A stretch of DNA of 60,121 nucleotides, from assembly GCA_947581765.1 (NCBI GenBank), contig CANPVU010000006.1, positions 1-60,121 of the forward strand, written 5' to 3'. Made by a program: the position numbers and the translations under genes. The notes under the pieces are model-generated. The model ran no database searches. It saw only the letters and a program-made list of their open reading frames with translations, and was not told the DNA's origin. The first letter of the stretch is position 1. The number at the start of each line of letters is the position of its first letter. Shown here in pieces: positions 1 through 60,121 of the stretch. Source of the DNA: an uncultured Bacilli bacterium (GTDB taxonomy: Bacteria > Bacillota_I > Bacilli_A > RF39 > UBA660).

Positions 1-1
1 G

Positions 2-43
2 TCTCATTTCTCCCTTTATTTATAAGGGCTAATGAGATTTTTT
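2..43 (+). terminator. Intrinsic terminator of a gene left of the window
   Basis: Arms TCTCATT (2-8) and AATGAGA (31-37), extended by CCCTT/AAGGG inside, are followed by a run of six T. It points rightward, so it probably ends a plus-strand gene lying before the window. Confidence 0.75.
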
Positions 44-95
44 GCATTCTACAACTGTCAAACTTAAGATTATATCACGTAATCTTATATTACTG

Positions 96-130
96 CAATA
101 AAAATTGAGCTTTTAATAGAATAGCTCAAT
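96..130 (-). terminator. Terminator after the S41 protease gene
   Basis: Arms ATTGAGCT (104-111) and AGCTCAAT (123-130) form a hairpin immediately after the stop codon of the leftward protease gene. On the minus strand it is followed by TTTTATTG, a usable U-tract. Confidence 0.8.
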
Positions 131-131
131 C

Positions 132-1379
132 TTATTTTTTCTTTAAACTTTCACAATACTTTATCGCAGATTCTAACTGATTATCAGTCTTTTCAGATGG
201 ATTAATATAGTACTCATCCTCCATTCGAACTTCTACATCTGGTTTTATACCTTTTGTATCATTTATCCAAACTCCATTTGGAGATAACCATTTCTTAGTT
301 GTTAATTTATACTGATCTCCATTAGTTAAATCGACTAACTCTTGAACTGTACCTTTTCCATATGTCTTAGTACCAATTAATTTAGCTCCTAGATTTTCTT
401 TTAAACTCATTATAAATACTTCTGAAGCAGATGCAGTTAATTCATTTCCTAAAAAAACTATAGGATAATCTTTATCTGATAACCCAGTTGAATAGTATTT
501 AACTTTCTTATCATCCTTTTGTAATTGATAAATCACTTTTTTCTTTTCAACAAATAAACTTATTATTTTAGTTACTTGAGAAAGATGCCCACCAGTATTA
601 TCACGCAAATCTATAATCAAACAATCAATATTTTGTTCTTCAAGACTAGACAAATTTTTCTTAAACTGTTCATATGTATTAGATGCAAAGATACTCATAG
701 AAATATATCCAATTTTTAAGTCTCCACGCTCAATTATTTTTGAATCTACAGACTTCAAATCTATTTTTTCTTTAGTAAGATTAATATTAAACTCATCATC
801 ACCACGTTTTAACTTTAAAACAAAATTCTTATCTTTGCTATCAATAACATACTTACTAAACTCACTAGTTTCCATATCCTTTGTTAATTTTCCATCAATA
901 GAGATAACATAATCTTCCTTTTTTATATCACTCTTAGATGCTGGAGAATTCTCTAGTATGTCAGAAATTACAAAATATCCACTCTCATCATCTTTATATA
1001 CACTAATTCCTATACCCTCATATTCACCATCTAAATTTATGTTTAATTGATCATATTCATCTTGCTCCATATATTTAGAATATTCATCACTAATTCCTAA
1101 CTCATTTAAAATACTTTCTAAAGCAATCTTTAATAATTCCTTCTCATCTATTTTATCTGAATCATAATAATTAGCTATTATATACTTATACTGTTTTATA
1201 AAATTTTCTAATTCTGTGCTTTTTTCATCATTTGAAAAATTATTTATATTAACTGAATTTGAATACTTAATCTTTCCATAAGATATTCCAGCAAATACAC
1301 TAAATATAGATGTTATAAATACAATGAACATTACCTCAGTAAACTTAAACTTATTATCAGATTGTTCCATATCGTCCAT
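132..1379 (-). CDS. S41 family C-terminal processing peptidase (CtpA/CtpB-like)
   Basis: Membrane-anchored serine protease of the carboxy-terminal processing family, which trims extracytoplasmic proteins. One N-terminal membrane helix (about residues 13-35) is followed by a helical segment, a PDZ domain (about 110-195) and the S41 catalytic core. The Ser-Lys dyad is visible: Ser317 in TASASE and Lys342 in TYGKGTVQ, 25 residues apart as in E. coli Tsp. The start is set at the ATG preceded by GGTGGTGAT; a longer frame to 1397 would start inside that ribosome site. It follows the FAD dehydrogenase gene on the same strand by 36 bases and ends in a terminator. In spore formers CtpB activates SpoIVFB, but the family also has vegetative roles, so the target is unknown. 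Confidence 0.9.
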   Translation of the reverse strand: MDDMEQSDNKFKFTEVMFIVFITSIFSVFAGISYGKIKYSNSVNINNFSNDEKSTELENFIKQYKYIIANYYDSDKIDEKELLKIALESILNELGISDEYSKYMEQDEYDQLNINLDGEYEGIGISVYKDDESGYFVISDILENSPASKSDIKKEDYVISIDGKLTKDMETSEFSKYVIDSKDKNFVLKLKRGDDEFNINLTKEKIDLKSVDSKIIERGDLKIGYISMSIFASNTYEQFKKNLSSLEEQNIDCLIIDLRDNTGGHLSQVTKIISLFVEKKKVIYQLQKDDKKVKYYSTGLSDKDYPIVFLGNELTASASEVFIMSLKENLGAKLIGTKTYGKGTVQELVDLTNGDQYKLTTKKWLSPNGVWINDTKGIKPDVEVRMEDEYYINPSEKTDNQLESAIKYCESLKKK

Positions 1380-1415
1380 AATATCACCACCACTCATACA
1401 CTAATATAGTAAATA

Positions 1416-2819
1416 TTAACAACAATTGTTTAATATATCTCTTGCAGCAACTATTCCAGTAGCAGCTGCAGTTACGATATTTCCAGCTTTACCTGAACCA
1501 TCTCCTACAAAATAAATATTATAATTATTTAACTTAAATTTATCATTAGTTTCTATCTCATTACTAAAAAATTTTATTTCTGGTCCATATAGTAATGTTT
1601 CATCATTAGCAACTCCAGGTATAATTTTATTTAACTTATCTAAGCCTTCTAAAATATTTAACACAATTCTGTGTGGCAATACTAAAGCTAAATCTCCAGC
1701 AACACAATCTTTTAACGTTGGTTCAATAAAACCTTTATTAATTCTATGCCATTCACTTCTTCTTCCAGATTTTAAATCCTTTAATGACTGAATTATTGGC
1801 TTACCATCACCTAATACATTCGCTATTCTAGCAATACTTTCTCCATATTGTCTAGTATTTGTTACAGGCTCTGTTAAATTTACTTTACTTATAAAAGCAA
1901 AATTACTATTCATAGACTTTTTATCTTTTAATGCATGTCCATTAACGCAAATATATCCATAATAATTTTCTTTTGCTACAAATCCACCTGGATTTGTACA
2001 AAATGTTCTTATCTCATCGCCATATGTATCTGTTTTAATAAATATTGTAGGATCATATATTATACTACACAAATCCTCTAATATTTCTTTTCTTACTTCT
2101 ACACGTACACCTATTTCAATACTCTGTGATAAATATGGAATTTTATATTTATCTGCCAATTCTTGAACCCATTTAGCACCAGTCCTTCCAGGTGCTACAA
2201 TAACATTTTTACAAACAACTTTATTTTCTTTTTTCTTGTTCATATATACTATAGTATGTTTATCAGCTGACCCACTTATAATATCAACAACATTAGCATT
2301 TTCTAAAAGTTCAACACCTTTTTTAGATAAAAATTCACATACCCCTTTAATATACTCTGGTAAATGGTCACTACCTAAATGTTTTTGTTTTATTAAGAGT
2401 AATCTTGCTCCTGTAAGTGCAACTCTTTTTTTAATTTCTTCTGCCTCAGACATATTACTTGGATATATATCACTATCCATATTAAACTTATTAAAAACTT
2501 TTTCAGTATAATCTATTAAATTATATGCTTCCTCTTGACCCATATATTTAAACAAATCCGACTTACCTAACTTTGGAATAAAATTAAGTTTGCCATCAGA
2601 AAATGTACCTGCTCCACCATAGCCACTTAATATATTACATGGTTCGCAATTAGCACATGTTACTTTATTCTTATTCATAGGGCAACATCTATTTTCTACC
2701 TTTTTACCCCTATCTAAAATTAAAATTTTTAAATTTTTATTATTTTTAATTAACTCATAAGCGCTAAACAATCCTGCTGGGCCTGCACCTATAATAACTA
2801 CATCATAAAAGTTTTCCAT
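1416..2819 (-). CDS. FAD-dependent dehydrogenase (COG2509 type)
   Basis: Cytosolic flavoprotein of the NAD(P)/FAD-dependent oxidoreductase superfamily. The N-terminal dinucleotide fold is explicit (VVIIGAGPAGLFSAYEL), and a second glycine-rich motif near the C-terminus (YFVGDGSGKAGNIVTAAATG) closes the FAD site. The family-typical cysteine cluster is present early (ENRCCPMNK, then CANCEPC), followed by SGYGGAGTFSDGKLN. Length 467 is normal. The ribosome site is GGGTGGTG just before the ATG. It is probably cotranscribed with the downstream protease gene. The physiological substrate of this widespread Firmicutes family is not established, so no symbol is given. Confidence 0.85.
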   Translation of the reverse strand: MENFYDVVIIGAGPAGLFSAYELIKNNKNLKILILDRGKKVENRCCPMNKNKVTCANCEPCNILSGYGGAGTFSDGKLNFIPKLGKSDLFKYMGQEEAYNLIDYTEKVFNKFNMDSDIYPSNMSEAEEIKKRVALTGARLLLIKQKHLGSDHLPEYIKGVCEFLSKKGVELLENANVVDIISGSADKHTIVYMNKKKENKVVCKNVIVAPGRTGAKWVQELADKYKIPYLSQSIEIGVRVEVRKEILEDLCSIIYDPTIFIKTDTYGDEIRTFCTNPGGFVAKENYYGYICVNGHALKDKKSMNSNFAFISKVNLTEPVTNTRQYGESIARIANVLGDGKPIIQSLKDLKSGRRSEWHRINKGFIEPTLKDCVAGDLALVLPHRIVLNILEGLDKLNKIIPGVANDETLLYGPEIKFFSNEIETNDKFKLNNYNIYFVGDGSGKAGNIVTAAATGIVAARDILNNCC

Positions 2820-2874
2820 AACACCACCCTTAACATTATAACATATTTATGATACAATTTAACAGGTGATTTAC

Positions 2875-3183
2875 TTGAAAAAATTTAATATGATTGATGA
2901 AAATTTTATATGTGAAAACTGCGGAAAAAAAGTAGAAAAATTAAATTACACAGCTAGAGATCATTGTCCATACTGTTTATATTCTAAACACGTTGACATA
3001 AATCCCGGAGATAGATTAAATGACTGTAAGGGACTATTAAAACCTATTGATATAGAAAAATTTAAAAATACTTATAAAATTATATATGAATGCGTAAAAT
3101 GTCATGAAAAGCATAAAAATATAAGTGCTAAAGATGATGATATTAATAAAATAATTGAAATTTCAAGTAATAAAGGAAATTAA
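2875..3183 (+). CDS. RNHCP domain protein (small zinc-binding)
   Basis: Small protein of about 102 residues with the RNHCP-type signature: FICENCGKKV, then RDHCPYCLYSKH, then DINPGDRLNDCKGLLKPI. Two CxxC pairs plus histidines and a late CVKCHEKH suggest zinc binding. Molecular function of this family is unknown to me; its cysteine spacing resembles RNA- or nucleotide-binding zinc ribbons. The start is judged to be TTG at 2875: an upstream in-frame GTG at 2866 lies inside the ribosome site AGGTGAT and cannot serve as start at the same time. An alternative is the ATG at 2890. It converges on trmL with a shared terminator. Confidence 0.7.
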   Translation: MKKFNMIDENFICENCGKKVEKLNYTARDHCPYCLYSKHVDINPGDRLNDCKGLLKPIDIEKFKNTYKIIYECVKCHEKHKNISAKDDDINKIIEISSNKGN

Positions 3184-3191
3184 AATATTAA

Positions 3192-3219
3192 AAAACTGCA
3201 CTAACTACGGTGCAGTTTT
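3192..3219. terminator. Bidirectional terminator between RNHCP gene and trmL
   Basis: Perfect arms AAAACTGCAC and GTGCAGTTTT with a loop of about 8 bases; A/T runs on both sides let it serve both converging genes. It overlaps the last bases of the trmL frame. Confidence 0.85.
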
Positions 3220-3724
3220 ACTTTAACAAATAATCTTCTCCTTTAAAAGGCTCTTTTTTTAATAAATTAGGATAATCTTGTTGTCTTAAAACTTCATATA
3301 GAACAAGTGCTACACAATTAGATAAGTTTAATGCTCTTATATTAGAATTAGTAGGTATTCTAGCACATTTGCTTAAATTTTCTTTTAAAATTTCTTTTGG
3401 AATACCAGTACTTTCTTTTCCAAAGACTAAATATATTTCCTTATCTTTATTCGAATAATCAAAATCACTATGTGGCTTATTAGCATATCTTGTGTAATAA
3501 TAAAAATCGCCATTATTTTTACTTAAAAAATCTTTCCAATTTTCATATACAGTATAATCACAATTTTCAATATAATTTACACCACTACGCTTAATAGCAT
3601 TCTCAGACAAAGAAAAGCCTAAAGGCTTAATCAAATGAAGTTTAGCTCCTGTTCCAGCACAAGTACGCATTATATTTCCTGTATTTTGTGGAATTTCTGG
3701 TTCATATAATACTATATTAATCAC
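3218..3724 (-). CDS. trmL: tRNA (cytidine(34)-2'-O)-methyltransferase
   Basis: SPOUT-class methyltransferase that 2'-O-methylates the wobble nucleotide of tRNA-Leu isoacceptors using S-adenosylmethionine. The start VLYEPEIPQNTGNIMRTCAG and the knotted C-terminal motifs LVFGKESTGIPKEIL and RIPTNSNIRALNLSNCVAL are diagnostic, and the length (168) is typical. GTG at 3724 is the preferred start because AAGGTGAT lies five bases ahead and the protein then begins as its homologues do; a TTG at 3730 is too close to that site. The start overlaps the end of the upstream gene by 8 bases, implying translational coupling. Confidence 0.9.
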   Translation of the reverse strand: MINIVLYEPEIPQNTGNIMRTCAGTGAKLHLIKPLGFSLSENAIKRSGVNYIENCDYTVYENWKDFLSKNNGDFYYYTRYANKPHSDFDYSNKDKEIYLVFGKESTGIPKEILKENLSKCARIPTNSNIRALNLSNCVALVLYEVLRQQDYPNLLKKEPFKGEDYLLK

Positions 3725-4178
3725 TTTCAATCACCTTATTTCTTACCAAGAAACTATGTATTTCATCAGAAGTATAGCTATTCTTATTTAAAATCTCAGT
3801 TATAGCTCCACCTTGATAAGCAATAAAAATCGGACTATTCGAAGACAAGTCATATTTTTTTATAACATCCTCATCTTTATCTATATATACAACATATTGC
3901 TGAATTCCATTATCTACAATTAAATTTTTAAATATTTTATCTGCTTCTCTACCCTTTTTTTCAGTCTCATCATATATGTATATAACAACATCTGGATTTT
4001 CTTGTAAATAATTTTCTAAATCTTCACGCTTAATTTTATTTACTACATCTTTTACAACAGATTCATATACTTTGCTATTACTATTTTTATAGACATTATT
4101 AAAGATTAAGCAGATAGCAACAACTCCTATTGCAAGTACAGCAAGAATTATGTAATTTTTAGCAGGTACATCACTCAT
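3717..4178 (-). CDS. Membrane-anchored thioredoxin-fold protein without cysteines
   Basis: Protein of 153 residues with one N-terminal membrane helix (about 9-27) and an extracytoplasmic domain whose strand-helix order resembles thioredoxin: VVIYIYDETEKKGREADKIF occupies the place of the active-site helix, then VVYIDKDEDVIKKY and SPIFIAYQGG. The CxxC motif is absent (no cysteine in the domain), so a redox function is unlikely and a binding role is inferred. It sits between the AAA ATPase and trmL genes, with ribosome site GAGGTGAT. The fold assignment is by eye and moderate. A related architecture occurs at 11168-11791. Confidence 0.6.
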   Translation of the reverse strand: MSDVPAKNYIILAVLAIGVVAICLIFNNVYKNSNSKVYESVVKDVVNKIKREDLENYLQENPDVVIYIYDETEKKGREADKIFKNLIVDNGIQQYVVYIDKDEDVIKKYDLSSNSPIFIAYQGGAITEILNKNSYTSDEIHSFLVRNKVIESD

Positions 4179-4224
4179 GTTATCACCTCATAATAATTAT
4201 ATCATAGTATTAATAAATTTCCAA

Positions 4225-5223
4225 TTAAAACTCCTCTGGTTCTTGAATTTCTTCAATTGTTACAACAGGTATCTCAATTTTATCATCCAATGCAACTTCC
4301 TTAAATTTTTCTCTAAACAAAGCTAAATCTTTTACCCTAGAATCAGGGTAAATACGTTTACTATTTTTTATAGCATTATAAACATCTATCATTTCTACAT
4401 ATGGTTTATTTTGATACAATGCATGAGAAAAAGCTGCAGTTAATACTGAAAAAGCTATATCTGGATACATTGCGCCTAACCCATAAACACGTTTAAATTC
4501 GCTAGTAGCTTCAACAATAGAGCTTATTAACAATTCAGTAATATACTCATTATATTTAAATTTTATACCTGTTTGATGCTCAATTTTTGGAAGAGTTTTC
4601 ATAAGAACTTGTATTGTTGTTGGAATATCCTGTTCATAAACATCTACTCTATCAAATCTTCTTAAAAAAGCTCTATCTCTTACTACATAAGTATTATATT
4701 CTATATCGGTAGTTGCACCTATTAATTTAACTAATCCTCTATCAATAGCTGGCTTTAAAATATTTGCTAAATCCATAGGTCCTCCGTCCTTACTTCCAAT
4801 TAAAGTATGTATTTCATCTATAAATAATATAGTTTTTTCCATATTTTTTAATTCTTCAACAAGTACAGTAATAACCATTTCTTCTTTACCATTATATTTT
4901 ATTTTTCCAAGTAATGACGATGAATTAAGCTTAATTACTCTATACCCTTTTAACCTATCTGGAACATTATTATTGATAATTCTATATGCTAATCCCTCTA
5001 CAATAGAAGTTTTTCCTATACCTGGTTTACCCACTAATAATGCAGACTTTTCAGGTGTAAGCAAAATAATTGTCATCTTCTGCACTTCATCATCACGTGC
5101 TATAGCTGGATTTGTAATATACTCTTTTGCAGTTAAATCTTCTCCATACATCTTTATTATACTTAAATTAGTAAAATCTAATTTGCTATCATTTGTTTCT
5201 TGTTCTTTTATTTCATCTTCCAT
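4225..5223 (-). CDS. AAA+ ATPase resembling one Clp (ClpA/B/C D1) module
   Basis: Cytosolic ATPase of 332 residues. Walker A is GKPGIGKTS (residues 65-73), Walker B is TILFIDEIHTL (about 134-144), and an arginine-finger region DRAFLRRFDRVDVYEQD matches the first ring domain of Hsp100/Clp unfoldases. It lacks the Clp N-domain, the middle domain and the second AAA module, so it is a stand-alone single-ring relative rather than a complete disaggregase. The N-terminal 35 residues are acidic and unrelated. Ribosome site AGGTGAT precedes ATG. It is the first of three leftward genes (with the thioredoxin-fold protein and trmL). The substrate is unknown. Confidence 0.8.
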   Translation of the reverse strand: MEDEIKEQETNDSKLDFTNLSIIKMYGEDLTAKEYITNPAIARDDEVQKMTIILLTPEKSALLVGKPGIGKTSIVEGLAYRIINNNVPDRLKGYRVIKLNSSSLLGKIKYNGKEEMVITVLVEELKNMEKTILFIDEIHTLIGSKDGGPMDLANILKPAIDRGLVKLIGATTDIEYNTYVVRDRAFLRRFDRVDVYEQDIPTTIQVLMKTLPKIEHQTGIKFKYNEYITELLISSIVEATSEFKRVYGLGAMYPDIAFSVLTAAFSHALYQNKPYVEMIDVYNAIKNSKRIYPDSRVKDLALFREKFKEVALDDKIEIPVVTIEEIQEPEEF

Positions 5224-5281
5224 GTTATCACCTATTAAGATTATATAATATGAAGAGAAAAAAGTAAATTTTTTAACACAT

Positions 5282-5319
5282 AAAAAAAGAAAGTTTTATT
5301 AAAAATAAATATCTTTCTT
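5282..5319 (-). terminator. Terminator after the LysM gene
   Basis: Seven-base arms AAGAAAG (5287-5293) and CTTTCTT (5313-5319) with a long AT-rich loop are followed on the minus strand by a run of T. Stem strength is modest. Confidence 0.5.
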
Positions 5320-5329
5320 TGATAAATAA

Positions 5330-5773
5330 TTATTTTCTTCTAATTAATAATTGTTCTGGCATTAGATATATTTTATCATTTTGATAAACTAACTCATTGT
5401 TATCTAATCCTAATCTTTGACTTGCACTATCTATAGTTTCTAATTCCCTAGTAACTATTATATTTACATCCTTTTTTGGAACTATTATTTCTTGTCCTGG
5501 ATATATATAATTTTCTTTATCTAAACCATTTATACTAAGTAAATCTTCTAAACTAATATTATATTCTTTTGCTATTTTATAAAGACTATCTCCTTTTTGT
5601 ACTGTATATATATCAAACCATTCACGTTTTGTATTATTTGGTACAATAATTAACTCACCCAAAACTATATAATCTTTATCATTTATATCTTGTAAATTAC
5701 TTACTGTTGTATTAAATTTTTTTGCAATACTTTCTAATGTATCCCCCTTAGATACTTCATAAATTTTATACAT
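5330..5773 (-). CDS. Tandem LysM-domain protein
   Basis: Protein of 147 residues made almost entirely of LysM units, which bind N-acetylglucosamine polymers such as peptidoglycan. Unit one (about 3-47) reads YEVSKGDTLESIAKKFN, unit two (about 54-98) reads YTVQKGDSLYKIAKEYN and ends with YPGQEIIVP; a third degenerate unit follows. No signal peptide is present, which is common for LysM proteins of the spore envelope (SafA, SpoVID) that stay in the mother cell. The nearby CotY/CotZ gene fits a spore-envelope role, but this is inference. Ribosome site GAGGTGAAT. Confidence 0.8.
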   Translation of the reverse strand: MYKIYEVSKGDTLESIAKKFNTTVSNLQDINDKDYIVLGELIIVPNNTKREWFDIYTVQKGDSLYKIAKEYNISLEDLLSINGLDKENYIYPGQEIIVPKKDVNIIVTRELETIDSASQRLGLDNNELVYQNDKIYLMPEQLLIRRK

Positions 5774-5830
5774 AATTCACCTCATTTTATTATATGTTAA
5801 TGCATATTATTATGTGAAAGGATTGATTTA

Positions 5831-6106
5831 ATGAAAAATGAATTACCAAGAATTTATAGAGGTACTGTAAAAGAAAACAATAATTTACGTGTAGCACATG
5901 CAAATCAAGAGAAAGTAGAATCTCCAAGAAAAGTAATAAATGAATTATTTAAAGAAAATCATATTTATAGACAAGATGTTGAAATAATAACAGAAAATGA
6001 TAGTATGACAACAAAAATAATTGGCAGAACTCAAGATCATATAATTACAATTAATAATTCTGTAATAAAAATTGATGATATTAAATCACTTAAAATAATA
6101 AAATAA
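5831..6106 (+). CDS. Small protein of unknown function
   Basis: Ninety-one residues, start ATG with ribosome site GAAAGGATTG. I do not recognise the family. The first half is basic and likely helical (about 28-45); the second half alternates short strands (VEIITENDSM, TKIIGRTQDHIITINN, SVIKIDDIKSLKII) in a pattern suggestive of a small barrel like Sm/SH3 or YolD-type proteins. It is divergent from the LysM gene and convergent with the CotY/CotZ-like gene, with which it shares a terminator. Proximity to two putative spore-envelope genes is the only functional hint. Confidence 0.6.
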   Translation: MKNELPRIYRGTVKENNNLRVAHANQEKVESPRKVINELFKENHIYRQDVEIITENDSMTTKIIGRTQDHIITINNSVIKIDDIKSLKIIK

Positions 6107-6129
6107 AAAACGAGATATCTCGTTTTTTA
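6103..6129. terminator. Bidirectional terminator
   Basis: The palindrome AAAAAACGAGATATCTCG followed by six T lies between two converging genes and overlaps the stop codon of the coat protein gene. It can work in both directions. Confidence 0.8.
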
Positions 6130-6537
6130 TATACATTCAACATAAGTATCTGACAAGCAACGAACACAACATACACAATGTAAGTTGATTGTAAAAAATG
6201 AGTTTGTTGCTGAATAACCACCTTCTGTATTAGGTGCTAAAACTCTAAATGTACAGCAACATCCATCTAATTTTTCTACACGGAATACATTTGAACATCC
6301 TTCACCTGAGCAATCAGTACTATCTTTTTCAATAGGTAAACTAAGTGACTGTCCATTACATAAATATAACATTATGGGTCTTGTATTACATGTTAAAGAA
6401 TTAGAACCACAACCTAAAAACCCACGATCACATGTGTCTAAACAAGTATCAGAATTACATGCATTTTGTTGAAGTACACTTATTATTGCAAGTATCTCTG
6501 CAATTTGTTTGCATGAATCATTATCATTATTACACAT
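6127..6537 (-). CDS. Spore coat/crust protein of the CotY/CotZ family
   Basis: Cysteine-rich protein of 136 residues. The diagnostic second half, FRVEKLDGCCCTFRVLAP followed by SFFTINLHCVCCVRCL, closely matches the CotY/CotZ (exosporium/crust) family, whose members build disulfide-linked outer layers of endospores. The N-terminus has the expected short helix with paired cysteines and a cysteine-rich linker. Over fifteen cysteines are present. The ribosome site is AGAAAGGGTGG. A candidate mother-cell sigma-K promoter lies just upstream. Together with CwlJ at 20797 it argues that the organism forms endospores or recently did. Confidence 0.85.
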   Translation of the reverse strand: MCNNDNDSCKQIAEILAIISVLQQNACNSDTCLDTCDRGFLGCGSNSLTCNTRPIMLYLCNGQSLSLPIEKDSTDCSGEGCSNVFRVEKLDGCCCTFRVLAPNTEGGYSATNSFFTINLHCVCCVRCLSDTYVECI

Positions 6538-6558
6538 ATTATTCCACCCTTTCTGCTA

Positions 6559-6585
6559 TAGGATATTCAATATAAATCAAATGGT
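6559..6585 (-). promoter_or_regulatory. Candidate sigma-K-type promoter for the coat protein gene
   Basis: On the minus strand AC (6584-6585), a 16-base spacer and AATATCCTA (6559-6567) match the sigma-K pattern AC-N16/17-CATAnnnTA except for the first base of the -10. The expected start site falls just before the ribosome site. Short consensus, so chance matches are possible in AT-rich DNA. Confidence 0.35.
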
Positions 6586-6613
6586 GTAAACAAAATACCT
6601 AGCATAAGATATA

Positions 6614-6642
6614 TTGATTATTTAAGTTTTTTTTAGTACAAT
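6614..6642 (+). promoter_or_regulatory. Housekeeping promoter of the licD-family gene
   Basis: TTGATT (6614-6619), 17-base spacer, TACAAT (6637-6642), ending about 18 bases before the ATG. Confidence 0.6.
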
Positions 6643-6660
6643 TAGTATGAAGTGATTAAT

Positions 6661-7545
6661 ATGGATAATAAAGATTGTATTACACAAAAAGAAGAATACA
6701 TTATACAAGAAAATAAAGATGGAACTAAAATAACTGTTAGAGATTTACAACTTGAAGTTCTAGAAATAATGGATGAAATTCACAGAGTTTGTGTAAAAAA
6801 CAATATACATTATGCACTTATTGCTGGTTCTGCCCTAGGTATCGTTAATTATAAAGGATTTATTCCATGGGATGATGATATAGATATATGTATTGTAAAA
6901 GAAGATTGGAATAAATTTATTGATGCACTAAATAAAGACTTAAGTGATAAATTTTATTTTCAATGTTTTGAAAACGATAAAAAATTTAATGTAATAAACG
7001 GACCAACTATGAAAATTAGAAAAAAAGGTACATATATTGAAGAAGTTAATTTCTTACTTAAAAATAGATGTAAAAGTGGTAATGGTATATTTGTAGATGC
7101 TATAATATATGATAATATATGTGATAATAAATTTATTGATGAATTAAATAGAACATTTATTAAAATTTTAATGCCTTTTTATGTTTTAGTTGATAACTTA
7201 CATATACCTCATGTAGCATTTTCTAAATTTATAAGATGGTATTCTGATAAATATTCAAGAAAATATAAAAATAGTAAATTAGTATCTCAACCAATATCTG
7301 TTCCTTGGGAAAAGTTTATGCATGAACCTGTATTTTTAAAAAAAGACGTATTTCCATTTAAAGAATATGAATTTGAAGGTAGAAAATATTATTCATATAA
7401 CAACATAGAAAAAATATTAAAGGAATGGTATGGACCAAATTGCTTAAAAAAATGGAATGGAAAGTGTTGGGAAGAAACTCTTCCTGTTGAAAAAAGAAAA
7501 CCAAAACATACAGCATACATAGACCTACACAAAGATTCAAGGTAA
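6661..7545 (+). CDS. LicD family phosphotransferase
   Basis: Cytosolic enzyme of the nucleotidyltransferase-like LicD family, which transfers phosphocholine or related phospho-groups to cell-surface glycans (teichoic acid, capsule). The core motif is clear: IHYALIAGSALGIVNYKGFI followed by PWDDDIDICI, giving the catalytic aspartates. The C-terminal segment WYGPNCLKKWNGKCWEE is in the usual place. About 294 residues, normal for the family. ATG at 6661 is chosen because AAGTGAT precedes it; an upstream GTG at 6652 is part of that site. No choline uptake or CTP-choline genes are visible nearby, so the transferred group is unknown. Confidence 0.88.
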   Translation: MDNKDCITQKEEYIIQENKDGTKITVRDLQLEVLEIMDEIHRVCVKNNIHYALIAGSALGIVNYKGFIPWDDDIDICIVKEDWNKFIDALNKDLSDKFYFQCFENDKKFNVINGPTMKIRKKGTYIEEVNFLLKNRCKSGNGIFVDAIIYDNICDNKFIDELNRTFIKILMPFYVLVDNLHIPHVAFSKFIRWYSDKYSRKYKNSKLVSQPISVPWEKFMHEPVFLKKDVFPFKEYEFEGRKYYSYNNIEKILKEWYGPNCLKKWNGKCWEETLPVEKRKPKHTAYIDLHKDSR

Positions 7546-7561
7546 TATAGGAGTTGATAAT

Positions 7562-7756
7562 ATGAAAAAATTTAACGGTAAATATGGAATAATAATTGGC
7601 TCAACTCTTATATTAATAGCAATACTAATAGGTATAATATTTCAACATGATATAGGTTTTGTTTTTGCTGGATTTGGAGTAGTTATTATTGGTATATCAA
7701 TTCTTACACTTATAAATAAAGGCAATAAAAAAGATGATAACGATATAGATGTTTAA
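7562..7756 (+). CDS. Small two-helix membrane protein
   Basis: Sixty-four residues: a short basic start, two hydrophobic helices (about 9-27 and 32-52) separated by FQHDIGF, and a charged tail KGNKKDDNDIDV. Ribosome site TAGGAGTTGAT. Not recognised as a named family. It follows the LicD gene by 16 bases and is probably cotranscribed with it; its stop codon lies within the downstream terminator stem. Confidence 0.6.
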   Translation: MKKFNGKYGIIIGSTLILIAILIGIIFQHDIGFVFAGFGVVIIGISILTLINKGNKKDDNDIDV

Positions 7757-7767
7757 CATCTTTTTTT
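7748..7767 (+). terminator. Terminator after the licD unit
   Basis: Arms GATGT and ACATC around a three-base loop, followed by seven T; the stop codon of the small membrane protein lies in the stem. Confidence 0.65.
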
Positions 7768-7804
7768 GTGTTATAATTAGTTTATACCGCATAGGAGTGA
7801 TTTC

Positions 7805-9856
7805 ATGAATGAAATAGACGTATACGATTTTGATGGAACAATATATAATGGTGATTCATCTTTTGACTTTATAAAGTATTGTATAAAAACTAATAAAAAA
7901 TTAATACTACATTTACCTAAGATATTTATTTTTTTTATTTTATATATTTTTAAAATAATAAGTTTAAAAAAATTCAAAGAAACTTGTTTTGAAATTATTA
8001 GTAATATAGATGTAGATAAAATGGTTGATCTATTTTGGGAAAAAAATAGTCACAAAATAAATAACTTTTTTATTAAAAATATGGAAGAAAAAAAACAAAC
8101 TTATGTTATTAGTGCATCACCTGAATTCCTTTTAAAAGAATATCTATCTAAGTATAAAAATATTAAATTAATAGGTACAAAAATGGATAAAAAAGGTAAA
8201 ATTACAGGGAATAATTGCAAAGGTTATGAAAAAATAAATTTACTTAATAAAAAAGAAAAAAATTATAAGATAAAAAATTTTTATTCAGATTCATTAAACG
8301 ATTTACCTTTAGTATCGATATCTCAAAATTCATTTTATGTTAATAAAGGTTCTGTATCAACATGGGATTGTGATTATATAAGAAAGAAAAAAGATAATAA
8401 AGTTGCATTACTTATTGGAATATTAGCATTTATAATATACTTTATATATGGTTTCGTACTAACAATAGGATTTGATTTTTCAAATTGCTACGACCTTATA
8501 TTTGATTCAGACACTGCAAGAGTAATTCAAGATATTACAGATCCATTAAAAAATCATTATAGAATTAATGTACATCCATTATTTGTATTATTAATGCAAC
8601 CAATATATTTTATTTTAAAAGCTATTTTTCTATCTAAACCTTGTACTTTAGTAATGTTATCATCATTAGTTAGTTCAATTAGTGTATATTTTATATATAA
8701 ATTTTTATCAATCTATAATACCAACACAGTAAAAAAAGTTTTAATAACTATAATATTTATTCTTTCATTTTCTAATATTATATTTACATCAACTATTGAA
8801 CTATATAATATATCTGCTTTATTCTTAATATTATTATGGTATTTTGTAGCACTTAAATTAAATTCAAATGAAAAAATTACAAAATATGACTACATTATAT
8901 TAGGAATACTTGGACTAATGAATATGTCAATTATTGTTACTAACTTTATTGTATATATTATAGCTATATTTATTTTATTTATAAGTAAAAAATTTACTTT
9001 TTCTAAGATATCTATAACAACTATTTTAGTTGGTGTATCTTTAATTGGTCTATCTTATTTTCAAAATATTGTATGGCACAATACTCCAATTATAACAAAT
9101 GCATACTATGAATATAGTTATGAAAAAAATTATATATATGATATACCATTTATTAATAGAGTTAAAAAAGTTGCTACTGATGATTATTTTAATATAATAA
9201 TTGGTAGTGATACTACTATAAAAAAATATGTTAATGATACAATTGAATTTAAAGGAATATCAATAATTAATTTTGTTGTAGCACTTATAATACTTATTCA
9301 AACTATAGTTGGAATTATAAAAAATATAAAGTTTAAAAAATATACTTTAATTAATATTGGTCTAATAATAACATTACTATTTAATACAATTTTCCATATT
9401 ATATATGGAAATAATGGTGCATATTTATACTCTTTACACTTCCTATATGATATTATTCTTTTATATGGAATTAACACAATTAATACAAATAATAAAGTAT
9501 ATAAATACTTTTCTAATATATTCTTATTCATATTAGTACTACTTGAATTAATTATAAATAATACTATAATTTATCAAATTATTAAAATTCTAAGAAAATA
9601 TATACCTACTACATTTTTTCTAAAGAAAATGTCTATAATTACAAATATAATAATAGCTTTTGTAGTTGTATGTCTATTTTTATCTTTCATGTACTTACTA
9701 TATATATTTGTTAGAAATGCTATTAAAAGTAATAAAGAAAAAAGAATTGCCTATATTGTATTGAGTATAATGATAATTATATTAAATAGTTGTATGTTTA
9801 TGACAATTTATTTAGCACCCACTTATAATAAAATATTATTTTTTAACATAAAATAG
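7805..9856 (+). CDS. HAD-IB phosphatase fused to a polytopic GT-C-like membrane domain
   Basis: Two-part protein of 683 residues. Residues 1-195 form a HAD-IB phosphatase: DFDGTIY with nucleophile and acid Asp8/Asp10, SASPEF as motif II, and YSDSLNDLPL as motif IV, the layout of SerB-like lipid or sugar phosphatases. Residues 200-683 contain about ten to twelve membrane helices. The first loop after helix one carries FDSDTARVIQDIT and then YRINVHPLFVLL, resembling the acidic first loop of GT-C glycosyltransferases that use polyprenyl-phosphate sugars. I infer a membrane enzyme linking dephosphorylation with glycosyl or lipid-carrier chemistry; a DUF368 polyprenyl-phosphate flippase homologue lies next, convergent. 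Promoter TGTTATAAT at 7769-7777; ribosome site GGAGTGAT. Confidence 0.7.
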   Translation: MNEIDVYDFDGTIYNGDSSFDFIKYCIKTNKKLILHLPKIFIFFILYIFKIISLKKFKETCFEIISNIDVDKMVDLFWEKNSHKINNFFIKNMEEKKQTYVISASPEFLLKEYLSKYKNIKLIGTKMDKKGKITGNNCKGYEKINLLNKKEKNYKIKNFYSDSLNDLPLVSISQNSFYVNKGSVSTWDCDYIRKKKDNKVALLIGILAFIIYFIYGFVLTIGFDFSNCYDLIFDSDTARVIQDITDPLKNHYRINVHPLFVLLMQPIYFILKAIFLSKPCTLVMLSSLVSSISVYFIYKFLSIYNTNTVKKVLITIIFILSFSNIIFTSTIELYNISALFLILLWYFVALKLNSNEKITKYDYIILGILGLMNMSIIVTNFIVYIIAIFILFISKKFTFSKISITTILVGVSLIGLSYFQNIVWHNTPIITNAYYEYSYEKNYIYDIPFINRVKKVATDDYFNIIIGSDTTIKKYVNDTIEFKGISIINFVVALIILIQTIVGIIKNIKFKKYTLINIGLIITLLFNTIFHIIYGNNGAYLYSLHFLYDIILLYGINTINTNNKVYKYFSNIFLFILVLLELIINNTIIYQIIKILRKYIPTTFFLKKMSIITNIIIAFVVVCLFLSFMYLLYIFVRNAIKSNKEKRIAYIVLSIMIIILNSCMFMTIYLAPTYNKILFFNIK

Positions 9857-9880
9857 CCTATAAGAAATCTTATAGGTTAT
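9857..9880. terminator. Bidirectional terminator
   Basis: Eight-base arms CCTATAAG and CTTATAGG with an AAAT loop, followed by TTATTTTAATTT rightward; A-rich on the other side, so it can also serve the leftward DUF368 gene. Confidence 0.75.
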
Positions 9881-9881
9881 T

Positions 9882-10556
9882 TTAATTTATTATTTGAACT
9901 ATCATTAAAATTATACTACCAATAAGTAAACCTAAAATTACTCCGTAAGTCTCTTTTCTATATTTATTAAAACAATAATCTATAAATCTAATAATTATTA
10001 ATCCACCTATTATTACTCCTATACCAAATGGTATTAATTTATTTAATTCAAAATTATAAATATTAGAAAATAAACTTAATAGTTCATCATATATTCCAAA
10101 TGACATAAAAAGTGCTGTACCACTTATACCCGGTATAATTGTAGAAAACGATTCTAAAAATCCCATAAAGTAATAACTGTTAAATAATTCTAATTTAGGT
10201 AAAAACATTAATAATAAATAAAATATAAGTGCTATAAAAGCTATTAAATATTTATTAGTTTGTTTTAATATAGATGGTATACCTGTTAGTATTAATATCA
10301 AAAATATAATCATTGTTGGATAATAAAATGAATTTAATAAATATGTAATAATATTACTTCCAATTATTATAGATATTATTATACCTACACATATTTTAAA
10401 TAGAAATAAACTATTTTTTATAATATTATTAAAAAAATGATTTATAGAATTAATCAAATCTTCATATATATTTAATCTAATAGCTATTAAACTACCACTT
10501 ACTCCAGGAATTATTTTTCCTAATCCAATAATAAAACCTTTTATAAATAGTAGCAC
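9882..10556 (-). CDS. DUF368 (PopT-type) membrane protein, candidate undecaprenyl-phosphate flippase
   Basis: Polytopic membrane protein of about 224 residues. The two family repeats are visible: GLGKIIPGVSGSLIAI with IYEDLINSI near the start, and IIPGISGTALFMSFGIYDEL in the middle. DUF368 proteins have been implicated in returning undecaprenyl phosphate across the membrane, recycling the carrier for peptidoglycan and teichoic acid synthesis. The protein is somewhat short for the family (usual about 270). Start GTG at 10556: the in-frame GTG at 10565 is inside the ribosome site AGGTGAT. The convergent HAD/GT-C-like gene may act on the same lipid carrier (inference). Confidence 0.85.
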   Translation of the reverse strand: MLLFIKGFIIGLGKIIPGVSGSLIAIRLNIYEDLINSINHFFNNIIKNSLFLFKICVGIIISIIIGSNIITYLLNSFYYPTMIIFLILILTGIPSILKQTNKYLIAFIALIFYLLLMFLPKLELFNSYYFMGFLESFSTIIPGISGTALFMSFGIYDELLSLFSNIYNFELNKLIPFGIGVIIGGLIIIRFIDYCFNKYRKETYGVILGLLIGSIILMIVQIIN

Positions 10557-10588
10557 ATATATCACCTATTATATTTTATGACATATAT

Positions 10589-11116
10589 TTATTTTAAATT
10601 ACTAGAAAAATATCCGTTATATACTGCTTTTGAATCATTTACAACAATAAATGCTTTTGGATCTATTGTGTTAACTATTTTTCTTAAATTAGACAATCTA
10701 AAAGCCTGTATTTCCATAAATATTAATAATCTATTATTATCTTTATATCCCTTAACATTTACTACAGATAATGCATACCCATTATTATGTAATACATCTA
10801 TTAATTTTTCATTTTCCTTACTAATTACTATTTGTACACTAATTGTACTATGTTTTGTAAAGAAATTAGCAAGTATACCTCCTACATATGTTCCGGTTGA
10901 AAATCCAAGAGCATATGAAAGTGCTATAAAAATACTATTATTCATACTATTTAAAGCATCTTTTACTATTATAAACCAAATAAAAACTTCAACAAATCCT
11001 ATAATAGATGCTGCTAAGTTTTTACCTTTAACTGTAAATACCGTCCTAATAGTACCAAGTGATACATCAATTATTCTTACAAAAAATATTTTAATACATA
11101 ACATAAATAATTCCAT
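10589..11116 (-). CDS. UPF0316 (DUF5698/DUF2179) membrane protein
   Basis: About 175 residues with three N-terminal membrane helices and a cytosolic C-terminal DUF2179-like domain. The segment FFVRIIDVSLGTIRTVFTVKG is characteristic of UPF0316, and the alternating tail VQIVISKENEKLIDVLHNNG plus GYALSVVNVKGY fits DUF2179, a small fold in which ligand binding has been suggested. ATG at 11116 is chosen since TGGTGAAT precedes it; a longer frame to 11143 has no good ribosome site. Function is unknown. It lies 51 bases after the cysteine-less thioredoxin-fold gene and its terminator. Confidence 0.8.
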   Translation of the reverse strand: MELFMLCIKIFFVRIIDVSLGTIRTVFTVKGKNLAASIIGFVEVFIWFIIVKDALNSMNNSIFIALSYALGFSTGTYVGGILANFFTKHSTISVQIVISKENEKLIDVLHNNGYALSVVNVKGYKDNNRLLIFMEIQAFRLSNLRKIVNTIDPKAFIVVNDSKAVYNGYFSSNLK

Positions 11117-11141
11117 ATTATTCACCATTTTTATTATGCAC

Positions 11142-11169
11142 AAAAAAAGTTCATTATTTCATGAACTTT
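11142..11169 (-). terminator. Terminator after the 11168-11791 gene
   Basis: Nine-base arms AAAGTTCAT and ATGAACTTT with a six-base loop; on the minus strand the U-tract is TTTTTTTG. It overlaps the stop codon. Confidence 0.8.
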
Positions 11170-11791
11170 ATTTTGAATTACTATTAGATTTATTTTCTTC
11201 TTGTTTATTACTATTTTCTTTATTACTTGTACTAGTCTCATTACTAGTTTCATTACTATCTTCTGTAGTAAAGAATGAAGATAAATATTCTATTATTTTA
11301 GAACTTCCAACATATGTATCTTTAATTTTTCCATCTTCTATATAAATTAATGTTGTATCTTTAACTTTCAAATCTTTTAAATTTTTTATTTGCTCTTTAT
11401 CAGATAATACCTCTTTATTAACATCTTTAGATAAATCTATGTAATAAAATTCAATTGGATATCCAATCATTTTCAAACTATTTATATATGCATCATATTC
11501 ATCATTAGATGAGTCATCTGCTTTGTTAAGTAATAAATAATATGAAGATGCTACCATATTTTCTACATCCGAATAATCTATATCGTTAGATTTACGAACA
11601 TCTACATTATCTTCAATATCTGAAGTATCTGGTTTTCTATTATCAAGTATTTTAACTGTCAAAAAGTAAAATCCTACTAATAAAGCTAACATTAATATTG
11701 CAGTAATTATTTTGGTTTTAATATTAAATTTTTCTTGTACCTTAGTTTTATCTTTTTCTGTCACTTGTTTTTTTAATTTTGCTTTTTTCAT
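11168..11791 (-). CDS. Membrane-anchored thioredoxin-like protein with Ser/Asn-rich tail
   Basis: 207 residues: lysine-rich cytosolic start, one membrane helix (about 28-48), an extracytoplasmic domain, and a low-complexity tail (NETSNETSTSNKENSNKQ). The domain has thioredoxin-like order: YYLLLNKADDSSNDEYDAYI at the place of the active-site helix, IEFYYIDLSKDVN, then TTLIYIEDGKIKDTYVGSS. No CxxC is present. It parallels the protein at 3717-4178, so the cell carries at least two redox-dead relatives. Ribosome site TTGGTGAT. A disulfide or surface-protein binding role is possible but unproven. Confidence 0.6.
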   Translation of the reverse strand: MKKAKLKKQVTEKDKTKVQEKFNIKTKIITAILMLALLVGFYFLTVKILDNRKPDTSDIEDNVDVRKSNDIDYSDVENMVASSYYLLLNKADDSSNDEYDAYINSLKMIGYPIEFYYIDLSKDVNKEVLSDKEQIKNLKDLKVKDTTLIYIEDGKIKDTYVGSSKIIEYLSSFFTTEDSNETSNETSTSNKENSNKQEENKSNSNSK

Positions 11792-11806
11792 GATATCACC
11801 AACTTC

Positions 11807-11834
11807 ATTATATCATATAAAGCTTATTTTTCAA
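11807..11834 (-). promoter_or_regulatory. Promoter of the 11168-11791 gene
   Basis: Minus-strand TTGAAA (11829-11834), 16-base spacer, TATAAT (11807-11812) with an extended TGA before the -10. Confidence 0.65.
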
Positions 11835-11836
11835 CA

Positions 11837-12820
11837 CTATTTTGTTATTGATGATGAACTTATAGACTTAGCGACACTTATTAATTCATCTTTATCCAAA
11901 CTATCTGAGACTAATGAATATTCAATATTATCACTTACCCAATTAATAGTATAATCATCAACTGAGCCTACTGTATCAATAATTAATTCTGGTTCACCAT
12001 ATGTAAGGTCAACATTCATATCTTTACTAACAGTAACAGTTTCCTCAATTAAAGTAAAGTTTTTATCTCCACCAAATGTTAGTATTACTCTTTGACCATC
12101 ATATGTATCAATTCTATCTTGTGATGTTAAATATGTATTAGCAGGTAAGTACATGGGATAAACTATATCTTCAATAGTCTTAGAAACATTTTTAGTATTT
12201 TCTTTACTATCCATATTACTATTTAATTTAAAAATTTCTTCATCTATCTTGCCATTTTCATCAAATTTATTAACCGTAAAATCCATTACTACTTCTTCTT
12301 TGGTATTAAATACCTCTACTTTTTTTAATTTATAATCATTATCAAAATATACTTTTTGATTAACTAATTCATTATTAGTAGAATATTCAACTTTTGTTGT
12401 AAATACATGCATTCCATCTTTATTTTCATATGTTTTTTCTGAATCATTATCTATATCGCTTAATATTCTCTCAAGTATATATACCTGAGAATTATTATAT
12501 GGCCAATCACTTTGGAATTTAAAACTTTTATTTAATGATGGTGTAAGTACATATACTCCATCATCATTTCTAAGAATTATCTGTTCGTGGTCATTTACCT
12601 TATTAATTAAACTTACTCTATAAAGTGAATCTCTTTTATATTTTACATCAACATCATATGTATACTTATTTTCACCATTATACATATTTAATTCACCTAC
12701 AATATTATAGGATTCAAAACTATCAGCTTTCTTTTTAATATTTTTTAATACATCTTTATCTTTATTTTTACCACAACCAATTAGTAGAAGACATAATAAT
12801 ATAAATAAATATTTTTTCAT
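11837..12820 (-). CDS. Lipoprotein with LolA-like fold
   Basis: 327 residues starting with a lipoprotein signal MKKYLFILLCLLLIGCGKNK; Cys16 is the lipidation site. The mature part begins with a basic helix and continues in long amphipathic strands (ESYNIVGELNMYNGENKYTY, VDVKYKRDSLYRVSLINK, ERILSDIDND, KVYFDNDYKLKKVEVFN), the order seen in LolA-like Firmicutes lipoproteins such as YdcC and the clostridial germination protein GerS. A C-terminal second domain (about 215-327) includes QRVILTFGGDKNFTLIEETV. The fold is a moderate by-eye call. It has its own promoter upstream (TATAAT in the gap after the cdaR terminator). A germination link is possible given CwlJ and CotY/Z, but unproven. Confidence 0.65.
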   Translation of the reverse strand: MKKYLFILLCLLLIGCGKNKDKDVLKNIKKKADSFESYNIVGELNMYNGENKYTYDVDVKYKRDSLYRVSLINKVNDHEQIILRNDDGVYVLTPSLNKSFKFQSDWPYNNSQVYILERILSDIDNDSEKTYENKDGMHVFTTKVEYSTNNELVNQKVYFDNDYKLKKVEVFNTKEEVVMDFTVNKFDENGKIDEEIFKLNSNMDSKENTKNVSKTIEDIVYPMYLPANTYLTSQDRIDTYDGQRVILTFGGDKNFTLIEETVTVSKDMNVDLTYGEPELIIDTVGSVDDYTINWVSDNIEYSLVSDSLDKDELISVAKSISSSSITK

Positions 12821-12867
12821 ATATACCTCTTTTCAATTAAGTATATTTAAATATATTATATTTAGAA

Positions 12868-12900
12868 CAAAAAAAGACATTTACAATTATGTAAATATCT
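12868..12900 (-). terminator. Terminator after cdaR
   Basis: Ten-base arms GACATTTACA and TGTAAATATC with an ATTA loop; one mismatch pair; U-tract TTTTTTTG on the minus strand. Confidence 0.8.
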
Positions 12901-14287
12901 AATTTTTCTTTGATAATTCAATTTTTACCTTTTCTGGATTTACTGTAAATGTTGATAACCTTGCATTTGTTGTTTTTGGTTTTACTTGAACTGGTAACTC
13001 ATAAACTCCAGGGCCATTTTTTATTATAGATGAAACATCAACGTATACTTGTATATCTGCTACTGTAAGTGCCTTACAAATATTTTCTGCACATTTAGGA
13101 CTTACAAGTATTTTAGAATTTTGTTCATCTACGGCACCAGCAGTATATTCATTTGTTACTCCTAATGCCTCTAGTGTAACTTCTTTATTATATTTTGAAT
13201 CTTCTACACTTGGTACAACAGTTACATTTAAATCAACACGATTAGTATCTAATTTTTTTATTCCAGCTGGTTTTGGAACATCTATTGTTGTAGAATAATT
13301 ATTATCTAATATACTTGCATCTACTTCTATATCTATTCCTGTTGTGGATAATGCTTCTAATGTTTCCTCTGAACCATATGCAACTACTGAATCTTTACTT
13401 AATGTATAAGCACTAATTGCTTTTCCAAATGGCATTTCATTTTTTAATACTAAATTTAGTGGTATTTCTTTAGATGAAGAACTAAGTGTTACATCTGCTG
13501 TAATTTTAGCTGAATGATTTATTTCAACATCAACTATATTTCCTGTTGAATCATATGCACGTAAAGTTATATCATCTAATGTTTGTGTTCCAACTGCTGT
13601 AGAAGGTAATTTATCTACATCAATTAATGCTTCTACAGTTGCTACTTGTTCTAGTTTATATCTAGCTCCACTTATAACAACTTGATCAAGATTTAATGCA
13701 ACTTTTTCTATATCTACAGTATTATCTAGATGATCTGCATTTATTACATTATATGATAATGTTCTATTTTCTGATTCTTTTAAATAAACTATAACATTAG
13801 CTTGAGATGGATTAACACTAGACTCAATAGTTCTTAATTGTCCACTATCATAATTTAAATCCACTTTATATGTTCCTGGTTCTTTTATATCTGTTAAATC
13901 TATTTTAACACTATGTTTTGATGCAGATTGTTTAGCTATGTATAAGTCCACTTTACTACCTATTAAAGTAATATCTACTGTTTCTGGTACACCCTCTAGC
14001 ACAAATCTTTCTTCATTATATAATACTTCTACTTTTTGATTTTTAAACATTTCTGCACTACTATTATTAAATACCAATAGTTTTTGATCTACAACTACAA
14101 ATAATCCAATTGCCAATATTAATGATAAAAATAACAATGTAGTTTGTTTTGCTAGTAATGCTTCTAATCTATGACTTGATTTATCAAAATATCTAGTTAT
14201 TTTTAATACTACACGAGTTATTGGCAATACGATATGTTTATCGAAGGATTTTGCTATTTTTTTGAAAATACTATCTTTCTTCTTCAT
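12899..14287 (-). CDS. cdaR: CdaR, YbbR-repeat regulator of diadenylate cyclase
   Basis: About 462 residues: a cytosolic basic start, one membrane helix (about 45-65), then four extracytoplasmic YbbR repeats of roughly 85-90 residues. Repeat signatures include VPETVDITLIGSKVDLYIAK, a second with KVALNLDQVVISGARYKLEQV, and later DSVVAYGSEETLEALS. CdaR binds and tunes CdaA, which lies immediately upstream; the two frames overlap by 17 bases, a standard arrangement. ATG at 14287 is chosen for its GGAGGAAAG site, which lies inside the 3' end of cdaA; a longer frame to 14320 starts in cdaA and has no independent site. Confidence 0.9.
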   Translation of the reverse strand: MKKKDSIFKKIAKSFDKHIVLPITRVVLKITRYFDKSSHRLEALLAKQTTLLFLSLILAIGLFVVVDQKLLVFNNSSAEMFKNQKVEVLYNEERFVLEGVPETVDITLIGSKVDLYIAKQSASKHSVKIDLTDIKEPGTYKVDLNYDSGQLRTIESSVNPSQANVIVYLKESENRTLSYNVINADHLDNTVDIEKVALNLDQVVISGARYKLEQVATVEALIDVDKLPSTAVGTQTLDDITLRAYDSTGNIVDVEINHSAKITADVTLSSSSKEIPLNLVLKNEMPFGKAISAYTLSKDSVVAYGSEETLEALSTTGIDIEVDASILDNNYSTTIDVPKPAGIKKLDTNRVDLNVTVVPSVEDSKYNKEVTLEALGVTNEYTAGAVDEQNSKILVSPKCAENICKALTVADIQVYVDVSSIIKNGPGVYELPVQVKPKTTNARLSTFTVNPEKVKIELSKKN

Positions 14288-15104
14288 TAGCACTTTCCTC
14301 CTCCTCTTCATCTTCATCAATTAAAACACTTTTCTTAGGCTTTAGTTCATTTAAAAGTAATAGTTTTAATTCATCTATAGATAAATTATAATGTAATTCT
14401 CCACCAATAGCACATGACAATCTACCAGTTTCTTCTGATACTACTAATGATATACAATCTGTTAATTCAGATATTCCTAATGCTGCTCTATGACGTGTTC
14501 CAAGTCTCTTACTAATTTTTACACTATCACTAGTTGGAAATACTGCTCTTGCACTAGTTATTTTATCTCCTTGTATAATTAATCCACCATCATGTAATGG
14601 GTTATTTGGGAAGAAAATTGTTACTAATAACTCACTTGATATATCTGCATATATTTTTTTTGATTTTTCTATATAGTCATTTAAGCTATTATCTCTTTCA
14701 ATAACTATTAATGCCCCTGTACGAGTCTTTCTCATAGCATCCATAGCAGTAACTATTTCATAAACAACTTTTTCTCTTTCATCAACTGTTAATACTTTAT
14801 GTCTACCTAATAATTGACTACGTCCTAATTGCTCTAAAACATTTCTTATCTCTGGTTGGAATATGACAATAAGCGCTAAAATTCCCCATTCTATTACATA
14901 ATTTAATAAATAATCAATTGTCGTAAGATTAAAGAAATGACTTACTAATTTCAATACAATTAAATATATTATTCCTTTAAATAATAAAACCATTTTTACA
15001 TTTTTACGTAAACTCTTAAGTATATAATACAATACTAACCACACTAGTAATATATCAACAAGTTTTCTTACTGCGTCTAACACAGTAGCTACTGTCATAC
15101 ACAT
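14271..15104 (-). CDS. cdaA: Diadenylate cyclase CdaA
   Basis: Membrane enzyme making cyclic di-AMP from two ATP, an essential second messenger controlling potassium and osmolyte uptake in Firmicutes. Three membrane helices occupy residues about 10-80. The DAC domain shows both signature motifs: HDGGLII with Asp172, and GTRHRAALG with Arg204-His205-Arg206. 277 residues is normal; the acidic tail (DEDEEEEESANEEE) is an extension. ATG at 15104 or 15098 may start; GAGAG/TAGGG lies ahead. First gene of the cdaA-cdaR unit with a consensus promoter. The usual third gene glmM is not adjacent here. Confidence 0.95.
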   Translation of the reverse strand: MCMTVATVLDAVRKLVDILLVWLVLYYILKSLRKNVKMVLLFKGIIYLIVLKLVSHFFNLTTIDYLLNYVIEWGILALIVIFQPEIRNVLEQLGRSQLLGRHKVLTVDEREKVVYEIVTAMDAMRKTRTGALIVIERDNSLNDYIEKSKKIYADISSELLVTIFFPNNPLHDGGLIIQGDKITSARAVFPTSDSVKISKRLGTRHRAALGISELTDCISLVVSEETGRLSCAIGGELHYNLSIDELKLLLLNELKPKKSVLIDEDEEEEESANEEER

Positions 15105-15131
15105 CCCTACTCTCTATTTCTCTATTATAAA

Positions 15132-15160
15132 ATTATAACATACTATTATTTAAATATCAA
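15132..15160 (-). promoter_or_regulatory. Promoter of cdaA-cdaR
   Basis: Minus-strand TTGATA (15155-15160), 17-base spacer, TATAAT (15132-15137), with TGT before the -10 making it an extended -10. Confidence 0.75.
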
Positions 15161-15240
15161 TTGTATGTAAATGTGAAAAATATACTTTATATTTACACTT
15201 AAAGCAATATATATTATACATTAAAATGTAAATAAAATAA

Positions 15241-15270
15241 ACAAAAATAAGATGCATAAATACATCTTAT
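15241..15270 (-). terminator. Terminator after the cinA-like gene
   Basis: Eight-base arms ATAAGATG (15247-15254) and CATCTTAT (15263-15270), followed on the minus strand by TTTTGTTT. Confidence 0.7.
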
Positions 15271-15281
15271 ATATATAATAA

Positions 15282-15749
15282 TTATTCTAATATCTCTAAC
15301 AATTTATCAATAATAAAATTAATTACCATTTCTTTATTCATAATTCTAGTTTCTTTATCTACAGTAATATCATAATCATAATATTTATCATAATCTTTAG
15401 AATATATACTAATAAATACTTGATTATCATTACCATACAAATTATTTTTATCTACTCTATTTAATTTACCAGTTATTCCAATTCCATAATTTGAATTAGC
15501 AAAAATACTTATATTTTTACTCATTTGGCGTGCTGTTTGTATACTATATACTGAATATTTATCTATTATGTTACTATCTACTCCCATTTTTATTTTATAT
15601 TCATTTGAATATGTAATAGCACTAAATTTAATTACTTCACTTGCACCTTCTATATTAGTAATAGCATTTACTAATGCTCCACCTGTACAAGATTCCATAG
15701 TTGAAATAGTTTTATTTAAATTATTTAATTTCTCTATTATTCTTTTCAT
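15282..15749 (-). CDS. CinA C-terminal domain protein (PncC-type NMN amidohydrolase)
   Basis: 155-residue stand-alone CinA_C domain. The start TISTMESCTGGALVNAITNI and the following GASEVIKFSAITYSNEYK and YGIGITGKLN motifs are family hallmarks; these enzymes deamidate nicotinamide mononucleotide to nicotinic acid mononucleotide in pyridine nucleotide salvage. The usual third motif (GxxGP...G) is altered to GITGKLNRVDKNNLY, so the loop around the active site departs from typical PncC and activity is not certain. Ribosome site AAAGGTGAT. It stands alone between the cdaA promoter and the M23 hydrolase. Confidence 0.8.
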   Translation of the reverse strand: MKRIIEKLNNLNKTISTMESCTGGALVNAITNIEGASEVIKFSAITYSNEYKIKMGVDSNIIDKYSVYSIQTARQMSKNISIFANSNYGIGITGKLNRVDKNNLYGNDNQVFISIYSKDYDKYYDYDITVDKETRIMNKEMVINFIIDKLLEILE

Positions 15750-15791
15750 CTATATCACCTTTTTTACGATAACATACTTAAAGTTTTATTA

Positions 15792-16805
15792 TTATTTCTT
15801 TTTTAAAGCTACCTCCTTATAAAAGCCTGTTACCCCAGTTTTATCTCCTACTTGATATGGATAAGCACTACCTTTATAAATTTTTAGTATTTTTCTAGTA
15901 GAACCTATTGCTTTAGATGTAATTCCCTTACCATTTGCTTGAGAATTACCACTTGCTATTATAGTTACGCTATCTCCTACTTTTAATTCTACCGATTTAC
16001 TAGAAGAAATACTAGGTGCTAACTTAATACTTGCCTCATCCATCCATCCTAAATCACCAGTTGTATTATATGGATGTTTTGCTCCTTTAGAATATCTTGT
16101 TATTTTTGTAGTTTTATTAGTTACATTATTAATAGATGTATTTGAATTAGAACTACTATATAATGCACCATTAATAATTACCAAGTCTCCTATTTTAAAT
16201 TTCTGAGTACTTTCTACAGGTTTGTTATTTTTTACTTCTACAGGTATTTCTTTAAATGTTAAACCACCAGAATTTTTTATTTTAGTAAAAGATTTATCAA
16301 CATAAAAAGCATCTTCAGGTTTAATTGCATTATTACTAATTACCCATGCATTTTTACTATTTTTTAACCATCCTTTACTTTTAAGTTCACTATATTTACA
16401 ATTTGCAACTTCAATATGAAAGTGATATCCAGTTGCATTTCCATCTTTTCCTTCTAAAAACATAGGATCACTTTGCTTAAATGATTGACCTACTTTAATT
16501 TGTTTTAAAGTATCATCATTAGGATGTACAACCATTATTGTTACATACGATTCTGTACCATTTGCTAGTTTAACTTTTTCTTTACTTTCCATCCATACTG
16601 TATTAGTTCCACGATTACCAACACCATAAATTCTTTTTATTAACAAATCACATGGTGCATAAAAATAATCACGTGCACTTGAACCACAAGTTTCATCTAT
16701 AGGATATGATTTTGGATCACCTGTTGATGAAATTAGATGTGAAAAACCTCCCTTATAAGATTGACTTATTCCCATTACCTTTGTTGGATATTTTAAATAT
16801 TGCAT
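15792..16805 (-). CDS. M23-type peptidoglycan endopeptidase with two SH3-like domains (lysin-like)
   Basis: 337 residues without a signal peptide. The N-terminal 165 residues resemble an M23 (LytM) domain: FSHLISSTGDPKSYPIDE as the first metal site region and YHFHIEV with the HxH metal site. The C-terminus holds two SH3-like repeats (about 200-265 and 275-335), each opening with KxGDxVxIxxxxxSxxxxx and closing with TRYSKGAKHPY or KIYKGSAYPY, as in phage and clostridial cell-wall amidases. Absence of a secretion signal and this domain order suggest a domesticated endolysin or a holin-dependent lysin; no other phage genes adjoin. Ribosome site TAGGGAG. A 7-base hairpin lies in the leader around 16828-16852. 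Confidence 0.75.
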   Translation of the reverse strand: MQYLKYPTKVMGISQSYKGGFSHLISSTGDPKSYPIDETCGSSARDYFYAPCDLLIKRIYGVGNRGTNTVWMESKEKVKLANGTESYVTIMVVHPNDDTLKQIKVGQSFKQSDPMFLEGKDGNATGYHFHIEVANCKYSELKSKGWLKNSKNAWVISNNAIKPEDAFYVDKSFTKIKNSGGLTFKEIPVEVKNNKPVESTQKFKIGDLVIINGALYSSSNSNTSINNVTNKTTKITRYSKGAKHPYNTTGDLGWMDEASIKLAPSISSSKSVELKVGDSVTIIASGNSQANGKGITSKAIGSTRKILKIYKGSAYPYQVGDKTGVTGFYKEVALKKK

Positions 16806-17063
16806 ATGTCTACACTCCCTACTAGATTAGTTTTTATATGCTACTAATCTATCAAAATAATATCATAAATTTACTAAAAAATATTCAACTTTATTAATTA
16901 ATAAATGACTATAGTGTAAACATAAATATTTTTTTTAACAAATATCTTACTTTTTTTATGTAATCTTTTGGTTGTAATATACTTGATAATTTATCTATAC
17001 TATAATAGTTATTTTAGAAATAATAATTTGCTAAATATATTTTATTACATTATATATTTAATA

Positions 17064-18377
17064 CTAAGGTTCTATTCTATTTGGTCCTCTAAATATGAAC
17101 ATAGTTTCTTTTAATGATTCAGTTTCAAGAAGTAACATTGTTATTCTATCTACTCCTAAAGCAAATCCTCCATGTGGTGGACATCCATATTTAAAAAATT
17201 CAAGATAAAATTTTACATCATTAGATAATCCTTTTTCTTTAGCTTGATTACATAATATTTCATATCTATGTTCTCTAAGTGCTAAAGTAGTAATTTCACA
17301 ACCTTTCCAAATAAGGTCAGCTCCTTGTGGAACACCATTTTCTCTCTTATGATAAAATGCTCTTTTTTTAGCACTAAAATCTGTAATAAATACAAACTCA
17401 TGTCCATATTGTTCTTTTATATATTTGTATGCTAATTTTTCAGATTCAGAATTCATATCTCCTACATCTTCATAATTCATTTTAAAATTATATTCTTTTT
17501 CTAATATTTTATACAATTCTTCTAATTTAATTCTTGGAAATGGTTTTGTAGGTATTACTACATCTACATTAAATAAATTTTTAATCTCATTACCATATTT
17601 CTCTTTTATTTTAGTTAATGAATATATAAATAAATTTTCTTCAAAATCCATAAGTTCTTCTAAAGATTCAATATAACTCATTTCAATATCAAATGATGTA
17701 AATTCAGTAGCATGCCTATAAGAATTAGAGTTTTCAGCTCTAAATGCGGGTGCTACCTCAAATACTTTTTCTAATCCTCCACACATTGCCATTTGTTTAT
17801 AAAATTGTGGACTTTGAGCTAAATAAGCTTTTCTATTAAAATAGTTTAATTCAAAAACTTCAGAACCTGATTCACTTGCAGCACTAATGATTTTTGGTGT
17901 ATGGATTTCAATAAAATCATTATTAATAACATACTCTCTCATCGAATTTATTAAGCAAGTCTGGACTTTAAACATAAGTAAATTTTTTTCATTTCTTAAA
18001 TCTAAAAATCTATAATTTAATCTTGTATCTATTGATGATGAAGACATATCTTTATAATTTAATGGTAATTCTAATGCACATTTACTAGTTACTATAATAT
18101 CATTTGGAATTAACTCCATTTTATTTAGCTTTACTTTTTCATTTTGATATAATGTTCCAATAACTTTTATAGTACTTTCACAAGTTAATTCTGATACAAT
18201 TTTATTTAACTTTTTATTAGTATCATTTTTTTCTATAGTAACTTGAACTTTACCAGTAGTATCTCTTATAACTATAAATTGTACATATTGTAAATCTCTA
18301 ATACTATCAACAAAACCTTCAATAATAATTTCTTTTCCAATATGTTCATTTAAATCTTTAAAATATATTTTATTCAT
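17064..18377 (-). CDS. aspS: Aspartyl-tRNA synthetase, archaeal/eukaryotic type (possibly non-discriminating)
   Basis: Class IIb synthetase of about 437 residues. An N-terminal OB-fold anticodon domain (1-100; EIIIEGFVDSIRDLQYVQFI) precedes the catalytic domain. Class II motif 2 is FRAENSNSYRHATEFTSFD and motif 3 is GFALGVDRITMLLL; the end FRGPNRIEP is archaeal/AspRS2-like. The large insertion (GAD) domain of standard bacterial AspRS is missing. Such enzymes in Firmicutes often also charge tRNA-Asn, with GatCAB converting the product; that is inference here. A closely related AsnRS is the main alternative, but the T-box specifier reads GAC (Asp). ATG at 18377 has a GGAGG site. Confidence 0.8.
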   Translation of the reverse strand: MNKIYFKDLNEHIGKEIIIEGFVDSIRDLQYVQFIVIRDTTGKVQVTIEKNDTNKKLNKIVSELTCESTIKVIGTLYQNEKVKLNKMELIPNDIIVTSKCALELPLNYKDMSSSSIDTRLNYRFLDLRNEKNLLMFKVQTCLINSMREYVINNDFIEIHTPKIISAASESGSEVFELNYFNRKAYLAQSPQFYKQMAMCGGLEKVFEVAPAFRAENSNSYRHATEFTSFDIEMSYIESLEELMDFEENLFIYSLTKIKEKYGNEIKNLFNVDVVIPTKPFPRIKLEELYKILEKEYNFKMNYEDVGDMNSESEKLAYKYIKEQYGHEFVFITDFSAKKRAFYHKRENGVPQGADLIWKGCEITTLALREHRYEILCNQAKEKGLSNDVKFYLEFFKYGCPPHGGFALGVDRITMLLLETESLKETMFIFRGPNRIEP

Positions 18378-18399
18378 AAGTATCCTCCATTCATATATA

Positions 18400-18645
18400 A
18401 TAAAAACAGTTATATCATCCACAAGGGACGAATAACTGTTGAATCCGCGGTACCACCCAATTTATTATATATAAAAATATAATCACTTTAGTAATATAAC
18501 GTTTTACATACGACTTATTCTAATACTATTTCAAATAAGTAGCTCATAAGTGTCTTTCATCTTTAGTCTATACTATCTTTCACCAAATGATAGCTCTCTA
18601 AAATAAACTATAAGATTACTCCTCTTAATCATCGCTGATAAATAG
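18400..18645 (-). promoter_or_regulatory. T-box riboswitch with apparent GAC (Asp) specifier
   Basis: Read on the minus strand: Stem I begins with GCGATGATTAAGAGGAGTA (AG-bulge/K-turn region), then GAGAGC...GGTGAAAG typical of the distal Stem I, and a specifier loop with GAAAGACACTT, where GAC is the likely codon. The T-box sequence GGGTGGTACCGCGG lies at about 18444-18458. Antiterminator overlaps a terminator hairpin with arms AACAGTTAT and ATAACTGTT (18400-18440) followed by TTTATT. Uncharged tRNA binding would stabilise the antiterminator and allow transcription of the downstream synthetase. Confidence 0.92.
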
Positions 18646-18674
18646 ATTATATTATAAATTCATATCAAATGCAA
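18646..18674 (-). promoter_or_regulatory. Promoter of the T-box/aspS unit
   Basis: Minus-strand TTGCAT (18669-18674), 17-base spacer, TATAAT (18646-18651), placed directly ahead of Stem I. Confidence 0.8.
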
Positions 18675-18681
18675 GTTAACC

Positions 18682-18714
18682 AAAATAAAACTTGAACAAT
18701 AATAGTCCAAGTTT
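18682..18714 (-). terminator. Terminator after the HAD hydrolase gene
   Basis: Arms AAACTTGAAC and GTCCAAGTTT around a seven-base loop; minus-strand U-tract TTTTATTTTG. The hairpin closely resembles the one at 19532. Confidence 0.8.
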
Positions 18715-18728
18715 AAAATTAAATCTTT

Positions 18729-19364
18729 TTATAGCTTTTTTATTTTTTCTTTATTCTCTATTATCATTTGTAGTAAATCCCTCATACTATGATTTTTATC
18801 TATTATATAGCTATCTATACCAGCATTTTCAGCACCAATTTTATCACTTTTAATACTATCTCCTATCATAATGCAGTCTTCTTTATTTGTTGTTCCAATA
18901 GCTAATTTGAAAGATTCTAAATCAGGTTTCATAGCAACATCACCAGCAATAACATAATCTATATAATCATATATACCAGCTCTTTTTAATCTTGGAATTT
19001 GAGTTTTGCTAAACCAACTAGTAAGAATTACTATTTCTTTATTATGTTCCTTTAAATATTCTAATAAATCTATAACACCATCAGGAACTTCATCTATTAT
19101 ATTTACACTGTTATGAATCATCCATCCATTTATAACCTCTTCACTTACATCAAATCCATAATCTTTGAAAAAATTACTCAATGTTTTTAAATCATATCTT
19201 GGAAATTCTAATTCATATTTATTTAATATAGATTGTTTTTGTTTAAAAAACTCTTGTTGCTGTTCTAATGATATATACTTTTTAAAATAATCATCTTCTT
19301 TAGACCAGTCTGGAATTAGTAATGTATAATCTAAATCAAATATATATTTTTTGTAATTTTTCAT
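18729..19364 (-). CDS. HAD superfamily hydrolase (HAD-IA, phosphoglycolate phosphatase-like)
   Basis: About 211 residues. Motif I is YIFDLDYTLL with the two catalytic aspartates (about residues 8 and 10), motif II is VILTSW, the conserved lysine is in AGDVAMKPD, and motif IV is CIMIGDSIKSDKIGAENAG. A helical cap lies between motifs I and II. Substrates of such small soluble phosphatases (phosphoglycolate, sugar phosphates, nucleotides) cannot be predicted. ATG at 19364 has a TGAGGG site; the upstream in-frame ATG at 19376 would overlap that site. Confidence 0.85.
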   Translation of the reverse strand: MKNYKKYIFDLDYTLLIPDWSKEDDYFKKYISLEQQQEFFKQKQSILNKYELEFPRYDLKTLSNFFKDYGFDVSEEVINGWMIHNSVNIIDEVPDGVIDLLEYLKEHNKEIVILTSWFSKTQIPRLKRAGIYDYIDYVIAGDVAMKPDLESFKLAIGTTNKEDCIMIGDSIKSDKIGAENAGIDSYIIDKNHSMRDLLQMIIENKEKIKKL

Positions 19365-19388
19365 AGAAACCCTCATTTCTATCTAACT

Positions 19389-19417
19389 ATTATATATAGA
19401 ATTTATTATTAATACAA
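19389..19417 (-). promoter_or_regulatory. Promoter of the HAD hydrolase gene
   Basis: Minus-strand TTGTAT (19412-19417), 17-base spacer, TATAAT (19389-19394). The rest of the 150-base region upstream shows no further structure. Confidence 0.65.
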
Positions 19418-19531
19418 TATTTTATATTTAATAGAATTAAATATCTTTTTTCTAATTCAAGTATGTTTTCTAAATTGACATATATATCAGTTAAAATCTA
19501 CAAAAAATATAGCATAAATTAAAACATTTTA

Positions 19532-19558
19532 AAACTCGAACTACAAAAGTCCGAGTTT
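19532..19558 (-). terminator. Terminator after tRNA-Ala
   Basis: Ten-base arms AAACTCGAAC and GTCCGAGTTT with a seven-base loop, ending in TTTTAAAAT on the minus strand, just downstream of the tRNA. Confidence 0.75.
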
Positions 19559-19568
19559 ACTATCAATC

Positions 19569-19645
19569 TGGTGGAGGATATGGGATTCGAACCCGTGACC
19601 CCTTGCGTGCAAGGCAAGTGCTCTAGCCAGCTGAGCTAATCCCCC
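19569..19645 (-). tRNA. tRNA-Ala (anticodon TGC)
   Basis: Cloverleaf with acceptor GGGGGAT/ATCCTCC, D-arm GCTC..GAGC, anticodon loop CTTGCAC and T-loop TTCGAAT; CCA is encoded. The T-stem has one C-A mismatch (second pair). It follows the protease gene's upstream neighbours on the minus strand and has its own terminator. Confidence 0.93.
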
Positions 19646-19681
19646 ATGGGTAACAAATTAATATTACCACTTGATTATAGC

Positions 19682-20749
19682 CTATATGTTGTGTTTTGTC
19701 AATAGTATTTTCTGTTTTTTTCGTATTTCTTCTTCATATGGTATATACATTGAAATAATATATTCTAATATTTTATCTATTATAGATGGCTTTAATTTAT
19801 ATATACCAAATAAATAACCAGATATTATATTATTTACATTATTCTGTTTACTACTTAAATATATATCAAGTGCTACTACAAAGGAAATAATAACTCCAAT
19901 ATATCTTTGTGAATAACCACTATCTAGTAAATTATATATATTTTCTAAATCATATTTATCATAATATATAGAATAATTTTCATATAAATTATAATAAAAT
20001 GAAGAATTAGTAATCATCTTTTTTACAAATTCAGCTTCTTTATTTATAGTATTAATCATATCAATATATTTATCAATATTTCTCATTCTGAGTAATGCTG
20101 CCTCAGACTTATTAGAGTCTGTATTAGATAAATAATCTATCATAAAAAATTCATATAATATAGATGGTAATTCTTGGTATAAAGCTATACCATTATTATA
20201 TCCTTTCATATGCATTTCTATATGTTTACTTTCATGTATTATAGTAGCACAATCTTCTAAATAGTTATGTCCATTAATTAGCATATAATATTCATTATTA
20301 GATATTATATAACTTCTACCTATAAAATTTAGTTTAGGGTTATATGTTGTAATATTTATACAATGATCAGTTTTTATTATTTTATTAAAGTAACTTAAAT
20401 CATCTCTACTATTTTTTTTATAAAAATCATTACACATTCTAAATATAGTTCTTGGTGTTTTTTTATCTGTAAAAGTTATTTTAAAATCCATATCTATATC
20501 TTTAAGTTTAGAGGCCATATATGATATTAATTTAAAAAAGTTATTATTAAAATATGATATATCAAAAGAGTTTAATTTACTAAAGAAATCATTTTTACTT
20601 ATCCTAGCTTTTTGTTCTGTTTTAAGTGTACTCATATCACTTAACATATTTGCATAAACAATTCTTTTACGTAAGTTTTCCTCATCATTTGATAATTTTG
20701 CATTTTCAAGATTTAATTTAATGTCATTAATAGACCAACTTGATATCAT
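19682..20749 (-). CDS. Putative gluzincin-type metalloprotease (M3-like)
   Basis: About 355 residues, no signal peptide. A zinc site TIIHESKHIEMHMKGYN gives HExxH at about residues 172-176, with a glutamate 17 residues on (YQELPS), the layout of gluzincin peptidases; the surrounding all-helical sequence and the strand NEYYMLINGHNYLED before it recall oligoendopeptidase F-like (M3) proteins, but the protein is much shorter than those (about 560). ATG at 20749 is taken since GGTGGCGG precedes it; a GTG at 20776 is a weaker alternative. Cytosolic peptide degradation is the likely role. It is downstream of cwlJ on the same strand. Confidence 0.65.
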   Translation of the reverse strand: MISSWSINDIKLNLENAKLSNDEENLRKRIVYANMLSDMSTLKTEQKARISKNDFFSKLNSFDISYFNNNFFKLISYMASKLKDIDMDFKITFTDKKTPRTIFRMCNDFYKKNSRDDLSYFNKIIKTDHCINITTYNPKLNFIGRSYIISNNEYYMLINGHNYLEDCATIIHESKHIEMHMKGYNNGIALYQELPSILYEFFMIDYLSNTDSNKSEAALLRMRNIDKYIDMINTINKEAEFVKKMITNSSFYYNLYENYSIYYDKYDLENIYNLLDSGYSQRYIGVIISFVVALDIYLSSKQNNVNNIISGYLFGIYKLKPSIIDKILEYIISMYIPYEEEIRKKQKILLTKHNI

Positions 20750-20796
20750 ATCCGCCACCAAGTCGTATTCTATCACTGAAATATTTTGAAGTCAAT

Positions 20797-21216
20797 TTAT
20801 CTTACTTGAGGACATACACCAATATCTGGTTGATAAAAACAGTGTTTTTTATATTTTCCTGCAAGTGACTGATCATACCAATTTTGTCTACAATTTCCAC
20901 TAGTTGCATAAAACCATAATGAGTTAGTAGCAGGATAATAATATTCACCCTTTAATACTCTATCAGCAAGATTTCTTTCCTTAGATGTAGGATTACCATT
21001 AAAAAGTGAACTATTAGATCCACTAAATCCACCAGGTGATTGGTATATAGCTTTAGTTAATGTGTTTATATCTTTAAATGTAAGACAGTCTGCTAAAACT
21101 CTATTTACAACTACATCACCTACCATTAGCATACCAAGTCCACCTTCACCTAATGCTTCTGCACGCATTAGTCTTGCAAGTAAATCCCTTTCATTATTTG
21201 TATACTTAATAATCAA
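20797..21216 (-). CDS. cwlJ: Spore cortex-lytic hydrolase of the CwlJ/SleB family
   Basis: 139 residues forming one Hydrolase_2 (SleB-like) domain. RLMRAEALGEGGLGMLMVG contains the catalytic glutamate, followed by VVVNRVLADCLTFKDI, YQSPGGFSGSNSS, and the ending NSLWFYATSGNCRQNW and YKKHCFYQPD, all matching CwlJ. CwlJ digests spore cortex during germination in response to calcium dipicolinate. As in CwlJ there is no signal peptide or binding domain. TTG start with GGGTGAT site. An upstream CATATAATA matches mother-cell sigma -10 elements but no -35 is convincing. It supports endospore formation together with CotY/Z. Confidence 0.9.
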   Translation of the reverse strand: MIIKYTNNERDLLARLMRAEALGEGGLGMLMVGDVVVNRVLADCLTFKDINTLTKAIYQSPGGFSGSNSSLFNGNPTSKERNLADRVLKGEYYYPATNSLWFYATSGNCRQNWYDQSLAGKYKKHCFYQPDIGVCPQVR

Positions 21217-21246
21217 ACTATCACCCAGTATATTATATGTTTAATA

Positions 21247-21275
21247 TTGTATTATTTGAATAAATGTGATATAAT
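21247..21275 (+). promoter_or_regulatory. Promoter of tRNA-Trp
   Basis: TTGTAT (21247-21252), 17-base spacer, TATAAT (21270-21275) with TGA ahead of the -10; the tRNA begins about 18 bases on. Confidence 0.75.
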
Positions 21276-21293
21276 TTTACTTGTTAATGACAC

Positions 21294-21367
21294 AGGGGTA
21301 TAGTTCAATGGTAGAATAACGGTCTCCAAAACCGCTGATGTGGGTTCAACTCCTGCTACCCCTGCCA
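21294..21367 (+). tRNA. tRNA-Trp (anticodon CCA)
   Basis: Acceptor AGGGGTA/TACCCCT, anticodon loop CTCCAAA, discriminator G, encoded CCA. The T-loop reads TTCAACT. Anticodon CCA reads only TGG, consistent with TGA being stop. Confidence 0.95.
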
Positions 21368-21431
21368 TTTTATTTTTTTATCAATATTATCGTGTTACGA
21401 TTATTAAGGTTCTAAACCTTTAAATACATAT

Positions 21432-21461
21432 AGAATTGATAGAGATATCAGTTCTTTTTTT
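21432..21461 (+). terminator. Terminator downstream of tRNA-Trp
   Basis: Ten-base arms AGAATTGATA and TATCAGTTCT with a GAGA loop, then seven T. It lies 65 bases after the tRNA; the remaining bases to 21611 hold no gene. Confidence 0.8.
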
Positions 21462-21611
21462 ACAATACATATTCATCCTTATTATATATTAGAGATTATA
21501 AAAAATTTATTGATGTATACTAATTTGAATTACATCATTGACAATCAGTTTTATTTCTTTATAATATTAAATAGATTAATAATCAATATTATTGATTACT
21601 AGGAATATAAT

Positions 21612-22069
21612 ATGAATAATTTAGATAGATTTATAACAGCTCAAAAAAAAGATTATGATAAAGCTCTTAAAGAAATTCAAAATGAAAAAAAACTTACTCA
21701 TTGGTCATGGTATATATTTCCACAACTTAAAGGTTTGGGTTCAAGTTCTATGGTTGAATATTATGGAGTTGAAGGTCTTACAGAAGCTATATTATATTTG
21801 AATAATGAATATTTTAAAAATAATTTAATTCAAATATCTCAAGAACTGTTAAATTTAAATACTAATAATACAACAGAAGTATTAGGTTATCCAGATGATT
21901 TAAAAGTAAGATTTTTTATGACATTATTTTATTGTGCTAATCCACAGATAACTGTTTTTGAAGAAGTAATAAAAAATTTTATAATGGTGAATTTGATGAT
22001 ACAACAATCCTATTGTTAAATAGAGCAAATGACAAAAAACAATTATATATTAATCATTCTTCTAATTAA
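21612..22069 (+). pseudogene. DUF1810 family gene with a -1 frameshift at an A-run
   Basis: The first frame (21612-22019) encodes a DUF1810 protein: LDRFITAQKKDYDKALKEI, LTHWSWYIFPQLKGLG and VEYYGVEGLTEAI are typical, up to MTLFYCANPQITVFEEVI. After the six-A run at about 21971 the family sequence continues in the -1 frame (FYNGEFDDTTILLLNRAND) to a stop at 22067-22069. One extra A would restore a 152-residue protein of normal length. This may be a recent inactivation, a sequencing error in a homopolymer, or transcriptional slippage. The ribosome site is weak (AGGAATATA). Function of DUF1810 is unknown. A P-loop kinase gene follows by 18 bases. Confidence 0.8.
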
Positions 22070-22087
22070 TTGAAAGGAAGTAATTAG

Positions 22088-22606
22088 ATGGGAAAAATAG
22101 TAATCTGCGGTTTAAATGGTAGTGGTAAATCTACATTAGGAAGAAAGCTAGCAGATATTATAAACTATAAACACATAGATATTGAAGATTATTATTTTGT
22201 TGATAATAATGATTATAAATATGAAAGTTCAATATCAAAAGATGAAGTAGTAAAAAATATAGAAAAAGATTTTAATAAATATAACAATATTATCTTTACG
22301 GCATGTAAAGGTGATTATGGAAATTTAAATGATATGTATGATTTTGCTATACTTATTAGATTAGATAAAGAAACAAGATTAAAAAGAGTAAAAGAAAGAT
22401 CGTATAAACAATTTAAAGACAGAATTCTTGAAAATGGTGATTTATATGAGAAAGAGAATAGTTTCTTTAATAAAATATCTAAAAGAAATGAATCTGAAAT
22501 AATAGAATGGTTTGAAAATTTAAAGTGTAATAAAATAGTATTGGATGGATTAAAATCAACTGAAGAAAATATAAAAATTATACTATCAGAACTAAACATT
22601 TCTTAG
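22088..22606 (+). CDS. Small P-loop kinase (adenylate/shikimate kinase-like)
   Basis: 172 residues. Walker A is CGLNGSGKSTLGRKLA (about 7-22), followed by a strand ending HIDIEDYYF where kinases of the cytidylate/shikimate group place substrate-binding acids, a strand IIFTACKGD, and LIRLDKETRLKRVKERS as the lid region. It is a nucleoside- or small-molecule-kinase-like protein of unknown substrate. Ribosome site GAAAGGAAG. It follows the frameshifted DUF1810 gene and ends at a bidirectional terminator. Confidence 0.75.
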   Translation: MGKIVICGLNGSGKSTLGRKLADIINYKHIDIEDYYFVDNNDYKYESSISKDEVVKNIEKDFNKYNNIIFTACKGDYGNLNDMYDFAILIRLDKETRLKRVKERSYKQFKDRILENGDLYEKENSFFNKISKRNESEIIEWFENLKCNKIVLDGLKSTEENIKIILSELNIS

Positions 22607-22618
22607 TTACAAATTAAA

Positions 22619-22645
22619 AACTGAGCAAATATTATTTACTCAGTT
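22619..22645. terminator. Bidirectional terminator between kinase and ABC-F genes
   Basis: Arms AACTGAG and CTCAGTT with a 13-base loop; GTTTTTATA follows rightward and TTTTAATTTG leftward. It overlaps the 3' end of the ABC-F frame. Confidence 0.75.
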
Positions 22646-24256
22646 GTTTTTATATACCCTATTTATAGTTTCCTTATAATCATCATAATTACCAATATAT
22701 TCAACTAATTTATTATCTTCAATACTAACTATCTTAGTAGCAATCTTATTAATAAAACATCTATCATGTGATACAAAAAGTATTGTACCCTTATATTCAT
22801 TTAATGTATCCTCTAATATCTCTCTTGTTGTTATATCAATATGATTTGTAGGTTCATCTAATATTAAGAAATTAATATCCTTTTGCATTAAACAAAATAA
22901 TTTAAGTCTAACTTTTTCACCACCAGATAATTTAGATACCTTCTTACTAATAGTATTTTTTGTAAATAAGAATTTAAATAATGCACTTCTTAAATGTGAT
23001 TCTTCCCCTTTATAATTTTTTCTAGCAATTTCATATATTGTTTCATCTGAATCAAAAGTAATATTTTGTGAAATATAACCTATATTTATATTTGTACCTA
23101 TATTAATACTGTTATTATTATTTATTATTTCTTTTATTAAAGTACTTTTTCCACTACCGTTATGACCTAGTAAACATACATGTTCCTTATATTTTATCGT
23201 CATATTAGCATTCTCAAATATTATTCTATTATCAAACTTAATATTTAACTTATTTATTACTAATACATCATTTCCTGATCTATTACCTACATTAAATTCT
23301 AAAGGTATTATACTTTTTTCTTTTGGTTTACTTATTTTCTCCATTTTTTCTAATCTTTTCTCTATTGATTTAGCTCTTTTAAAAAATGCTTCATTATCTC
23401 CTAAAGTTCCAAATTCTCTTAATTTCTTTATACTTTCTTTCATTGCTTTTATCTTTTTTTGCTGATCTTTATAATCCTTAAAATCAAGCATTACTCTTTT
23501 TTCATTTTCTTCTAAAAAGTACGAATAATTTCCATAATATATATCTAAATGTCCATCTTCTAATAAAACTGTTTTATTAGATATTTTATCTAAAAAATAT
23601 CTATCATGTGATACTAATAATACTGTACCTTTATACTTTTTTAAATATTTTTCTAACCATTCTAAAGTTTGAATATCCAGGTGATTAGTTGGTTCATCTA
23701 AAAGTAATATATCTGGATTATTAATCATAAGTGTAGCAAAAGATACAACTCTTTTTTCTCCACCAGATAAGTTATTATAGTATGAATCTATTAAGTGTCC
23801 TATATTGAATCCATCTACTATTTTTCCAATTTTTTCATTTATTTCATATCCACCTAAATTCATAAATTTTTCTTGTAAATTAGTATATTTAACTATTATT
23901 TTTTCTAATTTTTTACCTTTTGTTTTTGTCATTTTTTCTTCGTAGTTTTTTAATTTATTTTCAATATCTATTATATTTTTTACACTACTATATAATATAT
24001 CTTTAACCTTATAATCTTCTTTTTCTATATTTATCATTTGATCTAAATAACCTATAGTAGCATTCTTTCTTATTGAAATTGCACCAGTATCAGGCTTTTC
24101 AATACCCATAATTAATTTTAAAATAGTTGTCTTTCCAGAACCATTAGGACCTATTAGTGAAACAATTTCTCCTTTACTGATTTCAAGTGATATATCCTTT
24201 AAAACATCTTTATATCCATAATTTACTGTTACTTTATTTAAACTAATATCTATCAT
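22640..24256 (-). CDS. ABC-F family ATPase, candidate ribosome protection protein
   Basis: 538 residues, two ATPase cassettes and no membrane helices. Cassette one: LIGPNGSGKTTILKL, LSGGEKRVVSFATL and ILLLDEPTNHLD. Cassette two: LLGHNGSGKSTLIKE, LSGGEKVRLKLF and FLILDEPTNHID. The inter-domain linker (about residues 250-320) is the usual charged helical hairpin that reaches into the ribosome. Antibiotic-resistance members (Vga, Lsa, Msr, VmlR) expel drugs from the peptidyl transferase centre. That role is favoured here because the gene sits behind a leader peptide and competing hairpins, a hallmark of inducible resistance ABC-Fs. ATG at 24256 with AAAGGAGAG; a longer frame reads back into the leader. 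Confidence 0.88.
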   Translation of the reverse strand: MIDISLNKVTVNYGYKDVLKDISLEISKGEIVSLIGPNGSGKTTILKLIMGIEKPDTGAISIRKNATIGYLDQMINIEKEDYKVKDILYSSVKNIIDIENKLKNYEEKMTKTKGKKLEKIIVKYTNLQEKFMNLGGYEINEKIGKIVDGFNIGHLIDSYYNNLSGGEKRVVSFATLMINNPDILLLDEPTNHLDIQTLEWLEKYLKKYKGTVLLVSHDRYFLDKISNKTVLLEDGHLDIYYGNYSYFLEENEKRVMLDFKDYKDQQKKIKAMKESIKKLREFGTLGDNEAFFKRAKSIEKRLEKMEKISKPKEKSIIPLEFNVGNRSGNDVLVINKLNIKFDNRIIFENANMTIKYKEHVCLLGHNGSGKSTLIKEIINNNNSINIGTNINIGYISQNITFDSDETIYEIARKNYKGEESHLRSALFKFLFTKNTISKKVSKLSGGEKVRLKLFCLMQKDINFLILDEPTNHIDITTREILEDTLNEYKGTILFVSHDRCFINKIATKIVSIEDNKLVEYIGNYDDYKETINRVYKNN

Positions 24257-24283
24257 AGTAATCTCTCCTTTAATTTTTACATT

Positions 24284-24376
24284 AAAAAACCACACGGAGC
24301 ATCCGTATGGCGGATGCAGGCATGACAAAAACTCACACCTGCTAATTACTATTTTTTATAGTTTATGCAGGTGTGA
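24284..24376 (-). promoter_or_regulatory. Attenuator leader of the ABC-F gene with competing hairpins
   Basis: On the minus strand four pairings compete. Arm 1 TCACACCTGC (24367-24376, the last codons of the leader ORF) pairs with arm 2 GCAGGTGTGA (24333-24342), followed by GTTTTTG. Arm 2 can instead pair over nine bases with CATGCCTGC (24316-24324). GCATCCG/CGGATGC (24299-24317) excludes a strong terminator CCATACGGA/TCCGTGTGG (24290-24310) that is followed by six T. This is the organisation of ribosome-mediated attenuation; which state is ON cannot be decided by eye. Confidence 0.8.
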
Positions 24377-24416
24377 CTACCAATGTATACATAATAACGT
24401 GGTTAATACTAAACAT
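24363..24416 (-). CDS. 17-residue leader peptide of the ABC-F gene
   Basis: ATG at 24416 to TAA at 24363 encodes MFSINHVIMYTLVVTPA. Its ribosome site and start context (AAAGGAGAGATTACTATG) are an exact 18-base copy of those before the ABC-F gene itself. The final codons form one arm of the attenuator hairpin, so a ribosome halted near the end of the peptide would alter folding of the leader RNA. The stalling drug or signal is unknown. Confidence 0.7.
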   Translation of the reverse strand: MFSINHVIMYTLVVTPA

Positions 24417-24440
24417 AGTAATCTCTCCTTTTCTTTTAAG

Positions 24441-24468
24441 ATTATATCATACTTTAATTTATTTACAA
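24441..24468 (-). promoter_or_regulatory. Promoter of the ABC-F leader
   Basis: Minus-strand TTGTAA (24463-24468), 16-base spacer, TATAAT (24441-24446) with TGA before it. Transcription would start about 15 bases ahead of the leader ribosome site. Confidence 0.7.
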
Positions 24469-24542
24469 AATTTATATCTAATATAATTTGACAATGAAAT
24501 ATTATAATGTTAACATACACTCTCAAAGAAGGGGTAATTTTT

Positions 24543-24824
24543 ATGCAAGAAAATATATATGAGAAAACATTTAATGAAATTCAACAAGAAGGATATTATA
24601 TAAATGAAGAAATTATAAATAAAGTATTATTAATTTTACAAATTAGTCTAAATACATATTTTGAATTTCCAGAAGAATATAGTAATTCAGATAAATTATT
24701 TTGGTTATTAAGAAGTCAACTTGGACCACATGTTATAAGAATAATTGAAGAATTTAAATATAGTTATCATGCAGAATTACAATTTATAATTGCTAATACA
24801 TGTTTAAAAAATAGAATAGAATAG
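24543..24824 (+). CDS. N-terminal part of a gene split by a TAGAA repeat
   Basis: 93 residues, ATG at 24543 with AAGGGG site. Helical, acidic and without recognised motifs (NEIQQEGYYINEEIINKVLL, HVIRIIEEFKYSYHAELQ). It ends ...CLKNRIE and then TAG inside a three-copy TAGAA repeat. Removing one repeat unit joins it in frame to the next ORF (KNRIE-YLEGMPSLINY), giving one protein of about 247 residues. I therefore read the two ORFs as halves of one gene, currently out of frame. Family unknown. Confidence 0.65.
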   Translation: MQENIYEKTFNEIQQEGYYINEEIINKVLLILQISLNTYFEFPEEYSNSDKLFWLLRSQLGPHVIRIIEEFKYSYHAELQFIIANTCLKNRIE

Positions 24825-24826
24825 AA
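24812..24826 (+). repeat. (TAGAA)3 tandem repeat inside a coding region
   Basis: Three perfect copies of TAGAA at 24812-24826. The first two copies are read as part of the upstream ORF; the third creates its stop codon. A change of one copy shifts the frame and fuses both ORFs, as in slipped-strand (phase-variable) loci, though three copies is low for a highly mutable tract. Confidence 0.85.
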
Positions 24827-24838
24827 TATTTAGAAGGA

Positions 24839-25285
24839 ATGCCTTCACTAATAAATTACTCAAAAAAATCAAATTATATTAAACTTGATACACTTTATGG
24901 TTCAGTTAAAGTATATAAAGCATTAGATATATTTCCATATATTTCAAGATTAATAAATTATGGAGAATGTCATAACTGTTGTTTATCATTTATAAAATCA
25001 AATAAATATTTAAGTGCTAGTACATGTTTAATAGATCGTACATTTTATGGAAAACACTATCATTCATTTATTAATATAGAAGATGGTGTATTAGATTTAT
25101 CACATAATGCATTTATGAGTATAGATGACTATAATAAAATATTTTCACCTATCATAATAAATACAGTTTCTGTATATCAATTAGATGATGAAGAACAAAG
25201 AATAAATAAAAATGATAGTTTAGGTGGAGATAAAAATCTATTATTGCGTTTAGCACTAGATAAACAAATAAATAATAAATTTTAA
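24839..25285 (+). CDS. C-terminal part of the split gene, possible papain-like fold
   Basis: 148 residues. As an independent ORF its ATG has AGAAGG directly adjacent, too close to work well, which supports continuity with the upstream ORF. The core reads GECHNCCLSFI, then 25 residues later YGKHYHSFINIEDGVLDLSHN: a Cys ... His ... Asp arrangement with strand after the histidine, as in transglutaminase/NlpC-type papain-like folds. This is a by-eye suggestion. The C-terminal 40 residues are acidic then basic. It ends in a strong terminator. Confidence 0.6.
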   Translation: MPSLINYSKKSNYIKLDTLYGSVKVYKALDIFPYISRLINYGECHNCCLSFIKSNKYLSASTCLIDRTFYGKHYHSFINIEDGVLDLSHNAFMSIDDYNKIFSPIIINTVSVYQLDDEEQRINKNDSLGGDKNLLLRLALDKQINNKF

Positions 25286-25286
25286 T

Positions 25287-25312
25287 ATAGGTAAATATTT
25301 ACCTATTTTTTT
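25287..25312 (+). terminator. Terminator after the split gene
   Basis: Palindrome ATAGGTAAATATTTACCTAT followed by seven T. Confidence 0.85.
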
Positions 25313-25358
25313 ACACTTTTTTACAATTAATAATAATGTTTTATTATACTTTTTTAAA

Positions 25359-25387
25359 TTGACAAAATATATGGGGTAATATATAAT
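25359..25387 (+). promoter_or_regulatory. Consensus promoter of the pilus tip adhesin gene
   Basis: TTGACA (25359-25364), 17-base spacer, TATAAT (25382-25387): a perfect match to the housekeeping consensus. A leader of about 105 bases follows, with a TTGGAGGAG ribosome site. I see no stable structure in the leader. Confidence 0.9.
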
Positions 25388-25499
25388 TATAATGGTGAAA
25401 TTATATACATAATAAAGAGTGTAAACCAATTATGTGTAAAGTAAAAAAACTAATAAAACAGACAAGTTTATGTCTAGAGTATATATTGGAGGAGTTTGA

Positions 25500-28400
25500 A
25501 TGAAAATAAAAAATTTTAAAGAAAAAATTTTATCATTAGTACTTTGTATAGCAATTATTCTTACTTATTTTAGTGGTATGCCAAGATTATTAGCAGAGGA
25601 TAATAAGATAGATTTAAGTAATGCTCTGCACTTTATCATTCGACATTGGCATACTGTCTCTCCAGATAGTAAGGAATATGAAACTGAAGAATCAAACGGT
25701 AATCACTTTTTAATTATAGAGGGATATATTGTTGAAAAAAATGGCAGCCATATATTCTATGTATATAAAGATAAGAAATTAGAAGAGATTAAAGATAATT
25801 CCAAATCAGATTATATTGAAAATGTAGATTCAGGCTCTGGAACTATCACTCTTAAAGTAAATCCAGTAAACGGAAGTGATGGAAAACCTTTAGAACATCT
25901 TTCTGGATTTTCTGTATCAGCTGGACATAGTACAGTAGATACTTCTGGTGATGATAAAATAACTATAACATATAATAAAAATGTACACTTAGCTAAAGCA
26001 CATGTATTCTATTCTGCAGAGAACCTAATGGTAGCTGGTTCTGATGATGAAGCAGTATTTGGAACATCGGAAAGTACTGGAAGTGATGAAAAAGATACCG
26101 CATTCGTATATACTTATACAACAAATGATGATAATCATAAAATTGGTGATGTAGTTAAAGATGAAGAAGGTAATCCTATAGATGCAAATTCTAATTTAAA
26201 TGATGAAAAAAATGCGATAAAAACTAAGGTTTATAGTACACTTGAGGGATTACATACAGATAGAACAGCAAGTGTTAACGAAAAATACGATGATGGAAGA
26301 ACATTTAATATAGATTTAGAATCATGGTTTACAAATAAAGATATTCCTACAGTAGGATTAATACTAGATGCTTCTGGAAGTATGGCATTTACTTCAGATG
26401 ATCCAAAGGCAATAAATATAAAAGACCTAGATTTAGATGAATCTGAATTAAAAGAATTAACTGATAAAGAAATTAAAAAGAGTGAGGCTGAGACAATTGC
26501 TACTAACTCAGGTTGGGAAAAGTATTTTCTTGACGATAACCAAATTAGTCTAATTTTAGATGAGCACAACGTAGATGATTCTCACCTTGGAATTAGCGAT
26601 TACACATATTACATATATGATAGTCGTGATGCAACAAAAGAATATGTTCCAATTGGATATTGGGACGGAAAAGAAACAAAGCCAATAACAACAACACAGA
26701 ACTACTTCACTGAATTAGATGATGAAAATTCCCTAATTGGATATTATAGCTTTACAAGAGGCGACTATCCTAATGATGGCGATTTAAGCACTAACAGAGA
26801 TTGGTTATTAAATAGCGTAACTGGAAAATATGCAAAAGAAGTTGACCAAATTTCCTTAACTGAAATGAGAAAATTTGAAGGAAAAGATGCTGAAACAGGT
26901 TGGCCAACATCTCATACTGGATTTAAAATGGATTCTAATGGATTCAATTTAACAAAATCTACATCTGGAATAATTCTTGATGCCGTTCCTAAAGGAGATG
27001 AATTTACAATTTCCTATACTTTAACAAAAATTGAAAATGAAAATAGTAAAGATCAATCAAATAATGAAAATACAAGTGCAGAAATATTGTATATAGGAAA
27101 TACAGATACTTCATCAAATAATAATTATTTAAGAACTTATAGAGCCGGAAATTCAAGTAAAAACAGATATAAAGGAACTATTGGAAATGGGTCTGGAGAC
27201 AACGCTTTAAATTATAACAATGTATTCAATAGTACGACAAAAAATTATATAACTCACGTTTATAAAGGTGGAAAACTTACAACATATCTAAATGGAAAGC
27301 TCGAAACATCTGATGAAGCTAAAAATAAAGAAAAAGAAGTTACTATAAATGAACATAATATTGTTTTTAATGGAATCCAAGATAATTATAATGGTGCAGA
27401 TATTATACTTGATGATGTTTATGTATTTGACAGTGCACTAAGTACTGATGAAATACAAAAATTAACAACTGAAAAAACTACTGAAAAAGAAGTCGCAATT
27501 GAAAATGAACAAATAGTTGGAATGATTGATAAAAAATTTGATTCAGAAAAAGGATGGTATTACATAAATCAAGGAAGTGATTATTCATCAATTTTTAATG
27601 AAAAAATAAATACATCAAAATCACTTGTCGGAATTTCAACATCAAAAAAAGAAAAAATAGAATTTACTGATGAAATTGTTTTACCTGAAAATCATGATAA
27701 ATCATTAGAAGGTGGAGGAACTGAAAAGGTATATGAACCAGATGAGGATACTGCAATAAAATTTTACATAGATGAAGACGGGTATTTACGTTGTTTCTTT
27801 ATGTCTGGTACAAAGCAAGAAAATATTGGAACATCATATGTTTATGTAAGTGAAGATGAAAATTATACAAAAGCTGAAGTATTACAAAGAGCATTAGGAT
27901 CATTTGTAACAAAATTAGGAGAAGAATCACCTGGTAGTGAAGTTTCAGCTGTACGTTTTAGTACAAATAATATGGCTGGTGATTTAAGTAAATTAGTCTT
28001 ACTTGATTGGACAGATGATACAAAAGAAAGTAGTAGTATGCTATCCTTAGATAGAGGAGAAAATAATGGTGGATTCCTAGATTTCACATTTAGTGAAAGT
28101 GGATTAAGACAATATAACTATGGATTAACAGGAGGAACATATACTTGGACTGGATTACAAGCTTTTAAAGACAACTTAAGTGATACAGTAGATGAAAAGT
28201 CAAAAAATAAATATATAATTATATTTACTGATGGAAAAGATAATGAATATAATTCAGAATCTTCAGAAGAAAACAATAAAGCAATTGAACTAGCTAATGA
28301 ATTAAAAGATGATGGATATACTATATATACAGTTTTACTTCCTGGTGGTCCTGTAAAAAATGATCCAGATAGTGATGAAGATGACTATGATTTAGCTAAA

Positions 28401-30716
28401 AAATTTTTAATGGAGCTTTCTGGAACTGGTGAAGAAGGCGAAAAAAAAGATGGTTATTTCTATTCAACAGAAGAATTAAAAAATAGAGATACAAAAGGAA
28501 ATTCTGTTGATGAAATTACAAATATATTTACTAATGATATTCTTTCTCAAATAACTGATAACTTAGATAATTATTCTGTAAAAGACTATATTGATCCACG
28601 TTTTGACTTAGTAGATGCAAATAATAATGTATGGCACTTAAATAGCGAAGGAAATGTACTAGTAAATAGTAATACAAAATATACTTTGTCAGATAGTGAA
28701 TCACAAGAAATTACTTTATCTAATGATAGTGATGTAGATAAAACTGCTAGAAATGCAAAATTATATTATGATAAGAATAAAGATATGTATTACCTTGTTT
28801 GGGATAAACAAACTATTCCTGGTTGTACATTAGAGGCAGATAGATTAGCTGTTTGGAACGCTAGAATTACTGTAAGAGCTAAAGATGATTTTATTGGAGG
28901 AAACGCAGTATTAACTGCTGGACATGATGAAAAAATGAATTATGTATATTCATCTGAAGATAAAAATGCTTCTTCTGGTACTGATAAAGCAATAAGAGTT
29001 ACTTCGGATGAGGCAACTGATGAAAAACTTCTAAATGAATACCCTTCTAAAGGTTTTCCAAGAGTTACAGTAAATGTTACTCCAAATAAAGGAGACTTAA
29101 ATGATGAACAAACAATTTATATGGGAGAAGAATTAACTGAAAATAGTATAATACAAAAAATAGCTACTAAAACTAAAGAAAAAACAACTGATAATAAATA
29201 TACTATATACTACTGGGAATATTTGGAAAGATACTCAAATTTAAAAGAAAATTCTGATTCGCTTGACGAACTTGCAAAGAAAATCGTAAATGGCAATTCG
29301 TCTGGTTTAAACTTAGATTATTATTATTTACCTGATTCTAACGAAGGTGAAAAACACAATCAAACAGGAACAGAAGAACATAAAAAAGATAATTTAGGAA
29401 ATTTAACTTACATATGGAATAAAGGAACTAAAGATTACCCTGTTGATGGAATTACAAAAGATACAGATACAAGAAGTTCAAGTCTTTCAGTAACATATAC
29501 TGCACTTCCTATAAATAGTGAAGTAAAAGCTATTAGTACTAATAGTAATAGTAGAGAAGATTTAACAAATGAATTAGTTAAAGAAAAAGAGAAAGATGAT
29601 AAAATATATGACTGGGATAGTGAATATAAGCCAGTTGTTGGAGAAGAAGTAAATAAAGAAACAATTCTTACAGGAAATTATACAACAAATATTGTAAGTG
29701 GTGATATCGTTTTACAAATGGAGCTTGATGAAAAAGATAAAGAAATATTAAATGGTAAAGAAATTACTTATTCAGCAGATTTATACAGAGAATATGGAAA
29801 AGATGGCAAAAAAGATAAAGTTGGAACATTAACAGCAACATACAATAATTCAAATACAAATAATCAAACACCAGAACTTGTAACAGCAAATATTTCTTAT
29901 GAAGATGATTATGACTATGCTAAAACATATGGATTACCTATTGGAGTTTACACATTAGAAGAAAACGGACAAACTAATCCAGGATCATCACTATTAAAGT
30001 TTGGCGATATAAAAAATATTGAAATAACTAACGAAAATCAAACTTTGTTTAATAAAGGAACTGATAATGAACATGCGGTAAATTATAAAGCATATGCTGA
30101 TGGAAATGAAGCACAACTTGGTACTGCATATGAATATACAAAGACATATACAGATAGTAGATATGCATTATTCCAAGTAAAAGTAGAAGAAGTACCTACT
30201 GGTAGTATTTCAATTGAAAAAGAAGCTATTGGAAAAAATGTTGATAAAGATTTAGAATTTGAATTCACTATAAATTTAACATCTCCTGTTGAAAATCCAA
30301 TAGAGCCTGATAAAATTACTGTAAAAGAAAATGACAAGGAAATAAATAACAAAGTAACTTGGACAGAAAATAAAGAAAAAAATTCTGTTACAGGAACATT
30401 CAAATTAAAACATGAAGAAAAAATTACTTTAGGTAATATACCTGAAAATACAAAATATACTATAGAAGAAACAAATAAACATGATTATGATTTAAAAGCT
30501 GTAACATTAAATAGTGAATTTAAAACTAAAGAATCTAGTTACAATGGAAAAGTAACAGCTAACACAGAAGATAAATGGAAATTTGTTAATGCTTCTCCAG
30601 TATCACTTCCAGAATCTGGTGGTATTGGTACAACAATATTCTATATTATTGGAGGTATATTATTAACAATTTCTACAATAATATTTATTTACACTAGAAA
30701 GAAAAAACATTGTTAA
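25500..30716 (+). CDS. Sortase-anchored pilus tip adhesin with split vWA and inserted LamG-like domain
   Basis: 1738-residue surface protein. A signal peptide (1-32) precedes a strand-rich N-domain (about 35-280). The vWA domain opens with the metal-site motif LILDASGSMAF (Asp290, Ser292, Ser294) but its remaining parts come only after residue 780: GGTYTWTG near 878-885 and IIIFTDGKDNEYN near 906-916. Between them lies a LamG/concanavalin-like domain (about 465-660; LYIGNTDTSSNN, YLNGKLETSDE, DIILDDVYVFDSALS). Strand-rich domains with isopeptide-type signatures follow, then LPESGG (1703-1708), a membrane helix and RKKKHC. This matches RrgA/PilA-type tip proteins. It faces the pilin/sortase operon across a shared terminator. 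Confidence 0.85.
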   Translation: MKIKNFKEKILSLVLCIAIILTYFSGMPRLLAEDNKIDLSNALHFIIRHWHTVSPDSKEYETEESNGNHFLIIEGYIVEKNGSHIFYVYKDKKLEEIKDNSKSDYIENVDSGSGTITLKVNPVNGSDGKPLEHLSGFSVSAGHSTVDTSGDDKITITYNKNVHLAKAHVFYSAENLMVAGSDDEAVFGTSESTGSDEKDTAFVYTYTTNDDNHKIGDVVKDEEGNPIDANSNLNDEKNAIKTKVYSTLEGLHTDRTASVNEKYDDGRTFNIDLESWFTNKDIPTVGLILDASGSMAFTSDDPKAINIKDLDLDESELKELTDKEIKKSEAETIATNSGWEKYFLDDNQISLILDEHNVDDSHLGISDYTYYIYDSRDATKEYVPIGYWDGKETKPITTTQNYFTELDDENSLIGYYSFTRGDYPNDGDLSTNRDWLLNSVTGKYAKEVDQISLTEMRKFEGKDAETGWPTSHTGFKMDSNGFNLTKSTSGIILDAVPKGDEFTISYTLTKIENENSKDQSNNENTSAEILYIGNTDTSSNNNYLRTYRAGNSSKNRYKGTIGNGSGDNALNYNNVFNSTTKNYITHVYKGGKLTTYLNGKLETSDEAKNKEKEVTINEHNIVFNGIQDNYNGADIILDDVYVFDSALSTDEIQKLTTEKTTEKEVAIENEQIVGMIDKKFDSEKGWYYINQGSDYSSIFNEKINTSKSLVGISTSKKEKIEFTDEIVLPENHDKSLEGGGTEKVYEPDEDTAIKFYIDEDGYLRCFFMSGTKQENIGTSYVYVSEDENYTKAEVLQRALGSFVTKLGEESPGSEVSAVRFSTNNMAGDLSKLVLLDWTDDTKESSSMLSLDRGENNGGFLDFTFSESGLRQYNYGLTGGTYTWTGLQAFKDNLSDTVDEKSKNKYIIIFTDGKDNEYNSESSEENNKAIELANELKDDGYTIYTVLLPGGPVKNDPDSDEDDYDLAKKFLMELSGTGEEGEKKDGYFYSTEELKNRDTKGNSVDEITNIFTNDILSQITDNLDNYSVKDYIDPRFDLVDANNNVWHLNSEGNVLVNSNTKYTLSDSESQEITLSNDSDVDKTARNAKLYYDKNKDMYYLVWDKQTIPGCTLEADRLAVWNARITVRAKDDFIGGNAVLTAGHDEKMNYVYSSEDKNASSGTDKAIRVTSDEATDEKLLNEYPSKGFPRVTVNVTPNKGDLNDEQTIYMGEELTENSIIQKIATKTKEKTTDNKYTIYYWEYLERYSNLKENSDSLDELAKKIVNGNSSGLNLDYYYLPDSNEGEKHNQTGTEEHKKDNLGNLTYIWNKGTKDYPVDGITKDTDTRSSSLSVTYTALPINSEVKAISTNSNSREDLTNELVKEKEKDDKIYDWDSEYKPVVGEEVNKETILTGNYTTNIVSGDIVLQMELDEKDKEILNGKEITYSADLYREYGKDGKKDKVGTLTATYNNSNTNNQTPELVTANISYEDDYDYAKTYGLPIGVYTLEENGQTNPGSSLLKFGDIKNIEITNENQTLFNKGTDNEHAVNYKAYADGNEAQLGTAYEYTKTYTDSRYALFQVKVEEVPTGSISIEKEAIGKNVDKDLEFEFTINLTSPVENPIEPDKITVKENDKEINNKVTWTENKEKNSVTGTFKLKHEEKITLGNIPENTKYTIEETNKHDYDLKAVTLNSEFKTKESSYNGKVTANTEDKWKFVNASPVSLPESGGIGTTIFYIIGGILLTISTIIFIYTRKKKHC

Positions 30717-30721
30717 AAAAA

Positions 30722-30750
30722 GAAATCAAGGAAATCCTTGATTTTTTATT
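30722..30750. terminator. Bidirectional terminator inside the pilus locus
   Basis: Eight-base arms AATCAAGG and CCTTGATT, AAAT loop, T-run rightward and T-run leftward on the other strand; ends both the adhesin gene and the sortase operon. Confidence 0.85.
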
Positions 30751-31324
30751 TTCTTTTAGCACGTATTGTAACTCTTTTATTACCACTTAAAGTACAAGTA
30801 AATAAAGTTAAATTCCAATCTCCTTCATTCATTTTTTCTGTATCAGATGATAATAAAATTTCTTTTTTTGATACTGAATATTTAAAAATATTTCCAGATA
30901 TATCTTCAAATATTATTTCATCGCCTATAGATAAATTTTTAAGTTTACCAAAATGAGATCTATATGCATGAGCTGCTATAATCATATTATTTTGCTCTAT
31001 AGAGCCACTATATAAACATGGAGAAGTTTTCATCTTACTTTCACTATAACTATCTATTATAGGGAGTTCTATGCCTATTTTCGGTATCTTTATAACCCCA
31101 ATGTATTCATAATTATCTATTTTTATTTTAGGAATAGTATTATTATTAGAATCTATACTATTATAATTAATGTTTTCTTTTTCATTATTTATTGTATTTA
31201 ATATATCTTTTGACTTACTACCTGCTCTATAATCATCTAAAAAATTATATCCTATCCACCCTATTCCAAGTATTATCATTAATAATCCAACAATTATTAA
31301 TAAATATCTAATCTTTTTTTTCAT
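30746..31324 (-). CDS. Sortase (class D-like) of the pilus locus
   Basis: 192 residues with one N-terminal membrane helix (about 6-27). The catalytic residues are His119 (AAHAYRSHFGKL), Cys177 (LFTCTLSG) and Arg184. YIGVIKIPKIGIELPI resembles class D/A enzymes; there is no C-terminal membrane helix, unlike class C. Its start overlaps the minor pilin gene by 17 bases, so the two are translated together, suggesting that it acts on that pilin or anchors the finished fibre to the wall. It is the last gene of the operon. Confidence 0.85.
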   Translation of the reverse strand: MKKKIRYLLIIVGLLMIILGIGWIGYNFLDDYRAGSKSKDILNTINNEKENINYNSIDSNNNTIPKIKIDNYEYIGVIKIPKIGIELPIIDSYSESKMKTSPCLYSGSIEQNNMIIAAHAYRSHFGKLKNLSIGDEIIFEDISGNIFKYSVSKKEILLSSDTEKMNEGDWNLTLFTCTLSGNKRVTIRAKRK

Positions 31325-32186
31325 CTTTTTTTATTTTACAACCAATAATTATAAATAATATACCTATAGTTAATAAACAAATTGCAGGTATCCAATATTG
31401 TCCAGTATTTGGTAAACTTGCTTCTAATTTCTTCATACTATTAGTAATATTAAATACATAATCTTTATATTCAACTGATACTGTATATCCTTTTGGAACA
31501 TTTTGTTCTTTAACTTCATAATTATATGATATTAAGTTTTCCCATGAATACTGCCAATTATTTTCATCATTTAATACTACTTCATCAAATAATTTCCCAT
31601 CTTTTAATAATTGTACTGTTATTTCTTTTGGTCTATCTGGATTATTATCATCATCCCATTTTTTAATTACTTTTAAAGTTTCTATATAGTCTCTATAATC
31701 ACATTTTGGTTCTATTATAACTCCATAAGATTCTTCATCTTCTACTTTTGTTGGAATAGTTACTAAACTTGGTTGGGAAATATATACACTTTTTCCATCT
31801 TCACTATTCATATTATTTCCCACAACTAAATATATACCCTTTTCTAAATTTCTAAATGTCAACATTCCATTAGAATTTGTTTTCATATTATCGTAGCATT
31901 TTATTTCATTTTCATTAATATATTTTAATAATTCTTCAATAATTGTATTTGTATTTTCATCAGTTATATCTTCAAAAGTTAATTCATAATTTTTAAAATC
32001 ATCAGTATTTGATAATTTATCATTATCATATGATGCAATCTTATATAATGTAAATTCTACTCCACTAACTGGTTTTTCATCATATTTTAATGATACACTA
32101 ATTGACCCTTCATTTTCAATTGCAAATACTGATATAGGTAATATTGTTATAACAAATATTATAAAATTCATTAATATTTTTTTCAT
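31308..32186 (-). CDS. Minor (SpaA-like) pilin, LPNTG
   Basis: 292 residues: signal peptide to about residue 22 (ISVFA), an N-terminal CnaB/SpaA domain (GSISVSLKYDEKPVSGVEFTL with an E-box-like GIYLVVGNN), and a Cna-B domain (LKVIKKWDDDNNPDRPKEIT, YEVKEQNVPKGYTVS) expected to hold a Lys-Asn isopeptide bond. The sorting signal is LPNTGQYW, then a membrane helix and charged tail. The residues after LPNTG differ from those of the backbone pilin and tip (LPxxGGIG), which suggests recognition by a different sortase, probably as the basal anchor subunit. Confidence 0.85.
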   Translation of the reverse strand: MKKILMNFIIFVITILPISVFAIENEGSISVSLKYDEKPVSGVEFTLYKIASYDNDKLSNTDDFKNYELTFEDITDENTNTIIEELLKYINENEIKCYDNMKTNSNGMLTFRNLEKGIYLVVGNNMNSEDGKSVYISQPSLVTIPTKVEDEESYGVIIEPKCDYRDYIETLKVIKKWDDDNNPDRPKEITVQLLKDGKLFDEVVLNDENNWQYSWENLISYNYEVKEQNVPKGYTVSVEYKDYVFNITNSMKKLEASLPNTGQYWIPAICLLTIGILFIIIGCKIKKDEKKD

Positions 32187-32206
32187 AAAAAACCTCCATT
32201 ACTATA

Positions 32207-33028
32207 TTAAACTTTTTTCTTCTTAAGTATTTTTAGTATTAGCAAAGATATAACTAATAAGCTAATTAATATACAAGTAATTATTAGTATATAATTATTT
32301 TCTTTTTCCAATTTATCTATTAATTCCGTATTATTTTCATTTTCTGGTGTTTCTATTCTATGACCACGAATTAATAGTCTATGTGTATTTATTCCATATG
32401 GTGTACAAGTTACAAGTGTACAATAATCTTTTCCCTTTTCTATTGTTAATAGTCCAACTTCATCTGGTTCTACTGTTTTTATTTGATCAACTTTATATGT
32501 TAATGTTTCATTTAATACTTTAATAGTAAATGTATCCCCTATTTTTAATTTGTTTATATCAGTAAATAATTTAGAAGAAGGAAGTCCCCTATGTCCAGAA
32601 ATAATACTATGTGTATTTTCTCCACCTATTGGTATTGATGATCCTTCAAGGTGTCCAACACCTTTTTGTAATACTTCTTCACTTGTTCCATGGTATATTG
32701 GTAATACTATTTTTATTTTAGGTATTTCAATATATCCCATAATTCCAGTTGAGTTAATGTTTAATAGTTCTGTATATTTTAAATCTTTTCCTGTTTTATA
32801 TTCATCTAGTTTAATATTACTATTATATAGTAATTCATTATATTTACGTACATCATCTAATATTTTATTATATTCTGTACTATCTATTTTTTTTATATCT
32901 TCTTTATACTGAATAATAGCCTTATGATGTTTACTAGAGTTAATATAATTACTAATTGTAGGATATAATATCAATCCTAAACCTATAATAAGGATTATTA
33001 GTGCTAATAAATTTTTTATTTTCTTCAT
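32207..33028 (-). CDS. Class C pilus polymerase sortase
   Basis: 273 residues, membrane helices at both ends (about 4-24 and 248-268), the class C layout. Active site: His146 in SGHRGLPSSKLF, Cys208 in LVTCTPYGINTHRLLIRG, and Arg217. Class C sortases link backbone pilins by Lys-Thr isopeptide bonds. The usual lid motif (Asp-Pro-aromatic) was not found in the segment before the core, so regulation by the lid may differ. Only AT-rich sequence without a Shine-Dalgarno separates it from the backbone pilin gene 10 bases upstream, pointing to low translation relative to the pilin. Confidence 0.9.
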   Translation of the reverse strand: MKKIKNLLALIILIIGLGLILYPTISNYINSSKHHKAIIQYKEDIKKIDSTEYNKILDDVRKYNELLYNSNIKLDEYKTGKDLKYTELLNINSTGIMGYIEIPKIKIVLPIYHGTSEEVLQKGVGHLEGSSIPIGGENTHSIISGHRGLPSSKLFTDINKLKIGDTFTIKVLNETLTYKVDQIKTVEPDEVGLLTIEKGKDYCTLVTCTPYGINTHRLLIRGHRIETPENENNTELIDKLEKENNYILIITCILISLLVISLLILKILKKKKV

Positions 33029-33038
33029 AGTTAATATA

Positions 33039-34676
33039 TTATTTATTTTTAACTTTACTATATATTAAATATCCAGATGCACCAACTAGTAATACTGAAC
33101 CTAATACATAAAATATTATAGTTCCTATACCTCCAGTACTAGGTAATATTGTAGAGTAACGGTTAGGTATTGTTAAACTTATAGTTCCATCTTCTTCTAC
33201 TTTTATAGTACTAGGTGATACACTTGTTGTACTTATTCCATCACTAGTTTCTAATTTTCCTAGTTCATTTATTTTAGCCTTAATAGTAATTTCTACATCT
33301 TTTTTTAACGTATCATATCCAATTGGAGCTTCTGTTTCCTCCAAGAAATATGTTCCTGCTTGTAAACCTGCTACTGAAATTTTTCCGTTTTCATCTGTTG
33401 TTAATTTAGTAGCTTCGTCTATATTTTCTACCCATCCATCAAATAATCTAGTCTTTATATCTTCTGTCTCATTTACTTCTTTAAATTTAGCATACTTCTT
33501 AGTTTCTCCGTCTTTTGTATATAATATAAATTCTGCACCCTCAAGTGTTTTTGATATGTCGTCTTTATCAACTTTTAATATATCTAAAGCAAATGTATAA
33601 ACATTTACAATATCAGTTACAGTTTTTCCCTTTTTATCTTTATCGTTAGGGTCATTTGAATACTCAACATAAACTGTATTTGTATTTGCTGAATAACCAT
33701 ATATTGCTTCATCATTTAATGTTGCAGAATATTCTACAACTATTTTACTACTGGATTTAACATCTGATATTTTCTTTAAATCAGAAAATGTTATTGTTAA
33801 AGATGTTTCGCCATTAGATTCTGTTTTTGAATCATACTTATCACTTGTTACTTCTTTTCCATCAACTGTTATTTTTATGCTTTTTTCATCCAATGTTAAT
33901 CCTTTACTTAGAGTATCATGAAATATATATTCATATGTTTCATAATCAGCATAGTTATCAGCTACAGTACCTGTTAATTTAAAATTAACTGTATCTCCAA
34001 TATTTAATGTTGTTCCCTTTGTAGTTGAATCACCAGTTATAATATCTTTTTTCACTGTTGGAATATCTGCTTTTACATTTACTTGTTTATCATTTAATAC
34101 CTCTAATATAAAATCAGATATAGCATTATTTTCATCATCTGTATTATTATCTTCATCAATAACAATATAATATCCTGGATTAAACACTGTAATTTTGGCA
34201 TTTTCTCCATCAATTGAAGATGATTTCTTTTTTTCAGTCAAATGATTTTTTACAATTCTAGCAAATTTTCTTAGAAAATTTGCATCATCTTCTTTACTTT
34301 GTAAAACTAATGCGACTTGTTCAGCTGCATTTGTTATGTAATTTTCTTGATTGACATTTTTATCTAAATCTTTAAAATCTTCCTTTAATGTCTCATCAGA
34401 TTTCAATGCTTCAACAAGTTCTTTACCATTAACACCTTCACCCCAGTCTATATCGCTTAACTGGTCATCTTTATCACTATTTACTCTACCCTTAAACAAT
34501 TGATACGCTGAAAATTGACCATCTTTAAAATCTCTCATGTTATCATTATGTTTAACTGTAATAGTATATTCTTTACTTTCCTCTAATGCATTTACCCTTT
34601 GCAAGGATAAAAATACTAAAGGAATCATTAAGATAATAAAAAATATCTTCTTAAATAATAATTTATTCACAAACAT
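33039..34676 (-). CDS. Backbone (major) pilin, LPSTG
   Basis: About 545 residues. Signal peptide (to about residue 31), an N-terminal domain ending KADIPTVKKDIITG, where one of the lysines is the candidate polymerisation lysine; a D2-type isopeptide domain (YIFHDTLSKGLTLDEKSI, KIVVEYSATLND, TNTVYVEYSNDP); and a SpaA/CnaB domain with the E-box YFLEETEAPIGYD. The tail is LPSTGG, a membrane helix and KVKNK. ATG at 34676 follows AAAGGATG. First gene of the operon pilin - sortase C - minor pilin - sortase. Confidence 0.9.
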   Translation of the reverse strand: MFVNKLLFKKIFFIILMIPLVFLSLQRVNALEESKEYTITVKHNDNMRDFKDGQFSAYQLFKGRVNSDKDDQLSDIDWGEGVNGKELVEALKSDETLKEDFKDLDKNVNQENYITNAAEQVALVLQSKEDDANFLRKFARIVKNHLTEKKKSSSIDGENAKITVFNPGYYIVIDEDNNTDDENNAISDFILEVLNDKQVNVKADIPTVKKDIITGDSTTKGTTLNIGDTVNFKLTGTVADNYADYETYEYIFHDTLSKGLTLDEKSIKITVDGKEVTSDKYDSKTESNGETSLTITFSDLKKISDVKSSSKIVVEYSATLNDEAIYGYSANTNTVYVEYSNDPNDKDKKGKTVTDIVNVYTFALDILKVDKDDISKTLEGAEFILYTKDGETKKYAKFKEVNETEDIKTRLFDGWVENIDEATKLTTDENGKISVAGLQAGTYFLEETEAPIGYDTLKKDVEITIKAKINELGKLETSDGISTTSVSPSTIKVEEDGTISLTIPNRYSTILPSTGGIGTIIFYVLGSVLLVGASGYLIYSKVKNK

Positions 34677-34717
34677 ACATCCTTTCACTATTACTATCTA
34701 CTATCTTATATAACATA

Positions 34718-34726
34718 ATTATAACA
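34718..34726 (-). promoter_or_regulatory. Extended -10 promoter of the pilin operon
   Basis: Minus-strand TGTTATAAT; the -35 position (TTTTAA) is poor, so promoter strength rests on the extended -10. Confidence 0.55.
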
Positions 34727-34776
34727 TATTTAAAACTAAATTAAAACATTATAAAGATTTCATAATTATAAATTTT

Positions 34777-34813
34777 GGGAAATAATTTAACCATGTTATT
34801 CAAAATATTTCCC
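34777..34813. repeat. Inverted repeat between pilin operon and deaminase gene
   Basis: Eight-base arms GGGAAATA (34777-34784) and TATTTCCC (34806-34813) lie 21 bases apart, upstream of both divergent genes. It could be a regulator site (two helical turns centre to centre, roughly) or a hairpin; neither is established. Confidence 0.4.
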
Positions 34814-34890
34814 ATACTATTTTTAATTATTGATACTTTATTTAAAAAAACATAAATGTTATAATAAACTAAAAGAAGGATGAGATATAT

Positions 34891-35382
34891 ATGGCAAAAA
34901 GAATTGATAAAGATAATTACTATTTAGATATTGCTGAATCAGTACTTGAAAGAGGTACTTGTTTAAGAAGAAATTTTGGTGCAATTATAGTTAAAAACGA
35001 TGAAATACTCTCAACTGGTTATGTAGGAGCACCACGTGGTAGAAAAAATTGTTGTGATTTAAATTATTGTACACGTGAAAAATTAAATGTTCCTAGAGGA
35101 GAAAGATATGAATTATGTAGAAGTGTACATGCAGAACAAAATGCAATAATAAGTGCAGAAAGAAATAAAATGATAGACTCAACACTATATTTAGTAGGAA
35201 AAGAATATAATTCAAAAAAATATGTTGAAAATGCTAGACCTTGTGCACTATGTAAAAGAATGATTATAAATGCAGGTATTAGTAGAATTGTAATAAGAAA
35301 CTCTAAAAGTAAATTTACTACAATAGATGTTCAAGAATTTATAGATAATGATGATTCTTTAGATGGTATAAAAGGATATTAA
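34891..35382 (+). CDS. dCMP/cytidine deaminase family protein (ComEB-like)
   Basis: 163 residues. Zinc-dependent deaminase: CRSVHAEQNAI (His80, Glu82 acid/base) and PCALCK (Cys118, Cys121). Extra cysteines (GRKNCCDLNYC, residues 50-60) form the additional zinc loop seen in deoxycytidylate deaminases, which supply dUMP for thymidylate synthesis. The ribosome site is GAAGGATGAG; an extended -10 (TGTTATAAT, 34857-34865) precedes it. It ends at a strong bidirectional terminator. Confidence 0.88.
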   Translation: MAKRIDKDNYYLDIAESVLERGTCLRRNFGAIIVKNDEILSTGYVGAPRGRKNCCDLNYCTREKLNVPRGERYELCRSVHAEQNAIISAERNKMIDSTLYLVGKEYNSKKYVENARPCALCKRMIINAGISRIVIRNSKSKFTTIDVQEFIDNDDSLDGIKGY

Positions 35383-35420
35383 AAGCTTATAAAGATATTT
35401 TTTCTTTATAAGCTTTTTTT
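35381..35420. terminator. Bidirectional terminator
   Basis: Thirteen-base arms AAAGCTTATAAAG and CTTTATAAGCTTT, A-run on one side and T-run on the other, between two converging genes. Confidence 0.9.
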
Positions 35421-36259
35421 ACTATTTTATAAGTTATAATAAATAATATTAAGAAAGTATTAAATATAATTTCATAATAAATTATAGTATTGTTATAATA
35501 ATTAATAATATGCTTAATAAATGACCATTCATTTATAAAAGACATTGAATAAGTATATACTATTATATTAGTTATAATAAACATACCTGTACAACAAATA
35601 ATTATTTTTGACAAAGTTAATAGAACACTAATATTGTATTCAATTAAAACTAAAGTTATAAGGCATATTATGTCTAATATAATTAATATAATTCTTATAT
35701 TTTCATTAGTTACAAAGTGTATAATGTTATAACCTTTTATATATTTTTTTACGTCTTTAGTATTTGGTATATCATCAAAATGATTATCATAAATATCTTT
35801 TAATATTTTAACAATAGTTTCTTTATTATTTTTTAATACATCTATATTTATTTCATCTAATACTCTATCTATATTATTATCTACAATATAATTATAATCA
35901 TCAATATTAAATATTGGACAATCACTATTATCTTTAATACTATTAATAATATTCATAGAAATTTTGACGAAAGTATCTTTAAATATTTTAGAATTAATAA
36001 TTCTATCTAATTGTTTTTCATCAACATTAAAAAATGAATTAACAGTATATAATCTTCTTATTTTTTTTCTTATATCTACTATTTCCTCATTCTTATCAAA
36101 TGATTTTGAATATATAAGTTGTATAATAGATACATTTTTATTTATTTGCTCACTAATGTATTTTTCTTTTACTACATTTTTAGTGCTTAAATTTAATACC
36201 AATAAATAGTTAATTATTACTAAAAATAAACTTAATAATAAAATTATTCTTTTTTTTAT
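35387..36259 (-). CDS. Membrane protein of unknown function with apparent AUA start
   Basis: Not recognised. With the usual start codons the frame begins at TTG 36202, inside a hydrophobic stretch. Reading back, an unbroken frame encodes a basic KKR followed by about 18 hydrophobic residues, a perfect signal/anchor, starting at ATA (36257-36259) two bases past the phosphoketolase stop; ATT codons at 36268 and 36280 are alternatives. The product is then about 290 residues: anchor helix, a soluble domain of about 150 residues rich in Ile/Asn/Asp, and three C-terminal membrane helices. It is downstream of and probably coupled to phosphoketolase. Confidence 0.55.
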   Translation of the reverse strand: MKKRIILLLSLFLVIINYLLVLNLSTKNVVKEKYISEQINKNVSIIQLIYSKSFDKNEEIVDIRKKIRRLYTVNSFFNVDEKQLDRIINSKIFKDTFVKISMNIINSIKDNSDCPIFNIDDYNYIVDNNIDRVLDEINIDVLKNNKETIVKILKDIYDNHFDDIPNTKDVKKYIKGYNIIHFVTNENIRIILIILDIICLITLVLIEYNISVLLTLSKIIICCTGMFIITNIIVYTYSMSFINEWSFIKHIINYYNNTIIYYEIIFNTFLILFIITYKIVKKAYKEKISL

Positions 36260-36260
36260 T

Positions 36261-38621
36261 TTACAAATCCCATTTCCAATTTACAACTTCTGGTAAATCA
36301 ACTCCATTTTCATGTATATATTGTTTGTGTTCAACTAATTTATCATTCATTTTTTGTACTAAATATGCCCCTTTATTACCAAGTTCTGGTAAGCATTTTA
36401 TACATTTAATTACTAAATTAAAACGATCTATCTGATTTTGAACACGCATGTCAAATGGTGTTGTTATAGTTCCTTCTTCATTATATCCTGAAACATGTAA
36501 ATTACGATTTGTTCTGTAATATAAAAGTTCATGTATCAAACTTGGATATCCATGGAAGTTAAATATTATAGGTTTATCCTTAGTAAACAATAAATCAAAA
36601 TCATTGTCTGAAAGACCATGTGGATGTTTTGTTTGTGCCTGTAATTTCATAAGGTCAACTACATTTATAAATCTTATTTTTAACTCTGGTATTTCTTTTC
36701 TTAATATTGTAACTGCTGCTAGAGACTCAAGTGTTGGTGTTTCTCCACAACATGCCATTACTAAATCTGGTTCACTTGAAGCATCATTACTTGCCCAATC
36801 CCATATACCTATACCTTGTGTACAATGTTTTATTGCTTGTTCCATAGTTAACCATTGTGGTCTTAAATGTTTTGATGCAATTATTACATTTATGTAGTTT
36901 TTACTTCTAATACAGTGATCAAATACAGATAATAAACAGTTAGTATCTGGAGGCAAATACATTCTAACTATATCAGCTTTTTTTGTTTGAACATGATTTA
37001 AAAATCCAGGATCTTGATGAGTATAACCATTATGATCTTGTTGCCAAACATTTGATGTTAATATGTAATTTAATGAAGCTATATCCTGTCTCCAAGGTAA
37101 ATTATGTGTTACTTTTAACCATTTTGCATGTTGACTAAACATTGAATCTACTATACGTATAAATGCTTCATAACTTGCAAAGAATCCATGTCTACCAGTT
37201 AATAAATAGCCTTCTAGCCAACCTTCACATAAATGTTCACTAAGCATAGAATCCATTACTCTTCCATCAACCGATAAGAATTCATCATTTTGTAAAGTTT
37301 GATTATTCCATGTACGATTAGTTTTTTCAAATACTGCACTTAATCTATTAGACATTGTCTCATCTGGACCAAATATACGGAAATTATGGCTTTCTTCATT
37401 TAATGGGAATATGTCACGAACAAATCTTCCAAGTTCTGTCATATCACTTGCTTCAATTTCTCCTGGTTTTTGTATATCCAATTTATAATCTTTAAAATCA
37501 GGTAATCTCAAATCCTTTAGTAACATTCCTCCATTAGCATGTGGATTATCTCCCATTCTTCTTTTTCCTTTTGGACAAAGTGCTGCTAATTCAGGAATTA
37601 ATCTTCCTGTTTCATCAAATAATTCTTCTGGATGATAACTTTTTAACCAATCTTCAAGAATTTTTAGATGTTCTTCTTTATCCATAGCTAATGGTACTTG
37701 ATGAGCTCTAAATGTTCCTTCTATTTCTTTATCATCAACAATTTTAGGTCCAGTCCATCCCTTTGGAGTTCTTAATATTATCATTGGCCACTTTGGCCTT
37801 TTTACTTCATTTGTTTCTGAATTTCTACAATCATTTTGTATTTGTAATATATCAGTTATTACTTTATCTAATGTTGCAGCCATTAATTTATGCATATATT
37901 TTGGTTCTGATCCTTCAACTAAATAAGGTTTCCAACCATATCCTTCAAATAAGTCTATTAATTCATCTTTTGATATACGTGACAATATTGTAGGATTACT
38001 TATTTTATATCCATTTAAATGTAATATAGGTAACACAGCTCCATCTGTTTTTGGATTTAAAAATTTATTAGAGTGCCATGCAGTTGCTAAAGGTCCGGTT
38101 TCTGCTTCTCCATCTCCAACAACACAAGTAGCTATTAAATCAGGATTATCAAATACAGCACCAAATGCATGCGATAAGGAATAACCAAGTTCCCCACCTT
38201 CATTTATTGAACCAGGTGTTTCAGGTGCTACATGACTAGATATTCCTCCTGGAAAAGAAAACTGTTTAAAAAGTTTTTTCATTCCATGTAGGTCTTGACT
38301 TATATTTGGATATACTTCACTATATGTTCCTTCCAAATATGTATTAGCAACCATAAAATTTCCACCATGACCTGGACCAGATATATAAATCATATCTAAT
38401 CCATATTTATTTATTACTCTATTTAAATGTGTATATATAAAATTTTGACCTGGTACTGTTCCCCAATGTCCTACTATTTTTTTCTTTATATGCTCCCATT
38501 TTAAAGGTTCTCTTAATAATGGGTTATCTAATAAATATAATTGTCCAACAGATAAATAATTGGCAGCATTCCAATATTTATTCATTTTCTCAATCATTTC
38601 ATCACTTAATGCTTCAACCAT
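36261..38621 (-). CDS. xfp: Phosphoketolase (xylulose-5-phosphate/fructose-6-phosphate)
   Basis: 786 residues, thiamine diphosphate enzyme that splits xylulose 5-phosphate or fructose 6-phosphate with phosphate to acetyl phosphate and a shorter sugar phosphate. Family signatures are complete: [19 protein letters not shown] near the start, [20 protein letters not shown], the ThDP-binding [18 protein letters not shown], and later [20 protein letters not shown] and the C-terminal domain with HLRPQW. GGAGGAATAAAAA precedes ATG. It implies a heterofermentative pentose or bifid-type route producing acetyl phosphate; no acetate kinase gene is in the window. Confidence 0.96.
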
Positions 38622-38722
38622 TTTTTATTCCTCCTTGTACTAGTGTACTTATAGTTATTTTACCATAAATATTATAAAATTTGTTATTTTCTTCATTTTT
38701 TTATATATTTACTTTTCATTTA

Positions 38723-38754
38723 ATAAAAAAGAAATAGCATTTTTTTGCTATTTC
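38723..38754 (-). terminator. Terminator after the 38774-39376 gene
   Basis: Nine-base arms GAAATAGCA and TGCTATTTC around a T-loop, U-tract TTTTTTA on the minus strand. Confidence 0.85.
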
Positions 38755-38773
38755 AATAATAAGCTTTATAAAA

Positions 38774-39376
38774 CTAATCTCCTAACATATGACTTTCTAA
38801 CCCAAAAGTACCACCATTTGAAGAGCAAGAACTAAGGTCTGATTGATTAAATTTTAAACTATTACCATTGTCCTCTTTTGTAAATGTAATATTTTTACTT
38901 CCAGTTAAAGATATATTAGAATTTGTTTCATTATATGTTCCACTATATTTACCTATAGCACTACATTGATTAACATATAAATCATACTTACCATCAAAAT
39001 ATAATTTTAATGTAGTATACATATCAGGTCCATTATCCCCAGTATATCCAAAGAAACGATAAGTTCTAACTGATACATTATTTGTAGTAACATTACTTGT
39101 TTGAGTATCATTACTTGTTACATTACTACTAATATTGCTACTAACATCACTATTTTCATTGCTTATTTCATTACTATTAGCCTCATCACTATTACTATTG
39201 CTTGTAACATTAGATGATGTTTTATTTGTTTCAGGATCAATAATTTTTCCTGCTTTATCACCTAAATTCATAGCAAGAAATACAATAATTCCAGTCGCAA
39301 TACATGTAAAAATTGTAAATACCCAATTAGTTTTACGTTTTTCTACTTTTTGTTCATTATTCTCTTTTTCTTCCAT
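38774..39376 (-). CDS. Membrane-anchored protein with Ser/Asn-rich linker and small beta domain
   Basis: About 200 residues: charged start, one membrane helix (about 18-38), a linker of around 55 residues dominated by Ser, Asn, Thr and Val (repeats of SNVTSN/SSNISSN type), and a C-terminal domain of about 90 residues with alternating strands (LKLYFDGKYDLYVNQCSAIG, YSGTYNETNSNISLTGSKNI) and two or three cysteines that may pair. This is an envelope protein of unknown function; the C-domain recalls lipocalin-like or META-like small barrels. ATG at 39376 with GGAGG. The linker type recurs in the LCP protein at 44714. Confidence 0.6.
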   Translation of the reverse strand: MEEKENNEQKVEKRKTNWVFTIFTCIATGIIVFLAMNLGDKAGKIIDPETNKTSSNVTSNSNSDEANSNEISNENSDVSSNISSNVTSNDTQTSNVTTNNVSVRTYRFFGYTGDNGPDMYTTLKLYFDGKYDLYVNQCSAIGKYSGTYNETNSNISLTGSKNITFTKEDNGNSLKFNQSDLSSCSSNGGTFGLESHMLGD

Positions 39377-39592
39377 CAAATATCCTCCTCTATTATAAGA
39401 TTAATACAAAGAAACAATATTTATAATTCAATTTTTTTATTGAAACAATTTGTGTATTTCTTTACACTAATCTTACATAAATTACATATTTTAATTCAAA
39501 AATTTTTATATTTATAATTTTAACTGCAAATAAAAAATATATCCACTTTTGTCGATTATTGTGATATAATTAAAATAGAATGGAGGACTATC

Positions 39593-39784
39593 ATGAAAGT
39601 AATGTATAAAGGTGATGAGATTGAGTTACAAGATATTAATACTAATGACCAAGATATATTTCCTATTAACATTAATCTTGATGATACCATAGAATTCAAA
39701 AAAGATGATTTTAAAAATGATATAGATTTATCGAAAATTGAATTAGAAAAAACAATAGATTTAGGAGGAAATTCTAATGAATAA
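39593..39784 (+). CDS. Small acidic protein preceding the 39777 gene
   Basis: 63 residues, strongly acidic, with two similar elements: LDDTIEFKKDD and LEKTIDLGG. No cysteine, no membrane helix. Start ATG with a perfect TGGAGGA site and a TGATATAAT promoter at 39562-39570. It overlaps the next gene by 8 bases, so the two are coupled. It is not a known family to me; partner protein, chaperone or substrate of the larger protein are all possible. Confidence 0.6.
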   Translation: MKVMYKGDEIELQDINTNDQDIFPININLDDTIEFKKDDFKNDIDLSKIELEKTIDLGGNSNE

Positions 39785-41513
39785 TAATTTAGAAAAAATA
39801 GGTAACCTTCTACATTTTTTTAAGAATATATTAATTGAAAATCCTAATATAATACTTACAACAAATATTATTTATAATAATTTAATTAAGTCTTCTGTTT
39901 CAAAACAAGAATGGAATGTTAACATAAGTAATGATAATATGTTTGATAAATGGAAACAACTAAATCTTGATAATATAACCTGTTTTGAAGATACTTCTAA
40001 TTCATTATATAGTTTTTTTAATAAATTAGAAGAAATAGATAAAATTAAAAATCCAATAAAAGTATATATACCAATAGATTATGAACATATATTTGAAGGA
40101 GTAACTAAATTATTAGGTTTCTTTAGTAAAAAAAATATGTCATTTCAAATGAAAATATCTAAAAATATTCGTCTTGATAATATAATAATTAGATTAACAA
40201 CACTAGATGATTTAAATAAATTACTTAATTTTATAAAATATAATGAATATATTAACGAAGGATTATTAGAACCTAATCCATTTACTTATATTCAAGAGAA
40301 TGTAGGTATAGTTATTGATGGAAATTTATCATATAACTGGATTGTTGCTAATTTTGTAGCGCAATATTTAAATCATAAGAAGATTACTAATAAGCTAGAA
40401 GAAATTAAAGTATTTGACCTATATAATTATGTAATAGATGAATATAAAAATAACTTCATTAATTTATCTACATATAATACTATAAAAATATCTGAAACAA
40501 AATTAGATCAAAATTCTATTACTTATTATAAACAAATAACTGAATTAATTTTGAAAATAAGTGAACCAGAATTTACAAGAGAAGATTTTGATAAACATTT
40601 TACTGAAGTTAATGATATAGAACAATTTAAAAATGAAGCTAATACATATAATACATTAAATACTCTTACTAATTATATTTCTATACAAAGTAAAAAACAA
40701 AGTATAGAAAGTTTGTATGAGTCATTACAAATGTATATAAATACAGGTAAACTAGAATACATAACTAATGCTTGTTCCTTAAGAGCAAATATGTACTTTA
40801 GTAATTTTAAAGAAAATATAGAAAATATATTAAAAGATAAAAATATTACTTTAAAAGATTTATTTAATTGTATTCAGTCACAAGATATTGAAAAAGAAAT
40901 ATCTTGTAATCAACTTGATGTTATTGAAGATGATACTAAAATAATTTTAACACAAATAGTAAAGGATTTATCTCAAATATATAGTTATAAAGAAGCATTA
41001 GAAATAATACAAATATATTTAGCTACTAATGATTATTTAATACTAACTAGAGAAAAAAATATTAGAGAGATTGCAGTAACTAATAATATTAGAAATAATG
41101 TACTATCTATACTATTTAAAAGACAAATATCATTTTTAGATTATATTAAAGATTTAGATATTAATTTAGATATTAATTTAAATATTGATTACGAAAAAGT
41201 ATTTAGTGATGCTACTAAAGAAACATATAATAAATATCAAGAATTATATGATGCTAAAAAAATAGATTTTGATGGATTTACTCTAGTAAATTATGCTATA
41301 CATAATTTAGTTTTAAATAATGATTGTAAAAGTTTTACAAGAGAAAATGAGGCTAGAAAAAATATTTCAAAATTAACTAGAGATAACGTATTTGAAATTA
41401 TGTTAAAAAAATTAGAATTACCTAAAGTAAAACTTGAAAATACTTTAGATGAAGATATAGATGATATAATAAGAAGTTATATTGATAATATTCTAGATAC
41501 TAGGGAATCGTAA
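39777..41513 (+). CDS. Large lineage-specific protein, weak HopA1-like central segment
   Basis: 578 residues, soluble, mostly helical, Asn/Ile rich. Not recognised with confidence. The segment at about 98-200 (KVYIPIDYEHIFEGVTKLL, MSFQMKISKNIRLDNIIIRL, EPNPFTYIQENVGIVIDGN) follows the order of the HopA1-like domain found in effectors and in class V lanthipeptide cyclases: strand, helix, KxxxNxRxDNxxxR, then P-F and a glycine-rich strand. This is a weak, by-eye resemblance. Its ribosome site (TTAGGAGGA) lies inside the upstream small ORF. A terminator follows directly. Confidence 0.5.
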   Translation: MNNNLEKIGNLLHFFKNILIENPNIILTTNIIYNNLIKSSVSKQEWNVNISNDNMFDKWKQLNLDNITCFEDTSNSLYSFFNKLEEIDKIKNPIKVYIPIDYEHIFEGVTKLLGFFSKKNMSFQMKISKNIRLDNIIIRLTTLDDLNKLLNFIKYNEYINEGLLEPNPFTYIQENVGIVIDGNLSYNWIVANFVAQYLNHKKITNKLEEIKVFDLYNYVIDEYKNNFINLSTYNTIKISETKLDQNSITYYKQITELILKISEPEFTREDFDKHFTEVNDIEQFKNEANTYNTLNTLTNYISIQSKKQSIESLYESLQMYINTGKLEYITNACSLRANMYFSNFKENIENILKDKNITLKDLFNCIQSQDIEKEISCNQLDVIEDDTKIILTQIVKDLSQIYSYKEALEIIQIYLATNDYLILTREKNIREIAVTNNIRNNVLSILFKRQISFLDYIKDLDINLDINLNIDYEKVFSDATKETYNKYQELYDAKKIDFDGFTLVNYAIHNLVLNNDCKSFTRENEARKNISKLTRDNVFEIMLKKLELPKVKLENTLDEDIDDIIRSYIDNILDTRES

Positions 41514-41525
41514 GATTCCTTTTTT
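41502..41525 (+). terminator. Terminator of the 39593-41513 unit
   Basis: Arms GGAATC (41504-41509) and GATTCC (41514-41519) with a GTAA loop, then TTTTTT. The stop codon is in the hairpin. Confidence 0.75.
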
Positions 41526-41531
41526 ATAAGA

Positions 41532-41560
41532 CAAAAAAAGGTAAAGTTAAACTTTACCTT
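41532..41560 (-). terminator. Terminator after rubrerythrin
   Basis: Near-perfect palindrome AAGGTAAAGTT/AACTTTACCTT; the minus-strand U-tract is TTTTTG. Confidence 0.8.
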
Positions 41561-41564
41561 GATT

Positions 41565-42104
41565 TTAATAATTATTTGCTTTTCTTTCAAAATATGATTG
41601 TGGATGTGAACAAATTGGACATACCTTTGGTGCTTCTTTACCAATATGAATATGGCCACAATTACGACAAATCCATATTGCTTCTCCATCATTTGAAAAT
41701 ACTAATTTATCTTCAATATTTGATAATAATTTACGATATCTTTCTTCGTGTTCTTTTTCTATTTTTGCTACACCTTCAAATAAAAATGCAATTTGATTAA
41801 ATCCTTCTTCTTTAGCAGTTTTAGCAAATTCCTCATACATATCTGTCCATTCATAGTTTTCCCCATCTGCTGCTGCTTTTAAATTATCAATTGTTGAAGG
41901 GATTTCTCCACCATTTAATAATTTAAACCATATTTTAGCATGTTCTTTTTCATTATTTGCAGTTTCTTCAAATAATGCCGCAATTTGTTCATAACCATCT
42001 TTTTTTGCTTTACTTGCAAAATAAGTATACTTGTTACGAGCTTGACTTTCTCCAGCAAATGCTGTCATCAAATTTTGTTCAGTTTTTGAACCCTTTAATT
42101 CCAT
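41565..42104 (-). CDS. rbr: Rubrerythrin
   Basis: 179 residues. The N-terminal four-helix diiron domain has both metal-binding pairs ([24 protein letters not shown], and [14 protein letters not shown]), and the C-terminal rubredoxin-like domain has CRNCGH and [12 protein letters not shown]. It reduces hydrogen peroxide in the cytosol of anaerobes with electrons from rubredoxin or NADH oxidoreductases. The length and domain order are standard. Ribosome site AAGGGAATGG. A partly symmetrical AT-rich stretch upstream could be a PerR site, but I do not call it. Confidence 0.96.
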
Positions 42105-42158
42105 ACTACCATTCCCTTCATAATTATATAATGAATATTACTAAAATATCCATGTATA

Positions 42159-43433
42159 TTATACCATAACTTCATCAATATAACTATTAAAATTTATACT
42201 ATAATTTTCATCTATTTCTAATTTAATTGAGTCAATTAAACCATTTAACCCAGTAAACTTGACATCATATTTTACAGGATAAATATTTAACTCTTCACCT
42301 AGTATACTTTCTTTAATACTCTTTATATTAAAAATATTTTTATTAGTTGATAAATTATCAATAAATAATTTATATATACTCATATCATCTAATTCATCAC
42401 TATAATCAATAACACTATTTGTATTTACAAATTCTCTTATATGATATTTATCCCATAATTCATACGTTAAATTATCACTTAGATACTTTGTTATATATTC
42501 TATTAATTGTTGTTGTAATAATGAATCATATGAATTAATTTCACATAATTTTTGAAATACTATTTTATTAAGTAAATAATTTTTATCTTCATTTGATAAT
42601 TCATCTGATTGTGTTACTTCATTATAATCATTAATACGACTATTATAATAATTACCTAGTATACCAAAATCAAATATTCCATTAATATACCAAGTATCAT
42701 TGTCTAATTCCACATTTACTTTATTTTCCTTTGTATTAGATAATATATTTATACTTAATTTTTCAACTTTATTCTTAGTTTCTTTGTATTTTAAATATTC
42801 ATTATCATTTATTAAAGTAATATCACTACTTACTAAATCTATATCATCAATATATTTACTTAAATCATATGTTAAAATATCAATATCATCACATAATAAT
42901 TTAATAGCAAACTTATTAAAATAATATAATTCTTTTACTCTATTTAAAAGATTACCTAATCTATCTTTCGTAATACTAAATAATATAAAATACATATCAT
43001 AATACTCATTTAAGCTTAATTTATGATCTCCATATATTTTATAGTAATATCCATTATAATACATGTATATGTAATCAATATCGTTTTTGTATAATTCAAC
43101 AAACTCTCTATTTAAATAGTTATTAAATTTTTTTACAACATAATTGTTTAATTTACTCATATGTTGTAAATAACTATTATATTCTTTTTTAGTATAGTCT
43201 AATGTATATTTATTTTTACTATTATAAAAATATATATGTCCATTAGTTTCATATGTATTATTTGATTGTGAATAATTAATTGAATAATAATTAGGTATTA
43301 AAAAATTATATTCATCACTATCTACATGAACTAAATGATACACTTCATCTAAGTTATTTAACTGCATATATTCATAATATATGTCTCTTCTTTTATCTCT
43401 TACTTTTATATTACGCTTACCACTTTCATCCAT
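42159..43433 (-). CDS. Hypothetical protein, Tyr/Asn-rich
   Basis: 424 residues, soluble, no signal or membrane segment, unusually rich in Tyr, Asn and Asp. The N-terminal half has short strands (HIYFYNSKNKYTLDY, YIYMYYNGYYYKIYGDHK), the middle a helical run (LYYFNKFAIKLL), and the C-terminus strands (VKYDVKFTGLNGLID). No motif is recognised. The ribosome site GAGAGGG is good, so it is a real gene. It lies 55 bases upstream of rubrerythrin on the same strand, possibly cotranscribed. Confidence 0.55.
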   Translation of the reverse strand: MDESGKRNIKVRDKRRDIYYEYMQLNNLDEVYHLVHVDSDEYNFLIPNYYSINYSQSNNTYETNGHIYFYNSKNKYTLDYTKKEYNSYLQHMSKLNNYVVKKFNNYLNREFVELYKNDIDYIYMYYNGYYYKIYGDHKLSLNEYYDMYFILFSITKDRLGNLLNRVKELYYFNKFAIKLLCDDIDILTYDLSKYIDDIDLVSSDITLINDNEYLKYKETKNKVEKLSINILSNTKENKVNVELDNDTWYINGIFDFGILGNYYNSRINDYNEVTQSDELSNEDKNYLLNKIVFQKLCEINSYDSLLQQQLIEYITKYLSDNLTYELWDKYHIREFVNTNSVIDYSDELDDMSIYKLFIDNLSTNKNIFNIKSIKESILGEELNIYPVKYDVKFTGLNGLIDSIKLEIDENYSINFNSYIDEVMV

Positions 43434-43584
43434 AAAATCCCTCTCAATTTAATTATATCATTTCTAATATATAATAAAAATTATTTATTAAATTTTAATA
43501 TTAAATAATGTAAATAATATATAAATTAAAAATATATACCTAAATATATTTATTGTTGTATTATAAAGGAATTGTCTTAAATTG

Positions 43585-43613
43585 TTGACAATATTTAATA
43601 TTTAGTATATATT
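43585..43613 (+). promoter_or_regulatory. Promoter of the CPHC thioredoxin-like gene
   Basis: TTGACA (43585-43590), 17-base spacer, TATATT (43608-43613), 24 bases ahead of the ATG. Confidence 0.75.
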
Positions 43614-43637
43614 AGTAAATTGGAAAGAGTGGTTTGC

Positions 43638-44147
43638 ATGAAAAAAATATTATCAATTCTAGTTATCACACTAATGTTTTTACCTAATTTAGTATTTGCT
43701 GAAGATAAAAAAATTAATGTATATATTTTCCATGGTAATGGTTGTCCTCACTGTCAAAAAGCAATGGAATTTTTTGATAGTATAGAAGAAGAATATGGGA
43801 AATACTATAATTTAGTAAAGTATGAAACTTGGTATTCACATCGTAATAATAAATTAATGAAACAAGTTGCAGATGAAATGAATACTGATAAAACAAATCT
43901 TGGAGTACCATATATAATAATTGGTGATAAAACATTCTTAGGATATACTGAAAATTATGATGAAGATATTAAAAAAGCAATTGTAGATGCATATAACGAT
44001 GAAGATTATGTTGATAAAGTTCAACCAGTTATTGATAAATTTAATAAAGATTTAACAAATACATTCTTAATTGCCGGTGCATTTTGTTTACTTATAGTAG
44101 CACTTGTTGGAATTAACTTTGGTGTTAGAAAAGTATATGAAAAATAA
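43638..44147 (+). CDS. Exported thioredoxin-like protein with CPHC active site
   Basis: About 169 residues: signal peptide or anchor (1-19, ending VFAED), a thioredoxin-fold domain with VYIFHGNGCPHCQKAMEFF as the active-site helix, the conserved cis-proline strand GVPYIIIGDKTFLGY, and a C-terminal membrane helix (about 140-160). It is probably an extracytoplasmic disulfide reductase or oxidase held by its C-terminal helix. ATG at 43638 is preferred over TTG at 43620, because it gives a normal signal peptide. Unlike the cysteine-free homologues at 3717 and 11168 it keeps both cysteines. Confidence 0.8.
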   Translation: MKKILSILVITLMFLPNLVFAEDKKINVYIFHGNGCPHCQKAMEFFDSIEEEYGKYYNLVKYETWYSHRNNKLMKQVADEMNTDKTNLGVPYIIIGDKTFLGYTENYDEDIKKAIVDAYNDEDYVDKVQPVIDKFNKDLTNTFLIAGAFCLLIVALVGINFGVRKVYEK

Positions 44148-44167
44148 CTTAAATGTTATTTTTTTTT
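44143..44167 (+). terminator. Terminator after the CPHC protein gene
   Basis: Arms AATAAC and GTTATT with a six-base loop, then a long T-run; overlaps the stop codon. Confidence 0.7.
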
Positions 44168-44208
44168 ATTATTATATAATTATTGTACATAATATAATTG
44201 GTGATATT

Positions 44209-44703
44209 ATGCGTTATATTAAAGAATTTATGTTTTTTAGTATTTCTGGATTTATATTTGAAACTTTAATTGGTTTTATTACAAATAATCAATTTGATAG
44301 TGGAATACTAAAGGGTCCTTATACACCTATATATGGAATAGGTATATTACTAATTATATATGGTAGTAATTATATTTTTAAACATTTACACTTAAAAAGA
44401 TATCAAGAAACTATAATTGTTATGGGACTACTTTTTTTTACTATTACAATACTTGAACTTATTGGTGGTATATTAATAGAATGTATATTTGATAAAGTAT
44501 TTTGGAGTTATAAGTCATTAAAATTCAATTATGGTCACTATATATCACTAGAAACTTCAATTATTTGGACTATATTAGGCATAATTATATATTATCTAAA
44601 AGATAAGTTATTTAAATTTATACATAAGATACCAAATATAATAGTTTATATATTTTTAATTGTTTTTTCATTAGATATAATTTATACAATTAGTAAAATA
44701 TAG
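44209..44703 (+). CDS. PF06541-type putative membrane permease
   Basis: 164 residues with four to five membrane helices. The early motif SGILKGPYTPIYGIGILLI, with GP and PxYG conserved, and the cytosolic WSYKSLKFNYGHYISLETS are typical of the family annotated as putative ABC-transporter type IV (CmpB-like). No ATPase partner is adjacent, so the transport role is uncertain. ATG at 44209 with GGTGATATT; the longer frame from 44104 overlaps the preceding gene and terminator and is rejected. Confidence 0.75.
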   Translation: MRYIKEFMFFSISGFIFETLIGFITNNQFDSGILKGPYTPIYGIGILLIIYGSNYIFKHLHLKRYQETIIVMGLLFFTITILELIGGILIECIFDKVFWSYKSLKFNYGHYISLETSIIWTILGIIIYYLKDKLFKFIHKIPNIIVYIFLIVFSLDIIYTISKI

Positions 44704-44734
44704 AAGAGGATATTTATTCAATATCCTCTTCTAT
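44700..44734. terminator. Bidirectional terminator between PF06541 and LCP genes
   Basis: Fourteen-base arms ATAGAAGAGGATAT and ATATCCTCTTCTAT. The right arm lies in the last codons of the LCP gene (encoding the acidic end EEIEEDIE). Confidence 0.85.
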
Positions 44735-46630
44735 TTCTTCTATACCATCATTTATCTGTTGATCTATAATATCATCTTCTATTTTAGAATATTTAGCTGT
44801 TAATGTTAAATCAGAAACAATATCTTGGTTAAAATCATATAATTCTTCTCCTAAATACCAACCCAATATTTCATATCCATCTTTTTGTGGTATATCTAAA
44901 ACTTCTATTTGAGATTTATCACTAACTATAAATGTGTTACTTTTCCCATCAATTATAAAAGTTATTCTATACTGTTTTATTTGTTGTTCATTACTAGTAT
45001 TACTAGTTACATTACTTGTTATATTACTATTACTAGTTTGTATATTACTTTTAATATTACTATTAACTTGTACATTACTTTTTTTCTCAACATTCTTATT
45101 TGATTTAACAGATTTTGTAACACTTTTTACATTTGTTACATTACCATCATATGAATTAGCTAACTTTTTATCAGCAAATACATCATTAATTAATTCTTTA
45201 GCACGAGCTATTGTACTATTATCAGGAATCATAACATATAACTTATTACTTTTATATGAATAAGTATATTCTCTTGAATTAGAACCATCTAGACTATATG
45301 AACTTATATTCCATTTTTGATTACTATCTAATTGTTTTTTTATAAGTGATGTTAAATTATTAGATGGCATATTAGTTATAAAACTAGATTTTAATCCATT
45401 TAATAAACTATTATAGTTTACTATTATACTAGGACTAGTACATTTTCTAAATAGTGCTTCTACTAATGCTTGTTGATTTATATTTCTTACTCTATCCCCT
45501 GCTGTAAATGCTTTACGTTCACGAGCAAATGATAAAGCTTGTTTTCCATCTACATGATTGTAACCTTTTTGATAATTATATCCATCTTTTGATGTAAATG
45601 TATATTTAGAGTAAACATCTACTCCATCTAAAGAATCAACAATCTTTATTAAACTAGTAAAGTTAATCTTATAATAATAATTTATATCTATATCAAGCAA
45701 ATTTTCTACTGATTTAACTGTTGTATCAATTCCATATATACCAGAATGAGTTAATTTATCTTTAGAATTTTTACCATATAAATTTATATAGTAATCTCTA
45801 GGTATAGATATCATTAATATTTGATTTATTTTAGGATTAACTACAATTAACATATTAGCATCTGTTCTAGATACAGAGGATACTTGTCCATATGTATCAA
45901 TACCACTTACATATACAATAAAACTTTCTTTAGAAGTATCTACTTTCTTACTAATATCTATTACTTTAGTATTTATTTTAAATTCATATATTACCCTTAT
46001 TTTATCTTTAAAAGTAGGTATAGGACTATCCTCTTCTTTTAACATATCTACATAACTTTGATCTAGTATTATACCATCTACTTCATTTTCAAATAAATCA
46101 TTTACTAATTCATTTATATCTGTATATTCTTTTTCAGTAAATTTAATATCTAACTTATCTAATACTTTTTTATCATCTACTAGATATCCTATAGATTTAT
46201 TAGTTAAATCTTTTAATTGCTCATATTTACTATCTTTATTAACTATTACTGAATAATTATTTGTTTTATAATCTACATTCATAGATGCTAATATATCGTT
46301 AGTATTTAATAAACTATATACTCCATATCCCATACAAAAACAAGCAAGTAATGATATCAACTTTAAAAATTTACTTTTTGTAAACTTAAGTAATAAAAAT
46401 ACTATAATGTTTATAATTATTAATCCTATAATAATTGATGAAATATATTTATCAGGTAATACTTTTAGTATAAGTAATAAAATTACAAACAAACATGATA
46501 ATATCAAAAAAATACCACTTATAAATTTATAAAATTTACTATCTTTTTTCTTATTTTTTTTATTTGTATTTTTCTTAGTATTCTTATTATTACCTTTTTC
46601 CTTATTCTTATCATTTTTGTCTTTAGCCAT
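44714..46630 (-). CDS. LCP (LytR-CpsA-Psr) cell-wall polymer ligase with extra InlB-type repeat
   Basis: About 638 residues. Lys/Asn-rich cytosolic start, three membrane helices (about 35-125), then a periplasmic-binding-like segment (KYEQLKDLTNKSIGYLVDDKK, DINELVNDLFENEVDGIILD). The LCP domain follows: FIVYVSGIDTYG, SRTDANMLIVVNP, MISIPRDYYINLYG, DVDSLDG-type SLDGVDVYSKYTF and FARERKAFTAGDRVRNINQQ, with the arginines that bind polyprenyl-phosphate substrates. A Ser/Asn-rich linker leads to an InlB B-repeat-like module (YRITFIIDGKSNTFIV ... GYEILGWYLGEELYDF). LCP enzymes attach wall teichoic acid or glycans to peptidoglycan. ATG at 46630 has GGGTGAT. Confidence 0.9.
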   Translation of the reverse strand: MAKDKNDKNKEKGNNKNTKKNTNKKNKKKDSKFYKFISGIFLILSCLFVILLLILKVLPDKYISSIIIGLIIINIIVFLLLKFTKSKFLKLISLLACFCMGYGVYSLLNTNDILASMNVDYKTNNYSVIVNKDSKYEQLKDLTNKSIGYLVDDKKVLDKLDIKFTEKEYTDINELVNDLFENEVDGIILDQSYVDMLKEEDSPIPTFKDKIRVIYEFKINTKVIDISKKVDTSKESFIVYVSGIDTYGQVSSVSRTDANMLIVVNPKINQILMISIPRDYYINLYGKNSKDKLTHSGIYGIDTTVKSVENLLDIDINYYYKINFTSLIKIVDSLDGVDVYSKYTFTSKDGYNYQKGYNHVDGKQALSFARERKAFTAGDRVRNINQQALVEALFRKCTSPSIIVNYNSLLNGLKSSFITNMPSNNLTSLIKKQLDSNQKWNISSYSLDGSNSREYTYSYKSNKLYVMIPDNSTIARAKELINDVFADKKLANSYDGNVTNVKSVTKSVKSNKNVEKKSNVQVNSNIKSNIQTSNSNITSNVTSNTSNEQQIKQYRITFIIDGKSNTFIVSDKSQIEVLDIPQKDGYEILGWYLGEELYDFNQDIVSDLTLTAKYSKIEDDIIDQQINDGIEEIEEDIE

Positions 46631-46657
46631 AGCATCACCCATACAATTATAACATAT

Positions 46658-46687
46658 GAAAAAAATAAAGTGAGTATCACTCACTTT
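46658..46687 (-). terminator. Terminator after the HD-domain gene
   Basis: Nine-base arms AAAGTGAGT and ACTCACTTT with a three-base loop; minus-strand U-tract ATTTTTTTC. Confidence 0.85.
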
Positions 46688-47817
46688 TATTCTTTACTAT
46701 TTACACACTTATTATACAATTTAGTGAAATAATCATCTGTCATTCCTGCTATAAAATCTATTACTTTTTGTTCATCTGATGTAGTTATTAAATAACTATC
46801 TATCATATTTCCTAAAAATACTTGATATATTTCACTTTCTACATTTTTATTTTTAATATCATTTAAATATGATTTAAATAATGTTTCATACATTTCTTCA
46901 AAATGTTTTAATGTTTCTACACTATTTGCTTTATAATATATATTTTCATAATTAAAGTTTTTTAATTCCTTAATAGCATTATATATTTTATCACTCATTT
47001 TAATATAATTTTGATTTAAACTGTTACCTATTATATCAAGTATAATTGTATTTACTATTTCATTATTAGTAGTACCTAATACTTCAGTTATTGAACTAGG
47101 TATATCACTTATAGATAGTAATTCTAGTCTTATAGCATCTTCTATATCTCTACCAATATATCCTATTAAATCACTTATTCTAACAATACATCCTTCTAAT
47201 GTCATAGGATTTAAATTATTCAATGTGTTTGAATCAGTATAACAATTTTCATACATTTGTAAAAATTCATCTAAGTTTCTTTTAGTTGGATGATATTCCT
47301 TAGATACTGATTCACCATTATGACATAATATACCATCTAATACTTGTAATGATATGTTCTCTCCACTACCATTATTTTCAATATCCTTTAAAATTCTAAC
47401 ACTATGTACATTATGACTAAAATATTTACCAGTATATTCTAAACTAATACGATTTAAAATTGCTTCTCCGGCATGACCAAATGGTACATGTCCTAAATCA
47501 TGTCCAAGTGCTATTGCTTCTATTAAATCTTCATTCATATTAAGCGCTCTACCTATTGTTCTTGCAATTTTACTTACCATTTGTACATGTGTAATTCTTT
47601 TACTTATATGGTCATTTTCCATATTACTAAATACCTGTGTTTTATCTAGATATCTTGAATATGATAATGAAAATATAATTCTATCAATATCTCTAAAATA
47701 ATTAGGTCTAATATCTTTTATTTCTTCATCTATTCTTATAGCATCTTCATCTTTAGTTGCATATTCTCCTAATAATTTATTATATTTTCTCATATTTCTC
47801 ATTATCTCTTCATTCAT
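46687..47817 (-). CDS. dGTPase-like HD-domain phosphohydrolase
   Basis: About 376 residues. The HD site is explicit: ITHVQMVSKIARTIGRALN supplies the first histidine and AIALGHDLGHVPFGHAGE the HD pair and following histidine, exactly as in the dGTP triphosphohydrolase family (COG0232). These enzymes hydrolyse dNTPs to deoxynucleosides and triphosphate, balancing nucleotide pools or limiting phage. It is of the shorter Firmicutes subtype; specificity is unknown. ATG at 47817 with AGGTGGTGAT; the longer frame to 47874 overlaps the terminator upstream. Confidence 0.85.
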   Translation of the reverse strand: MNEEIMRNMRKYNKLLGEYATKDEDAIRIDEEIKDIRPNYFRDIDRIIFSLSYSRYLDKTQVFSNMENDHISKRITHVQMVSKIARTIGRALNMNEDLIEAIALGHDLGHVPFGHAGEAILNRISLEYTGKYFSHNVHSVRILKDIENNGSGENISLQVLDGILCHNGESVSKEYHPTKRNLDEFLQMYENCYTDSNTLNNLNPMTLEGCIVRISDLIGYIGRDIEDAIRLELLSISDIPSSITEVLGTTNNEIVNTIILDIIGNSLNQNYIKMSDKIYNAIKELKNFNYENIYYKANSVETLKHFEEMYETLFKSYLNDIKNKNVESEIYQVFLGNMIDSYLITTSDEQKVIDFIAGMTDDYFTKLYNKCVNSKE

Positions 47818-47842
47818 ATTATCACCACCTAAATTATAGCAC

Positions 47843-47880
47843 AAAAAATGAAGAACAAAAATAGTATTCTTCATTTTTTT
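47843..47880 (-). terminator. Terminator after the 47871-48368 gene
   Basis: Thirteen-base arms AAAAAATGAAGAA and TTCTTCATTTTTT with an eleven-base loop; the stop codon of the gene is part of the hairpin. Confidence 0.8.
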
Positions 47881-48368
47881 AGCATGTGTCGTTTTTGATA
47901 TGTATCATATTTACCTCTTTGATAATAATTTATTGTATCATCTATGAAAGAGTCTTTTCCTTCAAATAATTTAATTTCATCTTCTGTTAGTTTAAATAAA
48001 GACAAAAATCTATTTAATCTTAACTCATTTAGTTCAAGAGCATATTCTAATATTTCTTCTCTACTTAAATATTTAATTATTTCTATATCTGATGATGCAT
48101 ATAAATCAAAATATCCATTATATAAATCTTCACCCTCAACTATTATGCCACTACCTACAACGCTCGCTATTACTGGTGATGCAAGTATACTATCACAATC
48201 ACAATATCTAATTGTATCTTCTAATCTTGATGCAAAATGATAACCATTACCACGCGGACCAAATGATATATCTCCATCTACATGATATATAACACCAGGT
48301 GAAAATTTTTTCCCCACCATATTAGTTCCATCACTATTAAATGATTTATATCCATATATTTTTTTCAT
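47871..48368 (-). CDS. Conserved hypothetical protein (DUF7666-like pattern)
   Basis: 165 residues, soluble. It reads YGYKSFNSDGTNMVGKKFSP, GVIYHVDGDISFG, GNGYHFASRLEDTIRYC and VVGSGIIVEGEDLYNGYFDLYASS followed by YLSREEILEYA. I recall similar proteins in clostridia and phages annotated only as domains of unknown function (G-x-x-Y ... N-G-x-H-F ... D-x-x-R-Y pattern). The histidine, arginine and aspartates could form a site, but no activity can be named. Ribosome site AGAGGTG. Confidence 0.65.
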   Translation of the reverse strand: MKKIYGYKSFNSDGTNMVGKKFSPGVIYHVDGDISFGPRGNGYHFASRLEDTIRYCDCDSILASPVIASVVGSGIIVEGEDLYNGYFDLYASSDIEIIKYLSREEILEYALELNELRLNRFLSLFKLTEDEIKLFEGKDSFIDDTINYYQRGKYDTYQKRHMLKK

Positions 48369-48405
48369 CAGAACACCTCTAAAATATTATATCATACTAT
48401 TTTTA

Positions 48406-50433
48406 CTATTTTTTACTTAGAATTCTAAAAGAGTTAAATATTGTAATTAATGTTACTCCAACATCTGCAAATATTGCTTGCCACATACTTCCTATACCAA
48501 TAAATGTTAATATTAAAACCAATATTTTAATAAAAAGTGCAAAAGTAATATTTATCTTAATTATATTATTTGTAAATCTAGATATGTCTATTACTTTACT
48601 TATTTTTGTTAAATCATTTGTCATTATAACTATATCACTTGTCTCAATAGCTATATTAGCACCATTTAGTCCCATAGATATTCCTATATCAGAAGCAGCA
48701 AGTACTGGAGCATCATTTATTCCATCTCCTACAAATGCTACTTTTGTTTTCTTTTGTTTAGATATTATTTCATTATATTTATCTTCAGGTAACATACAAT
48801 ATTTATAATCACTAATATTTAATTCATTAGCTACTTTAACAGTTGATAACTCATTATCACCTGTTAACATACTAGTTTTAATTCCTTTATCATTAAGTAA
48901 TTTAATCCCTAATTTAGACGTTTCATTTAACATATCTGTTAATACTATACATCCTATTACATTATCATTTACACTAACAAATATATTAGTAGAACCATCT
49001 ATATTTTCATCATATTTAACTAATTTACTATTACCCACTTTTATATTTTTATCATCTATTTTATATGTAATACCATATCCACCTTGTTCTTTATAATCTA
49101 CTACACTTTTATTATCTATCTTTTTACCATAATATTTTACTATTGACTGTGCTATAGGATGAGTAGACATATTCTCAGCTAATACTGCATAATATAGTAC
49201 TTCTTCTTTTGTACCACTAAATACTTTTACATCTGTAACACTAAATTTTCCTGTAGTAAGTGTACCTGTCTTATCAAATACAATTTCCTTTATATCTAAT
49301 AAATTATCTAAATAGTTACTTCCCTTTATTAGTATACCTTGTTTACTACAAGTACCTATTGCAGAAAAATAACTTAATGGCACTGATATTACAATAGCAC
49401 ACGGACAAGATATTACTAAAAATGATAATGCCTTATAAATACTACTTTTAAAAGATATATCAGTAAATATTGGTAATAATATTCCAACTAAAATAGCAAG
49501 TAGTATTATAATAGGAGTGTATATTTTTGATAATTTATTTACAAATGTCTCCGTTTGTGTTTTTTTATCAGTAGCACTTGTTACTAATTCCATAATTCTA
49601 CTTATTGTACTATTTTCATATTCTTTTAATACTTTTATTTTTATTAATCCATCAGTACTTATAGAACCAGACAATACTATATCACCAGTTGATACACTAA
49701 CTAATTTACTTTCTCCAGTTATAACAGATGTATCTAAATTAGTATTACCCTCTATTATAGTACCATCAACTGGTATAGACTGACCAGGTTTTACAAGTAT
49801 AATATCATCTATTCTAACTTTTTCAACAGGTACTTCATCACCATTTTCCATAGTTGCATAATCTTGTTTAATAGTAATTAAACTAGTAATAGAATTTCTA
49901 CTCTTATTAAGTGCTAAAGATTCAAGTAATTTACCTATTTCATATAAAAATATTACCATTAATCCTTCATATCTTTCACCTATTATAAATGCACCTATAC
50001 AGGAAATACTAACTAATATATTTTCATCAATTATATGTCTTTTTAATAATTTAATAGAATCAATAATAGGTTTATATAACATAAGAATGTAAGATATTAA
50101 GAAAAAGAATGTGCATAACATTTTTTGATTTACGATTAATGTGCATAACATTAAAATAAAGCTTAAAAATATCCTTAAAATAGTATATTTATAATCAGAA
50201 GAATGTGCATAACTTTCATTTTCATCTAAAACAACCACTTCTGGTTCCACATTTGATACTAACTTTTGCACATATTTCTTATCAATATTAGAATCTAGAG
50301 TGTTAAAACTTAAGTTTAATGTGGAAAAGTTTACAACAACATTATTAAAATTTTGTTGACTTGATAAATATTCCTCTACTCTTTTAGCGCACTGTGCACA
50401 ATCAAGATTTTTTAATTTATACTTATATTTCAT
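48406..50433 (-). CDS. cadA: Heavy-metal P1B-type ATPase (Zn/Cd/Pb exporter)
   Basis: 675 residues. An N-terminal HMA domain binds metal through LDCAQCAKRVEEYL; then paired membrane helices, an actuator domain with TGES, the transmembrane metal site SCPCAIVISVPL (CPC), the phosphorylation site DKTGTLT, HP (STHPIAQSIV), and the hinge GDGINDAPVLA. The CPC with a downstream lysine-free helix and the ArsR partner indicates the zinc/cadmium/lead subgroup. It overlaps the upstream regulator gene by 11 bases and is autoregulated with it through the operator at 50787. Confidence 0.94.
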   Translation of the reverse strand: MKYKYKLKNLDCAQCAKRVEEYLSSQQNFNNVVVNFSTLNLSFNTLDSNIDKKYVQKLVSNVEPEVVVLDENESYAHSSDYKYTILRIFLSFILMLCTLIVNQKMLCTFFFLISYILMLYKPIIDSIKLLKRHIIDENILVSISCIGAFIIGERYEGLMVIFLYEIGKLLESLALNKSRNSITSLITIKQDYATMENGDEVPVEKVRIDDIILVKPGQSIPVDGTIIEGNTNLDTSVITGESKLVSVSTGDIVLSGSISTDGLIKIKVLKEYENSTISRIMELVTSATDKKTQTETFVNKLSKIYTPIIILLAILVGILLPIFTDISFKSSIYKALSFLVISCPCAIVISVPLSYFSAIGTCSKQGILIKGSNYLDNLLDIKEIVFDKTGTLTTGKFSVTDVKVFSGTKEEVLYYAVLAENMSTHPIAQSIVKYYGKKIDNKSVVDYKEQGGYGITYKIDDKNIKVGNSKLVKYDENIDGSTNIFVSVNDNVIGCIVLTDMLNETSKLGIKLLNDKGIKTSMLTGDNELSTVKVANELNISDYKYCMLPEDKYNEIISKQKKTKVAFVGDGINDAPVLAASDIGISMGLNGANIAIETSDIVIMTNDLTKISKVIDISRFTNNIIKINITFALFIKILVLILTFIGIGSMWQAIFADVGVTLITIFNSFRILSKK

Positions 50434-50776
50434 CTAAATGTTCACATCCTTTGTTAAATATCTCAAAAATATGTTCATCATCTAATGAATAATATACCAC
50501 TTTTCCTTCTTTTCTATACTTAACTAATTTTGCTTGTTTTAATATCCTTAATTGATGTGATACAGCAGATATTGTTGAATTTATACAACAAGATAAATCA
50601 CATACACATAACTCTGATTGTAATAAAGCACATATTATTTTTATTCTTGTTGAATCACCAAATACTTTAAATAGTTCTGCTAAGTCAATTATTTTTTCAT
50701 CATCTAACATATTCTTTTTAACTTTCTTTACTATATCTTGATGAACAATAGTTTGTTCACATACACCATCTAACAT
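50423..50776 (-). CDS. ArsR/SmtB family metal sensor (CadC/CzrA-like)
   Basis: 117 residues, winged helix repressor that leaves its operator upon binding metal. LAELFKVFGDSTRIKIICAL begins the fold, SELCVCDLSCCINSTISAVSHQLRIL is the alpha-3 metal motif (CVC) plus recognition helix, and the tail DDEHIFEIFNKGCEHLDE has the alpha-5 metal ligands (D, H, H). An N-terminal VCEQTIVHQ adds a cysteine as in CadC, consistent with cadmium/lead as well as zinc sensing. It is the first gene of the operon with cadA. Confidence 0.92.
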   Translation of the reverse strand: MLDGVCEQTIVHQDIVKKVKKNMLDDEKIIDLAELFKVFGDSTRIKIICALLQSELCVCDLSCCINSTISAVSHQLRILKQAKLVKYRKEGKVVYYSLDDEHIFEIFNKGCEHLDEI

Positions 50777-50786
50777 ATACCCTCCT

Positions 50787-50838
50787 TATTTGAATACTTG
50801 TTCAAATATATTATATGTCATGTATTAAAAATAGTCAA
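50787..50838 (-). promoter_or_regulatory. Promoter and ArsR-type operator of the cad operon
   Basis: Minus-strand TTGACT (50833-50838), 17-base spacer, TATAAT (50810-50815). Immediately downstream is the inverted repeat TATTTGAA (50801-50808 as TTCAAATA on plus) and its mate at 50787-50794 with a six-base spacer, a classic SmtB/CadC-type site covering the transcription start. Confidence 0.85.
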
Positions 50839-50840
50839 CA

Positions 50841-50871
50841 AAAAACTAGATTAATTTTATAATCTAGTCTA
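50841..50871 (-). terminator. Terminator after the 50869-51069 gene
   Basis: Nine-base arms ACTAGATTA and TAATCTAGT; U-tract TTTTTG on the minus strand. It separates the small gene from the cad promoter. Confidence 0.8.
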
Positions 50872-51069
50872 TATTATATTACCAATAAGTTCTTTTGCTA
50901 TCTTTACATCATCTTCTTCAACATTTGTATTAATCTTAGCTAATTTACTTAATGCTTTTATTACATCAAAATTTTCTAATTCTTCAAAATCATTTTTACA
51001 TTTTTTAGAACTTACTATCTCCTCATCAACTAAATTTAATAAATCAACACTATTTTCTTTGTTAGACAT
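50869..51069 (-). CDS. Small acidic helical protein
   Basis: 66 residues, predicted all-helical and acidic (VDLLNLVDEEIVSSKKCKND, VIKALSKLAKINTNVEED), one cysteine, no membrane segment. Ribosome site AAGGGGATGAT. It has its own terminator. No family recognised; the 104-base gap upstream, to the ABC permease gene, is AT-rich without visible structure. Confidence 0.5.
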   Translation of the reverse strand: MSNKENSVDLLNLVDEEIVSSKKCKNDFEELENFDVIKALSKLAKINTNVEEDDVKIAKELIGNII

Positions 51070-51173
51070 TTTATCATCCCCTTTTATAATGTCTTAAACT
51101 TACTATTAAATTATATCACTATTTATCAAATATATTACTAAATATTTAAATAAAATTAAGTTAGTTTACACTA

Positions 51174-51950
51174 TTATGATCCAGAACTTTTATATGCCTT
51201 TAATCCAGTTTTAAATATCAATAATGCTGGTATTATAAAAAGCCAAGCTATATAAGGTAATATTAAGTATAACATATTATTTGTTCTTCCATATACATAT
51301 TCAAGGGGATAATAATTAATTAATGTAAGTGGAATAATAAAAGTAAATATTATTTTAACTATTTTATTATATATAGTTATAGGATATCTTGATAAATCTC
51401 TTATACCATCTGTAAATATATTTACAAGTTCTATACCTTGTATTGTTTTAAAACACATACTAGCTCCAATTATAAATAAGCTTAAAAATAATATAAAACC
51501 ACCAATTATAATTGAAAATAAAGTAAATATCCTTATAAAATTAAACTTACAATCAATCATATTAATACTATATACAATCATAATTATAGATGCTACTAAT
51601 CTACTTATCTTATCAAAATTTATATCTGTTCCCGCTATTTGTAATAATATATTTCTAGGTCTAACTAAAAGTAAATCAAACGAACCATTTGAAATTAAAT
51701 TAGACATTTTATCAAAACCTCTACCTAAAAATTGCGCTAATGAATAACATAAATATATAATGCTAAAATTTATATATAATTCATATTTATTATACTCAGT
51801 AAATAATTCAAATTTATCAAATAAAGTATCTAATACTACCAATTCTATAATTAAATGTAATAACTGTGAAATTAATGATAATATAAATGATACTTTATAT
51901 TGCATTCTAATTTTTAATTGTACACTCATATAATTAAAAAATAACTTCAT
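51174..51950 (-). CDS. ABC-2 type permease (COG3694-like)
   Basis: 258 residues with six membrane helices. LGRGFDKMSNLISNGSFDLLLVRPRNILLQI is the conserved intracellular loop of the COG3694/COG4587 permease pairs. It begins immediately after the stop of the other permease gene with the ribosome site AAGGTGG inside that gene, so the three ABC genes are translated as one unit. Together they should form a dimeric exporter; lipids, peptides or antibiotics are typical substrates but none can be named. Confidence 0.85.
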   Translation of the reverse strand: MKLFFNYMSVQLKIRMQYKVSFILSLISQLLHLIIELVVLDTLFDKFELFTEYNKYELYINFSIIYLCYSLAQFLGRGFDKMSNLISNGSFDLLLVRPRNILLQIAGTDINFDKISRLVASIIMIVYSINMIDCKFNFIRIFTLFSIIIGGFILFLSLFIIGASMCFKTIQGIELVNIFTDGIRDLSRYPITIYNKIVKIIFTFIIPLTLINYYPLEYVYGRTNNMLYLILPYIAWLFIIPALLIFKTGLKAYKSSGS

Positions 51951-52754
51951 TTATCCACCTTGTATACATACTTTATTTAATACCTTTCTCATAATTAAAA
52001 TTCCAAATGTTATGAGTATAATAATCCATATTATTTGTAACACTATAGATTGTAATGCATAATTTATACTTATATTTCCACTATATATTCTAAATGGTAA
52101 ATCACTAATTAATCTAAATGGTAAATATTCTGTTATTTTTTGTACAATATTAGGTAATAATGGTACAGGTAAAGTAGAACCAGATAAAAAATTTGATATT
52201 ATAATTATTATTGATGATATTCCTTTATCTTCATTAGTAAAGAATCCTATAATATGTATTATCATAATAATTGATACTAATAATATAGAACCTAATAATA
52301 ATGTTAATATAAATAATATAAAGCTATAAATTGAATTAGGTAATCCCATATTAAATGGTTTTGGTAATACTAATCCTAATATAATTATTGGTAAAAATCT
52401 TAATATAACTGCAGAATATTTTTTTGCTATTGACTTTATATACCACCAAGTATATAAATTATATGGTCTACATAACTCATAAGCTACTGTTCCATTTTTT
52501 ATTTTATCCATTATTTCTGAATCAAAAGATTTCATATATATTAATATTAAAAATGCTTGATTTAACCATACATATGTAACTAATTGTGAAAGTGAAATAC
52601 TATCTACATTATTTGTATGACTATAAAAAGAAACATATATCATTGTATTTATAAATCCCCATACTATTTGTGTAATAATTCCAGCAAATGCTGCAGTACG
52701 ATATTGAAGTCCATTTATTAACTCTGTCTTAAAATATTTTAAATAACAAATCAT
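51951..52754 (-). CDS. ABC-2 type permease (COG4587-like)
   Basis: 267 residues, six membrane helices. The segment LILIYMKSFDSEIMDKIKNGTVAYELCRPYNLYTWW is the conserved coupling loop of this permease type. It overlaps the ATPase gene by four bases (ATGA) and abuts the second permease gene. Partner of the ATPase at 52751. Confidence 0.85.
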   Translation of the reverse strand: MICYLKYFKTELINGLQYRTAAFAGIITQIVWGFINTMIYVSFYSHTNNVDSISLSQLVTYVWLNQAFLILIYMKSFDSEIMDKIKNGTVAYELCRPYNLYTWWYIKSIAKKYSAVILRFLPIIILGLVLPKPFNMGLPNSIYSFILFILTLLLGSILLVSIIMIIHIIGFFTNEDKGISSIIIIISNFLSGSTLPVPLLPNIVQKITEYLPFRLISDLPFRIYSGNISINYALQSIVLQIIWIIILITFGILIMRKVLNKVCIQGG

Positions 52755-53734
52755 AAATTATATTCCTCATACAATTTAATAATAATATCATCCATATTTT
52801 CATTTAAAACATTAATATCGTTTATTTCACAAACCTTAGAATATTTTTCTACTATATCAGATATAGTATTTTTTTTCATATCTACATCATACAATACATA
52901 ATTTCTTTTATTTTCAATAACATTTACATTATTTATCTTAGGCTTTTTCTTTAACCCTGAATATAATATTTCCAGTTTCTTATGATCCGAAAATTTCTTT
53001 TTTATATTACTTAAAGACCCATCATATAGCTTTTTTCCATTTCCTATAACAATAATTCTATTAGTAAGTGCTTCTATATCACTCATATCATGACTAGTTA
53101 ATATTATTGTTACATTTTTTTTCTTATTTATTTCTTTAATAAAATTTCTTACTGCTACTTTTGATACTGCATCTAGACCAATAGTAGGCTCATCAAGAAA
53201 TAATATTTTAGGATTATGAAGTAATGATGCGGCTATTTCGCAGCGCATTCTCTGTCCTAAACTGAGTTGTCTCACCGGAGTATTTAATAAATCACCTATA
53301 TTTAGTAATTTTACTAATTCTTCTTTTGTTTTTATATATTCATCTTTTGGTATTTTATAAATACTTTTTAATAATTCAAACGAATCTGATACAGGTATAT
53401 CCCACCATAACTGTGATTTTTGGCCAAATACCACTCCAATACTAGATACATATTTAACCCTATTTTCAAATGGATTTAATCCATTTATTAATATGTTACC
53501 ACTATCTGGATTTAATATTCCACAAAGCATTTTTATAGTTGTACTCTTTCCAGCACCATTTGGACCTATGTATGCAACTATTTCTCCCTCATCAATATTA
53601 AAAGATATATCCTGTACAGCTTTAACAATTTTATAATCTTTTCTAAATAAAGCTTTTATAGCATTAATTAAACCAGGATCTCTTTCTAATATTTTAAATG
53701 TCTTGTTTAAATTTTGTACTGTGATAAAACTCAT
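52751..53734 (-). CDS. ABC exporter ATPase (COG4586-like)
   Basis: 327 residues. Walker A YIGPNGAGKSTTIK, signature LSLGQRMRCEIAASLL (SLGQ in place of SGGQ, as is usual in this family), and Walker B ILFLDEPTIGLD. The insertion VFGQKSQLWWDIPVSDSF is a hallmark of COG4586 proteins, which always occur with COG3694 and COG4587 permeases as here. A C-terminal domain of about 90 residues follows the ATPase core. Good AGGAGGAAG ribosome site. A leader with terminator-like hairpins lies upstream. Confidence 0.92.
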   Translation of the reverse strand: MSFITVQNLNKTFKILERDPGLINAIKALFRKDYKIVKAVQDISFNIDEGEIVAYIGPNGAGKSTTIKMLCGILNPDSGNILINGLNPFENRVKYVSSIGVVFGQKSQLWWDIPVSDSFELLKSIYKIPKDEYIKTKEELVKLLNIGDLLNTPVRQLSLGQRMRCEIAASLLHNPKILFLDEPTIGLDAVSKVAVRNFIKEINKKKNVTIILTSHDMSDIEALTNRIIVIGNGKKLYDGSLSNIKKKFSDHKKLEILYSGLKKKPKINNVNVIENKRNYVLYDVDMKKNTISDIVEKYSKVCEINDINVLNENMDDIIIKLYEEYNL

Positions 53735-53759
53735 ATACTTCCTCCTAATCTAGACATTG

Positions 53760-53890
53760 AAAAAATACATATTGTCATGTATTTTATGTAAAGTAGTCAT
53801 TAATTAGGTTAAATACATACACTCCTTTCTTTTATACAACGCAAAAAACCACATTTACATGTAGTACACAACAAATATTAGATTTTTTGC
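53760..53890 (-). promoter_or_regulatory. Terminator-rich leader of the ABC exporter with a 4-codon mini-ORF
   Basis: On the minus strand: GCAAAAAA/TTTTTTGC arms (53841-53848, 53883-53890) enclose a terminator-like hairpin CTACAT-GTAA-ATGTGG plus six T (53843-53864). Then a good ribosome site AGAAAGGAG precedes ATG TAT TTA ACC TAA (53804-53818). Next, a second intrinsic terminator with nine-base arms AAAATACAT/ATGTATTTT (53762-53785) stands only 26 bases before the ATPase gene. This layout suggests attenuation, perhaps drug-responsive. Confidence 0.55.
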
Positions 53891-53921
53891 AAAACGTCAC
53901 TATATGTATATCACAAAATTT

Positions 53922-53940
53922 AAAAAAAAGCAATGCTTTT
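53922..53940 (-). terminator. Terminator after trxB
   Basis: Short hairpin AAAAGC-ATT-GCTTTT with eight T on the minus strand, overlapping the stop codon. Confidence 0.6.
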
Positions 53941-54844
53941 ATTTTTGATTAATATATTTACATGCTGATAATGCCGCTAATGTGCCATCACATACTGCTG
54001 TAGTTAACTGTCTTACAGCTTTAGACCTAATATCACCAGCTACAAATACACCTTCAATATTTGTCTTCATATCTTCTTTAGCTATTATATAACCTTCATC
54101 AGTAGTTTTTATATTTCTAATTAAATTTCCTGTATCTGGTATTTGACCTATTGATATAAAAAGAGCATGAACATTTAATTCTTTTGTATTACCACTATCA
54201 TCAGTTATTTCTATACTCTCTAATGATTTTAATCCATTTAATTTAGTAACTTTAGTATTTAATATTAATTCTATATTTTTTATCTTTTTTATACTTTCTA
54301 CTTCTGATAAATCAGCTCTAAATTCTTCTCTTCTATGTATTAAATAAACTTTATTACATATAGTAGATAAATATTTTGCCTCGCAAATAGCAGCATTTCC
54401 TCCACCTACTACTGCTACATCTTTATTTTTAAAAAACATTCCATCACATGTAGCACAATATGATATACCTTTTCCTAATAATTCTTCTTCTTTATCTATA
54501 CCAAGTTTTCTTTTATCAGCACCTGTAGCAATTATTACTGATGTACATAAATACTCATTATCTTTTGTTTTAACTTTTTTATATTTACTATTGACTTCTA
54601 TATCAATTGCTTTTTCAAATTTAATTTCTGCACCTAAATTAATGGCTTGATTATATAGCTTAGTTGCAAAATCATAACCACTAACATGTGGCATACCAGG
54701 ATAATTATCTATAAAAGATGCATTAACTATTTGTCCTCCATATACTTTAGCCTCTAAAACAAGTACTTTTTTATTAGAACGTAGTGCATATATTGCACTT
54801 GTTAATCCAGCTGGTCCAGCACCAATAATAATTATATCATACAT
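53939..54844 (-). CDS. trxB: Thioredoxin reductase
   Basis: 301 residues. FAD site IIIIGAGPAGLTSAIYAL, redox-active GISYCATCDGMFF, NADPH site VAVVGGGNAAICEA, and C-terminal FVAGDIRSKAVRQLTTAVCDG. It transfers electrons from NADPH to thioredoxin, whose gene lies 8 bases upstream on the same strand. Ribosome site AGGTGAT. Confidence 0.96.
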   Translation of the reverse strand: MYDIIIIGAGPAGLTSAIYALRSNKKVLVLEAKVYGGQIVNASFIDNYPGMPHVSGYDFATKLYNQAINLGAEIKFEKAIDIEVNSKYKKVKTKDNEYLCTSVIIATGADKRKLGIDKEEELLGKGISYCATCDGMFFKNKDVAVVGGGNAAICEAKYLSTICNKVYLIHRREEFRADLSEVESIKKIKNIELILNTKVTKLNGLKSLESIEITDDSGNTKELNVHALFISIGQIPDTGNLIRNIKTTDEGYIIAKEDMKTNIEGVFVAGDIRSKAVRQLTTAVCDGTLAALSACKYINQK

Positions 54845-54852
54845 AATATCAC

Positions 54853-55149
54853 CTATTTAATTAATTTTAGTATTTCATCTTTAGATTTCAAACCTATACT
54901 TCTACCTATTTCTTTACCATCTTTAAATGCTACAACACATGGTATACTCATTACACCATATTCTCTAGATAACTGTTCTTCTTCATCAACATTTACTTTA
55001 TATACTTGATTATTTTTAGAAATTTCATCCATAATAGGTGCTAACATTTTACATGGATTACACCAATCTGCATAAAAATCCACTAAAACAATATCATCAC
55101 TTTTCAAAACTAACTCTTTAAAATCATCATTATTTATTATTTTACTCAT
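54853..55149 (-). CDS. trxA: Thioredoxin
   Basis: 98 residues. The active site VDFYADWCNPCKMLAPIMDE has CNPC in place of the common CGPC; the cis-proline strand is VMSIPCVVAFKDG with an extra cysteine directly after the proline. Partner of the adjacent trxB. Ribosome site TAGGAGAT. The CNPC variant and the added cysteine near the active site may shift redox potential. Confidence 0.93.
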   Translation of the reverse strand: MSKIINNDDFKELVLKSDDIVLVDFYADWCNPCKMLAPIMDEISKNNQVYKVNVDEEEQLSREYGVMSIPCVVAFKDGKEIGRSIGLKSKDEILKLIK

Positions 55150-55219
55150 ATTATCTCCTATCTATAATTAATTTCTATTGTATATTATATCATTTATATT
55201 ATTCCAATTCAAAAGTATA

Positions 55220-56332
55220 TTATTCACTTGCATCTATATCAAGTTTAATACATATATTATAATCTTTATATTTACTTTCTACATCACTATATATTCTATT
55301 ATATACTTCTTCTCTATCATTATTAGAATAGTCTATAATTAAATCAAAATATATTGTTTTAGTTTCTTTTTCAATATAAAAACCATGTAATTGTAATACA
55401 CACTCATAGGAATAAACAATTTTACATATATCATTTCTAATATCTATTACTTCCTTATCACTTGTATTTATAGAATATATACCTATAGCAACCAATAAAA
55501 CATTGTGTAATTTATATACTTCATCAGTAATTTTTCTTGTAAGTTTATCTATTTCAAGTGCTGTTAAAGTATCATCTACTTCTATATGTACAGACCCCAT
55601 ATAATTATCTGGTCCATAATTATTAAGAAATAAGTCATATACACCATGTACTTGTTCATATGCCATAACTGTCTTTTTTACTGAACGAGCAATTTTTTCA
55701 TCAATTCTTTCACCAAGTACCTGACTTACTGTATTTTTAATCATTCCTATACCTGATTTAATAATTATAAGAGATATTATTAAACCAAGCCATGATTCAA
55801 TACTTATGTTAAATATTAAATATATTATAGCAGCTAATAATGTTGAAAATGATATTATACAGTCCATAAGTGCATCTTGTGCTGAATTAGCTAAAGAAGA
55901 CGAATTAACTTTCTTTGCAACTCTCTTAACATATATTCCTAATAATAATTTTACTAATATTGCACAAATAATTATTACAAGTGATAATGTAGAATAATCT
56001 GGCACTTGCGGAGTTATAATCTTTTTTATAGATTCAATTATTGATGTTACACCTGCATATAATATAATTAGTGCTATTGTCATAGCACTCAAATATTCAA
56101 TTCTACCATGTCCATATGGATGCTTTTTATCAGGTTTCTTTGATGCTAATTTAGTACCTATAATAGTTATTATTGAGGATAATGCATCACTTAAATTATT
56201 TACAGCATCTAAAACAATTGCTATAGAACTAGATACTAAACCTATAATAAATTTTATAGTAGATAAAAATATATTTGCTAAAATACCAAGTAAGCTTGTA
56301 TTTATAATTATTTTTTCCCTTTTTTTATTCAT
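55220..56332 (-). CDS. Cation diffusion facilitator (CDF) metal exporter
   Basis: 370 residues with six membrane helices and a C-terminal cytosolic metal-sensing domain. Helix 2 contains IVLDAVNNLSDALSSIITI with DxxxD-type ligands (N-L-S-D), and helix 5 DALMDCIISFSTLL supplies the partner motif; HPYGHGRIEYLS is the family's histidine loop. The second-domain sequence VHGVYDLFLNNYGPDNYMGSVHIEVDD is typical. An extra C-terminal stretch of about 80 residues is present beyond the usual length. Zn, Mn or Fe export driven by protons is likely. Confidence 0.92.
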   Translation of the reverse strand: MNKKREKIIINTSLLGILANIFLSTIKFIIGLVSSSIAIVLDAVNNLSDALSSIITIIGTKLASKKPDKKHPYGHGRIEYLSAMTIALIILYAGVTSIIESIKKIITPQVPDYSTLSLVIIICAILVKLLLGIYVKRVAKKVNSSSLANSAQDALMDCIISFSTLLAAIIYLIFNISIESWLGLIISLIIIKSGIGMIKNTVSQVLGERIDEKIARSVKKTVMAYEQVHGVYDLFLNNYGPDNYMGSVHIEVDDTLTALEIDKLTRKITDEVYKLHNVLLVAIGIYSINTSDKEVIDIRNDICKIVYSYECVLQLHGFYIEKETKTIYFDLIIDYSNNDREEVYNRIYSDVESKYKDYNICIKLDIDASE

Positions 56333-56366
56333 TAAATTTCATCCTTCACTATAATATATATATTCG

Positions 56367-56416
56367 TTAATTCATCATTTGAATAAACATATTTTTAAGT
56401 TAATATCTAAATTATA
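56367..56416 (-). promoter_or_regulatory. Promoter with possible ArsR-type site for the CDF gene
   Basis: An extended -10 (TGTATAAT; TATAAT at 56411-56416) lies 79 bases before the ATG. Downstream, the imperfect inverted repeat TTAATTCA (56367-56374) and TGAATAA (56380-56386) resembles the cad operator half-sites in spacing and sequence. Confidence 0.35.
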
Positions 56417-56474
56417 CATTAACTATAATATTTTTTCCACTACTTTATTAATAATTTTAACTAATATTGTTTCA

Positions 56475-56502
56475 CAATAAAAGCCTTGATTTACAAGGCT
56501 TT
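56475..56502 (-). terminator. Terminator after the tRNA-Arg/tRNA-Pro pair
   Basis: Nine-base arms AAAGCCTTG and CAAGGCTTT with a five-base loop, U-tract TTATTGTG on the minus strand. Confidence 0.8.
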
Positions 56503-56512
56503 ATAATCTAAA

Positions 56513-56589
56513 TGGTCGGGAAAACAGGATTTGAACCTGCAACCCCTTGGTCCCAAACCAAGTGCTCTACCAAATTGAGCCATTTCCCG
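56513..56589 (-). tRNA. tRNA-Pro (anticodon TGG)
   Basis: Acceptor CGGGAAA/TTTCCCG, anticodon stem-loop CTTGG-TTTGGGA-CCAAG, T-loop TTCAAAT, discriminator A, encoded CCA. Pairs with tRNA-Arg in one transcript. Confidence 0.95.
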
Positions 56590-56594
56590 ATAAG

Positions 56595-56671
56595 TGGTGC
56601 GCCCAAGAGGAGTTGAACCCCTAACCTTTTGATCCGTAGTCAAACACTCTATCCAATTGAGCTATGAGCGC
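56595..56671 (-). tRNA. tRNA-Arg (anticodon ACG)
   Basis: Acceptor GCGCTCA/TGGGCGC, anticodon stem-loop TTTGA-CTACGGA-TCAAA, encoded CCA. A34 would need deamination to inosine by TadA to read CGC/CGA. Confidence 0.95.
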
Positions 56672-56739
56672 AGTGCTTTAATCAATACATATCCGATTAT
56701 AGCACAAACCATTATTTTTTGCAATATTATATTTTTATT

Positions 56740-58215
56740 TTATTTAGAAAAAACTTCAATACTATTACCTACATAAGAATTATCTTTATTAGTAGATTCA
56801 ATTATTTTATTTGTAACTTCTAAGTTTTCATAATCTATTATATTAGAATTTGTTGATATATTAAAAGCTATTGTACTATTATCATCTAATTTAGAATATG
56901 CTACTAATGATTTTTTATCTTTACTATCTCTTATTTCAAATACTACATATTCCCTTTCAGAGATAACTTTAGTTCCATATGAATCAACAGTATATCCATT
57001 CGTTGTAAGTAATTTTTCATATGAATCTTTATCTAATTTAATATCTGAATATTTTATTTTAGAACTAATCATGATATTTACTAAGATATCTTTATATTTT
57101 AGTATTAAACTATTATTTGATACACTATAGCTATTTACATTACTAACAGGAAAAATATAACCATTAAATAATATAGAGTTATTATTTTGAGTTTGTGTTG
57201 GTTGTTCCTCTTTAGTTTGTTCAACTTCTCCTGTTTTAGATTCAAGTTGTTGTTGTAATTTATCATTTTCATTTCTTATATTATTATATTGTTTATTTGA
57301 TGCCATTAATAATATATATAAATATATGCAAGCACATATTGCAATTATGAATAATATTGTAAGAATAATTATTCCAGCATGTGATTTTCTATCATCGTCC
57401 ATATCATCTTCATCATCATACTCTAAGTCTTCTTTTCTCACATTATTTTCTTCATTTGATACTTCAAATTTTAAATCTTCCTTAACATCTTCTTTAACAG
57501 GTTCAACTTTTGGTGTATCTACTTTTTCTTCTTTATAATCTGATACATCAAATTCTTTAGTACTTACCCTCTCTTCTTTTTCTTGTTGCTTTATAGTTTC
57601 CTCTTTTATTTCTTCAATTTTTTTTGGTTTACTTGATATTTGTATAGTATCACTTTCCAAATCATCATCAGAAAGATTAACCTCATTAATTTGTTTCTTA
57701 TCTTCTTCTGGTTCTTCTTTAATTACTTCATCTGATGAATTTTTTGATATATTAAAGTTTTCATCCAGCTTTGCCTTATTTTTTTCATATGAACTTATAA
57801 GATCTTTTGGTATTAAAACTGTTGGTTCATCTATATCTTCTACTTTTTTTGTTTCAAGTCTCTCTTCTGGTTCCATTTCTTCTAATATTTTCTTTATTTT
57901 ATCAGAACTAGAAACTTCAGTTTCTTCAGTTTCTTTTGTAATCTTTGAGCTTAATATATCAGTATCATTTTTTGAACTATTATATTTGGTAAGTTCTAAC
58001 ATTGCTGATAATTCTTTGCTGTTAACGTCTTTAGTAGGTTTAATTTCTATAGTATCATCTTCTTGAAAAGTGTCGTTATTTTTTTCAAGTTTTACTTTAC
58101 TAACATCAATATTATCAGTTAACTCTAATGATTTTTTTTTAGTTATTGGTTCACCACATATCCTACAAAAATTTGCACCACTAGATAATTCATTTCCACA
58201 TTTTACACATTTCAT
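56740..58215 (-). CDS. Zinc-ribbon membrane protein with long acidic linker
   Basis: 491 residues. The N-terminus is a zinc ribbon (MKCVKCGNELSSGANFCRICG), followed by about 245 residues of acidic, repetitive, disordered sequence, one membrane helix (about 279-302), a short coiled coil (NDKLQQQLESKTGEVEQTK) and an extracytoplasmic domain of about 150 residues (SILFNGYIFPVSNVNSYSVS, ILVNIMISSKIKYSDIKLD). Such zinc_ribbon_2 proteins are common and uncharacterised in Firmicutes; a sensor or scaffold across the membrane is possible. Ribosome site TATGGTGAT. Confidence 0.7.
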   Translation of the reverse strand: MKCVKCGNELSSGANFCRICGEPITKKKSLELTDNIDVSKVKLEKNNDTFQEDDTIEIKPTKDVNSKELSAMLELTKYNSSKNDTDILSSKITKETEETEVSSSDKIKKILEEMEPEERLETKKVEDIDEPTVLIPKDLISSYEKNKAKLDENFNISKNSSDEVIKEEPEEDKKQINEVNLSDDDLESDTIQISSKPKKIEEIKEETIKQQEKEERVSTKEFDVSDYKEEKVDTPKVEPVKEDVKEDLKFEVSNEENNVRKEDLEYDDEDDMDDDRKSHAGIIILTILFIIAICACIYLYILLMASNKQYNNIRNENDKLQQQLESKTGEVEQTKEEQPTQTQNNNSILFNGYIFPVSNVNSYSVSNNSLILKYKDILVNIMISSKIKYSDIKLDKDSYEKLLTTNGYTVDSYGTKVISEREYVVFEIRDSKDKKSLVAYSKLDDNSTIAFNISTNSNIIDYENLEVTNKIIESTNKDNSYVGNSIEVFSK

Positions 58216-58270
58216 ATTATCACCATATCTTATTACTTACTATTAATAATATATCATTTTATACGAAATC

Positions 58271-59578
58271 TTACAAGTCACTATTTACATTTAGTAAGTC
58301 ACTATATGTATCCTTAGTGTAAATCTTTCTAGAAACAACTAATCCAGTTCTATTTACATACTCACGATTCAAACAATCATAATATGTACCTGGACTTATT
58401 AGTCCATTCATTTTTAATAAATCAATTCCACTACTACCTATTATCTCATTTGCTAGATCACAACAACTTGATCCACAAACAAAATATGTTTTAAATTTAC
58501 CAGAGTTAAATTTATAAAATTTAGCTTTAGTTGCCTTATATAGTTCACATGCATAATTTAAATTATTAATATTTTTTTTATCACGAGGTGAATTCCATTC
58601 AAAACAATTACTTCTTATATCAAATATTTTATTTTCTATTTGTTTTTTCTGTTCTTTACTCAATTTAATTCCAAATGAAAATATTATTTTTTTACTATGT
58701 TTTATACAAAAAGGAATGTATTTTTCTTTATTAACATAAAATAATACTCCCTCTCCCATAGTATCAAATAATTTATGTGATTCATCATCATAATTTCCAT
58801 AAGATATTACTTTATCATTATATACTATATCTACATGTCCTATTCTATTAAATCCGTTAGCAGATACATGAACTAAAACTTCCATATCTGGTTTTATCTT
58901 ATGAAGTTTATCTTTTGTTATTTTACTTTTTTCTTCTTCTATTTCAAATAAATTATTTATTTCTACAAATACTGTATATGGTACAACTGCTTCAATCCAA
59001 ACAGGCAATTGTATTTTTATTTTTCTTTTAATATTATTTTTATATTTATTAGGTATATTAACAGATATTGCTTTTAACTCAAATAAAGAGCCTAATACTA
59101 TAAAATAAATTCCTAATATAAGTAATAATACATCTATATATTTCATTGGAAATAAAAATATAGAAATTCCAATTACAAAATAAAATATAGAATATATTAT
59201 CTCACTAAATTTAGAGTGCTCATAATCTTTATAAGATATTAAAAAAAGTATAAGCTTAATAAAACTCTGTAGTATTAAGTATGTAGAAAAAAGTATTGGG
59301 AAAAAAGATTGAGGAATACTTGGAACAAATAATATTATTATTATAAATAAAGTATTTAAGCAAACAACAATAAAGTTATTTTGTTTATTTTTCTTTTTGT
59401 TTAATAATGTCCTTACTATGTTTAAAAACGAATTAATTAATATAAATATAAGTAAAATATTTATAACATTAATATAAAAATTTTTATTAAATATTATAAG
59501 TATTATTCCTAATATAATAAGTATTATTCCAGTAAATAAAGATATCGTTGTATCATACATTTTATCTTTTTTCTTCAT
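58271..59578 (-). CDS. DUF308-like membrane domain fused to a permuted papain-like domain
   Basis: 435 residues. The first 175 hold six membrane helices in three hairpins, like HdeD/DUF308 proteins. The C-terminal half (about 205-435) begins with KPDMEVLVHVSANGFNRIGHVDIVYNDK, where a histidine strand comes first, and continues to YFVCGSSCCDLANEIIGSSG with the candidate catalytic cysteine about 145 residues later. His before Cys is the order of circularly permuted NlpC/P60 (YiiX/LRAT-like) enzymes, which act as amidases or acyltransferases. The fusion with DUF308 is unusual. Ribosome site TAGGTGAG. Confidence 0.65.
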   Translation of the reverse strand: MKKKDKMYDTTISLFTGIILIILGIILIIFNKNFYINVINILLIFILINSFLNIVRTLLNKKKNKQNNFIVVCLNTLFIIIILFVPSIPQSFFPILFSTYLILQSFIKLILFLISYKDYEHSKFSEIIYSIFYFVIGISIFLFPMKYIDVLLLILGIYFIVLGSLFELKAISVNIPNKYKNNIKRKIKIQLPVWIEAVVPYTVFVEINNLFEIEEEKSKITKDKLHKIKPDMEVLVHVSANGFNRIGHVDIVYNDKVISYGNYDDESHKLFDTMGEGVLFYVNKEKYIPFCIKHSKKIIFSFGIKLSKEQKKQIENKIFDIRSNCFEWNSPRDKKNINNLNYACELYKATKAKFYKFNSGKFKTYFVCGSSCCDLANEIIGSSGIDLLKMNGLISPGTYYDCLNREYVNRTGLVVSRKIYTKDTYSDLLNVNSDL

Positions 59579-59596
59579 ATACTCACCTACTTATAC

Positions 59597-59618
59597 TAAA
59601 AAACGAGCTATTAGCTCG
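59597..59618 (-). terminator. Terminator of the tRNA cluster
   Basis: Arms CGAGCTA and TAGCTCG with a one-base gap, U-tract TTTTTTAG on the minus strand. It ends the Ser-fMet-Asp-Phe tRNA transcript. Confidence 0.8.
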
Positions 59619-59632
59619 CTGTATTCTTCACC

Positions 59633-59708
<76 letters not shown>

Positions 59709-59714
59709 AAATAA

Positions 59715-59790
59715 TGGCGGTTCCGACGAGAATCGAACTCGCGATCTTCTGCGTGACAGGCAGACGTGATAACCGCTACACCACGGAACC
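59715..59790 (-). tRNA. tRNA-Asp (anticodon GTC)
   Basis: Acceptor GGTTCCG/CGGAACC, anticodon loop CTGTCAC in a TCTGC/GCAGA stem, discriminator G as usual for Asp, encoded CCA. Confidence 0.96.
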
Positions 59791-59793
59791 AAA

Positions 59794-59870
<77 letters not shown>

Positions 59871-59882
59871 ATATAAATAAGA

Positions 59883-59973
59883 TGGCGGAGAAAGAGGGAT
59901 TCGAACCCCCGCGCCGTCGCCGACCTCCTGGTTTTCAAGACCAGTCCCTTCAACCAGACTTGGGTATTTCTCC
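59883..59973 (-). tRNA. tRNA-Ser (anticodon TGA)
   Basis: 91 bases with the long variable arm; acceptor GGAGAAA/TTTCTCC, anticodon stem-loop CTGGT-CTTGAAA-ACCAG, discriminator G, encoded CCA. First gene of the cluster. Confidence 0.95.
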
Positions 59974-59999
59974 ACGTGTTCTTTTTCAGATACGTTTAG

Positions 60000-60029
60000 A
60001 TTATACCACATAAAAAACTTATAAGTCAA
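60000..60029 (-). promoter_or_regulatory. Promoter of the tRNA cluster
   Basis: Minus-strand TTGACT (60024-60029), 18-base spacer, TATAAT (60000-60005), 27 bases before tRNA-Ser. Confidence 0.75.
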
Positions 60030-60082
60030 TATATTTTTATTAAATCAGAGAAAAAGAGTAAAAATTCTTCGCAATGAAATTA

Positions 60083-60091
60083 TGATATAAT
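60083..60091 (+). promoter_or_regulatory. Extended -10 promoter of a rightward gene beyond the window
   Basis: TGATATAAT, followed at 60104 by AAAGGTGG, a likely ribosome site. The start codon would lie just past the end of the window. Confidence 0.5.
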
Positions 60092-60121
60092 TACTACAAA
60101 GTAAAAGGTGGTTGTAGTAAT

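Follow-up and report, generated by a model that had tools for sequence, protein, structure and literature searches.

The window analysed here is a 60,121-nucleotide stretch of DNA from an uncultured Bacilli bacterium, and its minus strand carries a gene (22640..24256) for an ABC-F protein of 538 amino acids, in which domain search recognised two nucleotide-binding domains and an ABC_tran_Xtn linker. Upstream on the same strand, a sigma-70-type promoter with an extended TG (TTGTAA-16-TATAAT, 24441..24468) was recognised by its match to the consensus, and it is followed by a leader ORF of 17 codons, MFSINHVIMYTLVVTPA, which runs from ATG at 24416 to TAA at 24363 (24363..24416) and is found in the same place in relatives. 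The last codons of this ORF contain arm 1 (TCACACCTGC, 24367..24376), which pairs with arm 2 (GCAGGTGTGA, 24333..24342), and arm 2 can alternatively take arm 3 (TCATGCCTGC, 24316..24325) as its partner. The leader ORF, the position of arm 1 and the two partners of arm 2 had been claimed in a preliminary description of this DNA, and all of them are present. Arm S (ATAGTAATT, 24344..24352) lies next to arm 2 and is complementary to 24263-24255 in the start region of the ABC-F gene, whose ribosome site and start codon occupy 24254..24270. The 5′ arm of an antiterminator, GCATCCG (24311..24317), overlaps arm 3 by two bases, and its 3′ arm, CGGATGC (24299..24305), is located inside an intrinsic terminator (24284..24310) composed of the stem CCATACGGATGCTCCGTGTGG at 24310-24290 and six T at 24289-24284. 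Pairing of GCATCCG with CGGATGC (24317-24311 / 24305-24299) and formation of the terminator stem (24310-24290) are mutually exclusive, and the competition proposed earlier was borne out by both sequence and covariation. The terminator had also been called perfect; its stem is complete, but it includes one G.U pair.

The leader region had an MFE z of -5.0 versus shuffles, and one terminator-like site was found, compared to 0.0 ± 0.2 in shuffles. The promoter sequence is there as described, but its match in the window by itself was not above chance in the shuffle comparison; conservation across the clade of related leaders gave it more weight, with the best promoter having at least 10 of 12 consensus bases in 22 of 25 clade leaders, versus 4% of shuffles. 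In the window the leader and the ABC-F gene share one and the same 18-base start context, AAAGGAGAGATTACTATG, as had been noticed, and a search of the window's genome found its 17-base core only at those two starts. As an essential working part of the switch this identity was rejected, since it is lost in relatives. Two neighbouring ORFs without a Pfam match (24507-25285, plus strand), possibly one broken gene, are divergent from the ABC-F gene, and a surface protein of 1738 residues with DUF7601 and a C-terminal LPESGG sorting-like signal is encoded close by (25500-30716, plus strand).

Of 386 genomes from the same family, about 45 carry the closest ABC-F proteins (about 48-78% identity), and the gene is thus accessory. 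The genus of the window includes the window gene, the G006 and G008 genes and a leaderless G004 gene, which fell in different parts of the tree, and this suggests horizontal movement. The leader was present upstream of 26 of these ABC-F genes, L055 among them, and in a tree of 112 proteins the leader-bearing ABC-Fs formed one clade of 27 (26 with the leader, one loss; SH-aLRT 99) adjoining a leaderless clade of the same bacterial family. This clade was apart from Vga/Msr/Lsa, OptrA and PoxtA, and from EttA, Uup, YbiT, YheS and the Listeria rex-linked YdiF-like protein, in a tree that was built without VmlR, CplR and Sal sequences. The window protein is therefore placed outside the sampled housekeeping clades. 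None of the named resistance families (Vga, Msr, Lsa, OptrA, CplR, Sal) passed its cut-off, with about 233-334 bits against cut-offs of 680-1450, and NCBIfam NF000355, ribosomal protection-like ABC-F, passed with 433 bits against 380; the putative role of the protein is ribosome protection. The other ABC-F of the window's genome (G000:C7, L160) is YbiT-type, and in a contig scan with generic ABC patterns the relatives among the matches listed had at most 44% identity. The attenuator appears at different stages of loss in two sister loci, decaying in L055, which keeps the leader and helix 1:2 and has lost the terminator, and gone in L043. At L006 an ABC-F match (1501-3090, minus strand) contains in-frame TAG stops though its leader is intact.

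Alignment of 25 ABC-F leaders revealed that the switch was kept, each of its four helices showing compensatory changes. Both-sided changes were observed at 6 of 9 pairs in helix 1:2, 2 of 9 in helix 2:3 (98% of cells paired), 2 of 7 in the antiterminator helix 3:4 (98.7% paired) and 5 of 9 in the terminator helix 4:5 (100% paired). Over the four helices about 94-99% of cells were paired, and sliding the partner by 1-3 columns lowered this to 22-47%. Many weak hairpins occur in AT-rich DNA, and the window's promoter match alone was not significant, as would suit chance hairpins beside an ordinary constitutive ABC-F gene; this explanation was ruled out by the covariation of four helices together with codon selection in 25 relatives, and we give it practically no credence. 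For arm S and the ABC-F start region, own complementarity beat that of swapped pairs (0 of 5000 permutations), and the two sequences changed together. For example, the window has ATAGTAATT/GATTACTAT, others have AATCTATT/AATAGATT, and L067 has AACTACTT/GAGTGGTT. Arm S was absent from one subgroup of the clade leaders examined (L006, L008, L035, L038 and L056). Thus, arm S is probably a second, translational layer in most relatives, the window included.

When the leader peptides were aligned on an aromatic residue (position 0, Tyr or Phe in all), Tyr was found at -7 in 23 of 25, Arg, Lys or His at -4 in 23 of 26, and Ile-Met at -2/-1 in most. Single-base codon differences at -2 to 0 (IMY) were synonymous in 67% of cases versus 16% for the neutral expectation, while in the codons right after the aromatic residue the values were 26% and 25%, so that the constraint ends there; over positions -8 to 0 the synonymous fraction was 0.42 versus 0.17, all of these fractions being descriptive, as the compared leader pairs are not independent lineages. 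The leader ORF is thus under amino-acid-level selection up to the Tyr codon, and with ribosome sites also present it is a putatively translated ORF. The conserved aromatic codon is the 9th to 11th residue of leaders that are 11-19 codons long, and it lies 15.0 ± 1.2 nt (range 13-16 nt) from the first paired base of helix 1:2, unlike the leader stop codon, whose position varies from -4 to +15. For vmlR, the toeprint of the ribosome was shown to be about 16 nt from the P-site codon (PMC9226507), and the spacing seen here matches the downstream edge of a ribosome. The proposed stall site in the window, suggested by codon constraint, is therefore the IMY codons (24387..24395), with the Tyr codon at 24389-24387 in the P site. 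Other peptides occur on the same RNA, such as MLLYANQIKGFTI, MFLYFMKIKGFTI, MTLYSNQIKGFTI, MYIHKVIGYKK and MLNYYAKTRLYNKA, and include variants of the ...IKGFTI type; the aromatic residue is kept at the proposed stall site.

Comparative sequence analysis identifies the element as a conserved, putatively ribosome-mediated leader-peptide attenuator of the ABC-F gene, which is the kind of control that the preliminary description had proposed and for which it had looked to compensatory changes among relatives. With a conserved leader and conserved pairings, and with a protein that falls outside the sampled housekeeping clades, that proposal is supported.

The preliminary description had also pointed to folding with arm 1 free or covered, and masking the region occupied by the ribosome did switch the choice between helix 1:2 and helix 2:3 with the terminator. 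With the ribosome placed at the Tyr codon, helix 1:2 had a mean of 0.83, and with the ribosome at the stop codon the means were 0.99 for 2:3 and 1.00 for the terminator. Before the terminator was complete, stalling raised 3:4 in 19 of 24 leaders and lowered it in none; the exception for helix 1:2 among the ABC-F leaders was L034, which showed no 1:2 in its stalled fold. At equilibrium the full-length terminator was still dominant in most stalled cases, which means that the choice has to be made while the RNA is being transcribed. We propose that during free reading the ribosome would reach the stop codon and cover arm 1, upon which 2:3 would pair, the antiterminator would be weakened and the terminator would form, leaving the ABC-F gene OFF. 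A ribosome stalled with the conserved Tyr/Phe codon in or beside its P site would leave arm 1 free, 1:2 could then form and release arm 3, and 3:4 would block the terminator and turn the gene ON. In the 2:3 state, arm S beside arm 2 would pair with the ABC-F start region and curb translation of readthrough transcripts. Counting the arms suggests that the gene may be ON as well if no ribosome translates the leader; the unmasked 'free' folds include leader-internal pairing.

A second indication of polarity came from other leaders of the lineage. An RNA model of the switch without its peptide part gave 25 strong matches, each of them preceding an ABC-F gene of this kind, and weak matches before hisS, with HHH(H) leaders, and cysS, with CC leaders; the covariance-model E-values at the His/Cys loci, 2.8e-5 to 5.8e-4 per genome, are borderline once corrected for 386 genomes. 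Eight family genomes, the window's own among them, had His leaders before hisS. The His-leader core pattern occurred in 33 of 371 family genomes compared to 4 for the reversed pattern, and a His-containing leader was present at 28 of 30 core-pattern loci examined, before hisS, hisG and other genes. In both the His and the Cys leaders the five arms come in the same order, with the sensor codons ahead of arm 1, and most of those that were folded with masks adopted 1:2 and 3:4 on starvation and 2:3 with the terminator at stop, with one exception, the L193 His leader, in which 1:2 was not seen in the starved state. Since an aminoacyl-tRNA synthetase must come ON under starvation, a stall upstream of arm 1 should turn the ABC-F gene ON as well, and the polarity given above is likely on the strength of masked folding and these leaders of the same design. 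Common descent of the ABC-F and His/Cys switch RNAs is suggested, a link that rests on their shared architecture.

Two to four His codons and the same five-arm switch are present at L193, L187, L198, L199, L201, L202, L203, L204 and L268-L297, where the peptide usually ends in ...HHHN[NS]LHLLIRH, the RNA core is AAGTGCTATTTGTRGTGCTTG, and the genes are hisS, hisG and others. L201 is in the window's own genome (contig C1, near 56334-56354), which has two HisRS-like genes (L201 and G000:C4:4346-5635), the His leader being on the accessory one. L190 combines the leader MLLYRNTCCMKSMHLSL with the same switch before cysS and is a probable Cys attenuator. The window itself has a T-box leader (18421-18641, minus strand; 143 bits) before an aspartyl/asparaginyl-tRNA-synthetase-like gene (17064-18422), so both kinds of regulator coexist in this genome. 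Rfam contained no family matching the ABC-F leaders or the His leaders, and viral contigs had no exact match to one core pattern of the switch, phage carriage thus not being seen. An earlier study predicted His leaders ahead of hisS paralogues in Bacilli (PMC2965389); the available part of that work describes His-codon leaders before hisS*/hisZ, like L193-L204, and no ABC-F gene on the same design, and the likeness noted here is in the peptide.

The architecture common to the His and Cys leaders raises the question of whether the ABC-F leader also senses amino-acid starvation, reading Ile, Met or Tyr tRNA supply as HHH leaders read His. This is unlikely, because the leader has no repeated codon, other clade leaders use KGF, RLY or IGY, and the ABC-F gene is not a Tyr or Met gene; in addition, Tyr at -7 and the basic residue at -4 are kept as residues at fixed spacing, which suits nascent-chain arrest. 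Under the preferred mechanism, the inducer would most likely be a drug that targets the ribosome and arrests the nascent leader peptide.

The closest known system is the vmlR leader of Bacillus subtilis, which (PMC9226507) also joins an ABC-F gene to a short uORF, an anti-antiterminator, an antiterminator, a terminator and a layer sequestering the start site. Its uORF is the tripeptide MIN, compared to 11-19 codons here, and stalling on it is described as preventing the anti-antiterminator. Arm 1 does sit within the leader ORF, and wiring of that published type would put the antibiotic-stalled ribosome on arm 1 itself, with the resulting 2:3 as the ON state. This is very unlikely for the present leader, since 2:3 shares bases with the antiterminator and accompanies the terminator in every masked fold, the peptide constraint stops before arm 1, and the sensor codons of the His/Cys leaders lie upstream of it. 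By our calculation the stall would instead fall at residue 9-11, with 13-16 nt left before the first helix, and would free arm 1 rather than mask it. We put the probability at about 80% that the element is a transcription attenuator with a probable translational layer, turned ON by stalling partway through the leader.

Other ABC-F leaders are more distant. The cplR, vmlR2 and lsaA genes also have a conserved uORF before an ABC-F gene controlled by attenuation, but these uORFs have 3-4 residues (MR[I/M], MK[L/Q], MAGN), and stalling on them is considered to depend little on context (PMC10201436), and their ABC-F families differ from that of the window. The msrD leader, MYLIFM, likewise attenuates an ABC-F gene via an intrinsic terminator, but it has six residues, stalls at its stop codon and lets the ribosome itself block the terminator (PMC10314930), and the window ABC-F is not of the Msr family. 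In the bmrB-bmrCD leader, slowed translation leads to antitermination through a predicted anti-anti-terminator, anti-terminator and terminator, but the target is an efflux ABC transporter, the terminator is within the leader ORF and the role of the anti-anti-terminator was left unclear (PMC4191407). A literature search found no RF39/ABC-F work on such a switch. The earlier suggestion that the gene is controlled like vga, msr and vmlR was not supported as it stood, since none of the Vga, Msr, Lsa, OptrA, CplR or Sal families includes the protein and the wiring is unlike the published vmlR model.

That the gene is a drug-sensing resistance gene, with drug induction and resistance, is plausible, and we take the drug-resistance reading to be the likely one. 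The ABC-F groups with none of the named resistance clades, and it could instead be a translation factor that relieves self-arrest of the leader peptide, the switch then measuring ABC-F activity; repression of its own leader has been reported for MsrD (PMC10314930), and modulation of pausing for EttA (PMC11282234). We regard such autoregulation as rather improbable, because leaderless copies exist and the gene, which about 45 of the family's 386 genomes carry and which has a scattered occurrence in the window's genus, is more like a resistance gene. A broader view, which we put forward tentatively and consider possible but somewhat short of probable, is that arrest peptides (Tyr at -7, a mostly basic -4, Tyr/Phe at 0, often IMY) were placed on the lineage's His/Cys attenuator design as exchangeable sensors, so that the switch would sense a drug or the ABC-F's own activity and may also be ON when untranslated.

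Leader-peptide attenuation of ABC-F genes is known, and what is new is a wiring unlike the vmlR model and a probable stall codon that can be named, pinned for this class of leader peptides by two independent measures. Different peptides on one switch provide natural test pairs for the determinants of nascent-chain arrest. The host bacteria are uncultured Bacilli with small genomes, whose drug response is little known. In this lineage, one RNA design is suggested to serve both starvation and ABC-F control, and the sensor peptide and the RNA switch are suggested to evolve as separate modules.
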